This document shows positions 1-64,000 of a stretch of 64,000 nt of DNA, in pieces. The stretch is from the NCBI GenBank assembly GCA_021806235.1, contig JAJZXU010000024.1:1-64000 (forward strand). The letters are read 5' to 3'. The position numbers and the translations under genes are program-made. This DNA is from Thermoplasmata archaeon. GTDB lineage: Archaea; Thermoplasmatota; Thermoplasmata; Thermoplasmatales; Thermoplasmataceae. Under the pieces are notes generated by a model that saw nothing but the letters and a program-made list of their open reading frames with translations, was not told the DNA's origin and searched no databases. Each line of letters starts with the position of its first letter. The first letter of the stretch is position 1.

Positions 1-2
1 TG

Positions 3-83
3 TTCATGTGTTTAGGCTACAATCTATTCACACCTGTTTCCATGGAAAATAGGGGCAGGATAGCGGTAGCTATAGAAAAATAG
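3..83 (+). CDS. C-terminal tail of an unknown protein (partial)
   Basis: An open frame enters from the left edge and ends at TAG 81-83, giving about 26 residues with the look of a real C terminus (Gly-Tyr-Asn, then Met-Glu-Asn-Arg-Gly-Arg, ending Ala-Ile-Glu-Lys). The charged, non-repetitive composition differs from the AT-rich spacer after it. It could be the end of a transposase or an enzyme; too little is inside the window to name it. Confidence 0.4.
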   Translation, partial: FMCLGYNLFTPVSMENRGRIAVAIEK

Positions 84-282
84 ACAAAAAATATAGATAA
101 AAATATAAAAAATTAGGTAAAATTAAAGGCAATTCCATTATTTTTTAACAAAAAAACCCTGTTAAAGAAATTTTATGCCTGGTTGGGTAAAAAAGGAAGG
201 GTTATTAGGAAACGTCTAATGTATATATATTTTTAAATTTAGGTACTGTATTCACTGTCTTGTTCATGGTCATTCAAATAAA

Positions 283-546
283 TTACGCAGCTTCCACAGC
301 AACGCCGATAGCTATCCATCCCCATACCGGTATGGCCGCTGCTATAACAAAAACTCCCGCATCAATATCAACCCTGCCTATAGCACTACCTGCAACTGCA
401 CCACCAAATATCCCGGAGAACGTAGATATTCTACCAAAAACACCGGTTCCAAAACCGTTTCCACTTGCACCATAATATGCAGCTATAGCCTGTCCCTGTA
501 TTATAGCTATTATTGGCATTGCCATAATAAATGTATATAATGCCAA
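283..546 (-). CDS. Small Gly/Ala-rich membrane protein
   Basis: I do not recognise the family. The protein has one hydrophobic segment at its N terminus, a central Gly-rich stretch (GASGNGFGTG, then FGGAVAGSAIG) and a hydrophobic C terminus containing a Trp-Gly-Trp motif. The first usable near-cognate codon is TTG at 546, but the open frame continues upstream to about 615 with a plausible charged leader (KIYFEKNNNFNLKKF) and no ATG, GTG or TTG. A TATA-like stretch at 631-642 lies the right distance upstream of an ATT at 615, so a non-AUG start is possible. The antisense frame at 260-475 is low-complexity and is a shadow. The composition recalls small membrane-active peptides, but nothing proves that. 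Confidence 0.55.
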   Translation of the reverse strand: MALYTFIMAMPIIAIIQGQAIAAYYGASGNGFGTGVFGRISTFSGIFGGAVAGSAIGRVDIDAGVFVIAAAIPVWGWIAIGVAVEAA

Positions 547-729
547 AATTCCGTTTAAGAATTTCTTTAAGTTAAAATTATTGTTCTTTTCAAAATATAT
601 CTTTATCGCCTCAATATATTAAATACATGGTTATATATATATTTGCATCTTTATACTAATAAATAATTTATAAATTAAGCAAATCTCTTAAAAATATAAA
701 CATTGAATAGAATTTAAATTAATATTAAT

Positions 730-1635
730 TTATGATAAAACCTTATAAATAACGCCTTTCTCACTGTATATTCTGTTTTCCGCCTCATCAAAAACTGCAC
801 TGTGTATTCCATCTATTATTTCGTCGGTTACCTCAAGGCCCCTGTGTGCCGGTAAGCAGTGCAAAAATATGTAATCTTTATCTGCATAATCCGTTAATTC
901 AGAGTTTATCTGATAATCCTTAAATAATTTCTCCCTTTCTGCTCTTTCGCTTTCTTCTCCCATGGATACCCACACATCGGTATAAACAACATCCGCAGAA
1001 TCTATTGCCGTTCTCGGATCCCTGACTATTTCTATTTTATTACCCGTTTTTAACGATAAATCCCTGGCTTTATATATAATATCCCTGTCAGGTTCATGAT
1101 TTTCAGGGCATGCTATGGATATATCCATTCCAACGATGGATGCACCTAATAATAAAGAATTTGTCACGTTATTGCCATCACCTATATAGGCTAACTTTAA
1201 ACCATTTAATCTGTGTTTTTTCTCGTATACCGTCATAAAATCTGCAACGATCTGCATCGGATGTTCCTTATTATCCAGTGCATTTAAAACAGGTATGGAA
1301 GAATTTTTTGCCAGTTCAACAACATTATCATGGCTATATGATCTATAGGAAATTATATCCAGTAATCTTGACATTACCTTTGCAGTATCGGAAATTGTTT
1401 CACCATCACCCAAATGCATATCCTTCGGACTCAAGTATATAGCATGCCCATTTAACTGTTTCATTGCAACCTCCAGTGATATCCTTGTTCTTGTACTCGG
1501 TTTTTCAAAGATCATTCCAAGAATCTTTTTTTCCGAAAATTTAATGCTCCTATCTTTTTTTAATTTTACTGACAGGTCTATAATGTCTTCCAGGTCATCC
1601 TTCATATCATAAACTGATAAAATATCTCTTTTCAT
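730..1635 (-). CDS. argF: Ornithine carbamoyltransferase
   Basis: Transfers the carbamoyl group from carbamoyl phosphate to ornithine, giving citrulline in arginine synthesis (or the reverse in catabolism); cytosolic. The carbamoyl-phosphate loop STRTR is at residues 47-51, the HPxQ motif (HPMQ) at 125-128, the DVWVSMG segment at 220-226 and the ornithine-site signature HCLPAHRG at 259-266. HCLPxHRG distinguishes it from aspartate carbamoyltransferase. The length of 301 aa is normal. No other arginine gene lies nearby, so it is probably transcribed alone or with trxB upstream (25-bp gap, same strand). Confidence 0.95.
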   Translation of the reverse strand: MKRDILSVYDMKDDLEDIIDLSVKLKKDRSIKFSEKKILGMIFEKPSTRTRISLEVAMKQLNGHAIYLSPKDMHLGDGETISDTAKVMSRLLDIISYRSYSHDNVVELAKNSSIPVLNALDNKEHPMQIVADFMTVYEKKHRLNGLKLAYIGDGNNVTNSLLLGASIVGMDISIACPENHEPDRDIIYKARDLSLKTGNKIEIVRDPRTAIDSADVVYTDVWVSMGEESERAEREKLFKDYQINSELTDYADKDYIFLHCLPAHRGLEVTDEIIDGIHSAVFDEAENRIYSEKGVIYKVLS

Positions 1636-1659
1636 AGGTAAGTAAGTATAAAAATAAAT

Positions 1660-2628
1660 TTAAAACTTTTTATTCATTTTATCCATATATAATGTTATTG
1701 CAGCTCTTGATCCATCTCCAACTGCTGTTGCTATCTGCTCTTCACTTCCCATAATGACATCTCCTGCTGCATATATTCCAGGTACCGATGTTCTTCCCTT
1801 TTCATCAGCTATAATGAATCCCTGTTTGTCAAGGTTAACACCGATGTTTTTCAAAAATGATGTTTGTGGTATAACACCTATGTAAACAAAGGCACCATCA
1901 ACACCTATTGTTTCTTCACTATTAGTCTCGGTATTCATGTATTTTATGCCGGTTAATTTTTTGCCATCACCTACAAATTCTTCTGTCTCAGCATTTAATA
2001 AAAATGGGATTTTCTTTTCATCTATCTCTTTTATATATGCTTCCTCACATTTTTTTATCTTTGAATGTGATACTATTGAAACGTTTTTTGCTATGCCCTT
2101 TAAATATAAAGCAGAGATGGCCCCGGAATCTCCACCACCCATTACTGCCACAGATTTATCCTTGAATAAATAGCCATCGCATGTTGAACAGTATGATATA
2201 CCTTTACCAAAATATGTATCCTCACCCTTTACGTTCATTTTTCTATGTGTTGTGCCCGTTGCTATTATAACAGCTTTAGCGGTAAATTCCTCCCTATTAG
2301 TTTCGATAAGAAATTTATCGCCATCCTTTTTTATATCACGTACATCTATTTCTGTTATAATTTTACCATATTCCGAATAATGTTTTCTGAAGTTCTCTGC
2401 AAGGTCTGATCCATTAATTGCCTTATAGCCAAGATAATTTTCAACCAGTGGAGACACTGCAGTATTGCCTCCCGGAACCGCTTCCCTTTCAAGTATTGCA
2501 ACACTTAATCCAGACCTTTTTATATAAATGCCCGCAGAATAACCGGCAGCACCCGCCCCAATTATTATAACATCATAATACGTTTCATAATCCCTCTCAT
2601 TTGATCTAACATTAAAATTCATCATCAT
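1660..2628 (-). CDS. trxB: Thioredoxin reductase (FAD-dependent)
   Basis: Low-Mr thioredoxin reductase fold. The FAD-binding GAGAAG is at residues 24-29, the redox-active pair is CSTC at 147-150, and the second dinucleotide motif GGGDSGA follows at about 164-170. The HRRxxxR pattern that binds the NADPH 2'-phosphate in bacterial enzymes is absent; the equivalent stretch reads SHSKIKKCEE. Loss of NADPH use is known for the Thermoplasma acidophilum enzyme, so the electron donor here may not be NADPH. Three ATGs occur in a row at the start. The GGTGAT ribosome site at 2630-2637 is only 2 nt from the first, so the second or third ATG is the more likely start. Confidence 0.92.
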   Translation of the reverse strand: MMMNFNVRSNERDYETYYDVIIIGAGAAGYSAGIYIKRSGLSVAILEREAVPGGNTAVSPLVENYLGYKAINGSDLAENFRKHYSEYGKIITEIDVRDIKKDGDKFLIETNREEFTAKAVIIATGTTHRKMNVKGEDTYFGKGISYCSTCDGYLFKDKSVAVMGGGDSGAISALYLKGIAKNVSIVSHSKIKKCEEAYIKEIDEKKIPFLLNAETEEFVGDGKKLTGIKYMNTETNSEETIGVDGAFVYIGVIPQTSFLKNIGVNLDKQGFIIADEKGRTSVPGIYAAGDVIMGSEEQIATAVGDGSRAAITLYMDKMNKKF

Positions 2629-2695
2629 TAATCACCAGTCAAAATATGCGTAAATAATATATATACTTTTTAAAAAATAAAAAAAATTACTTTTT

Positions 2696-4321
2696 TTAAT
2701 ATCCACCCATGCCTCCTGGCATTCCACCAGCACCGCCTGCTGGAGGAGCAGATTTTCTGCTGGCTATTACATCATCTATTCTTAATATCATGGTTGCAAC
2801 CTCAACAGCGCTTTCTATTGCATGTGTTTTTACCCTGTATGTATCAAATACGCCGAGTTTTATCATATCGCTTATCTGATTGCCTTCCATATCAACGCCG
2901 AAGTTTTTGTCTCCTTTTTCATGTTTTGATTTTAATGTTATCAGTGTATTTATTGGGTCCATTCCAGAATTTTCTGCCAGTGTTCTAGGTATTATTTCAA
3001 GGGCCTTTGCAAATGCTTCTATTGATAATTGCTCTCTCCCACCTATGCTGTTTGAGTAGTTTCTTAATTTCATTGCTAGTTCAGCTTCAGTTGCTCCTCC
3101 GCCGGGTAAGTATTTTCCATCTTCCTTTGTTATTGCAACTACCCTTATGGCGTCATTTAATGCTCTGTCTATTTCATCAACTACGTGTTCTGTTCCGCCC
3201 CTGATCAATATGTTTACTGCTTTTGGGTTCTCACAGCCTGTTACAAAGGTCATTCTATCGTCGCCTATCTTTCTCTCCTCAACGGTTTCAGCCTTTCCCA
3301 TGGTTTCCTCTGTTATGTCATCTAAATCTGTAATCATTTTTGCTCCTGTTGCCTTTGCTAATTTTTCCATATCGCTCTGTTTTACTCTTCTTACTGCATA
3401 TATTCCATATTTTGCTAAATAGTATTGAACTGTGTCATCTATTCCTTTCTGGCATAATACAACGGTTGCCCCAGAGTTCTTTATTTTATCAGCCATTTCC
3501 CTTAATGTATCTGTTTCCTGGTCAAGGAAATCCTGTATTTTTGATGGGTCTGTTATCTGGACCTTGGCATCTATTTCCGTTTTCTTTATTTCAAGTGCAG
3601 AATTTATTAATGCTATTTTTGCATTTTTTACAACAGATGGCATTTTTGAATGTACCTTCTCCTTATCAACTATTATGCCCTTAATAAATGTTGTATCTGC
3701 AGCACTGCCACCGCTTTTCTTATCTACCTTTACATTTACTGTATCTATTACTGTTTTTCCATTAACATTTTCAGAAACTGCATTTATTGCATTTACAACA
3801 AGATCTGCAAGGAATTCTGCTGAAACTCCAGTGTTTTTGCCCGATAATGCGGTTACAGCCACTTTCTTTAACATTGCATTATCAGTTGCCTTTAATGCGA
3901 CATCCGCAAGTATCCTCTTTGACTCCTCTGCAGCTAAATGGTAACCATCTGCTATTATTGTTGAGTGGACACCCTGATCAAGTAAAGCCTCTGCCTGTTT
4001 TAACAGTTCACCTGCTAAAACTACAACTGTTGTTGTCCCATCTCCAACTGCGGTATCCTGGGATTTTGATGCTTCAACTATCATTTTAGCTGTTGGATGA
4101 TCAACATCCATTTCCTTTAGAATTGTGGCACCATCATTAGAAATAATTATATCTCCTATGGAGTCAACAAGCATTTTATCCATACCCTTTGGGCCCAGTG
4201 TTGTTCTAACAGCATCTGCTATTGCTTTTGCCGCTTCGATGTTATTCTTCTGGGCGCTTTTCCCCTGCTGTCTCTCTGTACCTTCCTTTAATATTAATAT
4301 TGGTGTTTGACCTGACATCAT
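2696..4321 (-). CDS. thsA: Thermosome (group II chaperonin) alpha subunit
   Basis: Folds proteins in a two-ring, ATP-driven cytosolic chamber. Hallmarks are [10 protein letters not shown] near residue 40, the ATP loop VGDGTTT near 90, [10 protein letters not shown] near 400, and the Gly/Met-rich tail ending GGMGGY. The sequence follows the Thermoplasma alpha subunit more closely than beta (for example [19 protein letters not shown] and the GMPGG tail), so it would need a beta partner encoded elsewhere. A TTG-initiated frame begins at 4330, but the ATG at 4321 matches family starts and sits about 30 nt after a TATA element at 4351-4358, so I use it. Long frames on the opposite strand here are codon-bias shadows. 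Confidence 0.95.
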
Positions 4322-4350
4322 AACAATCAATTCATAAATATGTTCTTCAA

Positions 4351-4358
4351 TATAAAAG
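4351..4358 (-). promoter_or_regulatory. TATA box of the thermosome gene
   Basis: On the minus strand this reads TTTTATA and lies about 30 nt before ATG 4321, the usual spacing for a leaderless archaeal transcript. Further AT-rich sequence lies upstream (4363-4380), so the exact box is uncertain. Confidence 0.5.
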
Positions 4359-4409
4359 TTTCTATAATTTATATATTTAAATTAAAGTTAATCAATATAA
4401 TTAATAAAT

Positions 4410-5960
4410 CTATTTTCCTCTCTTCAGGCTATTCATCTTTTTTTCTTTCCTTAGCTCTGATGGTAATCTGCCCAATTTATAATCCTTTGTATCAACAAAT
4501 TTAATCAATTTTGACAGGTCAGGATGAACATTTTTTATTTCATTATACATTTTTATTGCAACTCTTCTCAGGTCAGGGTGTACCGATTGCCCGGACCTCA
4601 GCTCTATAAAATATGTAAGTTCGTTTAAATTTGCATTGAATATTACAGGATATCTATATCCATATGGAACACAGTACTGTGCCATTTTATAATTATATCT
4701 ATCCTTAATGTCCATATATATCATTTTTGCCTCTTCCATTAATTTAATGTATTCATCCCTTAAATTATCGATCCTGGTAAGTTCTTCCGGTATGTCATAT
4801 CCGTAATAAACTCCAAGTGGTTTCCTTATAATTGATAAAAATCTGTGTCTCTGCATTTCCCGGAATGCACCGTAATTTGTATTTACCTCAAACACATAAT
4901 TTATACTTTCAAATGCCCTTCCTATTTTATTTCTCCTGTTTTTTCTTATTTCTATTAATTTATTTAAAATATTTATTTCCTCATCTTTATCTATCTGAAC
5001 ATCACCATAATCGTTGTAGTATGGGTATAAAAACATCTTTACTGATAAATCCAGGGCCTTTTTCTCATCCATATAATTTAATAGTTTTACATCATCTATA
5101 TTTTTATAATTCATTTTATATGAATTTGCAATAAAATCCTTTTTAATTTTATATTCTATCTGTGCTTTACCATGATCTGAAACCGCTTCATCTATTAACT
5201 CCGGCATTTCATTTTTTAATTCATTATAAATCAAATCTGCAAATTTTATGCTTTCCTGTGTGCCATACCCGGTTAACCTTTCTATCAGTGATATAAAGGA
5301 CCTGCCATTACCGGAAATACCTATATTTGTCAGGGTTGATGCGGGCAATATGGATCTTATCTCATCCAGAACAGATGACCCTAATGATGTTTTATAGGAT
5401 TTTTCCACACTTTTATCATCAATATCCTTTATATCAGAATATTTATAACTCTCACCGTCTATCTCAAAGAAAAAATCGTCTATGGGATATTTTTCTTTAA
5501 AGTAGTCCATCAATTCATTATAACTTTTTGAATAAAATTTGAATAATTCATTACAGTAATTATCGTACTCTTCACCATTTTTTTCTATGCCTACGTCATA
5601 TGATTTTAAAAATAAATAACCATCCTTACCCTTTTTATCATACCTAACATATCTTGAGGATTTTTCAAGATATGACAGTCCTATTCTTGGTTCCTCAATT
5701 AACTTTGATAATATATTTGATACATTCTGTATGCCTAACTGTGCAGTTGTTAATTCTGCAACCGATTCATCACCGTAGTCCAGGAAAACTCTCTTATAGA
5801 AGTTCTCAGCCCTTTCGGAATTATTTTTAAATTCCTTACTGTATAAATCTCTTAGATCAAGATTTGCTGTTCTGCTGTATCTGGACATCATTGCACCACG
5901 GTCTATCATCTTTGTTTTGATTAAAAAAACGTCTTTGTCATAATTTGAAAAATCATCCAT
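4410..5960 (-). CDS. Double-domain ThyX-like protein (putative FAD-dependent thymidylate synthase)
   Basis: Two tandem ThyX-type halves make 516 aa, about twice a normal ThyX (around 220-250 aa). The N half has SSRY (101-104) after a conserved helix and an RSxxSLIERL-like segment near 220-229. The C half has RHRFLS (371-376) and an ELTYFIELRSGQSVHPDLRR segment (447-466), matching the ThyX pattern of substrate-binding helices. The usual catalytic motif RHRxxSxNExSxRY is not intact in either half: the C half has the RHRxxS part and the N half the SxRY part. Methylation of dUMP is therefore only the family-level expectation. It is divergently placed from the SDR gene at 6036. Confidence 0.75.
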   Translation of the reverse strand: MDDFSNYDKDVFLIKTKMIDRGAMMSRYSRTANLDLRDLYSKEFKNNSERAENFYKRVFLDYGDESVAELTTAQLGIQNVSNILSKLIEEPRIGLSYLEKSSRYVRYDKKGKDGYLFLKSYDVGIEKNGEEYDNYCNELFKFYSKSYNELMDYFKEKYPIDDFFFEIDGESYKYSDIKDIDDKSVEKSYKTSLGSSVLDEIRSILPASTLTNIGISGNGRSFISLIERLTGYGTQESIKFADLIYNELKNEMPELIDEAVSDHGKAQIEYKIKKDFIANSYKMNYKNIDDVKLLNYMDEKKALDLSVKMFLYPYYNDYGDVQIDKDEEINILNKLIEIRKNRRNKIGRAFESINYVFEVNTNYGAFREMQRHRFLSIIRKPLGVYYGYDIPEELTRIDNLRDEYIKLMEEAKMIYMDIKDRYNYKMAQYCVPYGYRYPVIFNANLNELTYFIELRSGQSVHPDLRRVAIKMYNEIKNVHPDLSKLIKFVDTKDYKLGRLPSELRKEKKMNSLKRGK

Positions 5961-6035
5961 GTTTGTATAATAATTAAAGAGATAAAAAATTAACTATAAA
6001 TAAAATATTTTTATATTTATATAATATATCCATTC

Positions 6036-6878
6036 ATGAAACTAATTGTTATAGGAGGATCGGGTTTTGTTGGTAGCAACGTTTTAAATCAGATGGAGGC
6101 GGAAGAAAAGGCCTATTTTTCAAGAAATAATTCAGAGGCGCTTGATAATAAAGGCATAAAATATATTAAGGGCGATGTAAGGAATTATGAGGATGTTGAA
6201 AAGGCTATAGAGAATTATGATACAGTAATTCATGCTGTTGATGTTCTAAAGGAAGATGAGGAAAAGCATGAGGATATTTCATTAAACGGTGTAAAGAATA
6301 TAGTAAAGGCAATTAAAAAATATGGCAAATCCCAGAAATTAATATATTTCTCTGCAATAAATGCTGATAAGGGTAAAACCGATTATTTTAGATATAAGAG
6401 ACTGGCAGAAGATAATGTTGATTTACTAAAAAATGGGTTATCTGTCAGGGCATCAACAATGTACGGTGAAGGCGATAAATTCACCAAAATGCTTGTAGAT
6501 TTAGCAAAACAGAAGGTTCCGTTTTTACCGAAGAGCGGAAACATGGCACCGGTATATATAAATGACGTGATAACCGTGATAAAGAATTCTATGGATAGCC
6601 ACGGGGTAATAGATATATGTACAAAGGACAGGATTACTTTTGGAGGTATGTTTAATACAATAAGGGAGAAATTGGGCTTAAAACCGGTGAAAGAGGTCTC
6701 ATCACTGATATTCAAACCGTTTATAGGCTCATTACAGAGAAGAGGGTTGTTAACAAAGGAACAATTTTACATGCTCCAGCTTGATTATTATAAAGAGAAC
6801 ACATCCCTGTACAGATTTGTAAAGGAACCGGTGAACTATAAGGATTATATAAACTCTATAGATTTATCAAAGATATAA
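6036..6878 (+). CDS. NAD(P)-binding SDR protein, NDUFA9/epimerase type
   Basis: Extended/atypical short-chain dehydrogenase fold. The dinucleotide motif GGSGFVG is at residues 7-13, an Asp-rich strand (KGDVRN) follows near 45-50, and the YxxxK pair is Y117 and K121. The order and the short C-terminal domain fit the NDUFA9-like/NmrA-related branch rather than sugar epimerases with a full substrate domain. The substrate is unknown. It is a single gene facing rightward from the ThyX-like gene, with an AT-rich stretch (about 6010-6030) just before the ATG consistent with a leaderless promoter. Confidence 0.8.
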   Translation: MKLIVIGGSGFVGSNVLNQMEAEEKAYFSRNNSEALDNKGIKYIKGDVRNYEDVEKAIENYDTVIHAVDVLKEDEEKHEDISLNGVKNIVKAIKKYGKSQKLIYFSAINADKGKTDYFRYKRLAEDNVDLLKNGLSVRASTMYGEGDKFTKMLVDLAKQKVPFLPKSGNMAPVYINDVITVIKNSMDSHGVIDICTKDRITFGGMFNTIREKLGLKPVKEVSSLIFKPFIGSLQRRGLLTKEQFYMLQLDYYKENTSLYRFVKEPVNYKDYINSIDLSKI

Positions 6879-6994
6879 GTTTATTAGTTTATTTACTGTT
6901 AACCATATTAATTGTTTTTATATTTTTATATTATACAATAATAAATAATTACAGATGTTTTACAGTTATCCGGCAGAAAGTCCACATCTCTGCA

Positions 6995-7459
6995 TTATAA
7001 TAAAACATCACCTATAGCCTCATCATTTATCCTGTTTACAAGTTTTAGCATATACTCTATCTGATAATCGGTAATATGCGATGAAAAATCACTATCACTT
7101 TTCAATTCATATAAATATGTAATTGCATTTCTCAAATGCGAGGATGCTATTATAAGGTATGCTGTATATTTATTTCCATCATTCATTTTCTGATCTATAT
7201 CAACCCATGTGGAATCTTCCCTTCTCAATTCCTTTCTTACCATATCCGGTAATTTTACATCATTGTCATACAAATTCTGGTTTAATGTGTCCAGAATATC
7301 GATAATATCCCTTAATTTTTCTACATTTTTTCCCTCTGAAATTGCTAATCCTATAAACGATTCTGTAATTTTTATTTCAGAATCATACCTGAAAAATTTA
7401 TGGTTTAGTGGTAAATTTTTATCGATTAAATCGCAGTATTGATTACTTATATCATCCAT
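6995..7459 (-). CDS. Conserved-looking helical protein of unknown function
   Basis: I do not recognise this 154-aa protein. It is acidic, soluble, predicted mostly alpha-helical, with no signal peptide, Cys pair or metal motif. The minus-strand frame uses the same AGG/ATA-rich codons as neighbouring genes and starts with ATG GAT GAT; the opposing frame at 7209 is hydrophobic shadow. It ends a convergent pair with the SDR gene and is followed on the other side by tRNA-Gln. Confidence 0.6.
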   Translation of the reverse strand: MDDISNQYCDLIDKNLPLNHKFFRYDSEIKITESFIGLAISEGKNVEKLRDIIDILDTLNQNLYDNDVKLPDMVRKELRREDSTWVDIDQKMNDGNKYTAYLIIASSHLRNAITYLYELKSDSDFSSHITDYQIEYMLKLVNRINDEAIGDVLL

Positions 7460-7514
7460 AAATGTGTATTAAAACTTATATTATTAATCTATTCAATATA
7501 TTTAAACTACATTA

Positions 7515-7587
7515 TAGCTCCGGGCAGATTCGAACTGCCGTCGACTGGTCCAGAGCCAGTTATGCTTGGCCGCTACACCACGGAGCT
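7515..7587 (-). tRNA. tRNA-Gln (CTG anticodon)
   Basis: Folds as a complete cloverleaf on the minus strand. The acceptor stem pairs AGCTCCG (5', 7581-7587) with CGGAGCT (7516-7522). The anticodon stem ACTGG/CCAGT encloses the loop CTCTGGA, with anticodon CTG at 7551-7553, and the T arm is GGCAG-TTCGAAT-CTGCC. The A1-T72 pair is typical of archaeal tRNA-Gln. No intron, and CCA is not encoded. Confidence 0.95.
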
Positions 7588-7647
7588 TTAAATATATATT
7601 ACAATTTGATATAAAAACGTTAATAATGCACATTATAATTATTGCTT

Positions 7648-8724
7648 ATGTTCACAGTAGGGAATTCATTAAAACTAACCATTTTTGGATCATCGCATGG
7701 TAGATATATTGGTGGCACCATTGATGGCATACCGGCAGGTACTGAAATAAATATGGATTATATCAATAAATGGTTATCAAGAAGAAAGCCAGCACAGGGT
7801 GTGATAACCACACAGAGAAAGGAAGATGACAGTTTAGAAATAATAGCGGGAATAAAAGATAATTATACGGATGGCTCGCCGTTAACATTTTTATTTAAAA
7901 ATGAAGATTATATAGATAAGCATTATGACAGTTTAAAGTTCAATCCAAGACCGGGACACGCTGATTTAACAATGTTTTATAAATATGGTGAATACAGAAA
8001 CTATGAGGGCGGCGGCTTCTTCTCAGGCAGGATGACACTTCCCTTAGTTGTGGCAGGGTCAATAGCAATGGATATATTAAAAAGGTTTAATATAAAAATA
8101 GTATCATATATAAAATCTGCAGGCAACATAAAAATAGATGATAAAAACATAGAGGATGAGGATTATATATACAGTTTTAAAACAAGGATGCCAGATGATG
8201 AAATGGATAATAAATTATACAGTAAATTAATTGAATTAATAAAAAATGGTGATAGTTTAGGAGGGCAGATAAAAACTATAGTATACAATCTGCCTCCAGG
8301 AACAGGTGAACCATTTTTCGATTCAATAGAAAGCGAAATATCAAAAGCAATGTTCTCTATACCCGGATTAAAAGGCATAGAATTCGGATCGGGTTTTAGT
8401 TTATCTGAAATGACAGGGTCACAGGCAAATGATGAATTTTATATGGATAATAATCAAATAAAAACAAAAACTAACCACTGTGGTGGCATCTTAGGTGGTA
8501 TATCAGATGGCATGCCTGTAGAATTCACTGTGGTTATGAAACCAACATCTTCAATACATAGGGAGCAGAAAACAGTAAATCTTGAAACGATGAAAGAAAC
8601 AACATTAGAGGTAAAGGGAAGGCATGATCCGTTTATAAGTTTCAGGGCGGTACCGGTTGTACAGACATTTACGGCATTTACATTACTTGATCTGATAATG
8701 TCACAGAAAATTATAGGAATATAA
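7648..8724 (+). CDS. aroC: Chorismate synthase
   Basis: Converts 5-enolpyruvylshikimate-3-phosphate to chorismate, the last step of the shikimate pathway, using reduced FMN. Signatures seen: FGSSHG near the N terminus, the RPGHADLTMFYKYG block (chorismate synthase signature 1 region), GGGFFSGRMT, and GRHDPFISFRAVPVVQ near the C terminus. The length of about 358 aa is normal. A TTG 6 nt earlier (7642) could also start the frame; the ATG matches family starts. Its 3' end overlaps the convergent DUF2070 gene by 14 bp. Confidence 0.95.
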   Translation: MFTVGNSLKLTIFGSSHGRYIGGTIDGIPAGTEINMDYINKWLSRRKPAQGVITTQRKEDDSLEIIAGIKDNYTDGSPLTFLFKNEDYIDKHYDSLKFNPRPGHADLTMFYKYGEYRNYEGGGFFSGRMTLPLVVAGSIAMDILKRFNIKIVSYIKSAGNIKIDDKNIEDEDYIYSFKTRMPDDEMDNKLYSKLIELIKNGDSLGGQIKTIVYNLPPGTGEPFFDSIESEISKAMFSIPGLKGIEFGSGFSLSEMTGSQANDEFYMDNNQIKTKTNHCGGILGGISDGMPVEFTVVMKPTSSIHREQKTVNLETMKETTLEVKGRHDPFISFRAVPVVQTFTAFTLLDLIMSQKIIGI

Positions 8725-10438
8725 TTAATTCCTTAAATAAAAAAATGGAAATAAGTATTGATAAAAATAGAACAAAGGCTATGGAATATTTTGCTTTTTT
8801 TATGGATAACAGCACTGTGGATATCAGGTCATGGAATGAATTATCCTCCCCCATTGTTACATTTACGTACTGTGTATCCATTCCAACCTTTACCATGCTT
8901 ACATTGTTTATAGCCGACATAACCGCTTCCCTTATTAAATTTGAAACCTCATTTACATCACAGTTTTTACCCAGAGGATTGATATCTAAATTACTTGCAT
9001 TCACAGCATGATTATCCGTTGTGTATATATCCAGGCTTGCAACCCGATTTTTTAATTTATATCTGGAATCCTTAATTATTTCCTCAGTTATATTATTGGA
9101 ATCCGTTAAAACTATTGCATTATATTTATCATCTATTTTCATTACTATGGACTGTATTCCCATTGACGCCAATCCATTCATGTTCGCAACCTTTTTTGAA
9201 TATCCTATCATTGCGGGATACTTTGATCTTGTTTCATTAAATTTTTTTATCAGAGGATTTATAAAAATAGAGCAGTCATTCAATTCATCCGCATTTTTTG
9301 TGAATTTATTCTGTGCATCTATCAGGGCAAAATCCTCGGCACCTGAATTTTTTAAACCCTTTATTAATTTTAAACCTGCCTTTAATGAAATATCATCAAA
9401 TCTCTTATTACCGGGTATTATAGCAGAAAATCCGAAATTACCAAATTTCTGTAATGTTACATCATAACCATTCACATTAAATTTTACAAAATCCGAAATA
9501 TATCCATTATATTTCATATTACCAATTGAATTTTTAACTGCAATGGCTATATTCTTAATATCATCTTTACCGCTGCAATTATTGCTATTAGTTGTTGCAG
9601 TATGGAATACCATTATATTATCATCATCCAATTCATTTTTCAGTTTAACCGGTAAATCGCTTGTACACAGATCTCCAAATGGTCCGGGATGCACATAGGG
9701 GAATATTAGCGTTACCTTACTTTTATCATTATCCATTATATTTATGGTTTTTACAGGTACCCTTGTTTTTTTATTATAAACCTTTTTGAAAAATTTTTCC
9801 CCAACATCACCACCGTTTGTTTTGTTTAAGAAGAAATTAATTAATTCAGATGGTTTTGAATGATATTTTTTTGAGAAGCTTACTGTTGTAATCTTTATAA
9901 ATAAATATGAAAATAAAACATAGATCAATGTTGATATAATTAATGGAATAATAATATATAATATATTTTTTAACAGGAAGCTATAAAATAAAACTGATAT
10001 TATTATAAATGAATATGTATAATCCATCGATATAAAAAAAGCTTCAAAAGTATAGTCTGGATAGTACACATAAAGTATTAAAAATCTTAAAAATGATGGG
10101 AATCCTATTGATAGTGCAAGTATATAATATACATCAGTACTTATAAAAACATTGATCGAATAGGCAATCCAGAAAAATAAATTTGATAGAACAAATGATG
10201 CAAAGCCCATGTATATTATCCTATTATGGTTAAAACTTTTGTTGGTGGACTTTATAGCAGTAAAATCTATCAATGTCAGTATTAAATATGAAAAAATGAT
10301 AATTGATATTATTGTAATGTTTTTTATTATAAGATAATCTATAAGAAGTATAATTATTGCCGGTAAGATAAAGTAATACCATTTTGGTGATTTCTTTGCG
10401 TATCTGGCAAGACCTGCCAGTGTATTATTTTTTTTCAC
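8711..10438 (-). CDS. DUF2070 family membrane protein
   Basis: Archaeal DUF2070 family, function unknown. The first ~185 residues hold six or more hydrophobic segments, followed by a large soluble domain with the family hallmark HPGPFG at 250-255 and nearby SDLP, and a last transmembrane segment ends the chain (about 550-575). The soluble part is probably an alpha/beta enzyme-like domain at the membrane surface. Length (575 aa) is typical. It stands between convergent aroC and the NAD-kinase-like gene upstream on the same strand (about 50 bp). Confidence 0.85.
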   Translation of the reverse strand: MKKNNTLAGLARYAKKSPKWYYFILPAIIILLIDYLIIKNITIISIIIFSYLILTLIDFTAIKSTNKSFNHNRIIYMGFASFVLSNLFFWIAYSINVFISTDVYYILALSIGFPSFLRFLILYVYYPDYTFEAFFISMDYTYSFIIISVLFYSFLLKNILYIIIPLIISTLIYVLFSYLFIKITTVSFSKKYHSKPSELINFFLNKTNGGDVGEKFFKKVYNKKTRVPVKTINIMDNDKSKVTLIFPYVHPGPFGDLCTSDLPVKLKNELDDDNIMVFHTATTNSNNCSGKDDIKNIAIAVKNSIGNMKYNGYISDFVKFNVNGYDVTLQKFGNFGFSAIIPGNKRFDDISLKAGLKLIKGLKNSGAEDFALIDAQNKFTKNADELNDCSIFINPLIKKFNETRSKYPAMIGYSKKVANMNGLASMGIQSIVMKIDDKYNAIVLTDSNNITEEIIKDSRYKLKNRVASLDIYTTDNHAVNASNLDINPLGKNCDVNEVSNLIREAVMSAINNVSMVKVGMDTQYVNVTMGEDNSFHDLISTVLLSIKKAKYSIAFVLFLSILISIFLFKELIIFL

Positions 10439-10486
10439 CGGTCTATATTAATATATTAAATATAAATATATTTTAAATAGGAATGA

Positions 10487-11542
10487 TTAATATATTACTT
10501 TCATTATTTTATATATATTATAACCTATCAGTACCCTTATATATTCAGGTATTTTTAAATTATCATGTTTTATATCAACATATAAATTTTTTAGTTCCAT
10601 TAATTTTTCATGTGTTGCTATTAATATTATATTCTCAAAGCCTATATTCTCTATTATTCTGGATGACAGCTGTTTATTCCCCCTTCCAAGAATAAAGCCC
10701 TGTCCACCTATAATTGTTATTATCAATTTCACCTTTTTATTTATTATATTATTATATATGTCGTTCTCATTCATATCGGATAATAGTAATTTTTTATCCT
10801 TTATTAAATCGAAACCCAGTATATTTGTTTTAAATCCAAGGTTTTCCTCTATGTTTTTACATGTCGTTCCGGGGCCAATTAAATAATATGTTTCCCTGTC
10901 CATATTATCTATTATGTACTCAGAAATATCATATACTGAGTGGTTACCGTATTCTGCCTTTGAAACATTTACAATATCACCGGATACTGGAATCCTCATT
11001 TTCCCATAAAATTTTACATCTAATATTCCAGATCTGAACTTACTTTCATCTATATCATATACATCATTATACTGTGTTTCCATGTGATTATTTATTAATC
11101 TGTTAAATAAATATATTGCATGATCAGCATTTATTGGAAAAATAGAGCTATACATCTTTACGCCGGCAGGTATTGCTAATGTAATAAAATCCTTTTTTGA
11201 TGATATAATGTCCCTTGCAGTTCCATCCCCTCCGACAAAACATAATAAATCTATATTGTTTAATGAATTCAGAAAGTTTACTGTATCATATTTTGTACTT
11301 GGAAAGTTTGATTTATATGATATATCATATTCTATTTTTAATTTATCCATTAAATACGAGCCCATATAACCCTCCGGAACTATAAATCTAATATTATTTC
11401 TGCTTATATTTTCCAGAAAGTATTCTGCTATTTTTAGCGATACAGAATTATTAATGTTATCCAGCTTTAAATTATCCGATCCCTTGTTGTTGCTCTCACC
11501 ACCATATCCAGCTAAGGGGTTAACAAAAAATGCTACATTCAC
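10487..11542 (-). CDS. ATP-NAD kinase-like protein (COG3199/AcoX type)
   Basis: The kinase motif GGDGTA lies at 104-109, preceded by a FVNPLAG N-terminal strand, as in the AcoX/COG3199 branch of the NAD/diacylglycerol kinase superfamily. The 351-aa length suits that branch better than canonical NadK (about 270-300 aa). The substrate is not determined. The start ATG overlaps the stop of the upstream metallohydrolase gene by 4 bp, so the two are translationally coupled. Confidence 0.8.
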   Translation of the reverse strand: MNVAFFVNPLAGYGGESNNKGSDNLKLDNINNSVSLKIAEYFLENISRNNIRFIVPEGYMGSYLMDKLKIEYDISYKSNFPSTKYDTVNFLNSLNNIDLLCFVGGDGTARDIISSKKDFITLAIPAGVKMYSSIFPINADHAIYLFNRLINNHMETQYNDVYDIDESKFRSGILDVKFYGKMRIPVSGDIVNVSKAEYGNHSVYDISEYIIDNMDRETYYLIGPGTTCKNIEENLGFKTNILGFDLIKDKKLLLSDMNENDIYNNIINKKVKLIITIIGGQGFILGRGNKQLSSRIIENIGFENIILIATHEKLMELKNLYVDIKHDNLKIPEYIRVLIGYNIYKIMKVIY

Positions 11543-12246
11543 GGTATCACATATTTTTTATTTTCTTCCGGGAGCATTATATCGCTGTCATCTATTTCAG
11601 CAATCTCATGCAATGATAATTCTGACATATGGGTTGGAATAAATATTTTTGATCTGCTTGATTTAAATGATTTATATGCATCATTTACAGTAGAATGCCC
11701 GTATTTTACTGCAATATCTTCCATAGTGCTTGGATACGTGGCTTCATGTATAAAAATATCTGAATTATAACCGTTTTTTATAACCTCATCCGAATATGAG
11801 GTATCACCCGTGTAAAATAATGTTTTATTGCCTATCTTTAATCTATAGGTATAATCCTTAACTGAATGTTTTCCATTGCCTATTGTTATGTTTTCAAAAT
11901 TTTTATTGAACTCAATATTCTTTTTAAAATAATCCGGTGTATAATATTCATTTAAAATGTTACATGTCCTTTTTTCTATGTCATCTGGACCTATTATCAT
12001 AATTTTTTTATCTGTTGATTCAAATGCCCTCTGCCATATAAATTCTGGTAAGCCACCATAATGGTCAAGGTGCATATGGCTTATTAATACTGTATCAATA
12101 TCTGAAAATTTTATGCCATTATTAATGAATGACTCTGCCGTATGCGGTCCGCAATCTATCAGGATATTATTATTTATTATATATGAGGTATTCCTTCTAT
12201 TTTTTGATAATTTAGAATTCCATGTACCGATAACCCTTATTTCCAT
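11539..12246 (-). CDS. Metallo-beta-lactamase-fold hydrolase, RNase Z-like
   Basis: The zinc motif HMHLDH is at residues 57-62, followed by TGDTSYSD, HEATYPS, and the GHST and PTHMSE segments that complete the di-zinc site of the RNase Z/ElaC-like branch. At 235 aa it is shorter than tRNase Z (about 300 aa), and I see no exosite arm, so it may be a phosphodiesterase rather than the tRNA 3' processing enzyme. It lies in a run HAD-MBL-kinase, with a 22-bp gap to the HAD gene and ATGA overlap with the kinase. Confidence 0.82.
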   Translation of the reverse strand: MEIRVIGTWNSKLSKNRRNTSYIINNNILIDCGPHTAESFINNGIKFSDIDTVLISHMHLDHYGGLPEFIWQRAFESTDKKIMIIGPDDIEKRTCNILNEYYTPDYFKKNIEFNKNFENITIGNGKHSVKDYTYRLKIGNKTLFYTGDTSYSDEVIKNGYNSDIFIHEATYPSTMEDIAVKYGHSTVNDAYKSFKSSRSKIFIPTHMSELSLHEIAEIDDSDIMLPEENKKYVIP

Positions 12247-12268
12247 ATTTCTTTATTTTCATTTAATA

Positions 12269-12955
12269 TTAAACCTTTATAGTTTCCAGTGTTAATGTTT
12301 TTATTACATCATATAAATTATTTGATTTAACCACAAAATCTGAATGTTTTAGCATTTCATCACCTGAGGGGTTAAACGCAATAAAATATTTTGAGGCTTT
12401 TTTCATCGATAGATCATAAAATGAATCGCCTACTGATACTGTATTTTCAACTTTAACATTAAATTTTTTCTGTATAAACCTGATATTTTCGTCCTTGTAC
12501 GAGGGATCAACATTTTTTATAAAGACCTTTTTGTTTACATCAATTTTATTGCCGATAAAATAATCCATATTAAACAGATCAGATAAATATTCAGCGAAGC
12601 AATGTGAGCCTGCTGAAACTATTGCAGTTTTTATATTCCTATCTTTTAAATAATCTATTGTATTATTAACATTTTCAGACAGATCCCTAATATTCATATA
12701 TTTTTTTATATTGCATTCATTTAGATAATCATAATAATTTTCCGGTATGTTATTTTCATATATGTAATTAAATGTATACTCCATTCTATTATAATCATCA
12801 TAATAATAATTATTTTTTATTGCCTTATTTATTATAACATCCCATGAATTCCTGTTCCTTAATAATACACCATCCATGTCGAATACTACCAGTTTTATAC
12901 CCTTTAAGTAATTTTTTGCATTACTATTATTTCCATACTTTTTTATTTCCATCAT
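12269..12955 (-). CDS. HAD-superfamily phosphatase (phosphoserine phosphatase-like)
   Basis: HAD motif I DMDGV lies at residues 26-30, motif II is VSAGSH with the invariant Ser in a VSAGS context, and motif IV is VGDSFYDL. The helical insertion after motif I is that of the SerB-like subclass IB. The substrate is a phosphate ester, otherwise unknown. It is the first gene of the leftward run that continues into the MBL and kinase genes. Confidence 0.82.
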   Translation of the reverse strand: MMEIKKYGNNSNAKNYLKGIKLVVFDMDGVLLRNRNSWDVIINKAIKNNYYYDDYNRMEYTFNYIYENNIPENYYDYLNECNIKKYMNIRDLSENVNNTIDYLKDRNIKTAIVSAGSHCFAEYLSDLFNMDYFIGNKIDVNKKVFIKNVDPSYKDENIRFIQKKFNVKVENTVSVGDSFYDLSMKKASKYFIAFNPSGDEMLKHSDFVVKSNNLYDVIKTLTLETIKV

Positions 12956-13125
12956 TATTACTTATATACTATCTATATATTAAAGATTTTCTATATATTT
13001 TTTAATAAACTATATAGCAATCAGGTTATATGTAAAAAAATTTATAATAAATAGCAATGCGATACTAATGATACACTATTTCAAACCCGCTTTAAAGATC
13101 AAAAATTTTCTTCATATAACGGGGG

Positions 13126-13848
13126 GTGGTATATATAAGCGTTGAATATATTTTAACCACTGTAATTATTCTTGCTCTATTATTTATGCTATCATTAAAA
13201 TTTAATATATTTGATTTAAAAGGTAGTATAGCCGCACTTTTAATAGGCATAATAGTTGTGATTTTTGGTTCATTGTTATGGTTAATTTTAATGCTAATAT
13301 TTGCTATAACAGCATACATTGCCACAAAATATAGGATAAATGAAAAAATAAAAAATCATCTACAGGAGGGAAAAAATGGTGAAAGACATGTGTCAAATGT
13401 TATATATGCAGCCCTAATAGGAATATTCATAGCTTTTGCCAACATAACGAAATTCCATAACTTACCATTTTTTGAAATATTTGCAACATCATTTGCATCT
13501 GTAAATGCAGATACATTTGCATCAGAAATAGGGGTTTTTGATAAAAATGTTTATCTGATAACAAACTTTAAGAAAATAACACCCGGGATTAATGGTGGCA
13601 TATCCTTACTGGGAGAAATATCCGCAGCAATGGGTGCATTGATAATAGGTTTATCATATTCGATACTGGAATTCCATACTATTGTATTTTCACCGGTATT
13701 TGTTATAACACTTTTAGGTTTTGCTGGATGCCAGGTCGATAGTATTCTGGGAGCAGTGTTTGAAAACAGGAATAAACTATCCAAGGGTCAGGTAAATACA
13801 TTTTCAACGCTCTTTGCTGTGTTTTTAAGTATATTAATATACATATAA
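13126..13848 (+). CDS. DUF92 integral membrane protein
   Basis: DUF92 family (TIGR00297). The diagnostic cytoplasmic motifs are present: NADTFASE near residue 125, PGINGGISLLGE near 150, and the GCQVDSILGA block near 203. Plant VTE6, the phytyl-phosphate kinase, belongs to this family, so a prenyl-phosphate kinase role in isoprenoid salvage is a reasonable inference. There are about six membrane segments. The start is unclear: GTG 13126 overlaps a GGGGGGTGGT tract that could be the ribosome site, and no ATG or TTG follows at the right distance in frame, so GTG 13126 or a non-AUG start just after the tract is used. Confidence 0.85.
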   Translation: MVYISVEYILTTVIILALLFMLSLKFNIFDLKGSIAALLIGIIVVIFGSLLWLILMLIFAITAYIATKYRINEKIKNHLQEGKNGERHVSNVIYAALIGIFIAFANITKFHNLPFFEIFATSFASVNADTFASEIGVFDKNVYLITNFKKITPGINGGISLLGEISAAMGALIIGLSYSILEFHTIVFSPVFVITLLGFAGCQVDSILGAVFENRNKLSKGQVNTFSTLFAVFLSILIYI

Positions 13849-13920
13849 ATCAGCTATCCCACAAAAGTCCTCATGCTTCAAAGGTAATGGTCATACACCC
13901 ATGGGAGATCTATTTATCAC

Positions 13921-14142
13921 AGTGAGCGAGAAAACCCACCCCATTTATGGGTGGGATGAAAGCGAACATATATAAATGAATAAGTACTTACATACTTGAG
14001 TACCCACGGGCAGTGGGGATTTGAAGCCTGATAAACCACCCAAAAATGGTGGCGGGAGATGGAGTAAGACCTCTGGAATACATGAAAGAGGCACTGTCGA
14101 TGAAACAGGAAGCCCACGGCTTTAGTCGTGGGAGGATGTCAC
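13921..14142 (+). mobile_element. IS200/IS605-type non-autonomous element, copy 1 (TnpB-tail MITE)
   Basis: A 222-bp block identical base for base to 44843-45064; both copies are also preceded by ATTTATCAC. The left end carries a perfect 7-bp hairpin (CCCACCC/GGGTGGG, 13935-13955) and the right end another (CCCACG/CGTGGG, 14113-14132), the subterminal palindromes expected of IS200/IS605 elements. The last ~110 bp on the plus strand translate as a TnpB C terminus (LSMKQEAHGFSRG). In full elements this segment also encodes the scaffold of the TnpB guide RNA. It probably moves with a TnpA supplied in trans. The 3-bp CAC at both ends makes the exact boundary ambiguous. The 66-aa reverse frame is not a gene. 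Confidence 0.85.
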
Positions 14143-14380
14143 AAACCCATTACAATTGAGTCTATGAAAAAGGTACGGAGTTTTAATTTCAGTGAGAATT
14201 TGGATGCATATATCCTGCCATTAAACTAATTCTATAACCATATAAATGCTTTCTACCGGTTTCATCCATATTTAGGGGATCAATTCCAGCCCACTGGGTT
14301 AAATTATATATTTATATGAAAATATTTTTTTTCGACAAAATTTAAAAAAAATTTATTAATAAATGTTGGATTACGGTACT
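14143..14380. other. Spacer with a possible decayed coding remnant
   Basis: No intact gene. On the minus strand, about 14189-14310 reads open for roughly 38 residues (TQWAGIDP, DETGRKHLYGYRISL) and ends at a stop at 14189-14191, without a start codon. It looks like the end of a broken protein, perhaps a transposase, that I cannot name. The rest is AT-rich promoter sequence for the DsrE gene. Confidence 0.3.
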
Positions 14381-14728
14381 ATGGCAAAAATGTTTGTTGT
14401 ATTAACTAAGGGAAAAGATGATATAAATATGTTAAACGTAGCTTCTAACTTTGCATATAATTCCGTAAAAAATGCTGGTGCAAAAGTTTCTTTTATGTTT
14501 CTCGGCCGCGGGGTTGAAAATTTACTGAAGGATTCTAACGGTGTAAAACCTGTAATAGATTCGGTAAACAAAATGAAAGATGTTGATATAGATGTAAGCT
14601 ACTGTAAGGTTTCCGTTGGTGGAATGGGTCTAAAAGAAGAACAGTTAATTGAGGGTCTGAGATCTGTAATGGGTGGAGTAGAAACAGCCAAAAAAATAGA
14701 TGAGGGCTATTCAGTAGTAACCTTCTAA
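14381..14728 (+). CDS. DsrE-family protein
   Basis: Small alpha/beta DsrE/F-like protein (about 115 aa): an N-terminal strand (FVVLTKGKDD), then a helix, FMFLGRGVENL, and a central VSVGGMGL segment. Relatives act as sulfur carriers or regulators. One Cys (in SYCKVS) lies near residue 72, the place where DsrE-type Cys residues often sit. The frame is open from ATG 14363, but ATG 14381 gives a normal N terminus (MAKMFVVL) with a TATA-like TTTATTAATAA about 25 nt upstream, so I prefer it. It stands alone, unlike the DsrE2 gene of the sulfur operon at 46 kb. Confidence 0.75.
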   Translation: MAKMFVVLTKGKDDINMLNVASNFAYNSVKNAGAKVSFMFLGRGVENLLKDSNGVKPVIDSVNKMKDVDIDVSYCKVSVGGMGLKEEQLIEGLRSVMGGVETAKKIDEGYSVVTF

Positions 14729-14731
14729 TTT

Positions 14732-16315
14732 TTATTTTCTTTTTGAATTTGTTATAAATCCCTTTAATCTTTCCTCCTCAACCATATTTACTTTTTTTCC
14801 GGCATTTTCTGTGATTTCAGGATGTATTTTCTCTAAACGCAACCCATATATTATGGAGAATGTAACGTAAATTGCTATTATTATTACTGCTTCAGTTATA
14901 GGGTAAACTGGGGGTACAACCGATCCATACAGTACAAATATAAAGATTACTGTTGCTACTGAGGGCAATACATAATGTTCTATGGGATGGGTTATTTTCC
15001 TATATCCTGTATGTTTTTCCTTCAATCTCCTGAACAGTGTCATAACACTTGTGTTCAATAATATATGTGTAACTATTAACCCTGCAAGTGCCATCGTTGT
15101 TAAAAACTCAAATGTATCGGTTAATGCCTTTATTATAATGGAACTATTAACGCTTTGAGTCAATAAATCATAGGGGGTTAATCCGAATCCATAGTATGAT
15201 ATGGCAAATGCTGAACCTATTGAAATGATGGATGCCATAACTGCTATAAAAGTCAGAGCCTTAACCGGTGTTACATATTTTTTATGTAGATATGCAAAAC
15301 CTACAGGCAAAACCTTATCCCTTGCCATTGAAAAGTATACCCTACCGGCATTGGATTGCATTGCAACAGAGTCAGAAAATGCTGAATTAAATGCAACCAG
15401 AGACAACATAACACCACCAACAGCTCCGGTATATGTTGTTGCAACTATAATTCCAGGTATGCCTGAGGATGAAAACGTATCCATTAACGGTATACCCCAT
15501 CCAACTATCTGTGCATATGCAACCTCTGTTAAGACAAGTCCGGTTATCAGCAATCCAAACATAAGTGATTTTGTTATTACCCGGCTGTTTGTTGCTTCCT
15601 CACCCAGAGGTGCAGAACCACCATAGCCTATAAATGAGGTTAATCCGAATATCATGCCGAGGCCGACACCTGTTACTGTTCCCCCCTCGGATGCAAATAA
15701 TGAGCTGTACTGTGGCCATACAAATGGGTCAAACACGTTTACTGTGTTATCCGGAGCTTTTAATATTATAATTGCGGACAGTACTGCGAGGAATGCAACC
15801 TCAAAAAATGCTGCAACTCTTATATATCTCATCTGTGGCTTTATACCTACCATTGCAACAACGATAGGACCAATTATAAATACAAGTATAAAGGGTATCC
15901 AGATCCATCCGGGCAATCCTATTGCAAGGAAATATTTTAGCACGCCAGGAAGAACAACTCCTGCAACAAATACAGGTATCGCTGCAGTGCTTACTATCTG
16001 ATACATAACATACATCAACCCTGATGATATTGCAGGAACAGGCCCAAAAGCATTGGCTATATATCCATAATATCCGCCAGCACTTGCATGCCTTCTGGAC
16101 AGGTGGTATAATGTATTCACCTCCAGGAACATTGTCAGTGTTGCTATTAAAAATGCCAGGGGAGTTAAAAAGAATGCAAATACAGCAGATGAAACAACAA
16201 AGGCTATTGCATCACATCCCGGTGCCATTGCGGATATCTCCTCTGCAATTGCACCCATTACGCCAACCTGGCCTTTTTTTAACCTTTTATTTGAGGGGTC
16301 TTTATCATCATACAT
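14732..16315 (-). CDS. APC-family amino acid permease
   Basis: A 527-aa integral membrane protein with about 12 hydrophobic segments. The N terminus has the APC-type first helix (ISAMAPGCDAIAF), a conserved GGYYGYI after helix 2, and FGLTSFIGYGGSAPLGEEA in the middle, which corresponds to the substrate-site helix 6 and following loop (FxGFExxxxLxEE pattern). It probably brings in amino acids by proton symport, fitting a heterotroph in acid. The substrate is unknown. It converges with the DsrE gene (3-bp gap). Confidence 0.85.
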   Translation of the reverse strand: MYDDKDPSNKRLKKGQVGVMGAIAEEISAMAPGCDAIAFVVSSAVFAFFLTPLAFLIATLTMFLEVNTLYHLSRRHASAGGYYGYIANAFGPVPAISSGLMYVMYQIVSTAAIPVFVAGVVLPGVLKYFLAIGLPGWIWIPFILVFIIGPIVVAMVGIKPQMRYIRVAAFFEVAFLAVLSAIIILKAPDNTVNVFDPFVWPQYSSLFASEGGTVTGVGLGMIFGLTSFIGYGGSAPLGEEATNSRVITKSLMFGLLITGLVLTEVAYAQIVGWGIPLMDTFSSSGIPGIIVATTYTGAVGGVMLSLVAFNSAFSDSVAMQSNAGRVYFSMARDKVLPVGFAYLHKKYVTPVKALTFIAVMASIISIGSAFAISYYGFGLTPYDLLTQSVNSSIIIKALTDTFEFLTTMALAGLIVTHILLNTSVMTLFRRLKEKHTGYRKITHPIEHYVLPSVATVIFIFVLYGSVVPPVYPITEAVIIIAIYVTFSIIYGLRLEKIHPEITENAGKKVNMVEEERLKGFITNSKRK

Positions 16316-16402
16316 AAGAATTTAGTATTATACTAATGTATATAAATATTTTTATCCAATGCTCCTGCTTAAGGCTAAATATATTTTATTCATTAATATG
16401 TA

Positions 16403-16738
16403 ATGTTTGATTTATGGAATAATTTATGTGCACTGGCACTGGTTTATGATAGATTTGACATACCAAAAAACATAGAAAATCCTGAAAATTCAAAACTGTT
16501 TAAAAGATCCGTAGGCTATATTAGAGGCCAGTTAAGAGATTATAGGTGCAGTATTTACCATTCAAATCTAGGTGTACACATTGTTGAATTTATCGATAGG
16601 TATGAAATTCACATTGACAGATATGACCCGAATAAAAAACCATTAGAACATCTGATCGTAGACAGCCCCGGAACACTATTAAAAATACCTCCTATTTTAA
16701 AATATGTAAATAAAAATTTAAAAAATAATCATAAATAA
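16403..16738 (+). CDS. Small conserved-looking protein of unknown function
   Basis: I do not recognise this 111-aa protein. It is soluble and basic, rich in Tyr, Arg and Asp (YIRGQLRDYRCSIYHSN; DRYEIHIDRYDPN), with no membrane segment. Its codon use matches neighbours, and a TATA-like stretch lies about 20 nt before the ATG. Its stop abuts the end of the convergent acetate-transporter frame at 16739. Confidence 0.6.
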   Translation: MFDLWNNLCALALVYDRFDIPKNIENPENSKLFKRSVGYIRGQLRDYRCSIYHSNLGVHIVEFIDRYEIHIDRYDPNKKPLEHLIVDSPGTLLKIPPILKYVNKNLKNNHK

Positions 16739-17402
16739 TTATTTAAACATTGCCGGCCCTAATGGCATGGAATCCTTTTTAATGGAATTGCTTATTATTG
16801 CAAAGCTTGTGTAAACCGCAAAGAACGCTGCCAGGAATCCGAAGACGCCACCTATTCTTGTCAGGCCTATTAATGAGTAGTATGCTCCAAATCCCAGTGT
16901 AAAGAATGCCAGCCACAGGAATAAAAATGTAAGGTTTTAATGCCATATTAAGCTTCATTGCATTTACCCACATGTACAGTGTAAATAATCCCCAGAGAAT
17001 TAATGCCACACCTAAAGCTGTAGCCGGTATGGTAATTATCTTCATTGATGCAAACAATACCAGGAACCCATAGAAAAACCAGAAGGAACCATAACTCGTA
17101 AACGCAGTAAAGCCAAAGGTGTTTCCGCGTCTCATCTCAAAACCACCCGTTAATAACTGTGCAAACCCTCCGTATGAAAATGCCAGTGGCATTACAACAA
17201 AAGCAGCCGTAGACGATAACAGTCCTACATTAACAAAACTCAATAAAAATGTTGTAAATCCGAAGGCGGCAAGCCCAAGTGGTGCCGGATCAGCAAGAAA
17301 TGATTTATTTAACTGGTTTATACTTGCCTGATCATCCACTTTCATCTTTGCCGATGTATTTTCCTTGCTTTTTGTTTCTTTTGTACCTTCCATATTAATC
17401 AC
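16739..17402 (-). pseudogene. Acetate/succinate transporter (GPR1/FUN34/YaaH), one-base frameshift
   Basis: The N-terminal signature (ADPAPLGLAAFGFTT) and five hydrophobic segments identify the GPR1/FUN34/YaaH family. Near 16932-16940 the reading frame shifts. With one A fewer in the run read on the minus strand as TTAAAACC, translation continues LTFLFLWLAFFTLGFGAYY and ends PLGPAMFK at 16739, the expected family ending. As it stands, the frame instead runs out of family and stops at 16779. It may be a recent inactivation, a slippage site, or a sequence error. It overlaps the acs stop by 8 bp and belongs to the acs operon. Confidence 0.85.
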
Positions 17403-19314
17403 CCCCCTTTATTATTTCAACAGCTTTCCTTATCTCATCAACCGATGCTTCATTTTCCAGTGTGCTCACATCTCCCGGTAACTGATCCAGATACACGGCC
17501 TTTATTACCCTGCGCATTATTTTTCCGGATCTGGTTTTCGGTACAGCACTTACTATATGTATTTCCTCAGGAACCATTATCGGTCCAAGATTATTCTTTA
17601 TTCTTTTTTTAATGTCCTCTATCAGTTCAGGTGATTTATCATAACCATCTTTTAATGTTGCAAAGGCTATTATGGTATCACCCTTTATCGTGTCAGGTTT
17701 GCCGAATACTGCAGCTTCTGCTATTTCCTTCATTGATACCAGGCCATCCTCTACCTCCATTGTCCCTATTCTGTGTCCGGCTACCTTTAAAACCTCATCA
17801 GCTCTGCCAAGTAACCAGTAGTAGCCATCATTATCCTTTATTGCATAATCTCCCATGAAATACTTATTTTTAAACTTTGAAAAGTATGTTTCTATATATC
17901 TCTTATCATCGCCATTGACGGTCAGCATTAATCCCGGCCACGGTCTTTTAATAACTATGTACCCCTTTTCACCGGGTTTTACATTATTTCCATTTTCATC
18001 AAAGACCGCTGGTTCTATTCCAGGCAATGGGAACGTGGCGGAACCTGGCTTTAAATCCGGTATGCCCAGATTTAATGATGGTGATACTGTAAATCCACCA
18101 GTTTCGGTCTGCCAGTATGTATCTATTATAGGGCATTTATTCTTCCCTATTACCTCATAATACCAGTGCCATGCTGCAGGATTTATCGGTTCACCAACAG
18201 TACCCAGGGTTTTTAATGATGATAGGTCATGGCCTTTTGGGTATTTCTCGCCATATTTCATCAATAACCTTATTGCTGTAGGTGATGTGTGTAGTATATT
18301 AACGCCGTATTTTTCTATTATATCCCACATTCTATCTGGTTTCGGATGGTCTATTGCACCCTCATACATTATTGATGTTAATCCCAGTAATAACGGTGCA
18401 AATACTATATAGCTATGACCTGTTATCCACCCAATATCGGCAGCACACCACCACCTATCCTCATCCTTTGGATCAAAAGCCCATTTTAATGTGTTGGCAA
18501 TCCATACGGGATAACCGCCATTGCCATGCAAAATACCCTTAGGTTTTCCGGTTGTCCCGGATGTATATAATATAAACAGCGGGTCATTTGAATCCAGTTC
18601 CTCCGGTTTAACATAACCCTCTTCTATTATATCATCGTAGTAATAATCACGGTCCTGTTCCATATTGATTTTATTGTTTGCATTCTTTACTACAATTACA
18701 TTGTCAACACCCCTGCTTAAATCTATGGCCTTATCCACTAGATTCTTTAATTCTATTATCTTTCCCTTCCTGTAACCTCCATCGGCGGTTATTACAGTTT
18801 TTGAATTCGAATCATTAATTCTCTGTGCCAGTGCTTCCTCACCGAAACCCGAGAATACCACATTGAATACAGCACCTATTCTTGCACATGCCAGCATTGC
18901 TATTGGGGTTTCCAGTATCATAGGCATATATATTGTTACCTTATCCCCCCTTTTTATTCCTAAATTTAACAATCCCCTGGCAAATGCATTGACCCTTCTA
19001 TACAGGCCATAATATGTTACCATTTTCTCATCGCCCTTCTCGGAGACCCATATAAAAGCTACCTTATTCCTTTTCTCAGTTTTTATGTATCTGTCCAGGC
19101 AGTTATAAGACATATTTGTTTTTCCATTTATAAACCATTTATAAAAAGGTTTTTTGGAATCATCAAGAACCTTATCAAAGGGTTTAAACCAGTCTATTAT
19201 TTTAGCCTTCTCATTCCAGAATCCATCCATATCAGTTAAGGACCTGTTATATTCCTCAAAATATTTACTCATATGGACTTTGTATTTTTCATCCATCGGT
19301 AACGTTTCTACCAT
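17395..19314 (-). CDS. acsA: Acetyl-CoA synthetase (AMP-forming)
   Basis: Activates acetate to acetyl-CoA through acetyl-AMP. The ATP motif TSGTTGKPKG is at 251-260, DTYWQTETGG near 400, the hinge region GRADEVLKVAGHRIGTMEVED near 500, and the C-terminal SGK with the catalytic Lys at 598. The 639-aa length is normal. The 3' end overlaps the transporter gene by 8 bp, so uptake and activation of acetate form one unit. A TATA-like AAATATAAATTAG lies just upstream, suggesting a leaderless promoter. Confidence 0.95.
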   Translation of the reverse strand: MVETLPMDEKYKVHMSKYFEEYNRSLTDMDGFWNEKAKIIDWFKPFDKVLDDSKKPFYKWFINGKTNMSYNCLDRYIKTEKRNKVAFIWVSEKGDEKMVTYYGLYRRVNAFARGLLNLGIKRGDKVTIYMPMILETPIAMLACARIGAVFNVVFSGFGEEALAQRINDSNSKTVITADGGYRKGKIIELKNLVDKAIDLSRGVDNVIVVKNANNKINMEQDRDYYYDDIIEEGYVKPEELDSNDPLFILYTSGTTGKPKGILHGNGGYPVWIANTLKWAFDPKDEDRWWCAADIGWITGHSYIVFAPLLLGLTSIMYEGAIDHPKPDRMWDIIEKYGVNILHTSPTAIRLLMKYGEKYPKGHDLSSLKTLGTVGEPINPAAWHWYYEVIGKNKCPIIDTYWQTETGGFTVSPSLNLGIPDLKPGSATFPLPGIEPAVFDENGNNVKPGEKGYIVIKRPWPGLMLTVNGDDKRYIETYFSKFKNKYFMGDYAIKDNDGYYWLLGRADEVLKVAGHRIGTMEVEDGLVSMKEIAEAAVFGKPDTIKGDTIIAFATLKDGYDKSPELIEDIKKRIKNNLGPIMVPEEIHIVSAVPKTRSGKIMRRVIKAVYLDQLPGDVSTLENEASVDEIRKAVEIIKGGD

Positions 19315-19386
19315 ATATAAATATAAAACTAATTTATATTTAAACCTTTATACGGCTAAATATAAAAAAATACGTCAATTGCCTAA

Positions 19387-20262
19387 TTATTTTTTTAATT
19401 TTTCAACCAGTTCGGGAACTATTGAAAATAAATCTCCGACAATGCCGTAATCACACTCCTCAAATATTGGTGCGTTTTTATCCTTATTTATTGCTATTAT
19501 GGTTTTTGCATTTCTTATTCCAGCTAAGTGCTGTATTTGTCCTGATATGCCCAGAGCTATGTATAGATCAGGCTTTACCTTTTTACCTGATAAACCTACC
19601 TGTTTATCCTCAGGCAACCATTTATAGTCAAGGCATACAGGTCTTGATCCGGCTATTTCACCATGCAGTGCATCAACCAGTGGCATAATCTTTTCTATAT
19701 TCTCCTTACTTCCGAGTCCACGGCCTATTGAAACTATTATTTTTGCCTTGGTTATATCGTTTCCGCTCGCACTTTTTTGTTTTTCACTTAAAATTTTGTA
19801 TTTACTACTATTTAATTTTACCTCTATTAAATTTGATTTTTTGTCGATTTTTTTTGTCTCGAATATACCGGGTGAAATGGTGAATATTTTAAAACCTGTT
19901 TCCTCCTCAAGCACAGTTTTGCCACCATAAAAAAATCTCTTTGTTACAATCTTATCGTTCTTTTCAAATGAAAATATTTCCGGCATGCATTTTTCGTTCA
20001 GTTTATCTGATATTATTCCTGCTATCTGCCTTCCAAGATTTGTTGAGGAAATAATGATATAATCATATTTATTTTTATTATACATTTCAAGCAAATATTC
20101 CGATAGATTATCTGAAAAACCATTGCTGTATTTATAAACGCTGTCCGCACCGTAATCTATAACACTGTCATTACATATTACATCAATATCCATCTTTTTA
20201 TAAAAATATGATATTATTTCTCCTGCATTATCTCCGTTATCTGAAAATACCAGGCATTTCAT
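19387..20262 (-). CDS. etfA: Electron transfer flavoprotein alpha subunit
   Basis: The FAD-binding C-terminal domain is clear: GRGLGSKENI, then GSRPVCLDYKWLP, GLSGKKVKPDLYIALGISG, QHLAGIRNAKTIIAINKD and a final VGDLFSIVPEL. With EtfB it passes electrons from acyl-CoA or other dehydrogenases to a quinone-linked acceptor. The start overlaps the end of etfB by 4 bp. Length (291 aa) is near normal. Confidence 0.92.
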   Translation of the reverse strand: MKCLVFSDNGDNAGEIISYFYKKMDIDVICNDSVIDYGADSVYKYSNGFSDNLSEYLLEMYNKNKYDYIIISSTNLGRQIAGIISDKLNEKCMPEIFSFEKNDKIVTKRFFYGGKTVLEEETGFKIFTISPGIFETKKIDKKSNLIEVKLNSSKYKILSEKQKSASGNDITKAKIIVSIGRGLGSKENIEKIMPLVDALHGEIAGSRPVCLDYKWLPEDKQVGLSGKKVKPDLYIALGISGQIQHLAGIRNAKTIIAINKDKNAPIFEECDYGIVGDLFSIVPELVEKLKK

Positions 20263-20990
20263 TTTACCACCCTTAATATTTTTGCTATTTCATCTATGCC
20301 ATTATTATCCTCATATACAATTTTCTTTCTTTTATTTTCAGGAGCCTTATTCGATAATGTTTTATCGTCATCCTCATATTTTATATCTGCGTCCTCAATA
20401 TTTATATTCTTCTTGCCTGCGGCCATTATTTTCATCACATTTGGCAATCTCGGTTCATTAATCTCCTGTGCAACCGATATAATTGCCGGTAGTGGCGATT
20501 CCATTATAATATCCTTATTTTCAGATTCCGTGGTAACATCCACATTGCCGTTATTAATTTCTATTTTTATTGCATTGCTCAATAAACTCACATTTAATTC
20601 AGATGCTAACAATCCCTGTAATAATCCGGAGTATGAATCGGATGATTGGTTGCCCAGAATAATTAAATCATTTTTAACTGTTTTAATTTTATCTGACAGA
20701 ACCTTTGATGTTATAAGTGGATCGGATTTTTCATATCCCTTTATAATATAGCCATCATCAACACCCATTGCATATGCCTCTTTCATCGAGGATGTTGCCT
20801 TTTCGGTTCCAAATATTATTCCGGTTACATTTCCACCATACTTCTCTTTTAACTGAACTGCTGCCTCTATGGCATTTTTGCTCAAAATATCTGTTTTTAA
20901 TGGTAAATTCTCTGTCATTGCCTCATTACTGTCATTTAATTTTATCTGGTCCATGTCCACTGTCTGTTTAATAAGAACTATTATGTCCAT
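20259..20990 (-). CDS. etfB: Electron transfer flavoprotein beta subunit
   Basis: N-terminal VLIKQTVD strand, DKNAIEAAVQLKEKYGG-type adenine nucleotide alpha-hydrolase-like fold, and the PAIISVAQEINEPRLPNVMKIMAAGKK segment diagnostic of EtfB/FixA (the EtfB signature region). First gene of an etfBA pair; the cognate dehydrogenase and the ETF:quinone oxidoreductase are not in this window. Confidence 0.92.
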   Translation of the reverse strand: MDIIVLIKQTVDMDQIKLNDSNEAMTENLPLKTDILSKNAIEAAVQLKEKYGGNVTGIIFGTEKATSSMKEAYAMGVDDGYIIKGYEKSDPLITSKVLSDKIKTVKNDLIILGNQSSDSYSGLLQGLLASELNVSLLSNAIKIEINNGNVDVTTESENKDIIMESPLPAIISVAQEINEPRLPNVMKIMAAGKKNINIEDADIKYEDDDKTLSNKAPENKRKKIVYEDNNGIDEIAKILRVVK

Positions 20991-21308
20991 AAATGGTAAT
21001 GACTGAAATAATATTTAATTTTTTTATTGGAAAATTACCAATGTACTTTTATATTGCCATTAGCTGTGAATCGTATTATTTACGGGAGCAGTATATGAGC
21101 GGAAAAAAGTTTAGAAGGGAATGAAATTAATCACGTTTAATTATGCCCTAGATTGGGCTTAATATCCACATCTTTCTACTGAAATTATATGCCCCTGTAC
21201 AAACACGATATTAATCCTATTTTACATTGGTAGGAAAGCTATTTTTATTGCCTGATATATAATAGCATCTGAAATGTTAAATTACCAGTAATTTACAGCA
21301 TTTTTATC
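20991..21308. other. Non-coding spacer with an inverted repeat pair
   Basis: No gene seen. TACCAATGTA at 21036-21045 and its exact inverse TACATTGGTA at 21223-21232 could be the ends of a ~200-bp MITE-like element, but no target duplication is obvious. Confidence 0.3.
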
Positions 21309-21383
21309 AAAAAATGTATTTTATGTAACTATACCCACATAAAATTATTAAAAACATGTAAATATACATACACATATTTATAA
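21309..21383 (+). repeat. 75-bp direct repeat, upstream copy; promoter of the DUF4143 ATPase
   Basis: About 69 of 75 bases match 22678-22752. It contains the palindrome ATGTAAATATACAT and a TATA element (CATATTTATAAG) ending about 20 nt before the ATPase ATG at 21403, so this copy carries the gene's promoter. The palindrome just upstream of TATA could bind a regulator. Confidence 0.75.
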
Positions 21384-21402
21384 GAGTATATTATTATAGA
21401 TT

Positions 21403-22665
21403 ATGGATGAACAGATAATAAGGGAAATTATAATAAATCAAAAAGATGAATCAAAAGAAATGTTAAAGGGCGTAATAAAAAGGCAAATTCCCGATTTATC
21501 AGTATATATAAAAAATCCAAATATATTAACAGTTATGGGAATAAGAAGATGTGGCAAATCAACACTTGCACTCTGTCTGGTAAATACTATTAAGGCAGCA
21601 TATGTTAATTTTGATGATGAAAGGCTTATTAATATAACATCAGATGATTTGAATACATTGCTGGAAATTATATACTCTGTTTATGGCAACGTTGATGTTT
21701 TTTTATTTGATGAAATTGAAAATATAAAAGGCTGGGAATTATTTATAAGAAGACTGCGAAATACCAAAAAAATAATATTAACAGGCAGCAATTCAAACCT
21801 ATTATCAGGAGAGTTGTCAACACATCTAACCGGCAGGCATATCGATTTTATACTGTTTCCATTCTCTTTTTCAGAATTCCTTGAATATAATTCATTTGAG
21901 ATTAAAAACTATTATTCAACTTTTGATAGGGGATTAATTTTAAAGTATTTCAATGATTATACCGGTACAGGCGGTTTTCCAGAGAGTATAATAATAGATA
22001 AAAAAATGGTTATATCAATTTATAATGATATAATCCAGAAGGATATAATAAATAGATATAAAATAAGGAAAATAAACGATTTCAAAAATTTATCAAGATA
22101 TATAATTTCAAATTATTCAAATGAATTTTCATATTCTAAACTTGGAAACTATTTTGATATAGATATTCACACAGTGATTAAGTACGTTAATTACCTTGAA
22201 AATTCCTATCTTATATTTATAATACACAAATTTTCATTCAAGGTAAAGGAACAATATAAAACATCATTTAAAATATATTTAATAGATACATCAGTACCTG
22301 ATTTAAACGGATTTTTACCAACAAAATCCTCAGGAAATAGAATAGAAAATATTGTTTTTATAGAATTATTAAGAAGAAGGAGTAATAATTTTAATAATAT
22401 GGAAATATTTTATTATAAAAATAATAATTATGAAGTTGACTTTTTATTATATGAAAATAATACTGTGAAACAATTAATAAACGTTACGTATGTTTCTGAC
22501 TACGAAAGCGTAAATAGAAGGGAAATTAATTCACTGTTAAATGCCGGAAAAGAACTGAACTGCAGTAATTTAATTTTAATAACAATGAATCTGGATAAAA
22601 TTATAGAAATGGATAATTTCAAAATAATTGCAATACCTGTATGGAAATGGCTATTATCTGAATAA
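21403..22665 (+). CDS. AAA_14/DUF4143 ATPase
   Basis: P-loop ATPase (Walker A GIRRCGKST, 46-54; Walker B LFDEIEN near 100) joined to a DUF4143 C-terminal domain with a winged-helix part and a nuclease-fold-like region (ENIVFIELLRR, then EVDFLL). Members of this large prokaryotic family have no settled role and often vary between strains. Full length at 420 aa. Codons are strongly AT-rich. The gene lies between two 75-bp direct repeats. A broken relative sits at 37774-38513. Confidence 0.85.
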   Translation: MDEQIIREIIINQKDESKEMLKGVIKRQIPDLSVYIKNPNILTVMGIRRCGKSTLALCLVNTIKAAYVNFDDERLINITSDDLNTLLEIIYSVYGNVDVFLFDEIENIKGWELFIRRLRNTKKIILTGSNSNLLSGELSTHLTGRHIDFILFPFSFSEFLEYNSFEIKNYYSTFDRGLILKYFNDYTGTGGFPESIIIDKKMVISIYNDIIQKDIINRYKIRKINDFKNLSRYIISNYSNEFSYSKLGNYFDIDIHTVIKYVNYLENSYLIFIIHKFSFKVKEQYKTSFKIYLIDTSVPDLNGFLPTKSSGNRIENIVFIELLRRRSNNFNNMEIFYYKNNNYEVDFLLYENNTVKQLINVTYVSDYESVNRREINSLLNAGKELNCSNLILITMNLDKIIEMDNFKIIAIPVWKWLLSE

Positions 22666-22677
22666 TTTATTTTTATT

Positions 22678-22752
22678 AAAAAATATATTTTATGTAACTA
22701 TACTTACATAAAATTATTAAAAGTATGTAAATATACATACACACATTTATAA
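22678..22752 (+). repeat. 75-bp direct repeat, downstream copy
   Basis: Matches 21309-21383 with six differences, starts 13 bp after the ATPase stop, and keeps the ATGTAAATATACAT palindrome and a TTTATAA box. It ends at the 3' end of the leftward MFS gene, so a transcript from it would run antisense into that gene. Confidence 0.75.
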
Positions 22753-22754
22753 CA

Positions 22755-23966
22755 TTACAGCAATTCTGGATATAATTCGTTTAGTTTTTCCATATTTGTT
22801 TTAAAACTATTTATTACCCTATTTATTTCCAGCGACAGTATTATTGTTATAATTCCAACCGTTGCAATTATATAGGGAAAATAAATGAACCCTGATAAAA
22901 ATCCAAAAATAACGGCCATTAGGGGTGTTGAACCCGCGCTGAATAACGCCCCTACAGAATTGAATCTACCCGTTATGCTATTCGGTACAGAATTCAAAAC
23001 CATGGATGTTATTTTTATATTGATAAATGCTATAATTAACCCCATAAAAAATGTAAAGACAAAATCCATTATCGGTATTCTGTTTATTGCTATAAATATG
23101 AACATCAACCCTGTTATAAAAATATATATCCCCATAATTTTGAGGCTATCATTTGTTTTTTTAACATTTTTATTTACTGCCAGTATACCACCTAAAATCA
23201 TGCCTGCAGGAAATCCCGCAATAAACAGTGTATAATATATTGGTGCCGCTTTCATTATTATATATATTAATCCAGAAGCAAATACATCAAGTGCAACAAA
23301 AACACCATTTAATACCATTGCAAAAATAAGAAATGGGTATATAGTTTTCATCATTTTAAAAACATGTTTAAACGAGGCTCTTTCATTTTTCTGATACATG
23401 CCCTTTACATTGTATTTCAGTGATAATAATAGACCGGCGAAAGATATAATAATTAAAAATAAAACAAAATAATTATAATTTATATATATAAAAATACCAC
23501 CTGACAGTATACCTGCTAATTCTGATATGCCTGAAGCACCCTGGTCCATCGATATGGCCCTATCCATATCACTATTATTTACTATTTCCTTTGTTATTGC
23601 ATGGAAATTATCATAGACGACCCACGAAATAAGTGCTGCAAAGAAATCTACAATATATATTATTAAAAGGGAACTGCTGGTGAATAATATGGCATATGTA
23701 ATTATCATTAATATATTTATTATTATAAATAATTTAAATCTGTTATACTTATCTATCATATGACCTTCCGGCAATACAATTATTAAATATCCCATTAAAG
23801 AAAATGCCGGCACTAGACTTACCAGTAAAATTGAATGGTAATTATATATAATTTCCCACATAAAATATACATAAAAAGCCATAGAGCTATATCTTGATAT
23901 ATTTCTCGATATTAAATACCTGAAATAATTATTCCACCGGGTTTCATATAAATCATTTTTTGACAT
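22755..23966 (-). CDS. MFS transporter
   Basis: About 12 hydrophobic segments over 403 aa, with the loop 2-3 motif replaced by PEGHMIDKYNR (position of the usual G-x-x-x-D-R-x-G-R). The overall pattern resembles drug-efflux MFS proteins (MFS_1/MFS_3). The substrate is unknown. Divergent from the winged-helix gene at 24017 with only about 50 bp between starts; a GTGAT ribosome site lies 7 nt before the ATG. The regulator probably controls it. Confidence 0.8.
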   Translation of the reverse strand: MSKNDLYETRWNNYFRYLISRNISRYSSMAFYVYFMWEIIYNYHSILLVSLVPAFSLMGYLIIVLPEGHMIDKYNRFKLFIIINILMIITYAILFTSSSLLIIYIVDFFAALISWVVYDNFHAITKEIVNNSDMDRAISMDQGASGISELAGILSGGIFIYINYNYFVLFLIIISFAGLLLSLKYNVKGMYQKNERASFKHVFKMMKTIYPFLIFAMVLNGVFVALDVFASGLIYIIMKAAPIYYTLFIAGFPAGMILGGILAVNKNVKKTNDSLKIMGIYIFITGLMFIFIAINRIPIMDFVFTFFMGLIIAFINIKITSMVLNSVPNSITGRFNSVGALFSAGSTPLMAVIFGFLSGFIYFPYIIATVGIITIILSLEINRVINSFKTNMEKLNELYPELL

Positions 23967-24016
23967 ATAAATATCACTTATACGTACATTTATATTTTAT
24001 ATATAAATTTGTTGGC

Positions 24017-24616
24017 ATGGAAAATAAATATGATATATTTATGGCTGCTTTCAGGAATTTAACAAAACTTAAAATTATCACCTTACTGACAAATCACGAT
24101 AAGATGACAGTAACACAGATGTCAAAATATATAAAAACAACCAGGTCAAATATATACCAGAATATATCAGAATTGTTAAAAAATAATATTGTTCTGGAAC
24201 CGGAAATAAGGGTAAAAAAGAATTATGTGGAGAAATATTATAGATTAAATAACGATTTTTTTGATTTCGACGAATTTGCACTGGAAAAAGAAATAACAAA
24301 ATTAAGCAATGAGGATTTTAGAAACCTGTTAAAATCATTCTTTCTAGCACAATCGATGAATTTAAACATAATCGCAGAGGAAATTGATGGCCTTGATGAT
24401 AGGGATATAAACAAATTAAAAACAATTGAGTCAATGGATAAAATGATGACATCTTATGGGGCTGTGTCTGATAAATTTTCAACAGAATTAATAAAGGTTT
24501 ATAAAGAATTTATCAAAAAATATGATGAAGAGAACAAAGTCCATAAAAAAGAGCATGAAGATGAATTAAATATTTTTCTATTTTTAATATTTCCGAATAT
24601 AAAATATCTCGTTTAA
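24017..24616 (+). CDS. Winged-helix transcription regulator (ArsR/MarR-like)
   Basis: Residues about 12-85 form a winged HTH (NLTKLKIITLL, MTVTQMSKYIKTTRSNIYQNISELLKN). The rest is an acidic, helical sensor or dimer domain. The frame is open from 23960, but ATG 24017 gives a normal N terminus (MENKYDIF) and lies about 26 nt after a TATA stretch, so the upstream 19 residues are probably not translated. It is likely the local regulator of the MFS gene beside it. Confidence 0.8.
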   Translation: MENKYDIFMAAFRNLTKLKIITLLTNHDKMTVTQMSKYIKTTRSNIYQNISELLKNNIVLEPEIRVKKNYVEKYYRLNNDFFDFDEFALEKEITKLSNEDFRNLLKSFFLAQSMNLNIIAEEIDGLDDRDINKLKTIESMDKMMTSYGAVSDKFSTELIKVYKEFIKKYDEENKVHKKEHEDELNIFLFLIFPNIKYLV

Positions 24617-24631
24617 TTTTTTATTGCAATG

Positions 24632-26113
24632 TTATTCCCAGTTATAGCTTTCAATGCTTTCCCCAAAAATTTTTTTATACAGATCCTCACCGTAGCTGGT
24701 TTTTAATGGAAAGCCCGGTATAATCCTGAATGTGTGCTCACCATTTTCCATTCTCTCTGCCGTTAAAAACACCGCATCCTTATCATTTAAAAATCTGGCC
24801 GCCAGTTCATACATATGGGTTACGATAAAAATCTTTATATTTTTTTCAAGCAAAGCATTGATGATATCTCCGGCTATTTCAGATCCTTCCCTGACATTTG
24901 TTGCCGAGAACGATTCATTGAAAAATATGGTAGAATTGCTACTTATATGTTCTACTATACCATTCATCCTCTTTAATTCCTCATCGAATTTACCTATATC
25001 CATGTTATTGTCTTCCTCTCTCTTGAAATGTGTAAATATTTCTGTGTGTATGCCGGAAGTAAAACTGCTGGCAGGAACAAACATGCCTGATTGCATCATA
25101 AGTAATGCCTCACCAGTACTTCTCAGAAACGTTGATTTTCCTCCCCTGTTTGTACCGGTTATAATATAGAGTTTTCCATTTTTATTAAGGTCATTTGTTA
25201 CAATTTTATCATTTAATATTAAAGATAATGACATATCATATAAACCTGAAAATAATAATGTGTTTTCAGATGGCACCGGGAAGCATATATCATAATTATT
25301 CTCCCTGATCTTATCATAAAGATTTAAACAGCCTATATAAAATGCCAGTTCATTTTTTAAGGACTCAAAAAAGTTTATTACATTACCCGTTGCCTCTTTC
25401 ATAACCTCTGATATCCTGAGTATGCCACGTTTCCTTATATCATTTAATTCCTGTGCACCGTTGATATCCCTCTCCGGTAATGTAAAAACATAATGTTTAT
25501 TGAAAATATCATGCAAATCGTGTTTTCTGTTATTCTTATGCAACATATAATTCATGCCCTCATTCCCAGTACCGAGGGCCGCACTCATATATACACCATT
25601 TTTGAATGATAAATTGTCAAGATGAATTTTTACCATATTCAGGTAATCATCATTAAATTCATTTTTAATCATGGAAAACAGTGATTTAAATCCTGCGGAA
25701 TGAAAATTTCCGGCCTGTCCGGTAATACTTCTTAATTTATCCATGGTATCTATAAATATATTCAATACATCAATGGATTCATCTATAATCAATTCCTTAC
25801 TGGCATCATTATACCAGAAATACCTTTTCCTTGCAAAGGTTATAGAGTTTACTACAATACTGTAGAGCTCCCTTACTGTGGACTCATTACCCATGCAATC
25901 CTTTAGCACATCCTGCCTGTATAATAATGTTTCCTTTTCGTCCTCATAATTTAAAATTGTTTTCATGGCAATGTCAAATAGAAATTTATCGCCAGCTGCC
26001 ATTGCAGTGAATATATTATTTAATCCAAAGTCCTTTATTAATTCATCACTATTCCACGGCAGGTCTATTTTATTATTGAAATTTTTATCCCTGTACATTA
26101 AAAATACCTTCAT
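24632..26113 (-). CDS. MutS-like ATPase (second of a tandem pair)
   Basis: C-terminal MutS ATPase domain with Walker A TGTNRGGKST at 319-328, a FFNESFSATN Walker-B-like segment and the following ITHMYEL-like helix (VTHMYELA). Before it comes only a helical lever/clamp-like region; the mismatch-binding domain I (F-x-E) is absent. At 493 aa it is shorter than MutS1 (about 800). It overlaps its paralogue upstream by 4 bp (ATGA), so the two are made together and probably form a heterodimer. A role in mismatch repair cannot be assumed. Confidence 0.8.
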   Translation of the reverse strand: MKVFLMYRDKNFNNKIDLPWNSDELIKDFGLNNIFTAMAAGDKFLFDIAMKTILNYEDEKETLLYRQDVLKDCMGNESTVRELYSIVVNSITFARKRYFWYNDASKELIIDESIDVLNIFIDTMDKLRSITGQAGNFHSAGFKSLFSMIKNEFNDDYLNMVKIHLDNLSFKNGVYMSAALGTGNEGMNYMLHKNNRKHDLHDIFNKHYVFTLPERDINGAQELNDIRKRGILRISEVMKEATGNVINFFESLKNELAFYIGCLNLYDKIRENNYDICFPVPSENTLLFSGLYDMSLSLILNDKIVTNDLNKNGKLYIITGTNRGGKSTFLRSTGEALLMMQSGMFVPASSFTSGIHTEIFTHFKREEDNNMDIGKFDEELKRMNGIVEHISSNSTIFFNESFSATNVREGSEIAGDIINALLEKNIKIFIVTHMYELAARFLNDKDAVFLTAERMENGEHTFRIIPGFPLKTSYGEDLYKKIFGESIESYNWE

Positions 26114-27615
26114 GATCTACCCCTCCTGATAATCATATCATGTGTTACCCCATATTTTTCAGCAAGTGCCATGGCATAGGCAAGGCCATTTGCAGGTTCC
26201 CTGATTATTTTATGTGTCCTGATTTCTGGATTGTCTTTCAGTACCTGGCCTACCATACTTACGGTATTTCCAATGGATGTCAGCTCATCGACAAAGGTAA
26301 CATATACACATATGGAGTTGATTTTACGGATGTTATCCACTATCTGTTTACCAATATATATCGCATCATTTAGTGTTGTTGAGCTCAGCATTTCATTAAT
26401 TATAATTATACTTTTATCCGTGCCGTTATCAATGATATATTTTATTCTCATTAAATCACCCTCAAGTTTTCCCCTTAAATTATTAACGTCCTCGGATTTT
26501 TCAAAATGTGTGAATATTTTATCGAATAAAAACAGCCTTGATTTTTTTCCGGGAACTGGCAATCCCAGGTTGGCTAAATAATGGAGCTGCGCAAAAGCCC
26601 TTGCAAATGTGGTTTTCCCACCATTATTTGGTCCGGTTATAACAATTATCCTTTCATCATTATTTATATTAAAATCGTTGCATATAGTTTTATCTCTAAT
26701 TTTATCTGCAAGTGCAAGATTAAAACCGCCATAACTGTATATGTTATCCTTATCCTCTGTAATTTCAGGCATGGAGAAACTCAGGCCATAATTTTTTATT
26801 TTTGATATATAATTAATATATTTTAGATAAAAATTTATCTCCCTGTTAAATACCGAGATTTCTGTATCAATGAAATTTTTGTGTTTATTATAATATTTAA
26901 GAAGTTCTGTAAATTCATCCGGGTATAACCTGGCCACAAGGGACAGCAATGCAGCCTCAACATGCCCCATACTGTGTGAATAATTAACATTTTTCTTCTC
27001 TTCTCCGTCTTCCCTGAATTTCTCAAAGGCATTTTCAACATCATCACTGTAATCATTATCGGATCTGTACCCACTTACCACAACCTTTGTTCCCCTTATG
27101 TGCATTAAGTATCTTATTTTCGATAATTCTGATTTAAGTTTACCGGTATCATTTACCAGTGAAATAAAATAACCTGATTTAATATAACCGTTAAGGTATT
27201 CCTTCAAACTGTTCAAGCCCCTGGATTTTATATCAGAATTTAATAAATCCCCATACAATGTATTTATGGCTTCACAGTATATCTCAATGGAATCAAGTAG
27301 CCATCTTTCCCTCTGGTATTCATATAAATTCTCTATACCGGATAAATATCCATTCATTTTTTTAATTCTGTCATAATAGTTTTTAATTATTGAAAATATA
27401 TCATTGTTTTCCAGGTCAGTAAATACTTCCTGCCGGTATTTTATATCATCCAGGCCATTTAAATGCGTATAAAATATGTGCTTTAATACAGTATCATCAT
27501 TGATCGTTACTATATTATCTACAATTTTATCGAGATGAATATCCACAAAAAACTCTGGTTGTTCAGTCACCAGTTTATAATTATCGTTTTTGAATAATAT
27601 ACTTTCAAATGCCAT
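26110..27615 (-). CDS. MutS-like ATPase (first of a tandem pair)
   Basis: Same layout as its downstream partner: helical N-terminal part, YRQEVFTDLEN near 60-70 (partner has YRQDVLKD), then the ATPase with Walker A GPNNGGKTT at 328-336 and IIINEMLSSTT in place of the Walker B. The catalytic ABC-like signature helix is less clear. No mismatch-binding domain. 501 aa. First gene of the leftward pair; the upstream spacer 27616-27963 carries its promoter. Confidence 0.8.
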   Translation of the reverse strand: MAFESILFKNDNYKLVTEQPEFFVDIHLDKIVDNIVTINDDTVLKHIFYTHLNGLDDIKYRQEVFTDLENNDIFSIIKNYYDRIKKMNGYLSGIENLYEYQRERWLLDSIEIYCEAINTLYGDLLNSDIKSRGLNSLKEYLNGYIKSGYFISLVNDTGKLKSELSKIRYLMHIRGTKVVVSGYRSDNDYSDDVENAFEKFREDGEEKKNVNYSHSMGHVEAALLSLVARLYPDEFTELLKYYNKHKNFIDTEISVFNREINFYLKYINYISKIKNYGLSFSMPEITEDKDNIYSYGGFNLALADKIRDKTICNDFNINNDERIIVITGPNNGGKTTFARAFAQLHYLANLGLPVPGKKSRLFLFDKIFTHFEKSEDVNNLRGKLEGDLMRIKYIIDNGTDKSIIIINEMLSSTTLNDAIYIGKQIVDNIRKINSICVYVTFVDELTSIGNTVSMVGQVLKDNPEIRTHKIIREPANGLAYAMALAEKYGVTHDMIIRRGRS

Positions 27616-27963
27616 TGTATAGCCCCCATTTTTTACAGGAGTTATCAGCTATAAGCATTTCAGGAACTCCATCCTGCATCAATAATATTACTATGTTATA
27701 TATAAGTTTATTTAAAGCCCCTGTGGTGGAAAAAACCCGTTAGATTTTTTTCTTTTTATTTCTAGAACAGTAAATATCAATGTATTCCTGATAATTCATA
27801 GTTGTTCAAACTTACCACAGACAGGATAAATTGTGCATCCGTTAGGAATTTTGGCGGGTTTATGATAGAAAATTGTGCAGCATTTCTAACCACTTATTTC
27901 CGCAATAGCATTAAACGAAATGTTTATTAAACGACACGTATTGTATTTCATGAGGTAACAGGT
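27616..27963. other. Spacer at the edge of an accessory island
   Basis: No gene seen. Its GC content rises relative to flanking genes. It holds AT-rich promoter sequence for the MutS-like pair (about 27690-27710) and, at the right end, GAGGTAA before the small gene at 27964. Confidence 0.5.
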
Positions 27964-28191
27964 ATGCAAGACATGAGTATATGGTGCGACCCCGAAAAGA
28001 AACTTATTAGTTTTTACAACAAGAAGCACGTTTGCCTTGATATTTTCTTTGAAGAAGGGACATTGAAGCTTGAACTATATGATGGGGATAGCCTGATTGG
28101 AAACGGAAATATTGGAAAGGTGGAGATACCAGAAGAAGACGTGGTTTCCGTTTTAAAGGATAAGAGTCTGAAATCTATTTTGGAAAAGTGA
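27964..28191 (+). CDS. Small acidic protein of unknown function
   Basis: 75 aa, acidic, predicted mostly beta with a C-terminal helix, one Cys pair not close enough for metal binding (Cys8, Cys24). Not recognised. The GAGGTAAC ribosome site about 8 nt before ATG 27964 supports translation. Codon use (GAA, AAG, GGA) differs from its AT-rich neighbours, suggesting transfer. Confidence 0.5.
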   Translation: MQDMSIWCDPEKKLISFYNKKHVCLDIFFEEGTLKLELYDGDSLIGNGNIGKVEIPEEDVVSVLKDKSLKSILEK

Positions 28192-28236
28192 CACGGAATC
28201 ACCTATAGCAATTATCTATAGGATGATTCTGATATT

Positions 28237-28647
28237 TTATTTTGTATTGCCTGTACTGAGAGAATTTTCAATAAATGGTAATAAAAGAAAATCCAGCACC
28301 AGAGGAATCAAAAAAGGGAAATAACCGTCAAAGCCAACTATTGTTATAATGAGTGCTACTATCAATCCTGCAGAAATCACTTTTGGGTTGGATCTTTTAT
28401 TTCGAAGGATAAAGATAGGTGGAATAAAAATTAAGGTAGCAATAAGGCTCTCAAACAACACATAAGACGTGATCATGTATACCCCCTGTTGTGAGAATGG
28501 GCTGATTCCAATTAATTGAAACGTCAACATATTATTCAATGAATAGATAAACACTATTATGTTTACTAATATAGAGGCAAAAGAGAGTAATGTACCTTTA
28601 TGCCCTGTCCATATATTTTTATTCGGGGTTCTTTCATTTTTTTCCAA
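28237..28647 (-). CDS. Four-helix membrane protein of unknown function
   Basis: 136 aa with four hydrophobic segments and a soluble, charged N terminus. The start is TTG 28647 with GGTGAT 6 nt upstream; an ATG nearby is out of frame. It follows the 66-aa gene by 10 bp in the leftward mini-operon headed by the Panacea-domain protein. Could be a toxin-like or immunity-like partner; no family recognised. Confidence 0.5.
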   Translation of the reverse strand: MEKNERTPNKNIWTGHKGTLLSFASILVNIIVFIYSLNNMLTFQLIGISPFSQQGVYMITSYVLFESLIATLIFIPPIFILRNKRSNPKVISAGLIVALIITIVGFDGYFPFLIPLVLDFLLLPFIENSLSTGNTK

Positions 28648-28657
28648 TTCATATCAC

Positions 28658-28858
28658 CTATGCAACAAATTCTGTTATAGTCTGGCTACCACTAAGTGAA
28701 TTCACATTGACCTGGGTACTGCTCCATTGAACAAATAATCCAGTGGAGGTAATTGCGAATATTGTATCACTTATATGCCCAGAGTAATCATGATGAACAT
28801 TCTTCTTCATCTCCTGTTCCTGTGAATAATGGTTTAAGATGTTACTAAACGCTATCAT
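28658..28858 (-). CDS. Small protein of unknown function
   Basis: 66 aa (50 aa if the inner ATG, MKKNVHHDY, is used), soluble, ending in a Ser/Thr-rich beta-like stretch. Its start overlaps the end of the Panacea gene by 14 bp in another frame. Only its place in the mini-operon supports it. Confidence 0.35.
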   Translation of the reverse strand: MIAFSNILNHYSQEQEMKKNVHHDYSGHISDTIFAITSTGLFVQWSSTQVNVNSLSGSQTITEFVA

Positions 28859-29123
28859 TTACAAGTTCTGATAGTTTGGTGAGGTACCCATTATCCTGCT
28901 CTTTAATTATTACATTTTCCTCAACATCCTCTATATTCTTAATATCCTCTGAATAAGGTCCATAGTAATATCTTTTAAATGATAGATCTGATAGCCTTTC
29001 ACCGTATTTTTTTATATGCTCATATTCTGCAAAATAGGCAAGCTTCTGCAATTTCTTCTGTGACAATGGACCATATTTGCTCAATAAATATTTAACAAGG
29101 TCCACTCCACTTATCTTTACCAT
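28845..29123 (-). CDS. Short Panacea/SocA-like (DUF4065) protein
   Basis: Residues about 7-60 match the Panacea pattern: a first helix (LVKYLLSKYGPLSQ), the KKLQKLAYFAEYEHI core, and YYYGPYSEDI, the conserved GP turn. Panacea domains are antitoxin or chaperone modules of varied toxin-antitoxin pairs. The protein stops at 92 aa, against roughly 140-170 for the family, so the last helices are missing. Head of a three-gene leftward mini-operon. Confidence 0.65.
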   Translation of the reverse strand: MVKISGVDLVKYLLSKYGPLSQKKLQKLAYFAEYEHIKKYGERLSDLSFKRYYYGPYSEDIKNIEDVEENVIIKEQDNGYLTKLSELVNDSV

Positions 29124-29398
29124 ATCTTCGCTCTCCGCAGAAAACGATTTTTAAAAATTATATAAAGCTTTGTATCACGTTTATTTTATGCTATAATAAT
29201 TATAAAAAGCCAAAAACAGAAGGACTTATATAATCCATTTTCATATTTTATCTATCACAGTGCCTTAATGTGTTATATATTATCCTTAATATAATTAATT
29301 ATATAATCTTATTTTTATATTATAAAAAGTGGTTCGTGAGTATATAAATAAAACCTCTAAAAATAGAGATAAAAAAATAACCCGAACTCTGTTGTAAG

Positions 29399-29471
29399 TG
29401 GGCCTGGCCGGATTCGGACCGGCGATTTCTTCCGTGTGAGGGAAGCGTCATAACCACTGGACCACAAGCCC
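29399..29471 (-). tRNA. tRNA-Val (CAC anticodon)
   Basis: Cloverleaf on the minus strand: acceptor GGGCTTG with CAGGCCC, anticodon stem CTTCC/GGAAG with loop CTCACAC (anticodon CAC), and T arm GCCGG-TCCGAAT-CCGGC. No intron and no encoded CCA. Confidence 0.95.
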
Positions 29472-29504
29472 TTATCACCACATTATTAATTTATTATTAA
29501 CTTT

Positions 29505-30584
29505 TTATGGTTTGATCGGTAATGGCGTAAACGTTAATATAAACATGATTATAGAAAATGCCCCGATGGCAATATCTACTTTAGAAATTTTCTGATAATC
29601 GTTTAATGCCGGAGGATGTACCATTCCCATAAATATGACAAACAGTGCTAAAAATAGCCAGCCAAGGTAGTCGTAGGCTATCGTTAAATAAAATAAAAAG
29701 CCGAGGAATATGTAACCCAGCAGATAGGATTTTGATCCGAGCACACCACGTGCAATATGCCCTCCATCCAGTTGCCCTGCAGGTATTAAATTCATAGCCG
29801 TTGCAAACATGCCAACCCAGACAGCGAATACCATGGGAAATATGGGCACCTTTGTAGGTTCAAATATACCGAATAATCTATAAATTATAGGATAGTTTAA
29901 TTCAAACGGGATATAATTGCCAACTGGTTTGAATATTGTTTCAAAATACTGTGCCAGAAATAATAATGGCAATGCCACTAAAAATCCTGCTATTGGACCG
30001 GCAGCACCAATTTCCGTCATAGCTTTCCTGCTTGGTATCGGGTCACGTAATGAAACGAACGCACCGAACGTTCCGATTAAATATGGAAGCGGTATAAAAA
30101 ATGGCAGGGATGCATTGACATTATATTTCTTTGCCACCAGATAATGTGCTGTTTCATGTATTCCCAGTATAAACATCAACGGCAGTGAAAAGAATATAAA
30201 TCCATATAACAGGCTATATAATTCTGAGAATCTGCCTGGGGCAACAAAACTCTTTGCGTATATTGAACCCACATATATTGTTGATGCCAGTGTTAATATC
30301 AGCATAATTAAATTAACCGTATTTGTTTTATATTTCTGTTCCGCCCTTATTGTAACCTCAACATAATTTTCAACGTCCATGACAAGAAACGGTATATACC
30401 CTTCTGGAACCAGGATTTTTCTTAATTCATCGAACTGTTGATCTATATCAGGGTTATCGCTCCCAAAAAAGGTAAACCTGACGCTCATTGGATTTGCATG
30501 TACCTCATAGTAATTGATCTTTGATTTAACCGTATCAACAATATACTCAAGCTTTTCATTCTCTACCTTTACTGAGGGAAACAT
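29505..30584 (-). CDS. Site-2-type membrane metalloprotease (M50)
   Basis: HETAH (143-147) in a hydrophobic helix gives the zinc site, and AGQLDGGH near 266 supplies the third ligand. A GAAGPIAGFLVALP helix lies between, as in archaeal M50/EGY3-like proteases. The N-terminal ~90 residues are soluble, followed by six or more helices. It probably cleaves membrane proteins within the bilayer. Divergent from nurA, 110 bp between starts. Confidence 0.88.
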   Translation of the reverse strand: MFPSVKVENEKLEYIVDTVKSKINYYEVHANPMSVRFTFFGSDNPDIDQQFDELRKILVPEGYIPFLVMDVENYVEVTIRAEQKYKTNTVNLIMLILTLASTIYVGSIYAKSFVAPGRFSELYSLLYGFIFFSLPLMFILGIHETAHYLVAKKYNVNASLPFFIPLPYLIGTFGAFVSLRDPIPSRKAMTEIGAAGPIAGFLVALPLLFLAQYFETIFKPVGNYIPFELNYPIIYRLFGIFEPTKVPIFPMVFAVWVGMFATAMNLIPAGQLDGGHIARGVLGSKSYLLGYIFLGFLFYLTIAYDYLGWLFLALFVIFMGMVHPPALNDYQKISKVDIAIGAFSIIMFILTFTPLPIKP

Positions 30585-30694
30585 AAGTGCACCAATAATT
30601 AATATTAATTATTTATCAATAATATAATATGGTTTTTAACCTTTATGATTAATAATAGAAAAATTTATTTTTATTATAATGCTAATGTTAATGA

Positions 30695-31747
30695 ATGGAT
30701 ACATTTTATGATTTTATGGATTATTTAAACAAAAATCGTGATAGGATAAAAAAAGATATGAAAATGGACAACCAATCAAAGATTTACAATTTTTATAAAG
30801 ATTTATTCAATAAAAATTATTTTCCATTTAATCCGTATGAAATAAATAAAATAGATGTTGCAGCAACGGATAGTTCAGAGTTCACAAGAACGTTATACAA
30901 TGGCAAGAATATAATTATAATAAGAGGTTATACGGTATACAACAACGAAATTGTAAGGGATTTTAAAGCAGATATACTTCCGGTGAACCCGAACGATTTA
31001 AGAAACTTTACCATATTATTAATGGAAAACTCCGAGCACAGGTCAATAATAAACCTGCTGGATAATTATAGCCCAGAGTATATATTTGTTGATGGTTCAT
31101 TGAAGGGGAGGCTATTACACGGGAATAAACCAGTAGATATAGAGAATTACGAAACCTTTATGGATGAATACTTTAAAAATTTGAAAACAATGATAAAGAA
31201 GGCATATGAAAAAAATGTAAAATTAATATTTATTGCAAAAAGCGATTATTCGGATTCATTCAGAAAATATCTGTTATCACTGGCAGAGAAGGAAATATTA
31301 AATTCGGATGTAATTGAACATGAAAAAAAATATTATAGCAATGACCATTATTTAATAAAGTCGTTTGCAGAATATAAGGGATATACACAGCCATTGATGT
31401 ATAGAAAAGACTTACATGGTACAGATATTAATTACGTTACATTTGATGTACTGCCAGATTTAAATGATTTGCCCATGAAAATAGATGTTTTATCCAGGGA
31501 ATTTCTGGTGGAAGACCTAAAGAACAGGGATAACCTGCAATATGACCTAGACAAAAGTATAATAAATTTAATATTCTATGGTTATAATAGCTACAGGGTA
31601 TATAATTTATGGCTGGTTAATGTCGATAAGCAGGTTAAATTCCGGTCAAGGGAAATGGAAAATGTATATATGAAGGCGTTTGAAAGGGCAACCGGTATAC
31701 CATTTTATGAAACAAGGGGTGAAAGACGTGTTAGACTCAGAGTATAA
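30695..31747 (+). CDS. nurA: NurA 5'-3' nuclease
   Basis: NurA works with the HerA translocase to resect DNA ends. Acidic residues expected for the Mn-dependent site are seen at DVAATDSSEFTR (about 54-65) and IFVDGSLKGR (about 130). An aromatic C-terminal part follows. 350 aa, normal. It overlaps herA by 20 bp and starts the cluster nurA-herA-mre11-rad50. An AT-rich promoter lies at about 30664-30685. Confidence 0.9.
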   Translation: MDTFYDFMDYLNKNRDRIKKDMKMDNQSKIYNFYKDLFNKNYFPFNPYEINKIDVAATDSSEFTRTLYNGKNIIIIRGYTVYNNEIVRDFKADILPVNPNDLRNFTILLMENSEHRSIINLLDNYSPEYIFVDGSLKGRLLHGNKPVDIENYETFMDEYFKNLKTMIKKAYEKNVKLIFIAKSDYSDSFRKYLLSLAEKEILNSDVIEHEKKYYSNDHYLIKSFAEYKGYTQPLMYRKDLHGTDINYVTFDVLPDLNDLPMKIDVLSREFLVEDLKNRDNLQYDLDKSIINLIFYGYNSYRVYNLWLVNVDKQVKFRSREMENVYMKAFERATGIPFYETRGERRVRLRV

Positions 31748-33260
31748 TATAGGATTTACAATAGGTGAAAATTCTTCGAATAAATTTGAATTTGTGATTG
31801 ATGATAATACAGATATAAAAAAGTGGGAATATGTGTATCTAAAAATAAATGATAATATTGTAATAGGCAGAATAGAGGAAATCATATCAAAAAGTGAATT
31901 GATGAACGATACCATGGATTTCCAGAGTATAAAAAAATACACATCAAACAATATCAGTGATTCAATCAATGTATGCCTTTCCACGATTTTAGGAAGGTTG
32001 CAGGATAATTACCTCGTACAGTCCAGAGAGATTATCAGACCTGGAATAGAGGTATACAGGGCTGGTGATGATATATTAAAAAAGCTCTTCTCATATAATG
32101 ATGAGGAATCCCTGGACATAGGCTCTCTACCGGATAACAATGTCAGTGTTTCAATTAATATCAACGGCCTGAGAAGGCATCTTGCAATACTGGCACAGAC
32201 CGGTGCAGGAAAAAGCCATACGGCGGCAGTGATCATGGAGGAATTATTAAAAAAAGGGGCATCAATAATAGTACTTGACCCGCATGCCGATTATGTATTC
32301 ATGAAGAAGAAACTTGATGGAAAAATGTATTCAGATAATATCAGTGTGTTCAGGACACCATTAAGTACTGGAAGGTATACTAAAGACGATATTGGAATTG
32401 TCAATAACTTTACAATAAGGTTTGGAGACCTGACTATGGATGATGTCAAGGATATCATGGATATCAAGGAAACATATACAAATTTAACTGCCATTGTTGA
32501 TGATATCTATAAAAAGATGAGGGGCAGAAAAGATCTGAATGATTTCATGGAAACTGCCGGGAAGCTCCCACCGGAGGATTATAAAAAAATTAAGGGAAGA
32601 TTAACATTTCTTACAAAAATTAAGGACATATTTCAGGATTATACAACTGGCATAAATGATTATCTCGGTCCGGGGAAGATGTCGGTAATGGATCTATCCG
32701 GAATGGATCAATTTCTGGCAAATTATTTTTCATTCAAGGTGTTAAGTTCAGTATACGATGTGAAACTGTCATCAGAATATAAGTATCCCGTTTTTATATT
32801 CATAGAGGAGGCCCATAATTTTGCACCCCCAAAAAAGAATAGTAATATATCTAAAATGATTAAAAAAATTGCAGGTGAGGGAAGGAAATTTGGTATATTT
32901 CTAATTGTGATAACCCAGAGGCCCGGGAAAATTGATTCTGATGTATTGAGCCAGTGCAATTCACAGATAATCTTGCGTGTAACCAATCCTGCAGATCAGA
33001 ATGCCATCCTGGAGAGCAGTGAAAACATTACAAATTATTTAATGAACGATCTGCCATCACTGGATATTGGTGAATCCATACTTGTCGGTGAAATAGTTAA
33101 AATGCCAGTTATTGTTAAAATACGTGAACGCGAAACCATGGCGGGTGGTTCCGATATAGATTTAATTTCATTATTGAAGGAGGCCAGGGAGGAGTTAAAG
33201 AAATCCAATGACCCTGAGGAAATCAGGAAGAAAAATAAAAATTTGCTGGGTGAATTATGA
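31728..33260 (+). CDS. herA: HerA bipolar DNA helicase/translocase
   Basis: FtsK-related hexameric ATPase acting with NurA, Mre11 and Rad50. An N-terminal HAS-barrel (EYNIGFTIGENSS) is followed by Walker A AQTGAGKSH at 156-164, the FIEEAHNFAP Walker B, and QRPGKIDSDVLSQCNSQIILRVTNPADQNAI with the sensor and Arg-finger region. A frame from ATG 31680 is open, but GTG 31728 lies 5 nt after GGGGTGA and gives the family N terminus. The stop overlaps mre11 (ATGA). Confidence 0.92.
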   Translation: MLDSEYNIGFTIGENSSNKFEFVIDDNTDIKKWEYVYLKINDNIVIGRIEEIISKSELMNDTMDFQSIKKYTSNNISDSINVCLSTILGRLQDNYLVQSREIIRPGIEVYRAGDDILKKLFSYNDEESLDIGSLPDNNVSVSININGLRRHLAILAQTGAGKSHTAAVIMEELLKKGASIIVLDPHADYVFMKKKLDGKMYSDNISVFRTPLSTGRYTKDDIGIVNNFTIRFGDLTMDDVKDIMDIKETYTNLTAIVDDIYKKMRGRKDLNDFMETAGKLPPEDYKKIKGRLTFLTKIKDIFQDYTTGINDYLGPGKMSVMDLSGMDQFLANYFSFKVLSSVYDVKLSSEYKYPVFIFIEEAHNFAPPKKNSNISKMIKKIAGEGRKFGIFLIVITQRPGKIDSDVLSQCNSQIILRVTNPADQNAILESSENITNYLMNDLPSLDIGESILVGEIVKMPVIVKIRERETMAGGSDIDLISLLKEAREELKKSNDPEEIRKKNKNLLGEL

Positions 33261-34390
33261 TGAGATTTTTGCATTTATCGGATACACATCTTGGTTACCG
33301 TGAATATATGATGGAACTGCGTGAAAATGATTTCTACGAATCCTTCAATGAGGCAATTGACATCGGCCTGGATGAAAATGTTGATTTCTTCGTTCATACC
33401 GGTGATTTATTCGATACATGGTCCCCATCCAACAAAGCCCTGAACGAATTTAAAAAGGCAATGATTAAATTATACAGTAAAAATAAAACAATGTATCTGA
33501 TTATGGGAGACCATGACAGGCCAAAAAGAAGTGATGAAATTGCTTCAAGGATCTTTGATTTCCTCGGTGTAAAATTGTTGGGCATTAATGAGATACAGAA
33601 CATAATATTAAATTATGGCAATGAGGATTTATTATTATCCGGTTTATCCAATATGAAGGGGCTCAGGAAAAATAATATTGTTAACGAGTACAGAAAAGGC
33701 GATATCGAGGCAAAAAATTATAAGAATTCAATTTTAATGTCGCATCAGGGTGTATCGCCATACCTGATTCCGGAGGCATGTGAGGTGGACTCAAAGGATC
33801 TGCCGGTTAATTATACCTATCTGGCATTCGGGCATATACACGACTCATATTTAATTGACGACAGGCAGCCCGTATTTTCATATGCCGGTTCAACGGATCT
33901 GAACAGCACAAACGAAATAAAAAATTATTTAAGAAACAAAAAATCGGTAAATCTTGTTGAAATCAGCAATGGAAAACTCAATGCCGAAAGAATTAAATTA
34001 AAATCAACGAGATATCAGAATGTAATAAATTCGGATTATAATAATTATTTAAGCGATGTTAATGAAATTATCAGTAAAAAAATGGATAATGACAAATCAC
34101 CATTACTGTCAGTAACAATACATGGCGATGCCGATAAAGATGATGTTAAAAATAACCTAAAAAAATTAGATAATATAATCATACGTGGTCCGGTATTTGA
34201 AAAAGAAATCAAAACAGTAATAGAAAAACCGAATATGTCTAAACTACTGGATTACTTCAACGCATATTTCAATGATAATGATATGGCAAATCTGGCAAAT
34301 ACAATATATGATACCATTAAAAATGAGGATATTGATAGTTCGTATGAGTTAATTAGGGGTATAATGATAAAGTCAGCTACCCACGACTAA
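33257..34390 (+). CDS. mre11: Mre11 nuclease (C-terminus altered by insertion)
   Basis: Calcineurin-like phosphoesterase of the Rad50-Mre11 repair complex. Metal motifs: DTH (9-11), GDLFD (49-53), GDHD (84-87; the usual form is GNHD), SHQG (162-165) and GHIH (192-195). The final residues (SATHD) and the stop come from the left end of the inserted element at 34376, so the native tail has been replaced. In the same frame, the end of the element's own ORF (GALEATR and stop) overlaps rad50, suggesting the original Mre11 frame once ended there. Confidence 0.9.
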   Translation: MMRFLHLSDTHLGYREYMMELRENDFYESFNEAIDIGLDENVDFFVHTGDLFDTWSPSNKALNEFKKAMIKLYSKNKTMYLIMGDHDRPKRSDEIASRIFDFLGVKLLGINEIQNIILNYGNEDLLLSGLSNMKGLRKNNIVNEYRKGDIEAKNYKNSILMSHQGVSPYLIPEACEVDSKDLPVNYTYLAFGHIHDSYLIDDRQPVFSYAGSTDLNSTNEIKNYLRNKKSVNLVEISNGKLNAERIKLKSTRYQNVINSDYNNYLSDVNEIISKKMDNDKSPLLSVTIHGDADKDDVKNNLKKLDNIIIRGPVFEKEIKTVIEKPNMSKLLDYFNAYFNDNDMANLANTIYDTIKNEDIDSSYELIRGIMIKSATHD

Positions 34391-34639
34391 AGGTGTGGGC
34401 CTGTCCCGTGAGGGCAACGAAAGAGTTGATTAGGGGGCTTTGAAAATATGAAAAACATAAAGGAAAAGCAGAAGTTAGGAAAGAGAGATACATACACACC
34501 CACGGGTGTTCCACAAGCCCGTGGCAACTGTGGCCATGCATTAAACAGAGAGGGGAGTCCAGGCGTACAGGGTTTAAAAACCTCTTCTAACAACCCCGGT
34601 GTGGGCCTACCCCGGCCAGCAGGGGGGCTTAAAGCCGAT
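34376..34639 (+). ncRNA. Probable IscB omegaRNA region
   Basis: In IscB systems the guide RNA lies directly upstream of iscB. This 264-bp stretch is GC-rich, full of short inverted repeats (for example CCCAC/GTGGG at its start), shows no coding constraint, and sits just before the IscB N terminus. Its sequence translates only into a spurious 5' extension of the IscB frame. The guide would come from the bases immediately left of the element, i.e. the mre11 end. Confidence 0.6.
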
Positions 34640-35046
34640 TTGCTGGTTTTTATTTTAAATAAAGATGGAAAACCCCTGATACCGTGCAAACCCGCAAAAG
34701 CAAAACATCCTCTTAAGGAAAAGAAAACTAAGGTTATTCAGAGAACACCACTATTTACTGTTTCTCAGAGAAGAAGGAACAACCGCTGCCTGCAGCTGAA
34801 CGGAAAGGGCTTTAAGCCTTCGATAAGAAGGAAGAGATACGGCTTCCAGCCAGGAGATACTGTTCTCTTTCAGAAAAGGGAGTGGAACGTATTGGGAACA
34901 CATAGTTATGGTAAAAGTGTGATTATTAAAAAAGGTGAAAAAAGGATGGATGCAAATGTAAGAAGGGTAAAGCTAAGAAGGTATGGCAAGGGGTTGAAAT
35001 TTAATATTCAATTCCTTCCACCCCCGAAGGGATGGGGAGCCCTGGA
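34376..35046 (+). mobile_element. IscB-type IS200/IS605 element relic inside the repair operon
   Basis: About 670 bp of foreign sequence, GC-richer than its surroundings, separate mre11 from rad50. The left part begins with a hairpin (CCCAC 34380-34384 / GTGGG 34395-34399) and further stem-forming segments; the right part holds the two ends of an IscB protein. A palindromic right end (CCACCCCCGAAGGGATGGGG, about 35018-35037) closes it. Exact ends cannot be set without an empty site. Confidence 0.8.
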
Positions 35047-35059
35047 GGCGACCAGATGA
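34640..35059 (+). pseudogene. IscB derivative lacking RuvC and HNH (PLMP domain joined to C-terminal domain)
   Basis: The N terminus matches the IscB PLMP domain (LNKDGKPLIPCKPAKAK, TKVIQRTP), but after RTP it jumps to the C-terminal IscB segment (SQRRRNNRCLQLN, GFKPSIRRKRYGFQPGD, VLGTHSYGKSV). RuvC, bridge helix and HNH are all missing, so no nuclease can be made, although RNA and TAM-binding parts might remain. The frame is still open for ~139 codons from TTG 34640. It overlaps rad50 by ATGA. A longer frame from ATG 34448 runs through the RNA region and is not the likely start. Confidence 0.8.
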
Positions 35060-37743
35060 TTATACAATCTATTGAAATAACAAATTTCATTTCGCATGAA
35101 AAAACCATTATGAATTTCGAAATAGGGGTAAATATTATCACAGGAAAAAATGGTGCAGGAAAAACAAGTATACTGGATGCAATTAAATTTGCCCTGTTTT
35201 CAGATTCAAGGAACAATGAAAAAATCAATGAGTTAATTAAAAATGGTAAAAAATCCTTTGATATTAATCTGGTCTTCACTAACAATAACCATCAGTATGA
35301 GGTTTACAAGCATTTCGCCATAAAATCTGCAAAAAACTTCGACAGAACTGCATATTTAAAGGAGGATTCAAAAATTATAGCTGAAACATATGAGGGCGTT
35401 ACCTCTGCCATAATTAAAATTCTAAGTGTTTCAAAGGATATATTCAAAAATTCAGTTTTTGTTGAGCAGGGTGAAATGGATTCATTGATATCTGGCACAC
35501 CGAAGGAACGTAAAACAATCTTCTCTGATATTATTGGAATAACCTCACTGTCAAAAAATGCGGAGAAATTAAAGGAGATTATCAACAGGTTTAGAAATGA
35601 ATTGATGTTACTGCAGGGATCCAATGATAAAATGAATAATTTTAACGATGAGAATAAATTATTAAATGAACAGAATCAAAATTTAAGGGAAGAATATAAT
35701 AAGGTATCTGCAGTAGAAAATGATTACAGAAATAAAATTAATGAAATGGAAAAGGTAATTAAAATCAGGGATAATCTTAAAAGTAAAATTGATAATAATT
35801 ACAGTATGTTAAAGCAGTACAGTAATGATAAGACTAAAAGGGAAGATGAAATGAAACGTATTTCATTGGAAATCAATAAATTGAAGGATATTGAGGATCA
35901 GCTGAATGCCATTGAATCCAATAATTATTATAAAAATGGGGATAAAATCAGGGATTACTTTGATATCAGAAATCAAAATATTACAATCACGGAAACATTA
36001 CAGGATTTAAAAAAGAATATAAACACCTATAATGATTACAGAAATAATATCAGTAAGTTAGAAAATGATTATAATAATTATATAAATATAAAAGAAATAT
36101 ATAATAAAAACAGGGATAATATTAAGAATTTGATGGAATATTACAGTAAATATAATGAGTATACCTCAATTATTAAAAATAATGAACGGAGAAGCAATGA
36201 AATAGTCTCGTTCATAAACAAAAACATGGAAAAATACAGTATAAAAGATATAAGTGATATACAGAATATAAAAAATAAAAGGGAGGAAATCAATAATCAA
36301 ATTATAGAATATAATAATAAAATTAGTGAGATTAAATCAAAGGTTTCATCATCAAATCCATACTTAAAGGAATATAACAGCAATATTCAGACACTTGAGG
36401 GAAATAGTATATGCCCCCTCTGTGGATCAAAATTATCCGATGAGCACTTAAAAAATATAATAAATGAATATAAAAATAGAATAAATGGGATAATAGATGA
36501 TATAGCCTCTTTAAAAAAGGATAAGGAACATTATGATATGGTAATACTGGAATTAAAGGAGAAATATAGTATATTCAATTCAGATGCAATTGATAAAATT
36601 ATTTCATTTAATAATGAATTAAAGAACCTGAATGAAAATAATGATAAACTGAAACCAGATTTAAATAATCTAAGGGAAAAATACGATAATTATATAAATT
36701 TAAATAAACAGAATGAGGAATATGAGAAAACCCTGAACAGATTGCAGGAAAATTATGATAAGTATAATAAATACCGTAATTTAATTTCTGCAATGAATAT
36801 AGATGAAATCAATAATAAACTTGATGAGAGGGAAAAGCGGCTGAATAATAACAACAGTACATTGAAAAACATTGAATTATCAATAAATTTCATTCCGGAT
36901 GAAAACGAATTTAAAAAAATTAATAATTTATCCATGAGGATGGATGCATTAAGAATGGAAAAAGATAAATTAATAGCCTATAGGAGTAGCTATGATAATT
37001 TAAAATCAGCAATAGAAGAGATCAACAACCATATAATTACATTAAATGACGAAATAGACAGGTTGAAAAATGATCTTGACCAGTATAACAATCTTGATAA
37101 CGATTATAATAATTTAAAGGAATCATATGATGATACAAAAGGCAGGGCCATAAAACTGGAAACCATTATAAAAAACAATGGCGAAAGAATAGAACACAAC
37201 AATGAGGAAATAAGTAAATTAAAGGATGATGTTGATACGTATAATAAAATCAATGATACCATTAAAAAATTAAATAAAGTACGGGAATCATTAGATTATA
37301 ACGGTATACAGTCGATGATCAGAAAAGACTCCTCAGCATCCATCACAAATTTAACAAGAAAGTATTTATTATCATTTAACCTGGATTTCGATGATATCTC
37401 TATTGATGAAAATTTTGACATAAAAATTTCACAGAATTCAATGGAGCAATCCATAGATTCACTGAGTGGTGGTGAAAAAACTGCACTGACAATTGCACTG
37501 CGTTTATCTGTTGCAGAATATGTACTTAACAGAATAAGCACCATAATTATGGATGAACCAACCAATTTTCTGGATGAGGATCGCAGGAACAATTTAAAGG
37601 ATATTATCCAGTATTCGTTGAAGGGTGAGAATTTAATACCGCAGATTATAATTATCACACACCATAGCGAATTAACATCCGTGGCTGATATATCATATGA
37701 GGTAATCAAGGAAAAAGGTATATCTAAGGTAATTACAAATTAA
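35056..37743 (+). CDS. rad50: Rad50 ATPase
   Basis: SMC-like ATPase partner of Mre11. Walker A GKNGAGKTS at 30-38, long coiled coils either side of the zinc hook CPLC (453-456), signature LSGGE at 803-807 and Walker B with DEPTNFLDED from 833. About 895 aa. ATG 35056 follows GGAGG by 7 nt and gives the family start (MIIQSIEITNF); an ATG at 35032 lies inside the element. Despite the insertion upstream the gene is intact, so it may be read from the operon or a promoter in the element. Confidence 0.93.
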   Translation: MIIQSIEITNFISHEKTIMNFEIGVNIITGKNGAGKTSILDAIKFALFSDSRNNEKINELIKNGKKSFDINLVFTNNNHQYEVYKHFAIKSAKNFDRTAYLKEDSKIIAETYEGVTSAIIKILSVSKDIFKNSVFVEQGEMDSLISGTPKERKTIFSDIIGITSLSKNAEKLKEIINRFRNELMLLQGSNDKMNNFNDENKLLNEQNQNLREEYNKVSAVENDYRNKINEMEKVIKIRDNLKSKIDNNYSMLKQYSNDKTKREDEMKRISLEINKLKDIEDQLNAIESNNYYKNGDKIRDYFDIRNQNITITETLQDLKKNINTYNDYRNNISKLENDYNNYINIKEIYNKNRDNIKNLMEYYSKYNEYTSIIKNNERRSNEIVSFINKNMEKYSIKDISDIQNIKNKREEINNQIIEYNNKISEIKSKVSSSNPYLKEYNSNIQTLEGNSICPLCGSKLSDEHLKNIINEYKNRINGIIDDIASLKKDKEHYDMVILELKEKYSIFNSDAIDKIISFNNELKNLNENNDKLKPDLNNLREKYDNYINLNKQNEEYEKTLNRLQENYDKYNKYRNLISAMNIDEINNKLDEREKRLNNNNSTLKNIELSINFIPDENEFKKINNLSMRMDALRMEKDKLIAYRSSYDNLKSAIEEINNHIITLNDEIDRLKNDLDQYNNLDNDYNNLKESYDDTKGRAIKLETIIKNNGERIEHNNEEISKLKDDVDTYNKINDTIKKLNKVRESLDYNGIQSMIRKDSSASITNLTRKYLLSFNLDFDDISIDENFDIKISQNSMEQSIDSLSGGEKTALTIALRLSVAEYVLNRISTIIMDEPTNFLDEDRRNNLKDIIQYSLKGENLIPQIIIITHHSELTSVADISYEVIKEKGISKVITN

Positions 37744-37773
37744 ATCATTTTGGTATTGATACCTCTACAGGAA

Positions 37774-38513
37774 TCAGGCATCTGTAATTGCAGTATGTTC
37801 AAGCAGGAATCTCCAGAGCGGAACAAAATTTATCGTATCCCGTTGAAACATTCTGGTGTCTTCGTAATCCCATGTTACAACTGTGAGATTATTGCATTTC
37901 AGATTATGGCATGCCCTAATAATATTATCTACTTCCCTTTTTTAATTTCCTGAAGAGATGATGAATATGTTACCTGAATTAACTCCTCAATTTTACCGTT
38001 AATTCTCACGACGAAATCTACCTCATGTTGTTCATAATCTTTCCAGTAATATATGTCCGAGTTCTGTTTGTATCCAATCCTTCTGAGCAACTCAATGGCT
38101 ACGATATTCTCCATAAGTTTTCCTGTCTGGTTTGAGAATCTAAACCCATTTGCCCTGTAAATGCCAGTATCTATGCAGTACACCTTCCTCAATGCCGTGT
38201 TCTGTGCCCTCGTTGAGAAACTGAACCTGTTAATTGGAATAAAAAGATAGCTTTCCGTTAGATATCTGAAAAATCTCTCAACCGTTCCGAGACCCATGTT
38301 ATAATGTCTGCTGATCTTTCTGAGAGATACGGTCTCACTTATATTGGAAAGCAGTTCTTTCGCTGTTTGCTCCAGTTGTGGTATATTTCTAATTCTGTAC
38401 CGTTTCGCAACGTCTTTTATAATTATATCATTGAAATAATTTCTGAGTAACTCAAGTCTGGTGTTCATGTTTCCACAGAGTACGGGTTCTGAATTGCCAG
38501 ATTTATATACCAT
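37774..38513 (-). pseudogene. DUF4143 ATPase fragment (5' truncated and frameshifted)
   Basis: The C-terminal half of the family seen at 21403: NSEPVL, NYFNDIIIKDVAKRYRI, winged helix, ENIVAIELLRR, HEVDFVV. The whole P-loop domain is missing. Near 37935 a run of six A (minus strand) where seven would be in frame breaks the end; restoring one A gives REVDNIIRACHNLKCNN and a normal ending LWRFLLEH with stop at 37774-37776. It is dead as written. Confidence 0.8.
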
Positions 38514-38584
38514 TTCTCTATTTTTTTAATCACCCCATTTTTCATCGACTTCTTCCATATTCAGTTTGAAATAAAATATATAAT

Positions 38585-40390
38585 TTAGAGATGTTTTTCT
38601 ATTTCCCTTTTCATGTCGTAAAATTCCCTCCAGAGTTCATCCGGAAACTGGCTTCCAATACGGGTAAAGAAAGGTACCAGCTCATTAAGTTCGTTTAACC
38701 ATCCGCTGTAGTCAATTTTAAATAATTTTTCCAGTGTATCTGTACCCACTTTTCCAGCAGGGAAAGTACTGATATCAGGTACGTACCCAACAGGTGTTTC
38801 CAGCGCATTTGTCTGTCCATCTAAGCGTTCTGTAATCCATTTTATAACCCTGAAATTTTCACCGAAACCCGGCCACATGAAGTTTCCATCTGAATCCTTT
38901 CTGAACCAGTTCACATAGAAAATTCTGGGTCTGTTTTTTACTAATTTGCCCATATCCAGCCAGTGTTTAAAGTAATCACCCATATTATATCCGCAGAACG
39001 GGATCATGGCCATCGGATCATTTCTCAATATACCTACCCTACCTGTTGTGGCCGCTGTAGTCTCTGCCCTTATCATTGCCCCAAAGAGAACTCCCTGAGC
39101 CCAGGTTTTTGCCTCCCTGACCAGTGGTATGAGGTCACTGCGCCTGCCGCCAAATAGCATTGCATCAATTTTTAAACCATCACCGTCATAAAATTTATCA
39201 GAAAGATATGGATAATTCTTTATCGGTGTTGTAAAACGTGAATTAGGATGTGCCGCGTTTTTTAAATCGTCGGTTAAATTTCCACGCCAGCTGTAGACCT
39301 TATCCACTGAATTGTCAAGTGAATACCACCATGGTTTTCTATCTTCTGTTAGTGCTGTATTGGTGAAAATTGTATCACGGTTAAAGGTTTTTATTGCATT
39401 TGGATTTGTTTTACTGTTTGTACCGGGAGCAACACCGAAAAAGCCATATTCCGGATTAATTGCATAGAGTGAATTATTATTAATATGCGTCCAGATAATG
39501 TCATCGCTCAACAACTGTACAATCCATCCTGGCATGTCTTCAGGAATGCGTATCATCGATAGGTTGGTTTTTCCACTGGCACTTGGGAATGCTCCGGATA
39601 TGCCATATTTCTGTCCAGCAGGTGATGTAATTTCAAGTGCCATCATATGTTCTGCCATTCTGCTATTGTCCCTTGCATGTACACTGGCTATCCTCAGGGC
39701 ATATCCCTTTTTTGTCAGAAGGGCATTACCGCCATATGCCGTATTAACGCTTATAATTAAATCCTCATCGGTGAAATGTGCTATATACCTGTTGTTTTTA
39801 TCCAGGTTACCGGTAACATGCACAGCCAGTACAAATTTACCCTCCCTTTCTATTCTCCTTATGGCTTCTGTTCCAACCAGGGATATTTTCATCAGGTTGA
39901 GTACAACATACTGATTGTCCGTAATTTGAATACCTGCTTCACTATATTTTGAATTCGCCGGCCCCAAAATAAATGGTACAACATACATGTTTTTTCCAGT
40001 CATTGATCCATCAATTAGCTTTAAAATCCGGGATTTTAATTCTGAAGGTTCCATCCAGTTGTTGGTTATACCTGCATTCTTCTCCTCCCTGCTGGATATA
40101 TATGTATCCTTTTCGGTCCTTGCAACATCATCTGGATTACTTCTGTACAGGTATGAATTCCTGTAGTAATTATTATTTAATTCTATTAATTCTCCTGTTT
40201 TCAACATATTCTTTGTGAGTTCTGTTTCATAAAAATCCGGGTTATCCACAAAGATTACATTATCCGGTCTGAGTATTTTCATAAAATTATACAGTGGGTC
40301 ATTTAATTCCGGTTTATTCTCAAATAGTGGCATTTTTAAATTCTGCCGTCTATCTCTATCTGTCGGTATATTACCATCCGTATTAATCAT
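38585..40390 (-). CDS. pckG: Phosphoenolpyruvate carboxykinase (GTP)
   Basis: Interconverts oxaloacetate and PEP with GTP, for gluconeogenesis. GTP-type family hallmarks: YGGNALL near 219, ASVHARDNSRMAEHM, and the P-loop FPSASGKTN (268-276). The hyper-reactive Cys found in this loop in most GTP enzymes (SACGKTN) is Ser here. Also GFFGVAPGTN and FGGRRSD. 601 aa, normal. It complements the acetate and glycerol entry genes in the window. Confidence 0.93.
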   Translation of the reverse strand: MINTDGNIPTDRDRRQNLKMPLFENKPELNDPLYNFMKILRPDNVIFVDNPDFYETELTKNMLKTGELIELNNNYYRNSYLYRSNPDDVARTEKDTYISSREEKNAGITNNWMEPSELKSRILKLIDGSMTGKNMYVVPFILGPANSKYSEAGIQITDNQYVVLNLMKISLVGTEAIRRIEREGKFVLAVHVTGNLDKNNRYIAHFTDEDLIISVNTAYGGNALLTKKGYALRIASVHARDNSRMAEHMMALEITSPAGQKYGISGAFPSASGKTNLSMIRIPEDMPGWIVQLLSDDIIWTHINNNSLYAINPEYGFFGVAPGTNSKTNPNAIKTFNRDTIFTNTALTEDRKPWWYSLDNSVDKVYSWRGNLTDDLKNAAHPNSRFTTPIKNYPYLSDKFYDGDGLKIDAMLFGGRRSDLIPLVREAKTWAQGVLFGAMIRAETTAATTGRVGILRNDPMAMIPFCGYNMGDYFKHWLDMGKLVKNRPRIFYVNWFRKDSDGNFMWPGFGENFRVIKWITERLDGQTNALETPVGYVPDISTFPAGKVGTDTLEKLFKIDYSGWLNELNELVPFFTRIGSQFPDELWREFYDMKREIEKHL

Positions 40391-40918
40391 ATTAAATGTA
40401 TTTTAGTTAGGGTATTTAAGTCTTCCATGATTTCAGGAATATATAAAGTATATTGTCATTATTTATAAAATAATTAAAATTGTGGTTAATTTATTCAATT
40501 TTAAAGGTAAAAGATTAAATACTAAAATATACATACATCATGATCATTTTAACTCTATGTATTATAAGATTTTATAATGTATTGAACTAATTTTTATTGA
40601 CCCTGTGTGGATCAGCCAAACCACTGTTATAGGTATTATGATCTGTTTTCCCCAATTTGAATAATTATTGATAATATAATTAAGTAACTCCAAAATACCT
40701 TCTGCCGGTAATATTGATACGCTCTATTAGATGATATTAATGAATATTAAAAAAATATCTGGGAGTTAATACCATTCCGGGTTAATTATTTGCCATTTAT
40801 CAATGTAAGAGTTGCAGGTGATATACAGAGCCAGTGATCATACCAGCTATCGTTGAATTAAAAAATTACGGGAAATGAATATATTAAACAATATCAAAGC
40901 ATAAATACACCATAAATA
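40391..40918. other. Long spacer
   Basis: About 530 bp without a convincing gene or RNA on either strand. The left part is AT-rich and carries the pckG promoter; otherwise I see nothing I can support. Confidence 0.5.
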
Positions 40919-41146
40919 TTATTTTTTTAACAGGTTATTCCTGAAGCGATTTAATGCAAAAATTCCCCAGATAAATTCAATTACACCAAATGGATAAACA
41001 CCGGATAAAAAACCATATGAGGATGAGAAAAAACAGGCAATTGCAAACAGTAATGTATATTTATACGATTTTGATTCCATTATATAAAAAATCATCATCA
41101 CTGCCAGCACAATAGAACCGTACATTGTTAATAACGTTATTATCAT
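40919..41146 (-). CDS. Small membrane protein
   Basis: 75 aa, three hydrophobic segments (MIITLLTMYGSIVLAVMMIF, then YTLLFAIACFF, then GVIEFIWGIFAL) and a basic tail (NRFRNNLLKK). Not recognised. The helix spacing and positive tail argue for a real small membrane protein rather than chance. Confidence 0.5.
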   Translation of the reverse strand: MIITLLTMYGSIVLAVMMIFYIMESKSYKYTLLFAIACFFSSSYGFLSGVYPFGVIEFIWGIFALNRFRNNLLKK

Positions 41147-41368
41147 ATCACATAATTATTATAAAATATTAAAGTCTATTATGAAATCAGCGGTAAATAA
41201 TATAAAGTCTATTTTCATGTATATTTAACCAGTTTCAATTATTATTGATATCTTCATGCCTCTGTGTTTTTTACATTATACATCTACGGTATAATTGATG
41301 GGACATATGCAGAATTATCCCCTCCTGCCTAAAAAATACATTTATAAATTATAATGGGTTATATGTGC

Positions 41369-42808
41369 ATGGAATATATTTTAACGATTGATCAGGGAAC
41401 AACAAGTACCAGATCCATTATATACGATACCGGTGGAAACATTGCCGGCATGTCCAGGTGTAAAATAAATCAGGTATATCCTGAGAATGGATGGGTGGAA
41501 CAGTTGCCAGATAAACTATGGGAATCCGTAATAAAATCAATGAAAGATGCCATATCCATTGCAGATATTGATGTTAAATCAATCATATCAATCGGAATTA
41601 CAAATCAGAGGGAGTCAACAATATTATGGAATAAAAGAACCGGGAAACCCGTGTGTAACATAATATCGTGGCAGGATAGGAGGGAAAATGATCTGAATAA
41701 ATTCAGGGAATATTTTGATATAATTAAGGATAAAACTGGATTAATACCAGATGCATATTTCAGCCTGCCGAAGATATTATGGATTCTGAACAGGATAAAA
41801 AATACAGAAAATACCGGTGATTTACTTGCCGGAACAGTAGATTCATGGATCCTCTGGAAACTGACCGGTGGAAAAATACATGCAACGGATTATACAAATG
41901 CATCCAGAACCATGCTTTTCAATATACATACCCTTAACTGGGATTATGATTTACTCAATCTGTTTAAAATACCGGAAAATATACTGCCGGATGTTTATCC
42001 ATCTGGTTATGCCTTCGGTTATACGAACATAAAATTTACTGGAAAATCAATACCGGTAAATGCCATAATGGGTGATCAGAATGCATCCATGCTTGGGCAG
42101 AATGTTAATACCGGCGATATTAAGAATACATATGGAACCGGCGCATTTATAATGGCAAACACCGGAAATGAAATTAAAAAATCTGATAAATTAATAAGCA
42201 CACTGGGTTATTCAATATCCAGGAATAATGTTTATTATGCACTTGAGGGAAGCATTATGAATTCCGGTTCTGTTTTTGAGTGGTTAAATAATGTAATAAA
42301 AATAAAAAATATTGAAAATTTCAACATCTATGATTACAAAAATGATGTTTTTTTTGTTCCAGCCTTCAGCGGTCTGGGGTCTCCCTACTGGGATGACCAT
42401 GCAAGGGGACTTATTATAGGCATAACACGGGAAACCGGACCGGAGGATATCTTTGCATCGGGAATAAGGTCTATAGGTTTTCAGACTGCAGATGTTATAA
42501 ACGAGATTAAAAAAACATTAAAGGTCAACGAGATTAAAACCGATGGCGGTGGTTCAAAAAATGACCATCTAATGCAGTTTCAGGCGGATATATCAGGAAT
42601 CAGGATCTTAAGGTCCGGGAATATAGAAAATACCTCTGCTGGAATTTATTATCTTTCAGGAATAAAATCCGATCTGTGGGATTTTCAGGATATAAAAAAT
42701 TTCTGGAAATATGATCGTATATTTTATCCATCAATTGATGAAAATACCAGAAATAACCTTTATAATCGCTGGGGTGAGGCTGTAAAAAGGTCAACGAAAT
42801 GGTTATAG
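41369..42808 (+). CDS. glpK: Glycerol kinase
   Basis: FGGY-family kinase that phosphorylates glycerol to glycerol 3-phosphate. N-terminal DQGTTST (8-14), ITNQREST with the following WQDRR, GDQNASMLGQ and TYGTGAFI in the middle, GSIMNSGSVFEWL, and DGGGSKND near 380. The usual TTALGAAYLAG is here NTSAGIYYLSG. The open frame begins at 41354, but ATG 41369 gives the family N terminus (MEYILTIDQ) and lies 26 nt after a TATA box (41338-41350), so it is the leaderless start. Archaeal sn-glycerol lipids or carbon use could be served. Confidence 0.92.
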   Translation: MEYILTIDQGTTSTRSIIYDTGGNIAGMSRCKINQVYPENGWVEQLPDKLWESVIKSMKDAISIADIDVKSIISIGITNQRESTILWNKRTGKPVCNIISWQDRRENDLNKFREYFDIIKDKTGLIPDAYFSLPKILWILNRIKNTENTGDLLAGTVDSWILWKLTGGKIHATDYTNASRTMLFNIHTLNWDYDLLNLFKIPENILPDVYPSGYAFGYTNIKFTGKSIPVNAIMGDQNASMLGQNVNTGDIKNTYGTGAFIMANTGNEIKKSDKLISTLGYSISRNNVYYALEGSIMNSGSVFEWLNNVIKIKNIENFNIYDYKNDVFFVPAFSGLGSPYWDDHARGLIIGITRETGPEDIFASGIRSIGFQTADVINEIKKTLKVNEIKTDGGGSKNDHLMQFQADISGIRILRSGNIENTSAGIYYLSGIKSDLWDFQDIKNFWKYDRIFYPSIDENTRNNLYNRWGEAVKRSTKWL

Positions 42809-42860
42809 TATAAAAATAGGTGATAAAAAGTAATATATAGCAGTTAATCAATCATATACT

Positions 42861-43922
42861 GTGCAAAATAAGGGTATATCAATAATGCCATTGCATTATG
42901 GTCATCCACCAGAATATCTCTATAAAAGGATGGTAAAACTCGGTGGAATTATATCGGATATAATCATCAAAAATTATGATACCGATTTTTTTATTAAAAA
43001 ATTATCAGATCCATTCTGGTTCCACTCATTTTCCTTAGCCATAGGATTCGATTGGAATTCATCAGGAACAACCACAGCAACATTAGGTGCATTGAAGGAA
43101 TATGCCAATAAAAATGATGATATTAGAATAATAGGTGGCAAGGGTAAACATCTCAATGATATTAAAAATGAGTTCAATGAAGTAATAAATGATGGAAATA
43201 TTGATGAGAAAACGGTAAATAGAATAAAAACTGATGCAAAATTAATGGCAAAAACCGATGAAAAATTCCTGCAGGACAATTTTGATTTATACATGCAGTT
43301 TATCATCATGGATTATAATGGCAATTATTCAATAATTAACCAGGGAATGAACAAAAATTATGGTCTGGCAAGAAGGTATCACTGGATAAAAAATAATAAA
43401 AATTTTTTAAATGACGGCAGAAATGGGATATCTGGATATGAAAATAACAGTATCATGGATTTATCAACATCAAAAAGTGAGGATAATAAAAGGGATATAA
43501 TTGACGTGATTAAGGACAATCCATTAAAATACAGCAAACAGAAATCTCTTGATAATTACATGGAAAATTTGCCTGTACTGAATTTAAATTATAAAATAGA
43601 CTGGAACCAGATGAGGGATTTATACGAATATAATCCAGATAACTTCAATGAACTGTTGAATGTTAGGGGGTTAAAAAAATCAACGGTAAGATCACTTTCA
43701 TATATAGCGGAATTGATTTATGGTGATAAACCATCGTTTACGGATCCGGTCAAATATTCATTCTGTCTCGGTGGAAAGGATGGTGTACCCAAACCCGTAA
43801 ATAAATATGATTATGATAAAACCATAGAATTTTATGGTGAAATTTTAAAAGGAAATCAATACTATGATGTGATATCAAAAAGGTTATCAAAAATGAGCTA
43901 TAAATTATCGAATAAAAATTGA
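42861..43922 (+). CDS. DUF763 family protein
   Basis: DUF763 is a family of archaeal and some bacterial proteins of unknown function. The N-terminal LHYGHPPEYLYKRM block, GFDWNSSGTTTA and the C-terminal KYSFCLGGKDGVPKPVNK block are its conserved parts. Length 353 aa is near normal. GTG 42861 is the likely start. A helix-hairpin-helix-like segment (ELLNVRGLKKSTVRSL) hints at DNA binding. Confidence 0.85.
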   Translation: MQNKGISIMPLHYGHPPEYLYKRMVKLGGIISDIIIKNYDTDFFIKKLSDPFWFHSFSLAIGFDWNSSGTTTATLGALKEYANKNDDIRIIGGKGKHLNDIKNEFNEVINDGNIDEKTVNRIKTDAKLMAKTDEKFLQDNFDLYMQFIIMDYNGNYSIINQGMNKNYGLARRYHWIKNNKNFLNDGRNGISGYENNSIMDLSTSKSEDNKRDIIDVIKDNPLKYSKQKSLDNYMENLPVLNLNYKIDWNQMRDLYEYNPDNFNELLNVRGLKKSTVRSLSYIAELIYGDKPSFTDPVKYSFCLGGKDGVPKPVNKYDYDKTIEFYGEILKGNQYYDVISKRLSKMSYKLSNKN

Positions 43923-43996
43923 AATATCAGTATCCTTAATCATGACCCGGCAGTATAGAATTTTGATAATGCCCTTTTCGTGTAATTCATGAAATA

Positions 43997-44488
43997 TTAC
44001 TGGACCTTCTTTGTTGAAGAAACAACTATTCTCAATGCATTTATTAATCCAGTTATGAATGCCGATATATCAGGGTCTTTAAGCAGGGACAGAAGTTTAA
44101 GCACGGATAGCTGCCTTGGGTTCTTGACTCCATCAACAAAACCATCTGTTATTCCAGGAAGGTTAAATGATAGGGCCTTCAGTAGATCTGATGTACGTTC
44201 CTCACCCAGGCCATAGAGAACACCCATCATGCTGTTTCCAACTTTCATAACAGCTTCCATAAGCTCCCTCTCAGTAAAGAATTTAGCCAAAAATTCCACA
44301 TCTGTAGGTGTGTAATCCTTTGCCACATCCATGAGAATATCTATTGCTCCAGCTTCCTTCATTTTTGTAAGAATATCCATGAAAGCGATTACCGTATCAC
44401 TGTTTTCTATAATCCTGTCCAGCAAAGCGTCTATATTGTCCTGATTTCCCTCCCTTTTAACACCATCATGGTTCTTTTTTTCATCCAT
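43997..44488 (-). CDS. DUF1641 family protein
   Basis: Helical DUF1641 protein, often next to sulfide:quinone oxidoreductase-like genes and of unknown function; it may help anchor or assemble the flavoprotein. Conserved Gly-rich segment near VLYGLGEERTSDLLKAL. ATG 44488 follows GGTGGT by 4 nt; the longer frame from GTG 44497 is less likely. Last gene of the leftward sulfur operon, 9 bp after the SQR-like stop. Confidence 0.82.
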   Translation of the reverse strand: MDEKKNHDGVKREGNQDNIDALLDRIIENSDTVIAFMDILTKMKEAGAIDILMDVAKDYTPTDVEFLAKFFTERELMEAVMKVGNSMMGVLYGLGEERTSDLLKALSFNLPGITDGFVDGVKNPRQLSVLKLLSLLKDPDISAFITGLINALRIVVSSTKKVQ

Positions 44489-44497
44489 TATTACCAC

Positions 44498-45859
44498 CTA
44501 TGCTATTCCCCTGACCATGCTGCTGAAGAACGTATCTGCAGATTGCCATTTCAGGAAGTAATCAAATTTACTGTCGAAGTTGGCCCGCGGAGGCTTATTA
44601 TAATTGAAGAATAGCGTAATACCTCTCTCATAACCGGTTACTGTTGTACAGGCAACGTCCCCTTCATATAGCTCATTATATACATTTCCAGACGTATCTG
44701 CTGCAATCCTATTCGACAGGTACTGTGATTCAAAATGTGCTGTTGCCCCTGCCTTGGATACTGGTAAATTCGTTGCATCACCCACAGCAAATACATTATC
44801 ATAATCCTTATAGTTTAACCTGTTTTTATCCACATTTATCACAGTGAGCGAGAAAACCCACCCCATTTATGGGTGGGATGAAAGCGAACATATATAAATG
44901 AATAAGTACTTACATACTTGAGTACCCACGGGCAGTGGGGATTTGAAGCCTGATAAACCACCCAAAAATGGTGGCGGGAGATGGAGTAAGACCTCTGGAA
45001 TACATGAAAGAGGCACTGTCGATGAAACAGGAAGCCCACGGCTTTAGTCGTGGGAGGATGTCACGTAACCACCATCATCTGCAAGTCCAGAATCAGAAAT
45101 AACCTTCTGCCCCCTGTGTGGTGGTATCATGACAAGAAGATCGTAGTCTATGCTTTCACCCTCCAGTGACTGGACCTTCTTATTTTTCGGGTCAATAGAA
45201 TCCACGTTAAAAAGTGTGTGTGTAATTATGCCACGCTCTTCCATCTTCTTAGAAATGTAATCAGCCACATTTGGTATGGTGAAGACACTGTTAATCGGAT
45301 AAACATAATGTATTTCAGTTTTATCCCTGAGGCCGTGGAAGTTCAGGTATTCATCCAGCAGGAATGTAAATTCATATGGTGCAGGTGGGCACATTATCGG
45401 TATGCTTGCCTGGCCTATAACAATTTTCCCACCCCTGAATGCCTTCAGTTCCTTCTGAAGCTCCAGTGCATGGTCCAGATTGTAGAAATGCCTGGCACTC
45501 TCAGAATATCCAGGAATATCTTCCGGTGTGAATCTATCGCCAGTTGCTATTATCAGGTAATCATAATCCATATTCTTTCCACCAGCAGTTTTAACGCCAT
45601 GGTTTGCCACATCAATCGCTGTAACTGTATCTGCTATATAATTTACACCATAATTAAAAAGAAACTCTGTGGGTTTAACACTCTTCTTGTAATCCAGCAT
45701 ATTGAATGATATGTGTACACCATCCGGTTTAAAATAATGGTTCTTTGAATTTCCTACCACAGTTATTTCCACGTCTTTCCTGCTTGTGTGGAATCTTAGC
45801 TTGTTTGCCATTATTGTTCCAGCGTCACCGTCACCGAGTATCAGAACCCTTGCTGGCAT
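44498..45859 (-). pseudogene. Sulfide:quinone oxidoreductase-like flavoprotein, split by a 222-bp element
   Basis: The N part (45859 to about 45065) has FAD motif GDGDAG (9-14), LIIATGDRF, and CPPAPYEF with Cys157, typical of SQR. The C part (44842-44498) has the VFAVGDATNLPVSKAGA motif and another Cys in DVACTTVTG. Removing the element restores one frame: GGY is followed by INVDKNRL. The full protein would be about 380 aa. SQR oxidises sulfide and reduces membrane quinone; which Cys residues act here cannot be told. As it stands the gene is interrupted. It overlaps no neighbour but sits 1 bp after tusA. Confidence 0.88.
44843..45064 (+). mobile_element. IS200/IS605-type non-autonomous element, copy 2 (inside SQR-like gene)
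   Basis: Identical to 13921-14142, including hairpins (44857-44877 and 45035-45054) and the TnpB C-terminal reading. It lies antisense to the interrupted gene, immediately 3' of ATTTAT(CAC). IS200/IS605 insertion leaves no target duplication, as seen. The sequence just 3' (GTAACCACCATCATCTGC) would act as guide if a reRNA is still made from it. Confidence 0.88.
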
Positions 45860-45860
45860 T

Positions 45861-46097
45861 TTATTTTACCTTCCTCATAACTATCTCATAATATCCATCT
45901 CTGTCGAATACACCTATGAGCTCCTGCCCTGCTTTCTGTATCCACGCGGGGGCATCCTTCTTTGTGCCCGCATCCGTAGAGTAAACTGATATTACCTCAC
46001 CAACCTTTGCCTGTTTATATGCCTTTATCATCTCCATAAGAGGCCCCGGGCAGTAACTATTCCTTGCATCTATAACATGATCTGCTTTGACATCCAT
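45861..46097 (-). CDS. tusA: TusA-family sulfur carrier
   Basis: 78-aa TusA/SirA/YeeD fold with the persulfide Cys in YCPGP (Cys16). It carries sulfane sulfur between enzymes. It stands between the DsrE2 gene (11-bp gap) and the SQR-like gene, the typical arrangement for sulfur-oxidation gene sets. Confidence 0.9.
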
Positions 46098-46108
46098 CTC
46101 TTATCGCC

Positions 46109-46522
46109 TCATATGAACAGCGTGTTATACGAATCCTCAGTCATGGATACGAACTGACTCACACCAATGATATCCTCCACAATAGGGTCTAAATCATCCT
46201 TCTTAATATCCATTACATCTGACATCAGAGCACAGCCATAAACATGAACATTTCCTATTTCTTTTGCCTTTCTTAACATTTCTATTCCACCCTGAATGTG
46301 CTTTTCAGACATTTTCTTCATAATGATATCACTCATCTCTGATCCATCGTAACTCAACTTGTTAATGCTGTTATCATTCTTCCTGAATTTGAGCAGCCCC
46401 CAGAAAGTCACAAAAATATTAACATCAACGCCATCTGCAACAGCTCCAGAAGTTATTACGCCTGCGGCCATTATTTTATCCATTGTCCCCGAGGCAAGGA
46501 CTATTGACATTGTTTTTGACAT
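46109..46522 (-). CDS. DsrE2-like sulfur transferase
   Basis: DsrE/DsrF/DsrH-like protein of the DsrE2 branch, often with TusA. The likely active Cys lies in YGCALMSD (Cys97 from this start). The frame is open from TTG 46531, but ATG 46522 (MSKTMSIV) lies 29 nt after a TATA element (46546-46556), making it the leaderless start. First gene of the operon dsrE2-tusA-SQR-DUF1641. Confidence 0.88.
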   Translation of the reverse strand: MSKTMSIVLASGTMDKIMAAGVITSGAVADGVDVNIFVTFWGLLKFRKNDNSINKLSYDGSEMSDIIMKKMSEKHIQGGIEMLRKAKEIGNVHVYGCALMSDVMDIKKDDLDPIVEDIIGVSQFVSMTEDSYNTLFI

Positions 46523-46586
46523 TTTTATCAATAGAACAACAATTTAAATATATAAATTTTTTTCTATCACAACATTAGTATGTTAT

Positions 46587-46860
46587 CCCGAATTGAGTTC
46601 CCATTTAAGGATTATTTAAATATAGATAGGAATGCTAAACTAGGGGTGAAGTTAAACAGTAAGAAATTAAAAAGCAATTAAATCTGGTAAACCATATGAA
46701 AGAACTGATAAAAGGGTAGGTTACAGAAGCGTATCAAGAACAGGAAAATTAAAGACAGGAGAATATCCGTTTGAAGCTAAGGTATTTACCAGATATTCAG
46801 GGGTAGAAAAAATACTGAGTTTATAATATTTCAATTATTATAATAACAACCCAATTCAGG
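46587..46860 (+). mobile_element. IS256-family transposase relic with inverted ends
   Basis: The plus strand retains the N-terminal segment of an IS256/mutator transposase in broken form (FKDYLNIDRNAKL, then in another frame KPYERTDKRVGYRS and LKTGEYPFEAKVF). The rest of the gene is missing. CCCGAATTGAGTT (46587-46599) and AACCCAATTCAGG (46848-46860) are near-perfect inverted ends (11 of 13), so this is an internally deleted, dead element. Confidence 0.65.
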
Positions 46861-46878
46861 ACATCATAAGAAAATCTT

Positions 46879-47442
46879 TCATTTCATTTTTTTATACAAT
46901 TTATACGACATAATTCCTGATAAAATAGCAGGTATGGACATGGCAGGTATAAAATAATAATAGAAATTATCCTCAGGTAATTTTACATTCAATAAATTAT
47001 TCCCATGTATTAGACCATGTGTAAGATTTCCATTAATTATAACGCTGGCATTATATATAATTCTATAATACCCGGATTGAATTTGTATGTTTTCTGTTCT
47101 ATTAAATACATAATTACAGGATTTTACAATACTGGTCTGGTTTATATTTAGTGCCAGCTTCTCAACTGTAACCTTATTTATTATTTTATAACTTATATTA
47201 TTTATACGTGTATTATTGATTATTGTAAGTTTTAGTAAGCCGCCATAACTTTTAATTATTGAAGATGAAAATGAGTCTTTAACAATATTAAGGCTTTTAT
47301 CTCCATAATGTGCCTCAATATTGTCCTTCACTGTCATTTCAAAATTATGGTTTGCAGCTATAGCACCGGGTATGGAAAATAGAATTATAAGAAGCATTAT
47401 AAGAAATATAATGAATACTCTGAAAAATAATTTAGATTTCAT
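46879..47442 (-). CDS. Membrane protein of an ABC exporter operon
   Basis: 187 aa with one hydrophobic segment near each end (about 8-30 and 160-182) and a secreted-side domain between them, one Cys. Not recognised. Last gene of the five-gene leftward operon, overlapping the permease gene by 4 bp. It shares its two-helix plan with the 285-aa protein, suggesting accessory subunits of one complex. Confidence 0.6.
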   Translation of the reverse strand: MKSKLFFRVFIIFLIMLLIILFSIPGAIAANHNFEMTVKDNIEAHYGDKSLNIVKDSFSSSIIKSYGGLLKLTIINNTRINNISYKIINKVTVEKLALNINQTSIVKSCNYVFNRTENIQIQSGYYRIIYNASVIINGNLTHGLIHGNNLLNVKLPEDNFYYYFIPAMSIPAILSGIMSYKLYKKMK

Positions 47443-48194
47443 CTTATCACCTTCATGCTGCGATAGTTGGCAATAAATATGGATAAAATTACAAAAAATA
47501 ATGACAATAAAATTTCAACTATTATTGCTTCCACTGCTATATAGGTAAAGCCATAGGAAAGATAATAATTTATTAAATTAAATACACCAAAACTAAGTGT
47601 ATTTGTTGCTTTCAAATAAGTTGAAGGTATGGCAATATAGAACAGTATAATTATAGAGGCACCCGGGATTAGAGAATTTTTTGTTAATATTGCAATTAGA
47701 AAACCTGTAGAAAGGTAAAACATTAGGTTAGCTATGGTGAAAATAAAAAAATAAAACAGAAGTTTATAACCTATTGCTAAAAATTCAATATAACTGATTA
47801 ATATAAAGGATACTATAAGCAAAAACAGAGAGTAAAGTAAAAATAATATAAAATATGAAGTTATTATTTCCCATTTTTTATATCCCATTAAGTAAAGTAC
47901 GCTGAATTTATTCTTTGAAATAAAAATTGAAAATAAAAATACACCACTGGCACCAAGTATTAATATAAATATTTTATAAATGTTAAATATTCCATAAGAT
48001 ATCTGAAACATTAAATGATTATAAAAGGAAAAGCCAAGATCAATGGATCCAGAACTTAAATCTATACCCGAACCTTTAGGATTGTAGCCATAAAATGATG
48101 CTAATACCCCTGCCACAATAGCTAAAAATTCAACCAAATAAAGGCTATTAATGTCCCAGAATAATGATCCAAGTAACCTAATTCCCATTTTCAT
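47439..48194 (-). CDS. ABC-2-like membrane permease
   Basis: 251 aa with about six hydrophobic segments, as in ABC-2/ABC-type export permeases, and no binding-protein contact motif. It overlaps the ATPase gene by 17 bp. The cargo may be the secreted Cys-containing product of the operon's first gene. Confidence 0.7.
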   Translation of the reverse strand: MKMGIRLLGSLFWDINSLYLVEFLAIVAGVLASFYGYNPKGSGIDLSSGSIDLGFSFYNHLMFQISYGIFNIYKIFILILGASGVFLFSIFISKNKFSVLYLMGYKKWEIITSYFILFLLYSLFLLIVSFILISYIEFLAIGYKLLFYFFIFTIANLMFYLSTGFLIAILTKNSLIPGASIIILFYIAIPSTYLKATNTLSFGVFNLINYYLSYGFTYIAVEAIIVEILLSLFFVILSIFIANYRSMKVIR

Positions 48195-49026
48195 AAAAAC
48201 TCACCATTGAGCTCGAAATTCTTTTTATTTCAATTATATTATCTTCTCCCAGGGCATTAACAATTTTAAGCATGGTTGCATTCTTGATTACAACAAAATT
48301 TTTGTAGAAAAAATAATCGAGGTCATTTAATTTGCCCATTATGTTTTTTTTATCTATAATACTAACAATATATCCATAATCATTTCTTGAAGAATAATTC
48401 ATTATTTTACTGTTTTTTATGGTGAGTATATTATCAGCATAATTCGATAATTCATCATCAATATGGCTTGTAATTATAAACATTGAACCATTATTTATGT
48501 ATTTTTCACTTACCGCTTCTGCAAATTTTTTTCTGTTTTCGCGATCAAGATTTGAATTTGGCTCATCAAATATATATATTTTATAATTCCCCGCCAGATA
48601 GCATGATATATAAATTATCTGTGCTTCGCCCATACTTAACGATCCTATTGATCTGCTTTTTATTTCAGGCATTCCAAAATAATCAAGATATTGAAATATT
48701 TTATATTTTGATATGTCCCTCAGTTTAGAAAATAGTTCAATATGCTCTGAAATGGTTCCTGAACCAAAATATGATGGTGCTTCAGGCATTATGGACACAT
48801 TTTCCAGTGCCTGCCTGTGCCTCTTTACTGGATTGTAACCGTTTACAAGTATATTTCCATTGCTTACATTATAGCTGCCAGAAATACAGTAAATCATCGT
48901 GCTTTTTCCAGTTCCGTTCTCAGATATAAAAAGAGTTATACCTTTATTTATGTTAAACGACGTATTTTCTAGTATAACCTTGTTATCGAAGGCTTTTGTC
49001 ACGTTTTCAAATACAATTCCGTCCAT
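48178..49026 (-). CDS. ABC transporter ATPase
   Basis: Walker A SENGTGKST at 35-43, signature LSMGE (130-134, in place of LSGGQ) and Walker B with DEPN at 154-157. A ~70-residue C-terminal extension follows the core. The Q-loop region is MPEAPSYFGSG. Its position between permease and two-helix protein makes it part of the exporter. The start overlaps the upstream stop by one base. Confidence 0.85.
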   Translation of the reverse strand: MDGIVFENVTKAFDNKVILENTSFNINKGITLFISENGTGKSTMIYCISGSYNVSNGNILVNGYNPVKRHRQALENVSIMPEAPSYFGSGTISEHIELFSKLRDISKYKIFQYLDYFGMPEIKSRSIGSLSMGEAQIIYISCYLAGNYKIYIFDEPNSNLDRENRKKFAEAVSEKYINNGSMFIITSHIDDELSNYADNILTIKNSKIMNYSSRNDYGYIVSIIDKKNIMGKLNDLDYFFYKNFVVIKNATMLKIVNALGEDNIIEIKRISSSMVSFYENGN

Positions 49027-49883
49027 TAATTTTTCCCTCTTTTTACCTTAAGTGATACAAGGTATCCTGCTCCTACTAACCACATTAACGCAATAAATGG
49101 AATATACTGTTCAATATAATATGTATAATTAATTGAAGTTATCCTATCGTTTGTTTTAACCATGCCCATTGTAAAATATGATGTATTTATTCCTATATTG
49201 CCCAATATCAAAGCAGTAATGGTTGAGTTACCGGGAATTGATATGGAATTTAAAATAGAATATCCATTAGATTGAATATACATGGCAGAAAAAAAGTAGC
49301 TATTATCATACTCTGTAAAAACATTCGGCACGGATGATACCACTGCATTATAAGGAATATAATAAATAGATTTATTATTATAATTTAATTTGTATTGTGT
49401 TGCAGTGCATATTGTGGTTTCATTGTTTATGGTGATTACATTATTGCCAAAATTTATTTGATGCCCAGAAGAGAATAATTTTCCTTTTGGGAAAAAAGCG
49501 TTGAATATGGATGAGTTGCTGGTTATCTTATATTGTTTTTCCTGTATTAAAGATTTAATACCATTAGTTGATTTATTATATACAAAAGTGGTTATAATAA
49601 CATTAGTGTTAGATGTATTTATATATAAATTTCCGCAAATATTTTCATCTCCACGTTTTAATGTTTCATTATAATATCTAGAATTACTATTAATAAAACT
49701 TTTATAATAAAGACTTGACCCAAAATGATATTCAGTTGACGACCCCTTAATTGAAGGATTCTGCAAATATCCGTTTAATATATTATCTGTATTCCTAACG
49801 CTTATAGCAGAAACAGTAATTGTTGTTCCCAACATTATTGTAACAACTATAGCTATAATTTTTATATATTTCATTATAATCAT
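49026..49883 (-). CDS. Two-helix membrane protein with extracellular domain
   Basis: 285 aa: N-terminal hydrophobic segment (about 7-27), a large Asn/Ser/Tyr-rich outside domain, and a C-terminal helix (about 258-278) followed by KVKRGKN, positive inside. Not recognised. It overlaps the first gene by 4 bp. Confidence 0.6.
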   Translation of the reverse strand: MIIMKYIKIIAIVVTIMLGTTITVSAISVRNTDNILNGYLQNPSIKGSSTEYHFGSSLYYKSFINSNSRYYNETLKRGDENICGNLYINTSNTNVIITTFVYNKSTNGIKSLIQEKQYKITSNSSIFNAFFPKGKLFSSGHQINFGNNVITINNETTICTATQYKLNYNNKSIYYIPYNAVVSSVPNVFTEYDNSYFFSAMYIQSNGYSILNSISIPGNSTITALILGNIGINTSYFTMGMVKTNDRITSINYTYYIEQYIPFIALMWLVGAGYLVSLKVKRGKN

Positions 49884-50458
49884 TCACATACTTTTTTTAA
49901 TAAACCTGTAATATCTATAAAAGCCGAATATTCTTGTGAGGGCGATTTACTATGTGCCAGAGAATACTGCATGAAGACATGGCCATTACTAAAAATTTCT
50001 AAATTCACACTAATTGCTACATAATTATAAACAAAACCTCCATTCCAATTAACGCCCTCGTTTTTCATTACCACATATCCATTATATTCTTTGAATGAGC
50101 CCGTAGAGTTCGAACCACTGTTTGTATAAGAGAAACTGTGCTTTATTATAGTTGAACCTCCGGTATTTCCAGTAACTTTGCTATTAATATTGCATGTCGT
50201 AGTATGGTGAGAGCCATGACCTAAGCAATAAATGGTACTTATATTAAAAAAACCCGAATCTATAGAATTGACAGAACAAAACCAATTATGTTTGGTATAT
50301 TTTGATACAACGGTCAAATCACTTTTAACTGTACATGATCCTGACATGACATTATTATTAATAGACCAATACTCTTGGATCTGGGTAACTACTGGTATTA
50401 TCATGAACATCGTGGCAACACCTATTGAAATAACTACCATTAATAAATTTCTTTGCAT
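49880..50458 (-). CDS. Secreted or anchored Cys-containing protein, first gene of the ABC operon
   Basis: 192 aa from ATG 50458. A signal or anchor segment spans about 4-24. The outer domain has Cys at 42, 61, 78, 89 and 191 and many Asn, Ser and Gly, with aromatic pairs (NWNGGF near 137-142). Not recognised. With a dedicated ABC exporter it may be an exported peptide or bacteriocin-like product, or an envelope protein. An open frame runs further upstream through the TATAA repeat to 50521, but the ATG just after the repeat is the sensible start. Confidence 0.55.
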   Translation of the reverse strand: MQRNLLMVVISIGVATMFMIIPVVTQIQEYWSINNNVMSGSCTVKSDLTVVSKYTKHNWFCSVNSIDSGFFNISTIYCLGHGSHHTTTCNINSKVTGNTGGSTIIKHSFSYTNSGSNSTGSFKEYNGYVVMKNEGVNWNGGFVYNYVAISVNLEIFSNGHVFMQYSLAHSKSPSQEYSAFIDITGLLKKVCE

Positions 50459-50490
50459 AATATAATATAATATAATATAATATAATATAT
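50457..50490 (-). repeat. Pentanucleotide (TATAA)n repeat over the promoter
   Basis: Five perfect TATAA units plus partial ends abut the ATG at 50458. The TATA box expected about 26 nt before a leaderless start (near 50484) falls inside the repeat, so changes in unit number would move it. Confidence 0.75.
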
Positions 50491-50523
50491 AAAGATTTTG
50501 ATAACTACGGCTTTGGGACAAAA

Positions 50524-50826
50524 TTATTCGTGGGTTTCACTAAGTATTTTTTCATCGTCGGGAGTGAGTTCCACAACTCCTGTGTAAAAATCTGCAGAGA
50601 ATTTATTCAGGTATTCTACAACCACTTCAGTATCTTTTTTGTTCATGAGTACCACACCTCTCAGGAATTTCCTATGTGGTATATCTTCGAGTATGCCATG
50701 CCTGTGGTGTTTGTACTTCCCCTTCCATGACATTGAATCCTGTCCATAGAGGCCTCTTACGAATTTATTCATGGTATTCAGAGCCGTATTTTCAGGAAGC
50801 TTAAAGATCACAACCACACCCTTCAT
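50524..50826 (-). CDS. Small protein carried by the IS
   Basis: 100 aa, basic and soluble, starting MKGVVVIFKLPEN and ending TPDDEKILSETHE. Not recognised. It starts about 50 bp from the transposase start in the opposite direction, so the pair shares a promoter region. It could control transposition or be a passenger. The stop lies in the left inverted repeat, so its whole length belongs to the IS. Confidence 0.6.
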   Translation of the reverse strand: MKGVVVIFKLPENTALNTMNKFVRGLYGQDSMSWKGKYKHHRHGILEDIPHRKFLRGVVLMNKKDTEVVVEYLNKFSADFYTGVVELTPDDEKILSETHE

Positions 50827-50878
50827 TATGTATAGTAGATATACACCAGCTATTTAAACCTGTTTGTTATATCTATAT

Positions 50879-51985
50879 ATGGCAAAGAGAAATGCTGAGG
50901 ATCTCAGAAATGTCGTAAAATCTGTAAGGGACAGGTCATTTCCCTATGAGAAGAGGGAACAGGAAGAGAGGAACTGGCCACATTACGATGGTGCACAGGT
51001 CAATGAGATTGCAGATATACTTGAGGCAATAAGGGATGTTGTTGACATGGCAGCATCAAATATTCCCGGTAAGAAGAAAACAGCCGGGAGACCCCAGATA
51101 CCGGATTCCGATATAGTTAAGGCAATGCTCATGCAGGCATACTTTGGAATGCCCAACAGAATTGCAGAGGGGTTTCTAAGGCTATTTGGTGAGAAGCTTG
51201 GCATATCATCATCATTCTCATACAAGACAATAGAGCGTGGATATGATCCCGGGAGATCAAAGGAACTATTGGATGAGGTACACAGGATTATGAACGTTTC
51301 CGGCAACTCTAATGAGGATATATTCTCCACAGATGGTACTGGTGACCCAACAACCGTAAAGGTCAATTATGAATCAAAGAGGAGTAAGCAGAGGCTGGAA
51401 CAGAAGGATAGGGATAAAAATAATGATAAATCAGATGCATTTCCCTCAACAAAGGGTAAACACGACTTCCAGTATTCTGTCTTCGCAGCGGGTGTTCATA
51501 CAAAGATGATTTCAGGATTCTCAACAACGGATGACCATTCAATTGGGGAGCTGTCACATTTTCCGGATATAATGTCACAGACCATGGCCCTAACCCCTGG
51601 AATAGTGGAGATGTTAGGTGATGCACTGTACTCAGCCAGGAATATACTCTCTATTACAGAGAAATATGGCATAGGTGCATATTTCCTTCCAAAGGCAAAT
51701 GCAACCTTCAGGGCAAAGGGTGCTGGATCATGGAAAACAATGCTGTATGATTTCACAGATAATACACAGGAATGGTTAGAGCATTACCATATGCGTTCAA
51801 TATCGGAATGTGTGAACTCCATGTTAAAGAGGAAGATGCCCACAAAGATAAGGAAGAAACTATCACAGAGAAAAAATACAGAGGAAGCACTGAAGATAAA
51901 TGTGCACAATCTACGCCAGTACAGTTACCTGAAACGTACTAAACCAGATCTGATTAAGGATTACAGGGATATACCGGCAAAATAA
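50879..51985 (+). CDS. DDE transposase
   Basis: Catalytic triad candidates: D152 (FSTDGTGD), D248 (MLGDALYSA) and E310 (RSISECVNSM). About 368 aa. ATG 50879 (MAKRNAED) is preferred over TTG 50864. The N-terminal part holds an HTH-like segment (DIVKAMLMQAYFGMPNRIAEGFL). Intact, so the element may be active. Confidence 0.88.
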   Translation: MAKRNAEDLRNVVKSVRDRSFPYEKREQEERNWPHYDGAQVNEIADILEAIRDVVDMAASNIPGKKKTAGRPQIPDSDIVKAMLMQAYFGMPNRIAEGFLRLFGEKLGISSSFSYKTIERGYDPGRSKELLDEVHRIMNVSGNSNEDIFSTDGTGDPTTVKVNYESKRSKQRLEQKDRDKNNDKSDAFPSTKGKHDFQYSVFAAGVHTKMISGFSTTDDHSIGELSHFPDIMSQTMALTPGIVEMLGDALYSARNILSITEKYGIGAYFLPKANATFRAKGAGSWKTMLYDFTDNTQEWLEHYHMRSISECVNSMLKRKMPTKIRKKLSQRKNTEEALKINVHNLRQYSYLKRTKPDLIKDYRDIPAK

Positions 51986-52043
51986 TATTGTCCCAAAGCC
52001 GTTTAAATAAAAATGTTTAAATCTTTTAACATATTTATTATTT

Positions 52044-52481
52044 ATGAATGTTTTAATTGCATATGATGCCTCTGATGGGGCAAAAGAGGCTTTAAAATTT
52101 GCAATGAAGTTAAAGTGTGCTGTTGATAAATATTATATCGTATACGTTATACCTCCTATTGGGGGAATAAGTGCAAGCTACGAACCATATATACCGGCAT
52201 CTGTATACCAGGCACAGGACAAAACCGCCAGTGAAATACTTGGAAAAGCAAAAAGAGTTGTTGATAAGGAAAATGTACAATATCAGATTATGAAAATGAA
52301 TACTTCCGGAACCCCAATTGCAAAGGTTATTCTAGATACCGCTGAAGAACAGGATGTTGATCTGATAGTTTCCGGTACAAGAAAACTACACGCTTTCACC
52401 AAGTTGGTACTCGGATCTGTTAGCTCCGTTATAGTAGCCCATGCGGAGATACCTGTTGCTGTTGTACCACCAAAACCATAA
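52044..52481 (+). CDS. UspA-type universal stress protein
   Basis: N-terminal VLIAYDASDGAKEALKFA strand-helix and the C-terminal SGTRKLHAFTKLVLGSVSSVIVAHA motif, a near-match to the ATP-binding G-x2-G-x9-G(S/T) pattern. 145 aa. Role in stress survival is inferred from the family. Alone after the IS. Confidence 0.88.
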   Translation: MNVLIAYDASDGAKEALKFAMKLKCAVDKYYIVYVIPPIGGISASYEPYIPASVYQAQDKTASEILGKAKRVVDKENVQYQIMKMNTSGTPIAKVILDTAEEQDVDLIVSGTRKLHAFTKLVLGSVSSVIVAHAEIPVAVVPPKP

Positions 52482-52673
52482 ATCTATGCAATGCCGGGTA
52501 GTTCAATTATGCCGGATATAAGGAATTCAAAATTAAGGATACACATAAAGCTGCATCATTTTTTAGCTCTGAATGAAATGCCTGAAACAGCATTCATAAC
52601 GCTCAGGAGAGGTTCTGATATCCTGAAAGCCCTATGTATCACTGACTAAATAAATTTATATTTATAAAAATAC
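52482..52673. other. Short spacer with a weak ORF
   Basis: A plus-strand frame of 46 codons (52509-52649, starting MPDIRNSKLRIHIK) has ordinary composition but no ribosome site, recognised domain or neighbour link. It may be a remnant, perhaps of a transposase. Confidence 0.25.
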
Positions 52674-53093
52674 CTACTCCACAAGTTCGCCTATGTTAAT
52701 AGTTTCCTGATATTTTTTCAAACCGTTACGCAAATCGGTTATGTTCATCTGCACAGGTATTAATCTCGCTATGTAAATATGGTCTACAAATCTTCCATCC
52801 TCAGGATTTTTATTTATCAGTACATCTCTCTCTGATGTGTGGTCTCCTGGCAAACCTAAAATTTCTACCCTGCCATTTCCCTGAACAATTATGGAAAGGT
52901 CGTTATTATCAATTTCATATGCGATATAATTATTTTTTTCAATGTTTGACAGCGTTAACCCGGTTTTTTCTATAAAAAATATAATGCCAGAATAAAGTGA
53001 ATAATAAACCTTTGTTGACCATATTTTAATACCATCTGTTGATAGTATCATAGTTCTCTGTTTCCTTAAAAAATTTAATATATCATTATCCAT
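52674..53093 (-). CDS. PNPOx-like split-barrel protein
   Basis: 139 aa with the pyridoxamine-phosphate-oxidase-like FMN barrel pattern: a first helix (ILNFLRKQRTMILSTD), strands around YYSLYSGIIFFIEKTGLTLSNIEKN, GNGRVEILG, and a C-terminal YIARLIPVQMNITD. Probably binds FMN or F420; substrate unknown. It resembles the N-terminal domain of the next protein downstream on the same strand, separated by 30 bp from it. Confidence 0.7.
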   Translation of the reverse strand: MDNDILNFLRKQRTMILSTDGIKIWSTKVYYSLYSGIIFFIEKTGLTLSNIEKNNYIAYEIDNNDLSIIVQGNGRVEILGLPGDHTSERDVLINKNPEDGRFVDHIYIARLIPVQMNITDLRNGLKKYQETINIGELVE

Positions 53094-53123
53094 ACATGAA
53101 AATTTATACTGCTTATATAAACT

Positions 53124-54368
53124 TTATAGATTTAACGATAACATTCCAGTATAATAATATATTAATAATGAAAATAAAATTGCAGGCAGGAAAAACAATA
53201 ATGTAAATCTTGCTGTAATCATATCAAGAATATCTATATACCTGTTTTTATTTTTAATTATTTTCTCTGAAATCCTGATTGCAAGCGGTATACTGATAAG
53301 TACTGCAAGAACCGGATAAAATATGGTGGAAATTAAATATGCCATAATTATGGTAATATACGGTACCCATAAAAGAATAATGTAATAAAATTTAGAATAT
53401 GGATCATTTAATATGGATGATATGGTTTTAATCCCGCTTTCAGTATCATTTTTGACATCCCTCCAGTTGTTACCATTCAGGATATTGGCCGTTAATATTC
53501 CGACCGAAAATGATATTAAAACCACTGGAACATTTATAACTCCACCCTGCAGGGTATAGCTGCCAAGGAATATTCCCGGGCCCCATATAATGAAAACCGA
53601 CAGGTCCCCAAGTGCATGTTTTTTAAAGCCATATCTGGGAAGGCTGTATAATATTCCAGAAAGTATTCCAGCAATGAGAAATATGGAAATAACCGGGTTT
53701 ATAACTGACAGATAAATACCTACTATAGACGGTAAAAGCAGCAGGATTAATGCCATAGCAATGGCTGCTTTCTTACTGATAATTTTATCAACAAAAATTC
53801 TGGTAGCTGTCATAGATGTTACTGTATCATTGCCAGATTTATAATCGAAATAGCCATTTAATATATTAAATGAACTCTGAGCCATAAGTACTGCTACTAT
53901 AGAAATTATCAGATAAAATAAATTTATATGGAATGCCAGGACTGCACCCAGAATTACGGCAACAGCACTCTGTTGAAAGCTCCACGGTCTTATTGAACGT
54001 AAAATAAAATGCTGTTTTTCATTTAAATCATCCGGGTCTACGGATATATGATAATTTTCTACCTCAATATATTTTAATTCTATTCTATAAATATACATAT
54101 TTTCAGATAGAAGTTTTGCGGCCATGGGACTTTTATACAGTATTCTGGACCTCTCAATATTTAACTCACATGCACTGCCGAGTTTAATGGCCTTTCCACT
54201 GCCGCCAATAGTTTTATCCCTGTAATTTATATTAAAAGTGATGTTGTCATATTCATTCCCAGATAAAAATATTATACCGTTAAATAGTGCAAAATAGCAT
54301 ACTGTATTATCATTTGTTATTCTGATATTTTTACTCTTTTTAAGATATTTTATCAGATTTTTATCCAT
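53124..54368 (-). CDS. Fusion of PNPOx-like barrel and UbiA/MenA-like prenyltransferase
   Basis: Residues about 1-105 resemble the 139-aa PNPOx-like neighbour. Residues about 125-410 form a UbiA membrane prenyltransferase with Asp-rich motifs NGYFDYKSGND (171-181) and NNWRDVKNDTESG (300-312), the MenA-like versions. MenA attaches the prenyl tail to the naphthoquinone ring; Thermoplasmatales use menaquinone and thermoplasmaquinone, which fits. Ring substrate not proven. The fusion is unusual: MenA is normally a single domain of about 300 aa. Confidence 0.82.
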   Translation of the reverse strand: MDKNLIKYLKKSKNIRITNDNTVCYFALFNGIIFLSGNEYDNITFNINYRDKTIGGSGKAIKLGSACELNIERSRILYKSPMAAKLLSENMYIYRIELKYIEVENYHISVDPDDLNEKQHFILRSIRPWSFQQSAVAVILGAVLAFHINLFYLIISIVAVLMAQSSFNILNGYFDYKSGNDTVTSMTATRIFVDKIISKKAAIAMALILLLLPSIVGIYLSVINPVISIFLIAGILSGILYSLPRYGFKKHALGDLSVFIIWGPGIFLGSYTLQGGVINVPVVLISFSVGILTANILNGNNWRDVKNDTESGIKTISSILNDPYSKFYYIILLWVPYITIIMAYLISTIFYPVLAVLISIPLAIRISEKIIKNKNRYIDILDMITARFTLLFFLPAILFSLLIYYYTGMLSLNL

Positions 54369-54457
54369 AGAGTGGTATTAACATATCTATATTTAATTTT
54401 TGACTTGTGAAATAAATATTCGGATTAAAATTAAATATTATAATCATATCGTAGAAT

Positions 54458-55294
54458 ATGTCATATTTTTATGATTTATTGAAGGGATTAAAAATTCCAC
54501 TGTATTTCACATCCATGGCTCCGGTAATATATTTATTTCTGTATTCAAACCATACACATTTGCCATATTTTTTACTTATCCTGTTTACTGTTATCATGAT
54601 ACAGTTAGCATTAAATCTTTCCATGGATTTTTATGATTATAACAACAATCTTGGATTAGAAAACGGGGATACATTATTCCCCGTTGGCCCATATCTGATA
54701 TACAGGATGGGCAAAAAACCGGAAACCTTGAAACGTTTATTTATCATTTCATTTTTTCTGGGCATGATATCTGGATTATTTTTAATATATATAACAGGAA
54801 AATATATACTGATTTTAATGGGTGTTGTGGCGGTATTTTTATCACTGATTTATGTTATACCACCGTTTAAACTTGATTCACGCGGACTTGGAGAGATTTC
54901 TACATTCTTCTCCTTCGGTCCATTTATAGTTCTGGGATACTCCATAGTTTTGAATCTCAAAATTTCATTTTTAATAGTAAGTATATCCGTGTTATTTGGA
55001 CTTCTTGCCTCGGCTATTAGATTTCTGCACCATATACCAGAGGATAATCCGCATGGCATACGTGTCAGGCATTTTAAGCTTATATATTCTGTTATGCTGT
55101 TATCAGGTTTTATAATTCAGGTATACGACACATATCTTTTTTTATTGCTACTGCCGGCACTGTTATTATCGATATACCACATTTTAAAGCTGGATAAAAA
55201 CTCGGTAAATATCTCCGGTAAAACAAATCAAATTGTTGGAATTCAGGTTTTAAGTACGTTACTTCTAATAATAAGCATTTTTTTAGTTCCATAA
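54458..55294 (+). CDS. UbiA-family prenyltransferase
   Basis: 278 aa with about eight helices. Motif 1 is MDFYDYNNNLGLENGD near 57-72; motif 2 is RFLHHIPEDNPHGIRV near 187-202, a changed form of the usual NxxRDxxxD. Divergent from the fusion gene, with 90 bp between. Likely a quinone or lipid prenyltransferase; the altered second motif makes the substrate uncertain. Confidence 0.8.
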   Translation: MSYFYDLLKGLKIPLYFTSMAPVIYLFLYSNHTHLPYFLLILFTVIMIQLALNLSMDFYDYNNNLGLENGDTLFPVGPYLIYRMGKKPETLKRLFIISFFLGMISGLFLIYITGKYILILMGVVAVFLSLIYVIPPFKLDSRGLGEISTFFSFGPFIVLGYSIVLNLKISFLIVSISVLFGLLASAIRFLHHIPEDNPHGIRVRHFKLIYSVMLLSGFIIQVYDTYLFLLLLPALLLSIYHILKLDKNSVNISGKTNQIVGIQVLSTLLLIISIFLVP

Positions 55295-55555
55295 TATCTA
55301 CCAGTAACCTTATCTTATAATGTGATCCGGAGATTTGGTTGCGGTAATATAAATAAATGTTCTACTATGGGGTCAGTAATTAACAGGTTCACAAATCAAA
55401 CATGTATACAGAAGTATAAAAGGGATACCAGACCCAGAGAGCCAGATACGGGTTTTAGAGAAAACTCCATGTATATAAACTGTATAAAAATATTTATTTA
55501 ACTTTTTTATTTCAATCCCTGCGTGGAATTTATTATAATATAAAATATAATATTT

Positions 55556-56818
55556 TTAATAATCGTAATTTACGGTTTCCAATGACACATCTTTTGTTTC
55601 CTTGGTAATGGAAATTACACCCAGTGCGAGTAATATAAATATTAACGTAAATACCGGAAATAGAAAGTAATAAATGCTACCTAGGAAATCTGAAACATAT
55701 GGTGCAGGACCACCTATGAAGGAATTACCATATTGATATGAAGCGGAATTTCCGGAATACCTTACATTTGTTGGGAATATCTCAGATACCATTGCACCTA
55801 ATGGGGAATAGCTTAAGCCATGAGCAATGGCAAATATTGACAAAAATAGTACGAAGTATGTAAATTCCAACAAATATATGGACGGGAACAAAGTTATTAG
55901 TGCAAGTATATTTGCAAGTGCAAGTATTTTTCTTCTTCCCACGGTATCTGATATTTGCCCACCAATAAATACGAATATTATATCCAGTATACCAAAAATT
56001 GCAGTCCCTATCAATGCGTCAAAAACAGTGATTACATTTTTCGATTCAAATAGCACCGGCAATAACGCTATTGCGAAATAGAAGAAATTGCCAGATGAAC
56101 CTGCCAGTAAGGTACCAACAATAATTTTTTTGTAATGTTTTTTAAACAGTTCTTTTTCAGGTGATGCCAATATTTTATTTTTGCTTTTTTCTTCTTCAAA
56201 TACAGGTGTCTCCTTTACCTTTAACCTTATGAATACACCTATAATAACTATAACAAAACTTGCTAAAAATGGTATTCTCCATCCTATAGAATACATAACT
56301 GATTTGGGTAAATAATATACTAATGGTATAAAAATTGCAATTCCTATTAAAAGGCCTATCCCAACAGTGGACTGAACGAAAGAAGAGTAAAAGCCACGTT
56401 TCTTTTTGAACGTTTCCAATGTTAGAAGCATGGCCCCGCCCCATTCTCCGCCTAAACCAAAACCAAGGATTAATCTTAATACAATCAGTAAAACCACTGC
56501 AAGATATCCTATTGAAGCTTCACTGGGGATCAATCCTGTTAATCCTGTTGAAATTCCTGAAATCAGCAATGTTAATAATAAAATCTTTTTTCTACCTATC
56601 CTGTCACCAAAATGACCAAAAACGAATGCACCCAGAGGCCTTGTCACAAAACCCAGGGCAAATGTTAATAATGTTAATAAAATAGAAATTGCCGGGTTAA
56701 CAAATGGATAAAATGCATTTGCAATATATATTGCGCCTGAAGAAAAAATAAAAATTCCGTACCATTCTATAATAGTACCTATCATTGAGGCTGCTATTAC
56801 ATCTGTTTTTTCACTCAT
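55556..56818 (-). CDS. MHS-family (MFS) metabolite:H+ symporter
   Basis: 420 aa, 12 helices. The N terminus (GTIIEWYGIFIF) and GHFGDRIGRKK loop are those of the metabolite:H+ symporter branch (proline/betaine, shikimate or dicarboxylate carriers), and RLILGFGLGGEWGGAM is the conserved helix 4 segment. Divergent from hyuA (348-bp gap), so it may bring in the substrate of that pair. Confidence 0.88.
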   Translation of the reverse strand: MSEKTDVIAASMIGTIIEWYGIFIFSSGAIYIANAFYPFVNPAISILLTLLTFALGFVTRPLGAFVFGHFGDRIGRKKILLLTLLISGISTGLTGLIPSEASIGYLAVVLLIVLRLILGFGLGGEWGGAMLLTLETFKKKRGFYSSFVQSTVGIGLLIGIAIFIPLVYYLPKSVMYSIGWRIPFLASFVIVIIGVFIRLKVKETPVFEEEKSKNKILASPEKELFKKHYKKIIVGTLLAGSSGNFFYFAIALLPVLFESKNVITVFDALIGTAIFGILDIIFVFIGGQISDTVGRRKILALANILALITLFPSIYLLEFTYFVLFLSIFAIAHGLSYSPLGAMVSEIFPTNVRYSGNSASYQYGNSFIGGPAPYVSDFLGSIYYFLFPVFTLIFILLALGVISITKETKDVSLETVNYDY

Positions 56819-57166
56819 AAACGGTTAACTCTCTGATGTATATAAAATTAATTACTTAAAAATGAAATATTTTATAACGTATGTTCTGGCTGTTTTCAGT
56901 ATAAATATTACCTGAACAGTCCGTATTTTTCCATGTTATTTGCATATTCTTAGTTTTATATCCATAGCAAATGATTTGTAAAATCCCCCGGATAATACTA
57001 CACTATCTTACTGTGTATGTAGAGAAAATTAGTAGCAAAAGAAATAGAATCATATCGATCTAACAGTAAAGGAAGGTGCTAACTCCCGGTATAGGAGCCC
57101 GAAATAATAACAAAAAATTCAAAGTTCCCATAACAAAATTAATAATATAACATTACATCCAATTTT
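56819..57166. other. Divergent promoter spacer
   Basis: About 350 bp between the MHS transporter and hyuA starts. AT-rich at both ends, as expected for two promoters. No gene or RNA I can support in the middle. Confidence 0.5.
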
Positions 57167-59128
57167 ATGATTACAGTTTCTATAGATATTGGAGGGACAT
57201 TCACTGATATAATTATTATTGACGAAGTGGGAATAAATTATTATAAGGTACCAACGACACCGAAAAATCCCGAGGAAGGGGTGTTAAATGGGTTAAAAAA
57301 ATATTTAGGTGATAAAAAAATAGATGAGTTCCTGCACGCAACTACTATAGCAACCAATTCCTTACTCGGTCAGTATGGTCTTGAATTGCCTAAAACTTCA
57401 CTGTTAACAACGAAAGGCTTTGAGGACGTAATAGAAATTGGTAGACAGAATAGGCCGGAGTTATACAATTTGAATTTCCACAGACCAAAAATACTGGTGC
57501 CTAAAAATTTGAGATATGGAGTCCATGAAAGAGCAGATGTTTATGGGAATATCATAAAAAACATTAATAACGATGAACTGAGAAAAATCAAGGATTCTTT
57601 ATTAAAAAACAATGTAAAATCTATAGCCATATCTTTTTTACATTCATATAAAAATCCTGAAAATGAAATTAATGTTAAAAAATATTTATCCAAGTATTTT
57701 GATAATATTTCAATATCATATGATATTTCTCCAGAACCAAGAGAATATGAAAGGACATCTACAACTGTTGTGAATTCTATATTATCTCCGGTAACATCAA
57801 ATTATATACTAAACCTTAAAAACGCATTGAAAAATTTTGGCGACCCAGATATAAAAATAATGTCAAATGCCGGTGGATTAATATTTTCTGACGAATCCAT
57901 TCAAAAACCAGTAAATATTATAGAATCCGGTCCGGCTGCCGGGGTAATAGCCACAGGGGAATTCTCAAAAATTCTGGGGATTAATAATGTTATTAGCTTT
58001 GATATGGGTGGAACCACATCAAAAGCGGGAACAGTGATAAATGGTAATATTGAGATAACCTCAGAATATGAGGTTGGCGGGTCATCACATCATGGAAGAC
58101 TTGTAAAGGGTTCAGGATACCCGGTAAGATTTCCATTCATAGATCTATCAGAGGTATCTTCCGGTGGCGGTACCATCATATGGAATGATGAAGCAGGATC
58201 GCTTAATATCGGTCCAATGAGTGCAGGTTCCGATCCAGGGCCGGTAGCATACAACAGGGGTGGAAAAATGCCTACACTTACAGATTCGAATCTAATCCTG
58301 GGTATAATCAATGATAAAATGTCAGGTTCAGATTTCAAATTAAGAAAAGATCTATCCCTGAAGGCCATATCAAAACTTGGAGACCCCTACGAAGTTGCCG
58401 AATCGGCAATAAAACTGGCAAACCTTGAAATGGCCAGGGCAATTAGGCTTGTAACGGTAGAGCGTGGTTTAGATCCCGAAGAGTTCACACTATTCGGCTT
58501 TGGTGGAGCAGGTCCGCAGCATGCAATGAGGGTTGCCGACGAATTAAATATAAAAAACGTAATTATACCACCTGAGCCGGGAGTTTTCAGTGCCCTTGGA
58601 TTAATATATTCCGATATGAAATATGAGGCGAGAAAATCCTACCCAGAAGATATTGAGAGGGATTTTAGGGAACTTGAAAATAAATTAAAAAATAAATTAA
58701 AAAGTCCAGAGTTTATAAGATATGCTGATTGCCGTTACAGGGGCCAGGGGTCTGAACTGACAATTATAGTCAGCAATCCGGATAAAAATGAAATAATAAA
58801 TTCCTTCATAGATACACATTACAGGACATTCGGATTCACCATGGATAGAGAAGTGGAAATACTTACAATACGGGCTTTTGCTGTTGAGAATAGAATTAAA
58901 CCTGATATATTCCAGAAACAGCATGGAAATTCTGAATATTATAAAAGGAATGTATATATTGAAGGTTCATGGGTAAATATGGATGTCTATAATAGAAATA
59001 ATTTAAGGGAAAATTATGAAATTGCAGGTCCTGCCATTATTGAGGAGGAAGGGTCAAGCACGTTTATTCCGGAGCACTGGAAGGTATATAAGGGCAAATA
59101 TAATGAGATTAAAGGGGTGAGATTATGA
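57167..59128 (+). CDS. hyuA: Hydantoinase/5-oxoprolinase subunit A
   Basis: Acetone carboxylase/hydantoinase A/oxoprolinase family, ATP-dependent. N-terminal [13 protein letters not shown] phosphate-binding strand; [11 protein letters not shown]; second actin-like block [12 protein letters not shown] near 275; GGGTIIW near 325; [23 protein letters not shown] near 430. 653 aa, near normal. Its stop overlaps the start of subunit B (ATGA). Substrate (hydantoin, oxoproline or another cyclic amide) cannot be told. Confidence 0.9.
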
Positions 59129-60651
59129 GCTGGGAAATCATTGGAAAAGCCACACAATTTATAGCTGAGGAGATGGGTGTTGCACTGAAAAGGTCGGCAA
59201 TATCACCGAATATACGTGAGAGAATGGACCATAGCTGTGCTGTTCTTGATAAAAATGGAAAAATTATAGCACAGGCCGAACATATACCGGTACATTTGGG
59301 GTCATTCAAGGTCGGTTCAAGGAATATTATTGAATATATGTCAAAAAATAATATAATATTAAAGGAAGACCAGATGTTAATTACCAACGATCCCTATATT
59401 TCAGGGACGCATTTAAACGATGTTACAATTATAGCACCTGTTTATAATAATAATGAAATATTCTGTTACGTTATCAACAAGGCACACAACGTTGATGTTG
59501 GCGGCCCAGTATTTGGTAGCCTCAATCCAAATGCAAGGAATTTATACCAGGAAGGTTTAATAATACCTCCCGTTATAATAACCGGTGATATCGTTAAAAT
59601 TATTTTATCCAACTTCAAGGACCCGGAAACGGCATACGGGGATTTAAATGCACAGCAGGCTGCAAATAAAATGGGAATTAACCGTATTAAGGAATTAATT
59701 AATAAATACGGTGAAAATGAAATATTAAATTCATGGGATTTACTGCTAAAGCATTCAAAGGAATTATCATTATCACTGGTGAAATCATGGAAAAAGGGTG
59801 TTTACCATGCCGTGGATTATTTGGAGAAGGATAATGAAAAAATCAATATAAACATAGCATTGAAAATAGATAATAATGGCATTACCGCAGATTTCGATGG
59901 CACACATGGGGAAATAGAATACCCTGTAAATGCAGTTGAGGGCGTAACCTTCTCAGCAGTGGCATATTCAATTAGAAGTGCCATGAATATAGATATACCC
60001 ACCAATGATGGTTTTTACTCTATTATTGATGTGAAGGCACCGTATAAATCATTACTGAATCCTGAAAAAAATTATCCAGTATCCGGCGGTAATGTTGAAA
60101 CTACCCAGAGAATGGCGGATGTTACCCTAAAGGCTTTAAGTGAATTTCTGGATTATATACCTGCAGCATCATCCGGGACCATGATGAATATTATGCTGGG
60201 TGGAAAATATGGTGATAAATACTGGTCATACTATGAAACTATCGGCGGCGGCAATGGTGCCCGGTACAATTCCAATGGTGAATCAGGAATACACAGCAAT
60301 ATGACAAATACATTGAATACACCTGTAGAAATTGCAGAAAAGGAATATCCATTATTTTTCACGGAATATAATCTCAGGAAAAACAGTTATGGCAGCGGAA
60401 AATACCATGGTGGCGATGGTGTAATAAGATCTTTTAGGGTCTTAAATGAAACAGATGTATCTGTAATAGCTGATCGTTTTATTATACCTCCGTGGGGATT
60501 ACATGGTGGTGAAAATGCCAGAACCGGAAAACTCTACATTGTAAAGAATAAAAAGAAAATGAAGATGAAAAGCAAGTTTTCATACATGCTCGATGAAAAT
60601 GATGAGGTTATAATAGAAACACCAGGTGGTGCAGGTTATGGCAGAAAATAA
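59125..60651 (+). CDS. hyuB: Hydantoinase/5-oxoprolinase subunit B
   Basis: HyuB family: SNIRER-type start block ([16 protein letters not shown]), [33 protein letters not shown], and the C-terminal [22 protein letters not shown] and [10 protein letters not shown] blocks. The final AGYGRK is typical. It acts as the partner of subunit A. 508 aa, normal. Confidence 0.9.
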
Positions 60652-60684
60652 TATAATTTTTATACCGTATAATTATTAGAGTTT

Positions 60685-61440
60685 ATGAAAATTTTATCCT
60701 GGAACGTTAATGGATTGAGAGCGGCTGTTAAAAACGGAATTATGGATTTTTTAAAAAATGAAGACCCCGATATAATTTTATTTCAGGAGGTTAAGGCCGA
60801 CAAATTAACCATACCCGAGGAGCTGCATCATTTAAATTATAAAATATATTTAAATTCCGCAAATAAAAAGGGGTACAGTGGAACCATGGCATTATCAAAA
60901 ATTGATGTGGATAAGTATATTGAGGGCATCGGCGATCAAACATATGACTCCGAGGGCAGGGTACAGTTACTGGAATTTAAGGATTTTTATGCAATCAATG
61001 CATATTTCCCGAATTCACAGCATGGACTGACCAGGCTGGATTTTAAACTGGATTTTAATAAAAAATTTCTAGAATACACCGAAAAACTCAGAAAGAAAAA
61101 ACCATTAATCATCACAGGGGATTTCAATGTTGCACATGAGGAAATCGATATAGCAAGGCCAAAGGACAATGAACATAATGCGGGCTTTACTATAGAAGAA
61201 AGGAATTCGATGACGGATATATTAAGCCACGGATATATCGATACATACAGATATTTCCATAAGGATCCGAACCATTATTCATGGTGGTCATACAGATTCG
61301 ATGCCAGGGAAAAAAATATCGGCTGGAGAATCGATTATTTTGTTGTAACCGGCGATCTTATCAACAATGTAAAGGACTCTGTAATACTGGAAAATATCAG
61401 GGGGTCTGACCATGCACCGCTGGAATTGATATTAAAATGA
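60685..61440 (+). CDS. xthA: Exonuclease III / AP endonuclease
   Basis: Cleaves abasic sites in base-excision repair. Mg and catalytic residues sit in WNVNGLRA (N-terminal), LFQEVKAD, ITGDFNVAHEEID near 150, and SDHAPLELIL at the end; also YSWWSYRFDAREKNIGWRIDYF. 251 aa, normal. It follows hyuB by 33 bp but starts after its own AT-rich stretch. Confidence 0.93.
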   Translation: MKILSWNVNGLRAAVKNGIMDFLKNEDPDIILFQEVKADKLTIPEELHHLNYKIYLNSANKKGYSGTMALSKIDVDKYIEGIGDQTYDSEGRVQLLEFKDFYAINAYFPNSQHGLTRLDFKLDFNKKFLEYTEKLRKKKPLIITGDFNVAHEEIDIARPKDNEHNAGFTIEERNSMTDILSHGYIDTYRYFHKDPNHYSWWSYRFDAREKNIGWRIDYFVVTGDLINNVKDSVILENIRGSDHAPLELILK

Positions 61441-61531
61441 GCTAAAAATCCATAGAAGCTGAATTATATTTATAAATTACCTTTTTTTCGTTAAACAATA
61501 TTTTAAAATAGTATTTTGTAAATATAGGTAT

Positions 61532-63766
61532 ATGAAAGCCAATGATGGTATAACCCTCAGGGTAGCCGAAGCAAATGCCACTGACCCTGGAATGGCCAGA
61601 GTACGACTGGATGAAATATCAAGACTTGATCTGGATGTTGAGATCGGTGATGTTGTTTCCATAGAAAAGGTAAGGGCCACGGTTGGCAGGGTTTTCAGGG
61701 CAAGGCCCGAGGATGAAAATAAGGATATTGTCAGAATAGACAGTGTAATGAGAAATAATTGTGGTGCATCCATAGGTGATAAGGTTAAGGTAAAAAATGT
61801 TGAGGTTGAAGAGGCAAAGAAGGTAGTTCTGGCACCTATAATAAGAAAGGACCAGAGATTGAGGTTCGGTGAGGGCATCGATGACTTTGTTCAGAAAGCT
61901 CTAATCAGAAGGCCGTTAATAGAACAGGATAGCATCAGTGTTCCGGGATTAACACTTGCAGGGCATACGGGATTGTTATTCAAGGTTATAAAAACGGTTC
62001 CCAGTAAGGTACCTGTAGAGGTCGGCGATGCAACCGTGGTGGAAATCAGGGAGGAACCCGCATCCGAGGTTCTCGAAGAGGTAACAAGGGTAAGTTACGA
62101 GGATATTGGTGGATTATCGGAACAATTAGGAAGGATAAGGGAAATCATTGAATTACCATTGAAACACCCGGAACTGTTTGAGAGGCTTGGAATAACACCA
62201 CCAAAGGGTGTTTTATTAAACGGTCCTCCAGGAACCGGTAAAACTTTAATAGCGAAGGCAGTTGCCAATGAAAGTGGTGCAAATTTCTATGCAATCAATG
62301 GACCGGAAATAATGAGCAAATATTACGGCCAGAGTGAGCAGAAGTTAAGGGAGATCTTTCAGAAGGCGGATGAATCGGAACCTTCAATTATATTTATAGA
62401 TGAAATAGATTCAATCGCACCAAAGAGGGAGGATGTCCAGGGTGAAGTGGAAAGAAGGGTTGTTGCACAGTTATTAACCCTGATGGACGGCTTAAAGGAC
62501 CGCGGCCATGTAATAGTAATAGGTGCAACAAATAGACTGGATGCTGTTGACCCTGCGTTGAGAAGGCCCGGTAGATTTGACAGGGAAATAACTATAGGTG
62601 TGCCTGATAAGAAGGGTAGAATAGAGATATTAGCAATACATACAAGGGGTATGCCCCTGGGTATGGATGAGGACACCCGTGATCAGTTCTTCTCAAGAAT
62701 GGCGGATTTAACATATGGTTTTGTTGGGGCTGATATGGCAGCATTAACAAGGGAATCCGCGATGAATGCTCTGAGAAGGTATTTACCGGAAATAGACCTT
62801 GATAAACCCATACCTACAGAAGTTCTGGAAAAAATGACGGTAACAGAAGATGACTTCATGGAGGCATTAAAGACCATAGAGCCGAGCAGTTTAAGGGAGG
62901 TAACCGTTGAGGTGCCCAATATAAAATGGAGTGATATAGGTGGACTCGAAAGTGTTAAATCCGAATTAAAGGAGGCCGTTGAGTTACCATTACTGAATCC
63001 GGGGGTATTTACAAGGCTTGGAATAAGGTCACCGAAGGGATTTCTATTATATGGACCACCTGGAACCGGAAAAACCCTGCTGGCAAAGGCAGTTGCCAAT
63101 GAGAGCAATGCAAATTTTATATCCGTAAAGGGTCCAGAAGTTCTATCAAAGTGGGTTGGAGAAAGTGAAAAGGCCGTAAGAGAGATATTCAAAAAGGCAA
63201 AACAGGTTTCACCAGCAATAATATTCATGGATGAAATAGATTCAATCGCACCTAGAAGGGGGGCATCTATGGATTCCGGCGTAACCGAGAGAATTGTGAA
63301 TCAGTTATTAACATCAATGGATGGCATTGAGGTCTTAAACGGCGTTGTTGTAATAGCCGCCACCAACAGGCCTGATATAATCGATCCCGCACTGCTAAGG
63401 GCGGGCAGATTTGATAAAATCATGTACATACCACCGCCAGATGAGGAGGGTAGATTAAAAATACTGGAAGTCCACACAAAGAAAATGCCACTTGCAAAGA
63501 AGACAGATTTAAAGGAAATCGCAAGGAAGACCGAGGGTTATGCCGGTGCAGATCTTGAAAACCTCTGCAGGGAAGCAGGAATGATGGCGTACAGATCTAA
63601 CCCGGATGCAACTGAGGTTAGTCAGGATGATTTTCTAAAGGCAATGACAACAATAAGGCCATCAATTGATAAAAACGTGATAAAATTCTACAGTGACCTT
63701 GCAGTGACAATGGGACATGATATAGCCCAGAGGAAAAAGACGGAAGATCTGGGTTTATATCAGTAA
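61532..63766 (+). CDS. vat: VAT / Cdc48-type AAA ATPase
   Basis: Hexameric unfoldase, the archaeal p97/Cdc48. An N-domain (residues 1 to ~190; double-psi barrel) is followed by two AAA modules, each with Walker A GPPGTGKT (231-238 and 508-515) and Walker B with DEIDSIAP. The C-terminal tail is short and ends LGLYQ, consistent with a proteasome-contact HbYX-like end. 744 aa, normal. It probably feeds unfolded proteins to the proteasome. Confidence 0.95.
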
Positions 63767-63990
63767 GATTTTATAAATATATAACTTTCCACATCTATTT
63801 TTTCATCACTATTTTTCCTTAAATATATTTTATCATTTTCCCTGAAGCCGAGAACTATTTTACTATTTTTTTCCATTTCGGATATAAACTGTGTATATGT
63901 CATATTCCGGTAATTATCATTTATATTCTCCTCAATAATGCTCTTTGTCGATAATAAATCATTGATAAACTCCGGTATTCCCGGGATCAT
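63760..63990 (-). CDS. Hypothetical protein, possibly cut by the window edge
   Basis: At least 76 aa from ATG 63990; the frame stays open to the right edge, so the true start may lie outside. Acidic, helical N-terminal part and a beta-like C-terminal part ([14 protein letters not shown]). Not recognised. It converges with vat, overlapping it by 7 bp. Confidence 0.5.
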
Positions 63991-64000
63991 AATTGAGGAA

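What the first reader, a model, noticed from the sequence alone, without database searches (positions are those of the whole stretch)
34376..35059. IscB relic with probable omegaRNA inside the nurA-herA-mre11-rad50 operon
Seen: mre11 ends in element-derived residues, then a structured GC-rich ~260-bp stretch, then an ORF that joins the IscB PLMP domain directly to the IscB C-terminal domain with RuvC and HNH gone, then rad50 with its own GGAGG site. Known: IscB is the ancestor of Cas9, and its omegaRNA lies upstream of the gene. Inference: this nuclease-free derivative still has an open frame and could bind an omegaRNA whose guide comes from mre11 sequence, making it a possible RNA-guided DNA binder under control of the repair operon, or a non-autonomous element kept by an IscB or TnpA elsewhere.
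Basis: partly seen in the sequence, partly recalled or inferred. Interest (0 to 1): 0.78.

Follow-up and report, generated by a model that had tools for sequence, protein, structure and literature searches.

The report
IscB transposon seated at rad50 start
A shrunken, nuclease-less copy of a Cas9-ancestor (IscB) jumping gene sits exactly between two DNA-repair genes in an archaeon, and its whole family turns out to land just before the start codons of host genes while bringing its own ribosome-binding site, so genes, including probably essential ones, stay readable.

Summary
Window 34372-35055 is a 684-bp non-autonomous IscB (HEARO/OMEGA) element. It has an Rfam-level omegaRNA (89.4 bits, gathering score 83) and an ORF joining the PLMP start to the IscB C-terminal domain, with RuvC-I/II, bridge helix and HNH gone. 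The closest relative has the exact empty site (mre11...GATAAA|ATGATAAT...rad50). The genome holds one apparently intact IscB copy and about a dozen others, most internally deleted.

What is unexpected is where the family lands. Of 48 right ends from related genomes, 45 are followed directly by RTGA (the known IsrB-type TAM), and in 41 of 44 readable cases that RTG is a host start codon (rad50, nuoB, rpoB, rpoK, hisS, leuS...), against 15% of intergenic RTGA sites. The right end carries GGAGG at start-codon spacing, the element ORF stops on the TGA of ATGA, and the left end supplies a stop for mre11. Several tiny relics that lost most of the omegaRNA and all IscB domains keep one open frame throughout.

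I read it as a transposon family adapted to sit harmlessly inside operons.

The parts
34352..34371 (+). predicted omegaRNA guide (3' end of mre11, host DNA just left of the element; length by analogy)
   Evidence: immediately 5' of HEARO position 1; in the closest relative the same stretch, one mismatch, is followed directly by ATGA. Guide use inferred, not tested
34372..35055 (+). whole mobile element, 684 bp, no target duplication
   Evidence: exact empty site in relative L045
34372..34390 (+). left end; supplies the new mre11 stop TAA 34388-34390 (tail SATHD)
   Evidence: sequence; same frame and stop in the nuoA (L003) and L008 insertions
34380..34399 (+). left-end hairpin CCCACGACTAAAGGTGTGGG
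   Evidence: sequence; near-identical hairpin at the end of resident tnpA/tnpB elements
34372..34610 (+). omegaRNA scaffold (HEARO, RF02033)
   Evidence: 89.4 bits, full-length match, above gathering score
34433..34437 (+). GGGGG, possible SD for the element ORF
   Evidence: sequence; GGGGG or GGAGG at this place in most copies; weak evidence for use
34448..35059 (+). element ORF, 203 codons, running through the omegaRNA and the IscB remnants, ending on the TGA of ATGA
   Evidence: omegaRNA core length is a multiple of 3 in all 24 copies measured
34646..34747 (+). remnant of IscB PLMP domain (about the first 34 residues)
   Evidence: PF14239 positions 1-46; alignment
34748..35056 (+). IscB C-terminal region (WED/TI part) joined directly to PLMP
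   Evidence: alignment with full IscB residues 309-413; domain names by analogy to PMC9640706 and PMC9581776
35018..35038 (+). right-end hairpin CCACCCCCGAAGGGATGGGGA
   Evidence: conserved among right ends
35044..35048 (+). element-borne Shine-Dalgarno GGAGG for rad50
   Evidence: GGAGG/GGGGG-like motif at this distance in 43 of 48 right ends
35056..35059 (+). ATGA: TAM, rad50 start codon and element ORF stop at once; in the empty site also the mre11 stop

Best explanation
It is an internally deleted, non-autonomous copy of an IscB (HEARO/OMEGA) transposon inserted between mre11 and the start codon of rad50. Shown: the element joins host DNA directly 5' of ATGA; this ATG is rad50's start; the element right end carries GGAGG; its own frame ends on the same TGA; its left end gives mre11 a new stop five codons on. 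The same placement holds for almost all family members. Inferred: the IscB TAM (RTGA) makes start codons, and above all ATGA stop/start overlaps in operons, natural landing sites. Copies that land there persist because (a) the guide lies outside the element and must be transcribed from a host promoter upstream, which a site between promoter and start codon guarantees, and (b) the element hands the ribosome from the upstream gene through its own ORF to the downstream start, so host expression survives. Internal deletion removes the nuclease. The remaining omegaRNA can still be loaded in trans by the intact IscB, which would cut the empty allele and so keep the copy in place. The truncated protein itself most likely has no RNA-guided function.
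For: HEARO and IscB matches. Exact empty sites for six insertions of this genome: rad50, nuoB, rpoB, leuS, a TPP enzyme and a coiled-coil gene. 45/48 right ends followed by RTGA; 41/44 readable ones are gene starts versus 26/174 intergenic and 166/1201 of all RTGA in the window (binomial about 1e-30, Fisher 5.5e-23; about 36 distinct target sites after removing orthologous or near-identical copies). SD-like motif in 43/48. Eight of 16 start-site insertions with readable left flank abut a co-directional upstream gene whose stop lies within -2 to +47 nt of the left end. Deletion derivatives keep one ORF from omegaRNA ATG to right end in about 13 of 23 events (p = 0.02 against 1/3), including 194-284-bp relics (L121, L118, L122). 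NTGA/ATGA TAM known for IsrB (PMC9581776). Apparently intact IscB in the same genome (L006).
Against: No expression, translation or cleavage data. The right-end profile was seeded with 13 copies chosen with RTGA, so the TAM count is not fully blind; the other 35 still give 32 RTGA. Frame retention is only mildly significant, about 10 events are frame-broken, and recent age could explain part of it. The left-end stop is not present in all subfamilies. A more distant archaeal IscB group (L062, L067) does not end at RTGA. One copy (L025) sits inside a gene, so placement at starts is selected rather than obligatory. Use of the omegaRNA in trans is untested.
Confidence: 0.75

Rival explanations
1. 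Plain decaying transposon relic. IscB inserts at RTGA anywhere, insertions inside genes are lost, and what survives near starts does so by chance; GGAGG and the shared stop are incidental and the open frame is just young.
For: Intragenic insertion L025 shows landing elsewhere. About 10 of 23 deletion events are frame-broken. Low dN/dS (0.10-0.32) among copies is inherited from active parents and cannot be dated after truncation.
Against: Avoiding genes alone predicts about 15% of surviving copies at starts, not 93%. The SD-like motif at start-codon spacing is nearly universal. Relics that lost all functional parts still read through in frame.
Confidence: 0.22
2. One reading: the PLMP + C-terminal protein binds its omegaRNA and acts as an RNA-guided, nuclease-free DNA binder that regulates the repair operon, comparable in spirit to TldR.
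For: Frame open for 203 codons, omegaRNA well conserved; C-terminal region conserved with low pairwise dN/dS.
Against: Bridge helix, RuvC and REC linker are absent, and in IsrB PLMP deletion abolishes activity and the RuvC-TI-PLMP scaffold is pivotal (PMC9581776). Only about 34 PLMP residues remain. Other copies are deleted at other points and sit before unrelated genes. Eight congeners lack the insert.
Confidence: 0.05
3. The copy is kept chiefly because its omegaRNA serves the intact IscB encoded elsewhere (trans retention or drive), and effects on translation are secondary.
For: Intact IscB frame in this genome and ten HEARO hits, seven above the gathering score. In the relative whose IscB copy carries GIDPG->GIGPG (L019), the deleted copies' RNAs score lower (74.7 and 64.4 bits).
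Against: Relative G061 keeps many tiny copies that lost most of the omegaRNA; only an IscB fragment was found there. The comparison rests on few genomes.
Confidence: 0.3

Closest known systems
IscB / HEARO OMEGA systems (Rfam RF02033, Pfam PF14239, NCBIfam NF040563)
   Same: omegaRNA 5' of the ORF, guide from the left flank, PLMP and C-terminal TAM-interacting parts, RTGA 3' of the element
   Different: this copy lacks RuvC-I/II, bridge helix and HNH; the ORF frame runs through the omegaRNA; family members sit at host start codons and carry an SD
IsrB (RuvC-only relative, NTGA-type TAM; PMC9581776)
   Same: TAM of the NTGA type; natural loss of a nuclease domain
   Different: IsrB keeps RuvC and bridge helix and is an active nickase; here both nuclease domains are gone
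Non-autonomous IS200/IS605-type derivatives (MITE/PATE-like)
   Same: both ends kept, interior deleted, subterminal hairpins resembling resident tnpA/tnpB elements
   Different: ends also act as stop, SD and start/stop bridge for host genes; the mobilising transposase was not identified
TldR (nuclease-dead TnpB homologues acting as RNA-guided transcription factors; PMC13418256 abstract)
   Same: nuclease-free descendant of a transposon RNA-guided protein
   Different: TldRs keep the RNA-guided scaffold (own knowledge); this protein lost it, and no conserved target-gene association was found
IStrons (PMC4227781 abstract)
   Same: a transposon made harmless to its host gene at RNA level
   Different: IStrons splice out of the RNA; this element would stay in the mRNA and re-start translation

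Membership tests
IscB/HEARO OMEGA element | HEARO/omegaRNA scaffold upstream of the ORF | tested here: met
   RF02033, 89.4 bits, full length
IscB/HEARO OMEGA element | guide drawn from the 5' flank; TAM at the 3' flank | tested here: met
   architecture only: empty site = mre11 flank directly followed by ATGA; use of the guide not tested
IscB protein | PLMP, RuvC with bridge helix, HNH and WED/TI domains | tested here: not met
   only PLMP start and C-terminal region remain
IscB protein | RNA-guided DNA cleavage | not testable with these tools
   catalytic domains absent, so not expected for this copy
IS200/IS605-type non-autonomous element | clean insertion without target duplication | tested here: met
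   six exact empty sites
IS200/IS605-type non-autonomous element | subterminal hairpins at both ends | tested here: met
   sequence of both ends
IS200/IS605-type non-autonomous element | mobilised by a Y1 TnpA in trans | tested here: inconclusive
   9 Y1_Tnp matches in the genome with a similar end hairpin but different flank TTAT(CAC)
TldR-like RNA-guided regulator | retained RNA-guided DNA-binding core | tested here: not met
   RuvC and bridge helix missing
TldR-like RNA-guided regulator | conserved association with a target gene | tested here: not met
   absent from eight congeners read at mre11-rad50

The most novel reading that the evidence does not exclude
A family of IscB transposons whose TAM doubles as the host start codon, and whose ends and ORF have evolved into a translational bridge: left-end stop for the upstream gene, omegaRNA that is also coding sequence, right-end Shine-Dalgarno, and a stop codon overlapping the host start. 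Copies live inside essential operons without harming them and borrow host promoters to make their guide RNAs. Selection on the bridge outlasts that on the nuclease and the guide RNA.
Probability: 0.5. Interest if true: 0.8.

Novelty: new variant of a known kind. Interest (0 to 1): 0.66.

Why it matters
It offers a simple reason why IscB-type TAMs have the form NTGA/RTGA: such a TAM points the transposon at start codons and ATGA gene junctions, where it can be transcribed by the host and stay harmless. That links a molecular constraint (TAM recognition) to transposon ecology and can be tested directly with reporters. It also shows archaeal operons for RNA polymerase, complex I, tRNA synthetases and Mre11-Rad50 carrying RNA-guided transposons at their start codons, and it warns annotators that such elements can shift apparent gene starts and tails.

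Tried and rejected
RNA-guided DNA-binding by the truncated protein: rejected as the main reading (missing scaffold; variable deletions elsewhere). Structure prediction of the 203-aa product: mean pLDDT 36, but the control, the full-length IscB of the same genome with an equally shallow alignment, also failed (35), so it says nothing. dN/dS as proof of selection after truncation: rejected, because L001 and L003 share a deletion point but are not sisters in the trees, and a short repeat (ACAACACC) at the PLMP side suggests the deletion may be recurrent. Minimum-free-energy z-score of the omegaRNA: uninformative (-0.09). A universal left-end stop in the ATGA frame: seen in this genome and some relatives, not in all subfamilies. 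Original HEARO and OMEGA papers: not held. Literature searches for start-codon insertion by IscB elements found nothing.

Full report
What is there. The finding is real and placed almost to the base. cmscan finds the Rfam family HEARO (now known as the IscB omegaRNA) at 34372-34610, full length, 89.4 bits against a gathering score of 83. The ORF 34448-35059 matches RRXRR/PF14239 and the beginning of NCBIfam guided_IscB. Aligned with four full-length or nearly full-length IscBs it consists of residues 1-34 (PLMP) joined directly to residue 309 onward. RuvC-I and II, bridge helix and HNH are absent. Sequence comparison with solved structures puts the full-length parent among IscBs such as OgeuIscB.

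Boundaries. In the closest relative (L045; 96% identical Rad50 N-terminus) mre11 and rad50 meet as ...GAGTTAATTAGAGGTATAATGATAAA|ATGATAATACAG...; in the window the same junction holds 684 bp, 34372-35055, with no target duplication. The other congeners read have the two genes adjacent as well. The window copy is therefore a lineage-specific insertion.

The family in this genome. Ten HEARO matches were found in the 1.93-Mb genome, with one full-length IscB frame of 481 codons whose GIDPG, HNH and THAND motifs look intact. The other copies with readable ends are internally deleted at various points. A right-end search finds further copies here and in relatives of the family. Nine Y1 transposase matches exist; those read lie in ordinary IS605-type elements. 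These elements end in a hairpin almost identical to the HEARO left end, but their target flank looks like TTAT rather than TCAY. Which transposase moves the IscB elements is open.

The unexpected part. A profile of right ends finds 48 distinct places in this genome and its relatives. In 45 the next four bases are ATGA (43) or GTGA (2). In 41 of the 44 readable cases this RTG opens a long or recognisable gene: rad50, nuoB (two species), NAD kinase (two species), a DHH-family gene (two species), rpoB, rpoK, hisS, leuS, ileS, purE, a TPP enzyme and others (gene names are my reading of the translations). In the window, only 166 of 1201 RTGA sites, and 26 of 174 intergenic ones, open an ORF of 100 codons or more. 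The difference is far beyond chance, also after removing orthologous pairs (about 36 distinct sites). Thirteen of the 48 were seeds of the profile; the remaining 35 give 32 RTGA. Forty-three of 48 right ends carry a GGAGG/GGGGG-like motif at start-codon distance. Empty sites read in congeners for six of this genome's insertions, including the window's, confirm the exact join.

How the ends fit an operon. In the window copy the left end reads G TCA GCT ACC CAC GAC TAA in the mre11 frame, so mre11 gains SATHD and stops. The element frame ends GCG ACC AGA TGA, where TGA belongs to the ATGA that starts rad50. GGAGG stands seven bases before the ATG. The same frame relation at the left end holds for the nuoA|nuoB insertion and for L008. 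Eight of sixteen start-site insertions with readable left flank abut an upstream co-directional gene whose stop lies within -2 to +47 nt of the element. One copy, L025, lies inside an FMN-reductase-like gene, so landing is by RTGA and not by some signal of start sites.

A frame that outlives its content. The element ORF runs through the omegaRNA. In 24 copies the coding stretch of the omegaRNA core is always a multiple of three long, including variants of +6, +12 and +21, and only one copy has a stop in it. Full-length copies of other archaeal families also have ORFs that span the omegaRNA. Among deletion derivatives about 13 of 23 events keep one frame from the omegaRNA ATG to the right end (p about 0.02 against one third), among them 194-284-bp relics in relative G061 that retain neither a whole omegaRNA nor an IscB domain. 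This is suggestive of selection for a readable bridge; recent age is a partial alternative.

Mechanism. IsrB recognises NTGA-type TAMs (PMC9581776). I recall ATGA for at least one IscB and an ATGA/GTGA remark in the original HEARO description, but neither paper was available. With such a TAM, start codons and ATGA junctions are natural sites. The guide lies outside the element, so it can only be made if a host promoter reads in from the left; a site between promoter and start codon guarantees that. Carrying an SD and ending its own ORF on the host start keeps the host gene translated. I consider this the best explanation of the whole pattern. The first steps (flanking motif, site, SD, stop/start) are shown by sequence; the functional steps are inferred.

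The truncated protein. IsrB work shows that RuvC, TI and PLMP form one scaffold and that loss of PLMP abolishes activity. In IscB the bridge helix, WED and RuvC hold the RNA (PMC9640706). A protein with only part of PLMP and the C-terminal region is unlikely to form a guide-target complex. Its omegaRNA, in contrast, scores well and could be used by the intact IscB in trans. Structure prediction failed for both this protein and the full-length control.

Verdict. Observation confirmed; identity as a non-autonomous IscB/OMEGA element near certain; regulator hypothesis unlikely; start-codon landing with an element-borne ribosome-binding site well supported within this archaeal family and, as far as the held library shows, not described.

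Noticed in passing
window 34448-34610 and all relatives measured: The omegaRNA is also protein-coding in frame with IscB: lengths always a multiple of 3, indels +6/+12/+21, with an SD-like GGGGG/GGAGG before an ATG. IscB here may start inside its own guide RNA.
   Followed up: partly
L035-L043 (resident tnpA/tnpB elements): Their right end carries the hairpin CCCACGGCTTTAGTCGTGGG, nearly the reverse complement of the HEARO left end, hinting at a shared TnpA although the flanking target differs (TTAT versus TCAY).
   Followed up: partly
L019 (relative G060), IscB ORF: Full-length IscB frame with RuvC-I GIDPG changed to GIGPG and a shortened PLMP: an almost intact but probably disabled IscB, in a genome whose deleted copies have weaker omegaRNA scores.
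   Followed up: partly
L025 (relative G004, contig 74): An element copy inside an FMN-reductase-like gene at an out-of-frame ATGA, showing that landing is not limited to start codons.
   Followed up: yes
L008 and L029: The same DHH-gene start is occupied in two species, but with different internal deletions (1037 and 452 bp), so deletion can happen in place after insertion.
   Followed up: partly
L121, L118, L122 (relative G061): Relics of 194-284 bp with both ends, an open frame and almost nothing else, before start codons of long ORFs.
   Followed up: partly
L062, L067 (other archaeal family): IscB elements with a different right end (...GGTGATAAA) and no RTGA behind it, suggesting another TAM in that group.
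   Followed up: no
genus of the window genome: One congener has a single 1,826,943-bp contig, which I recall as the size of the Ferroplasma acidiphilum chromosome; the window probably comes from a Ferroplasma-like archaeon.
   Followed up: no
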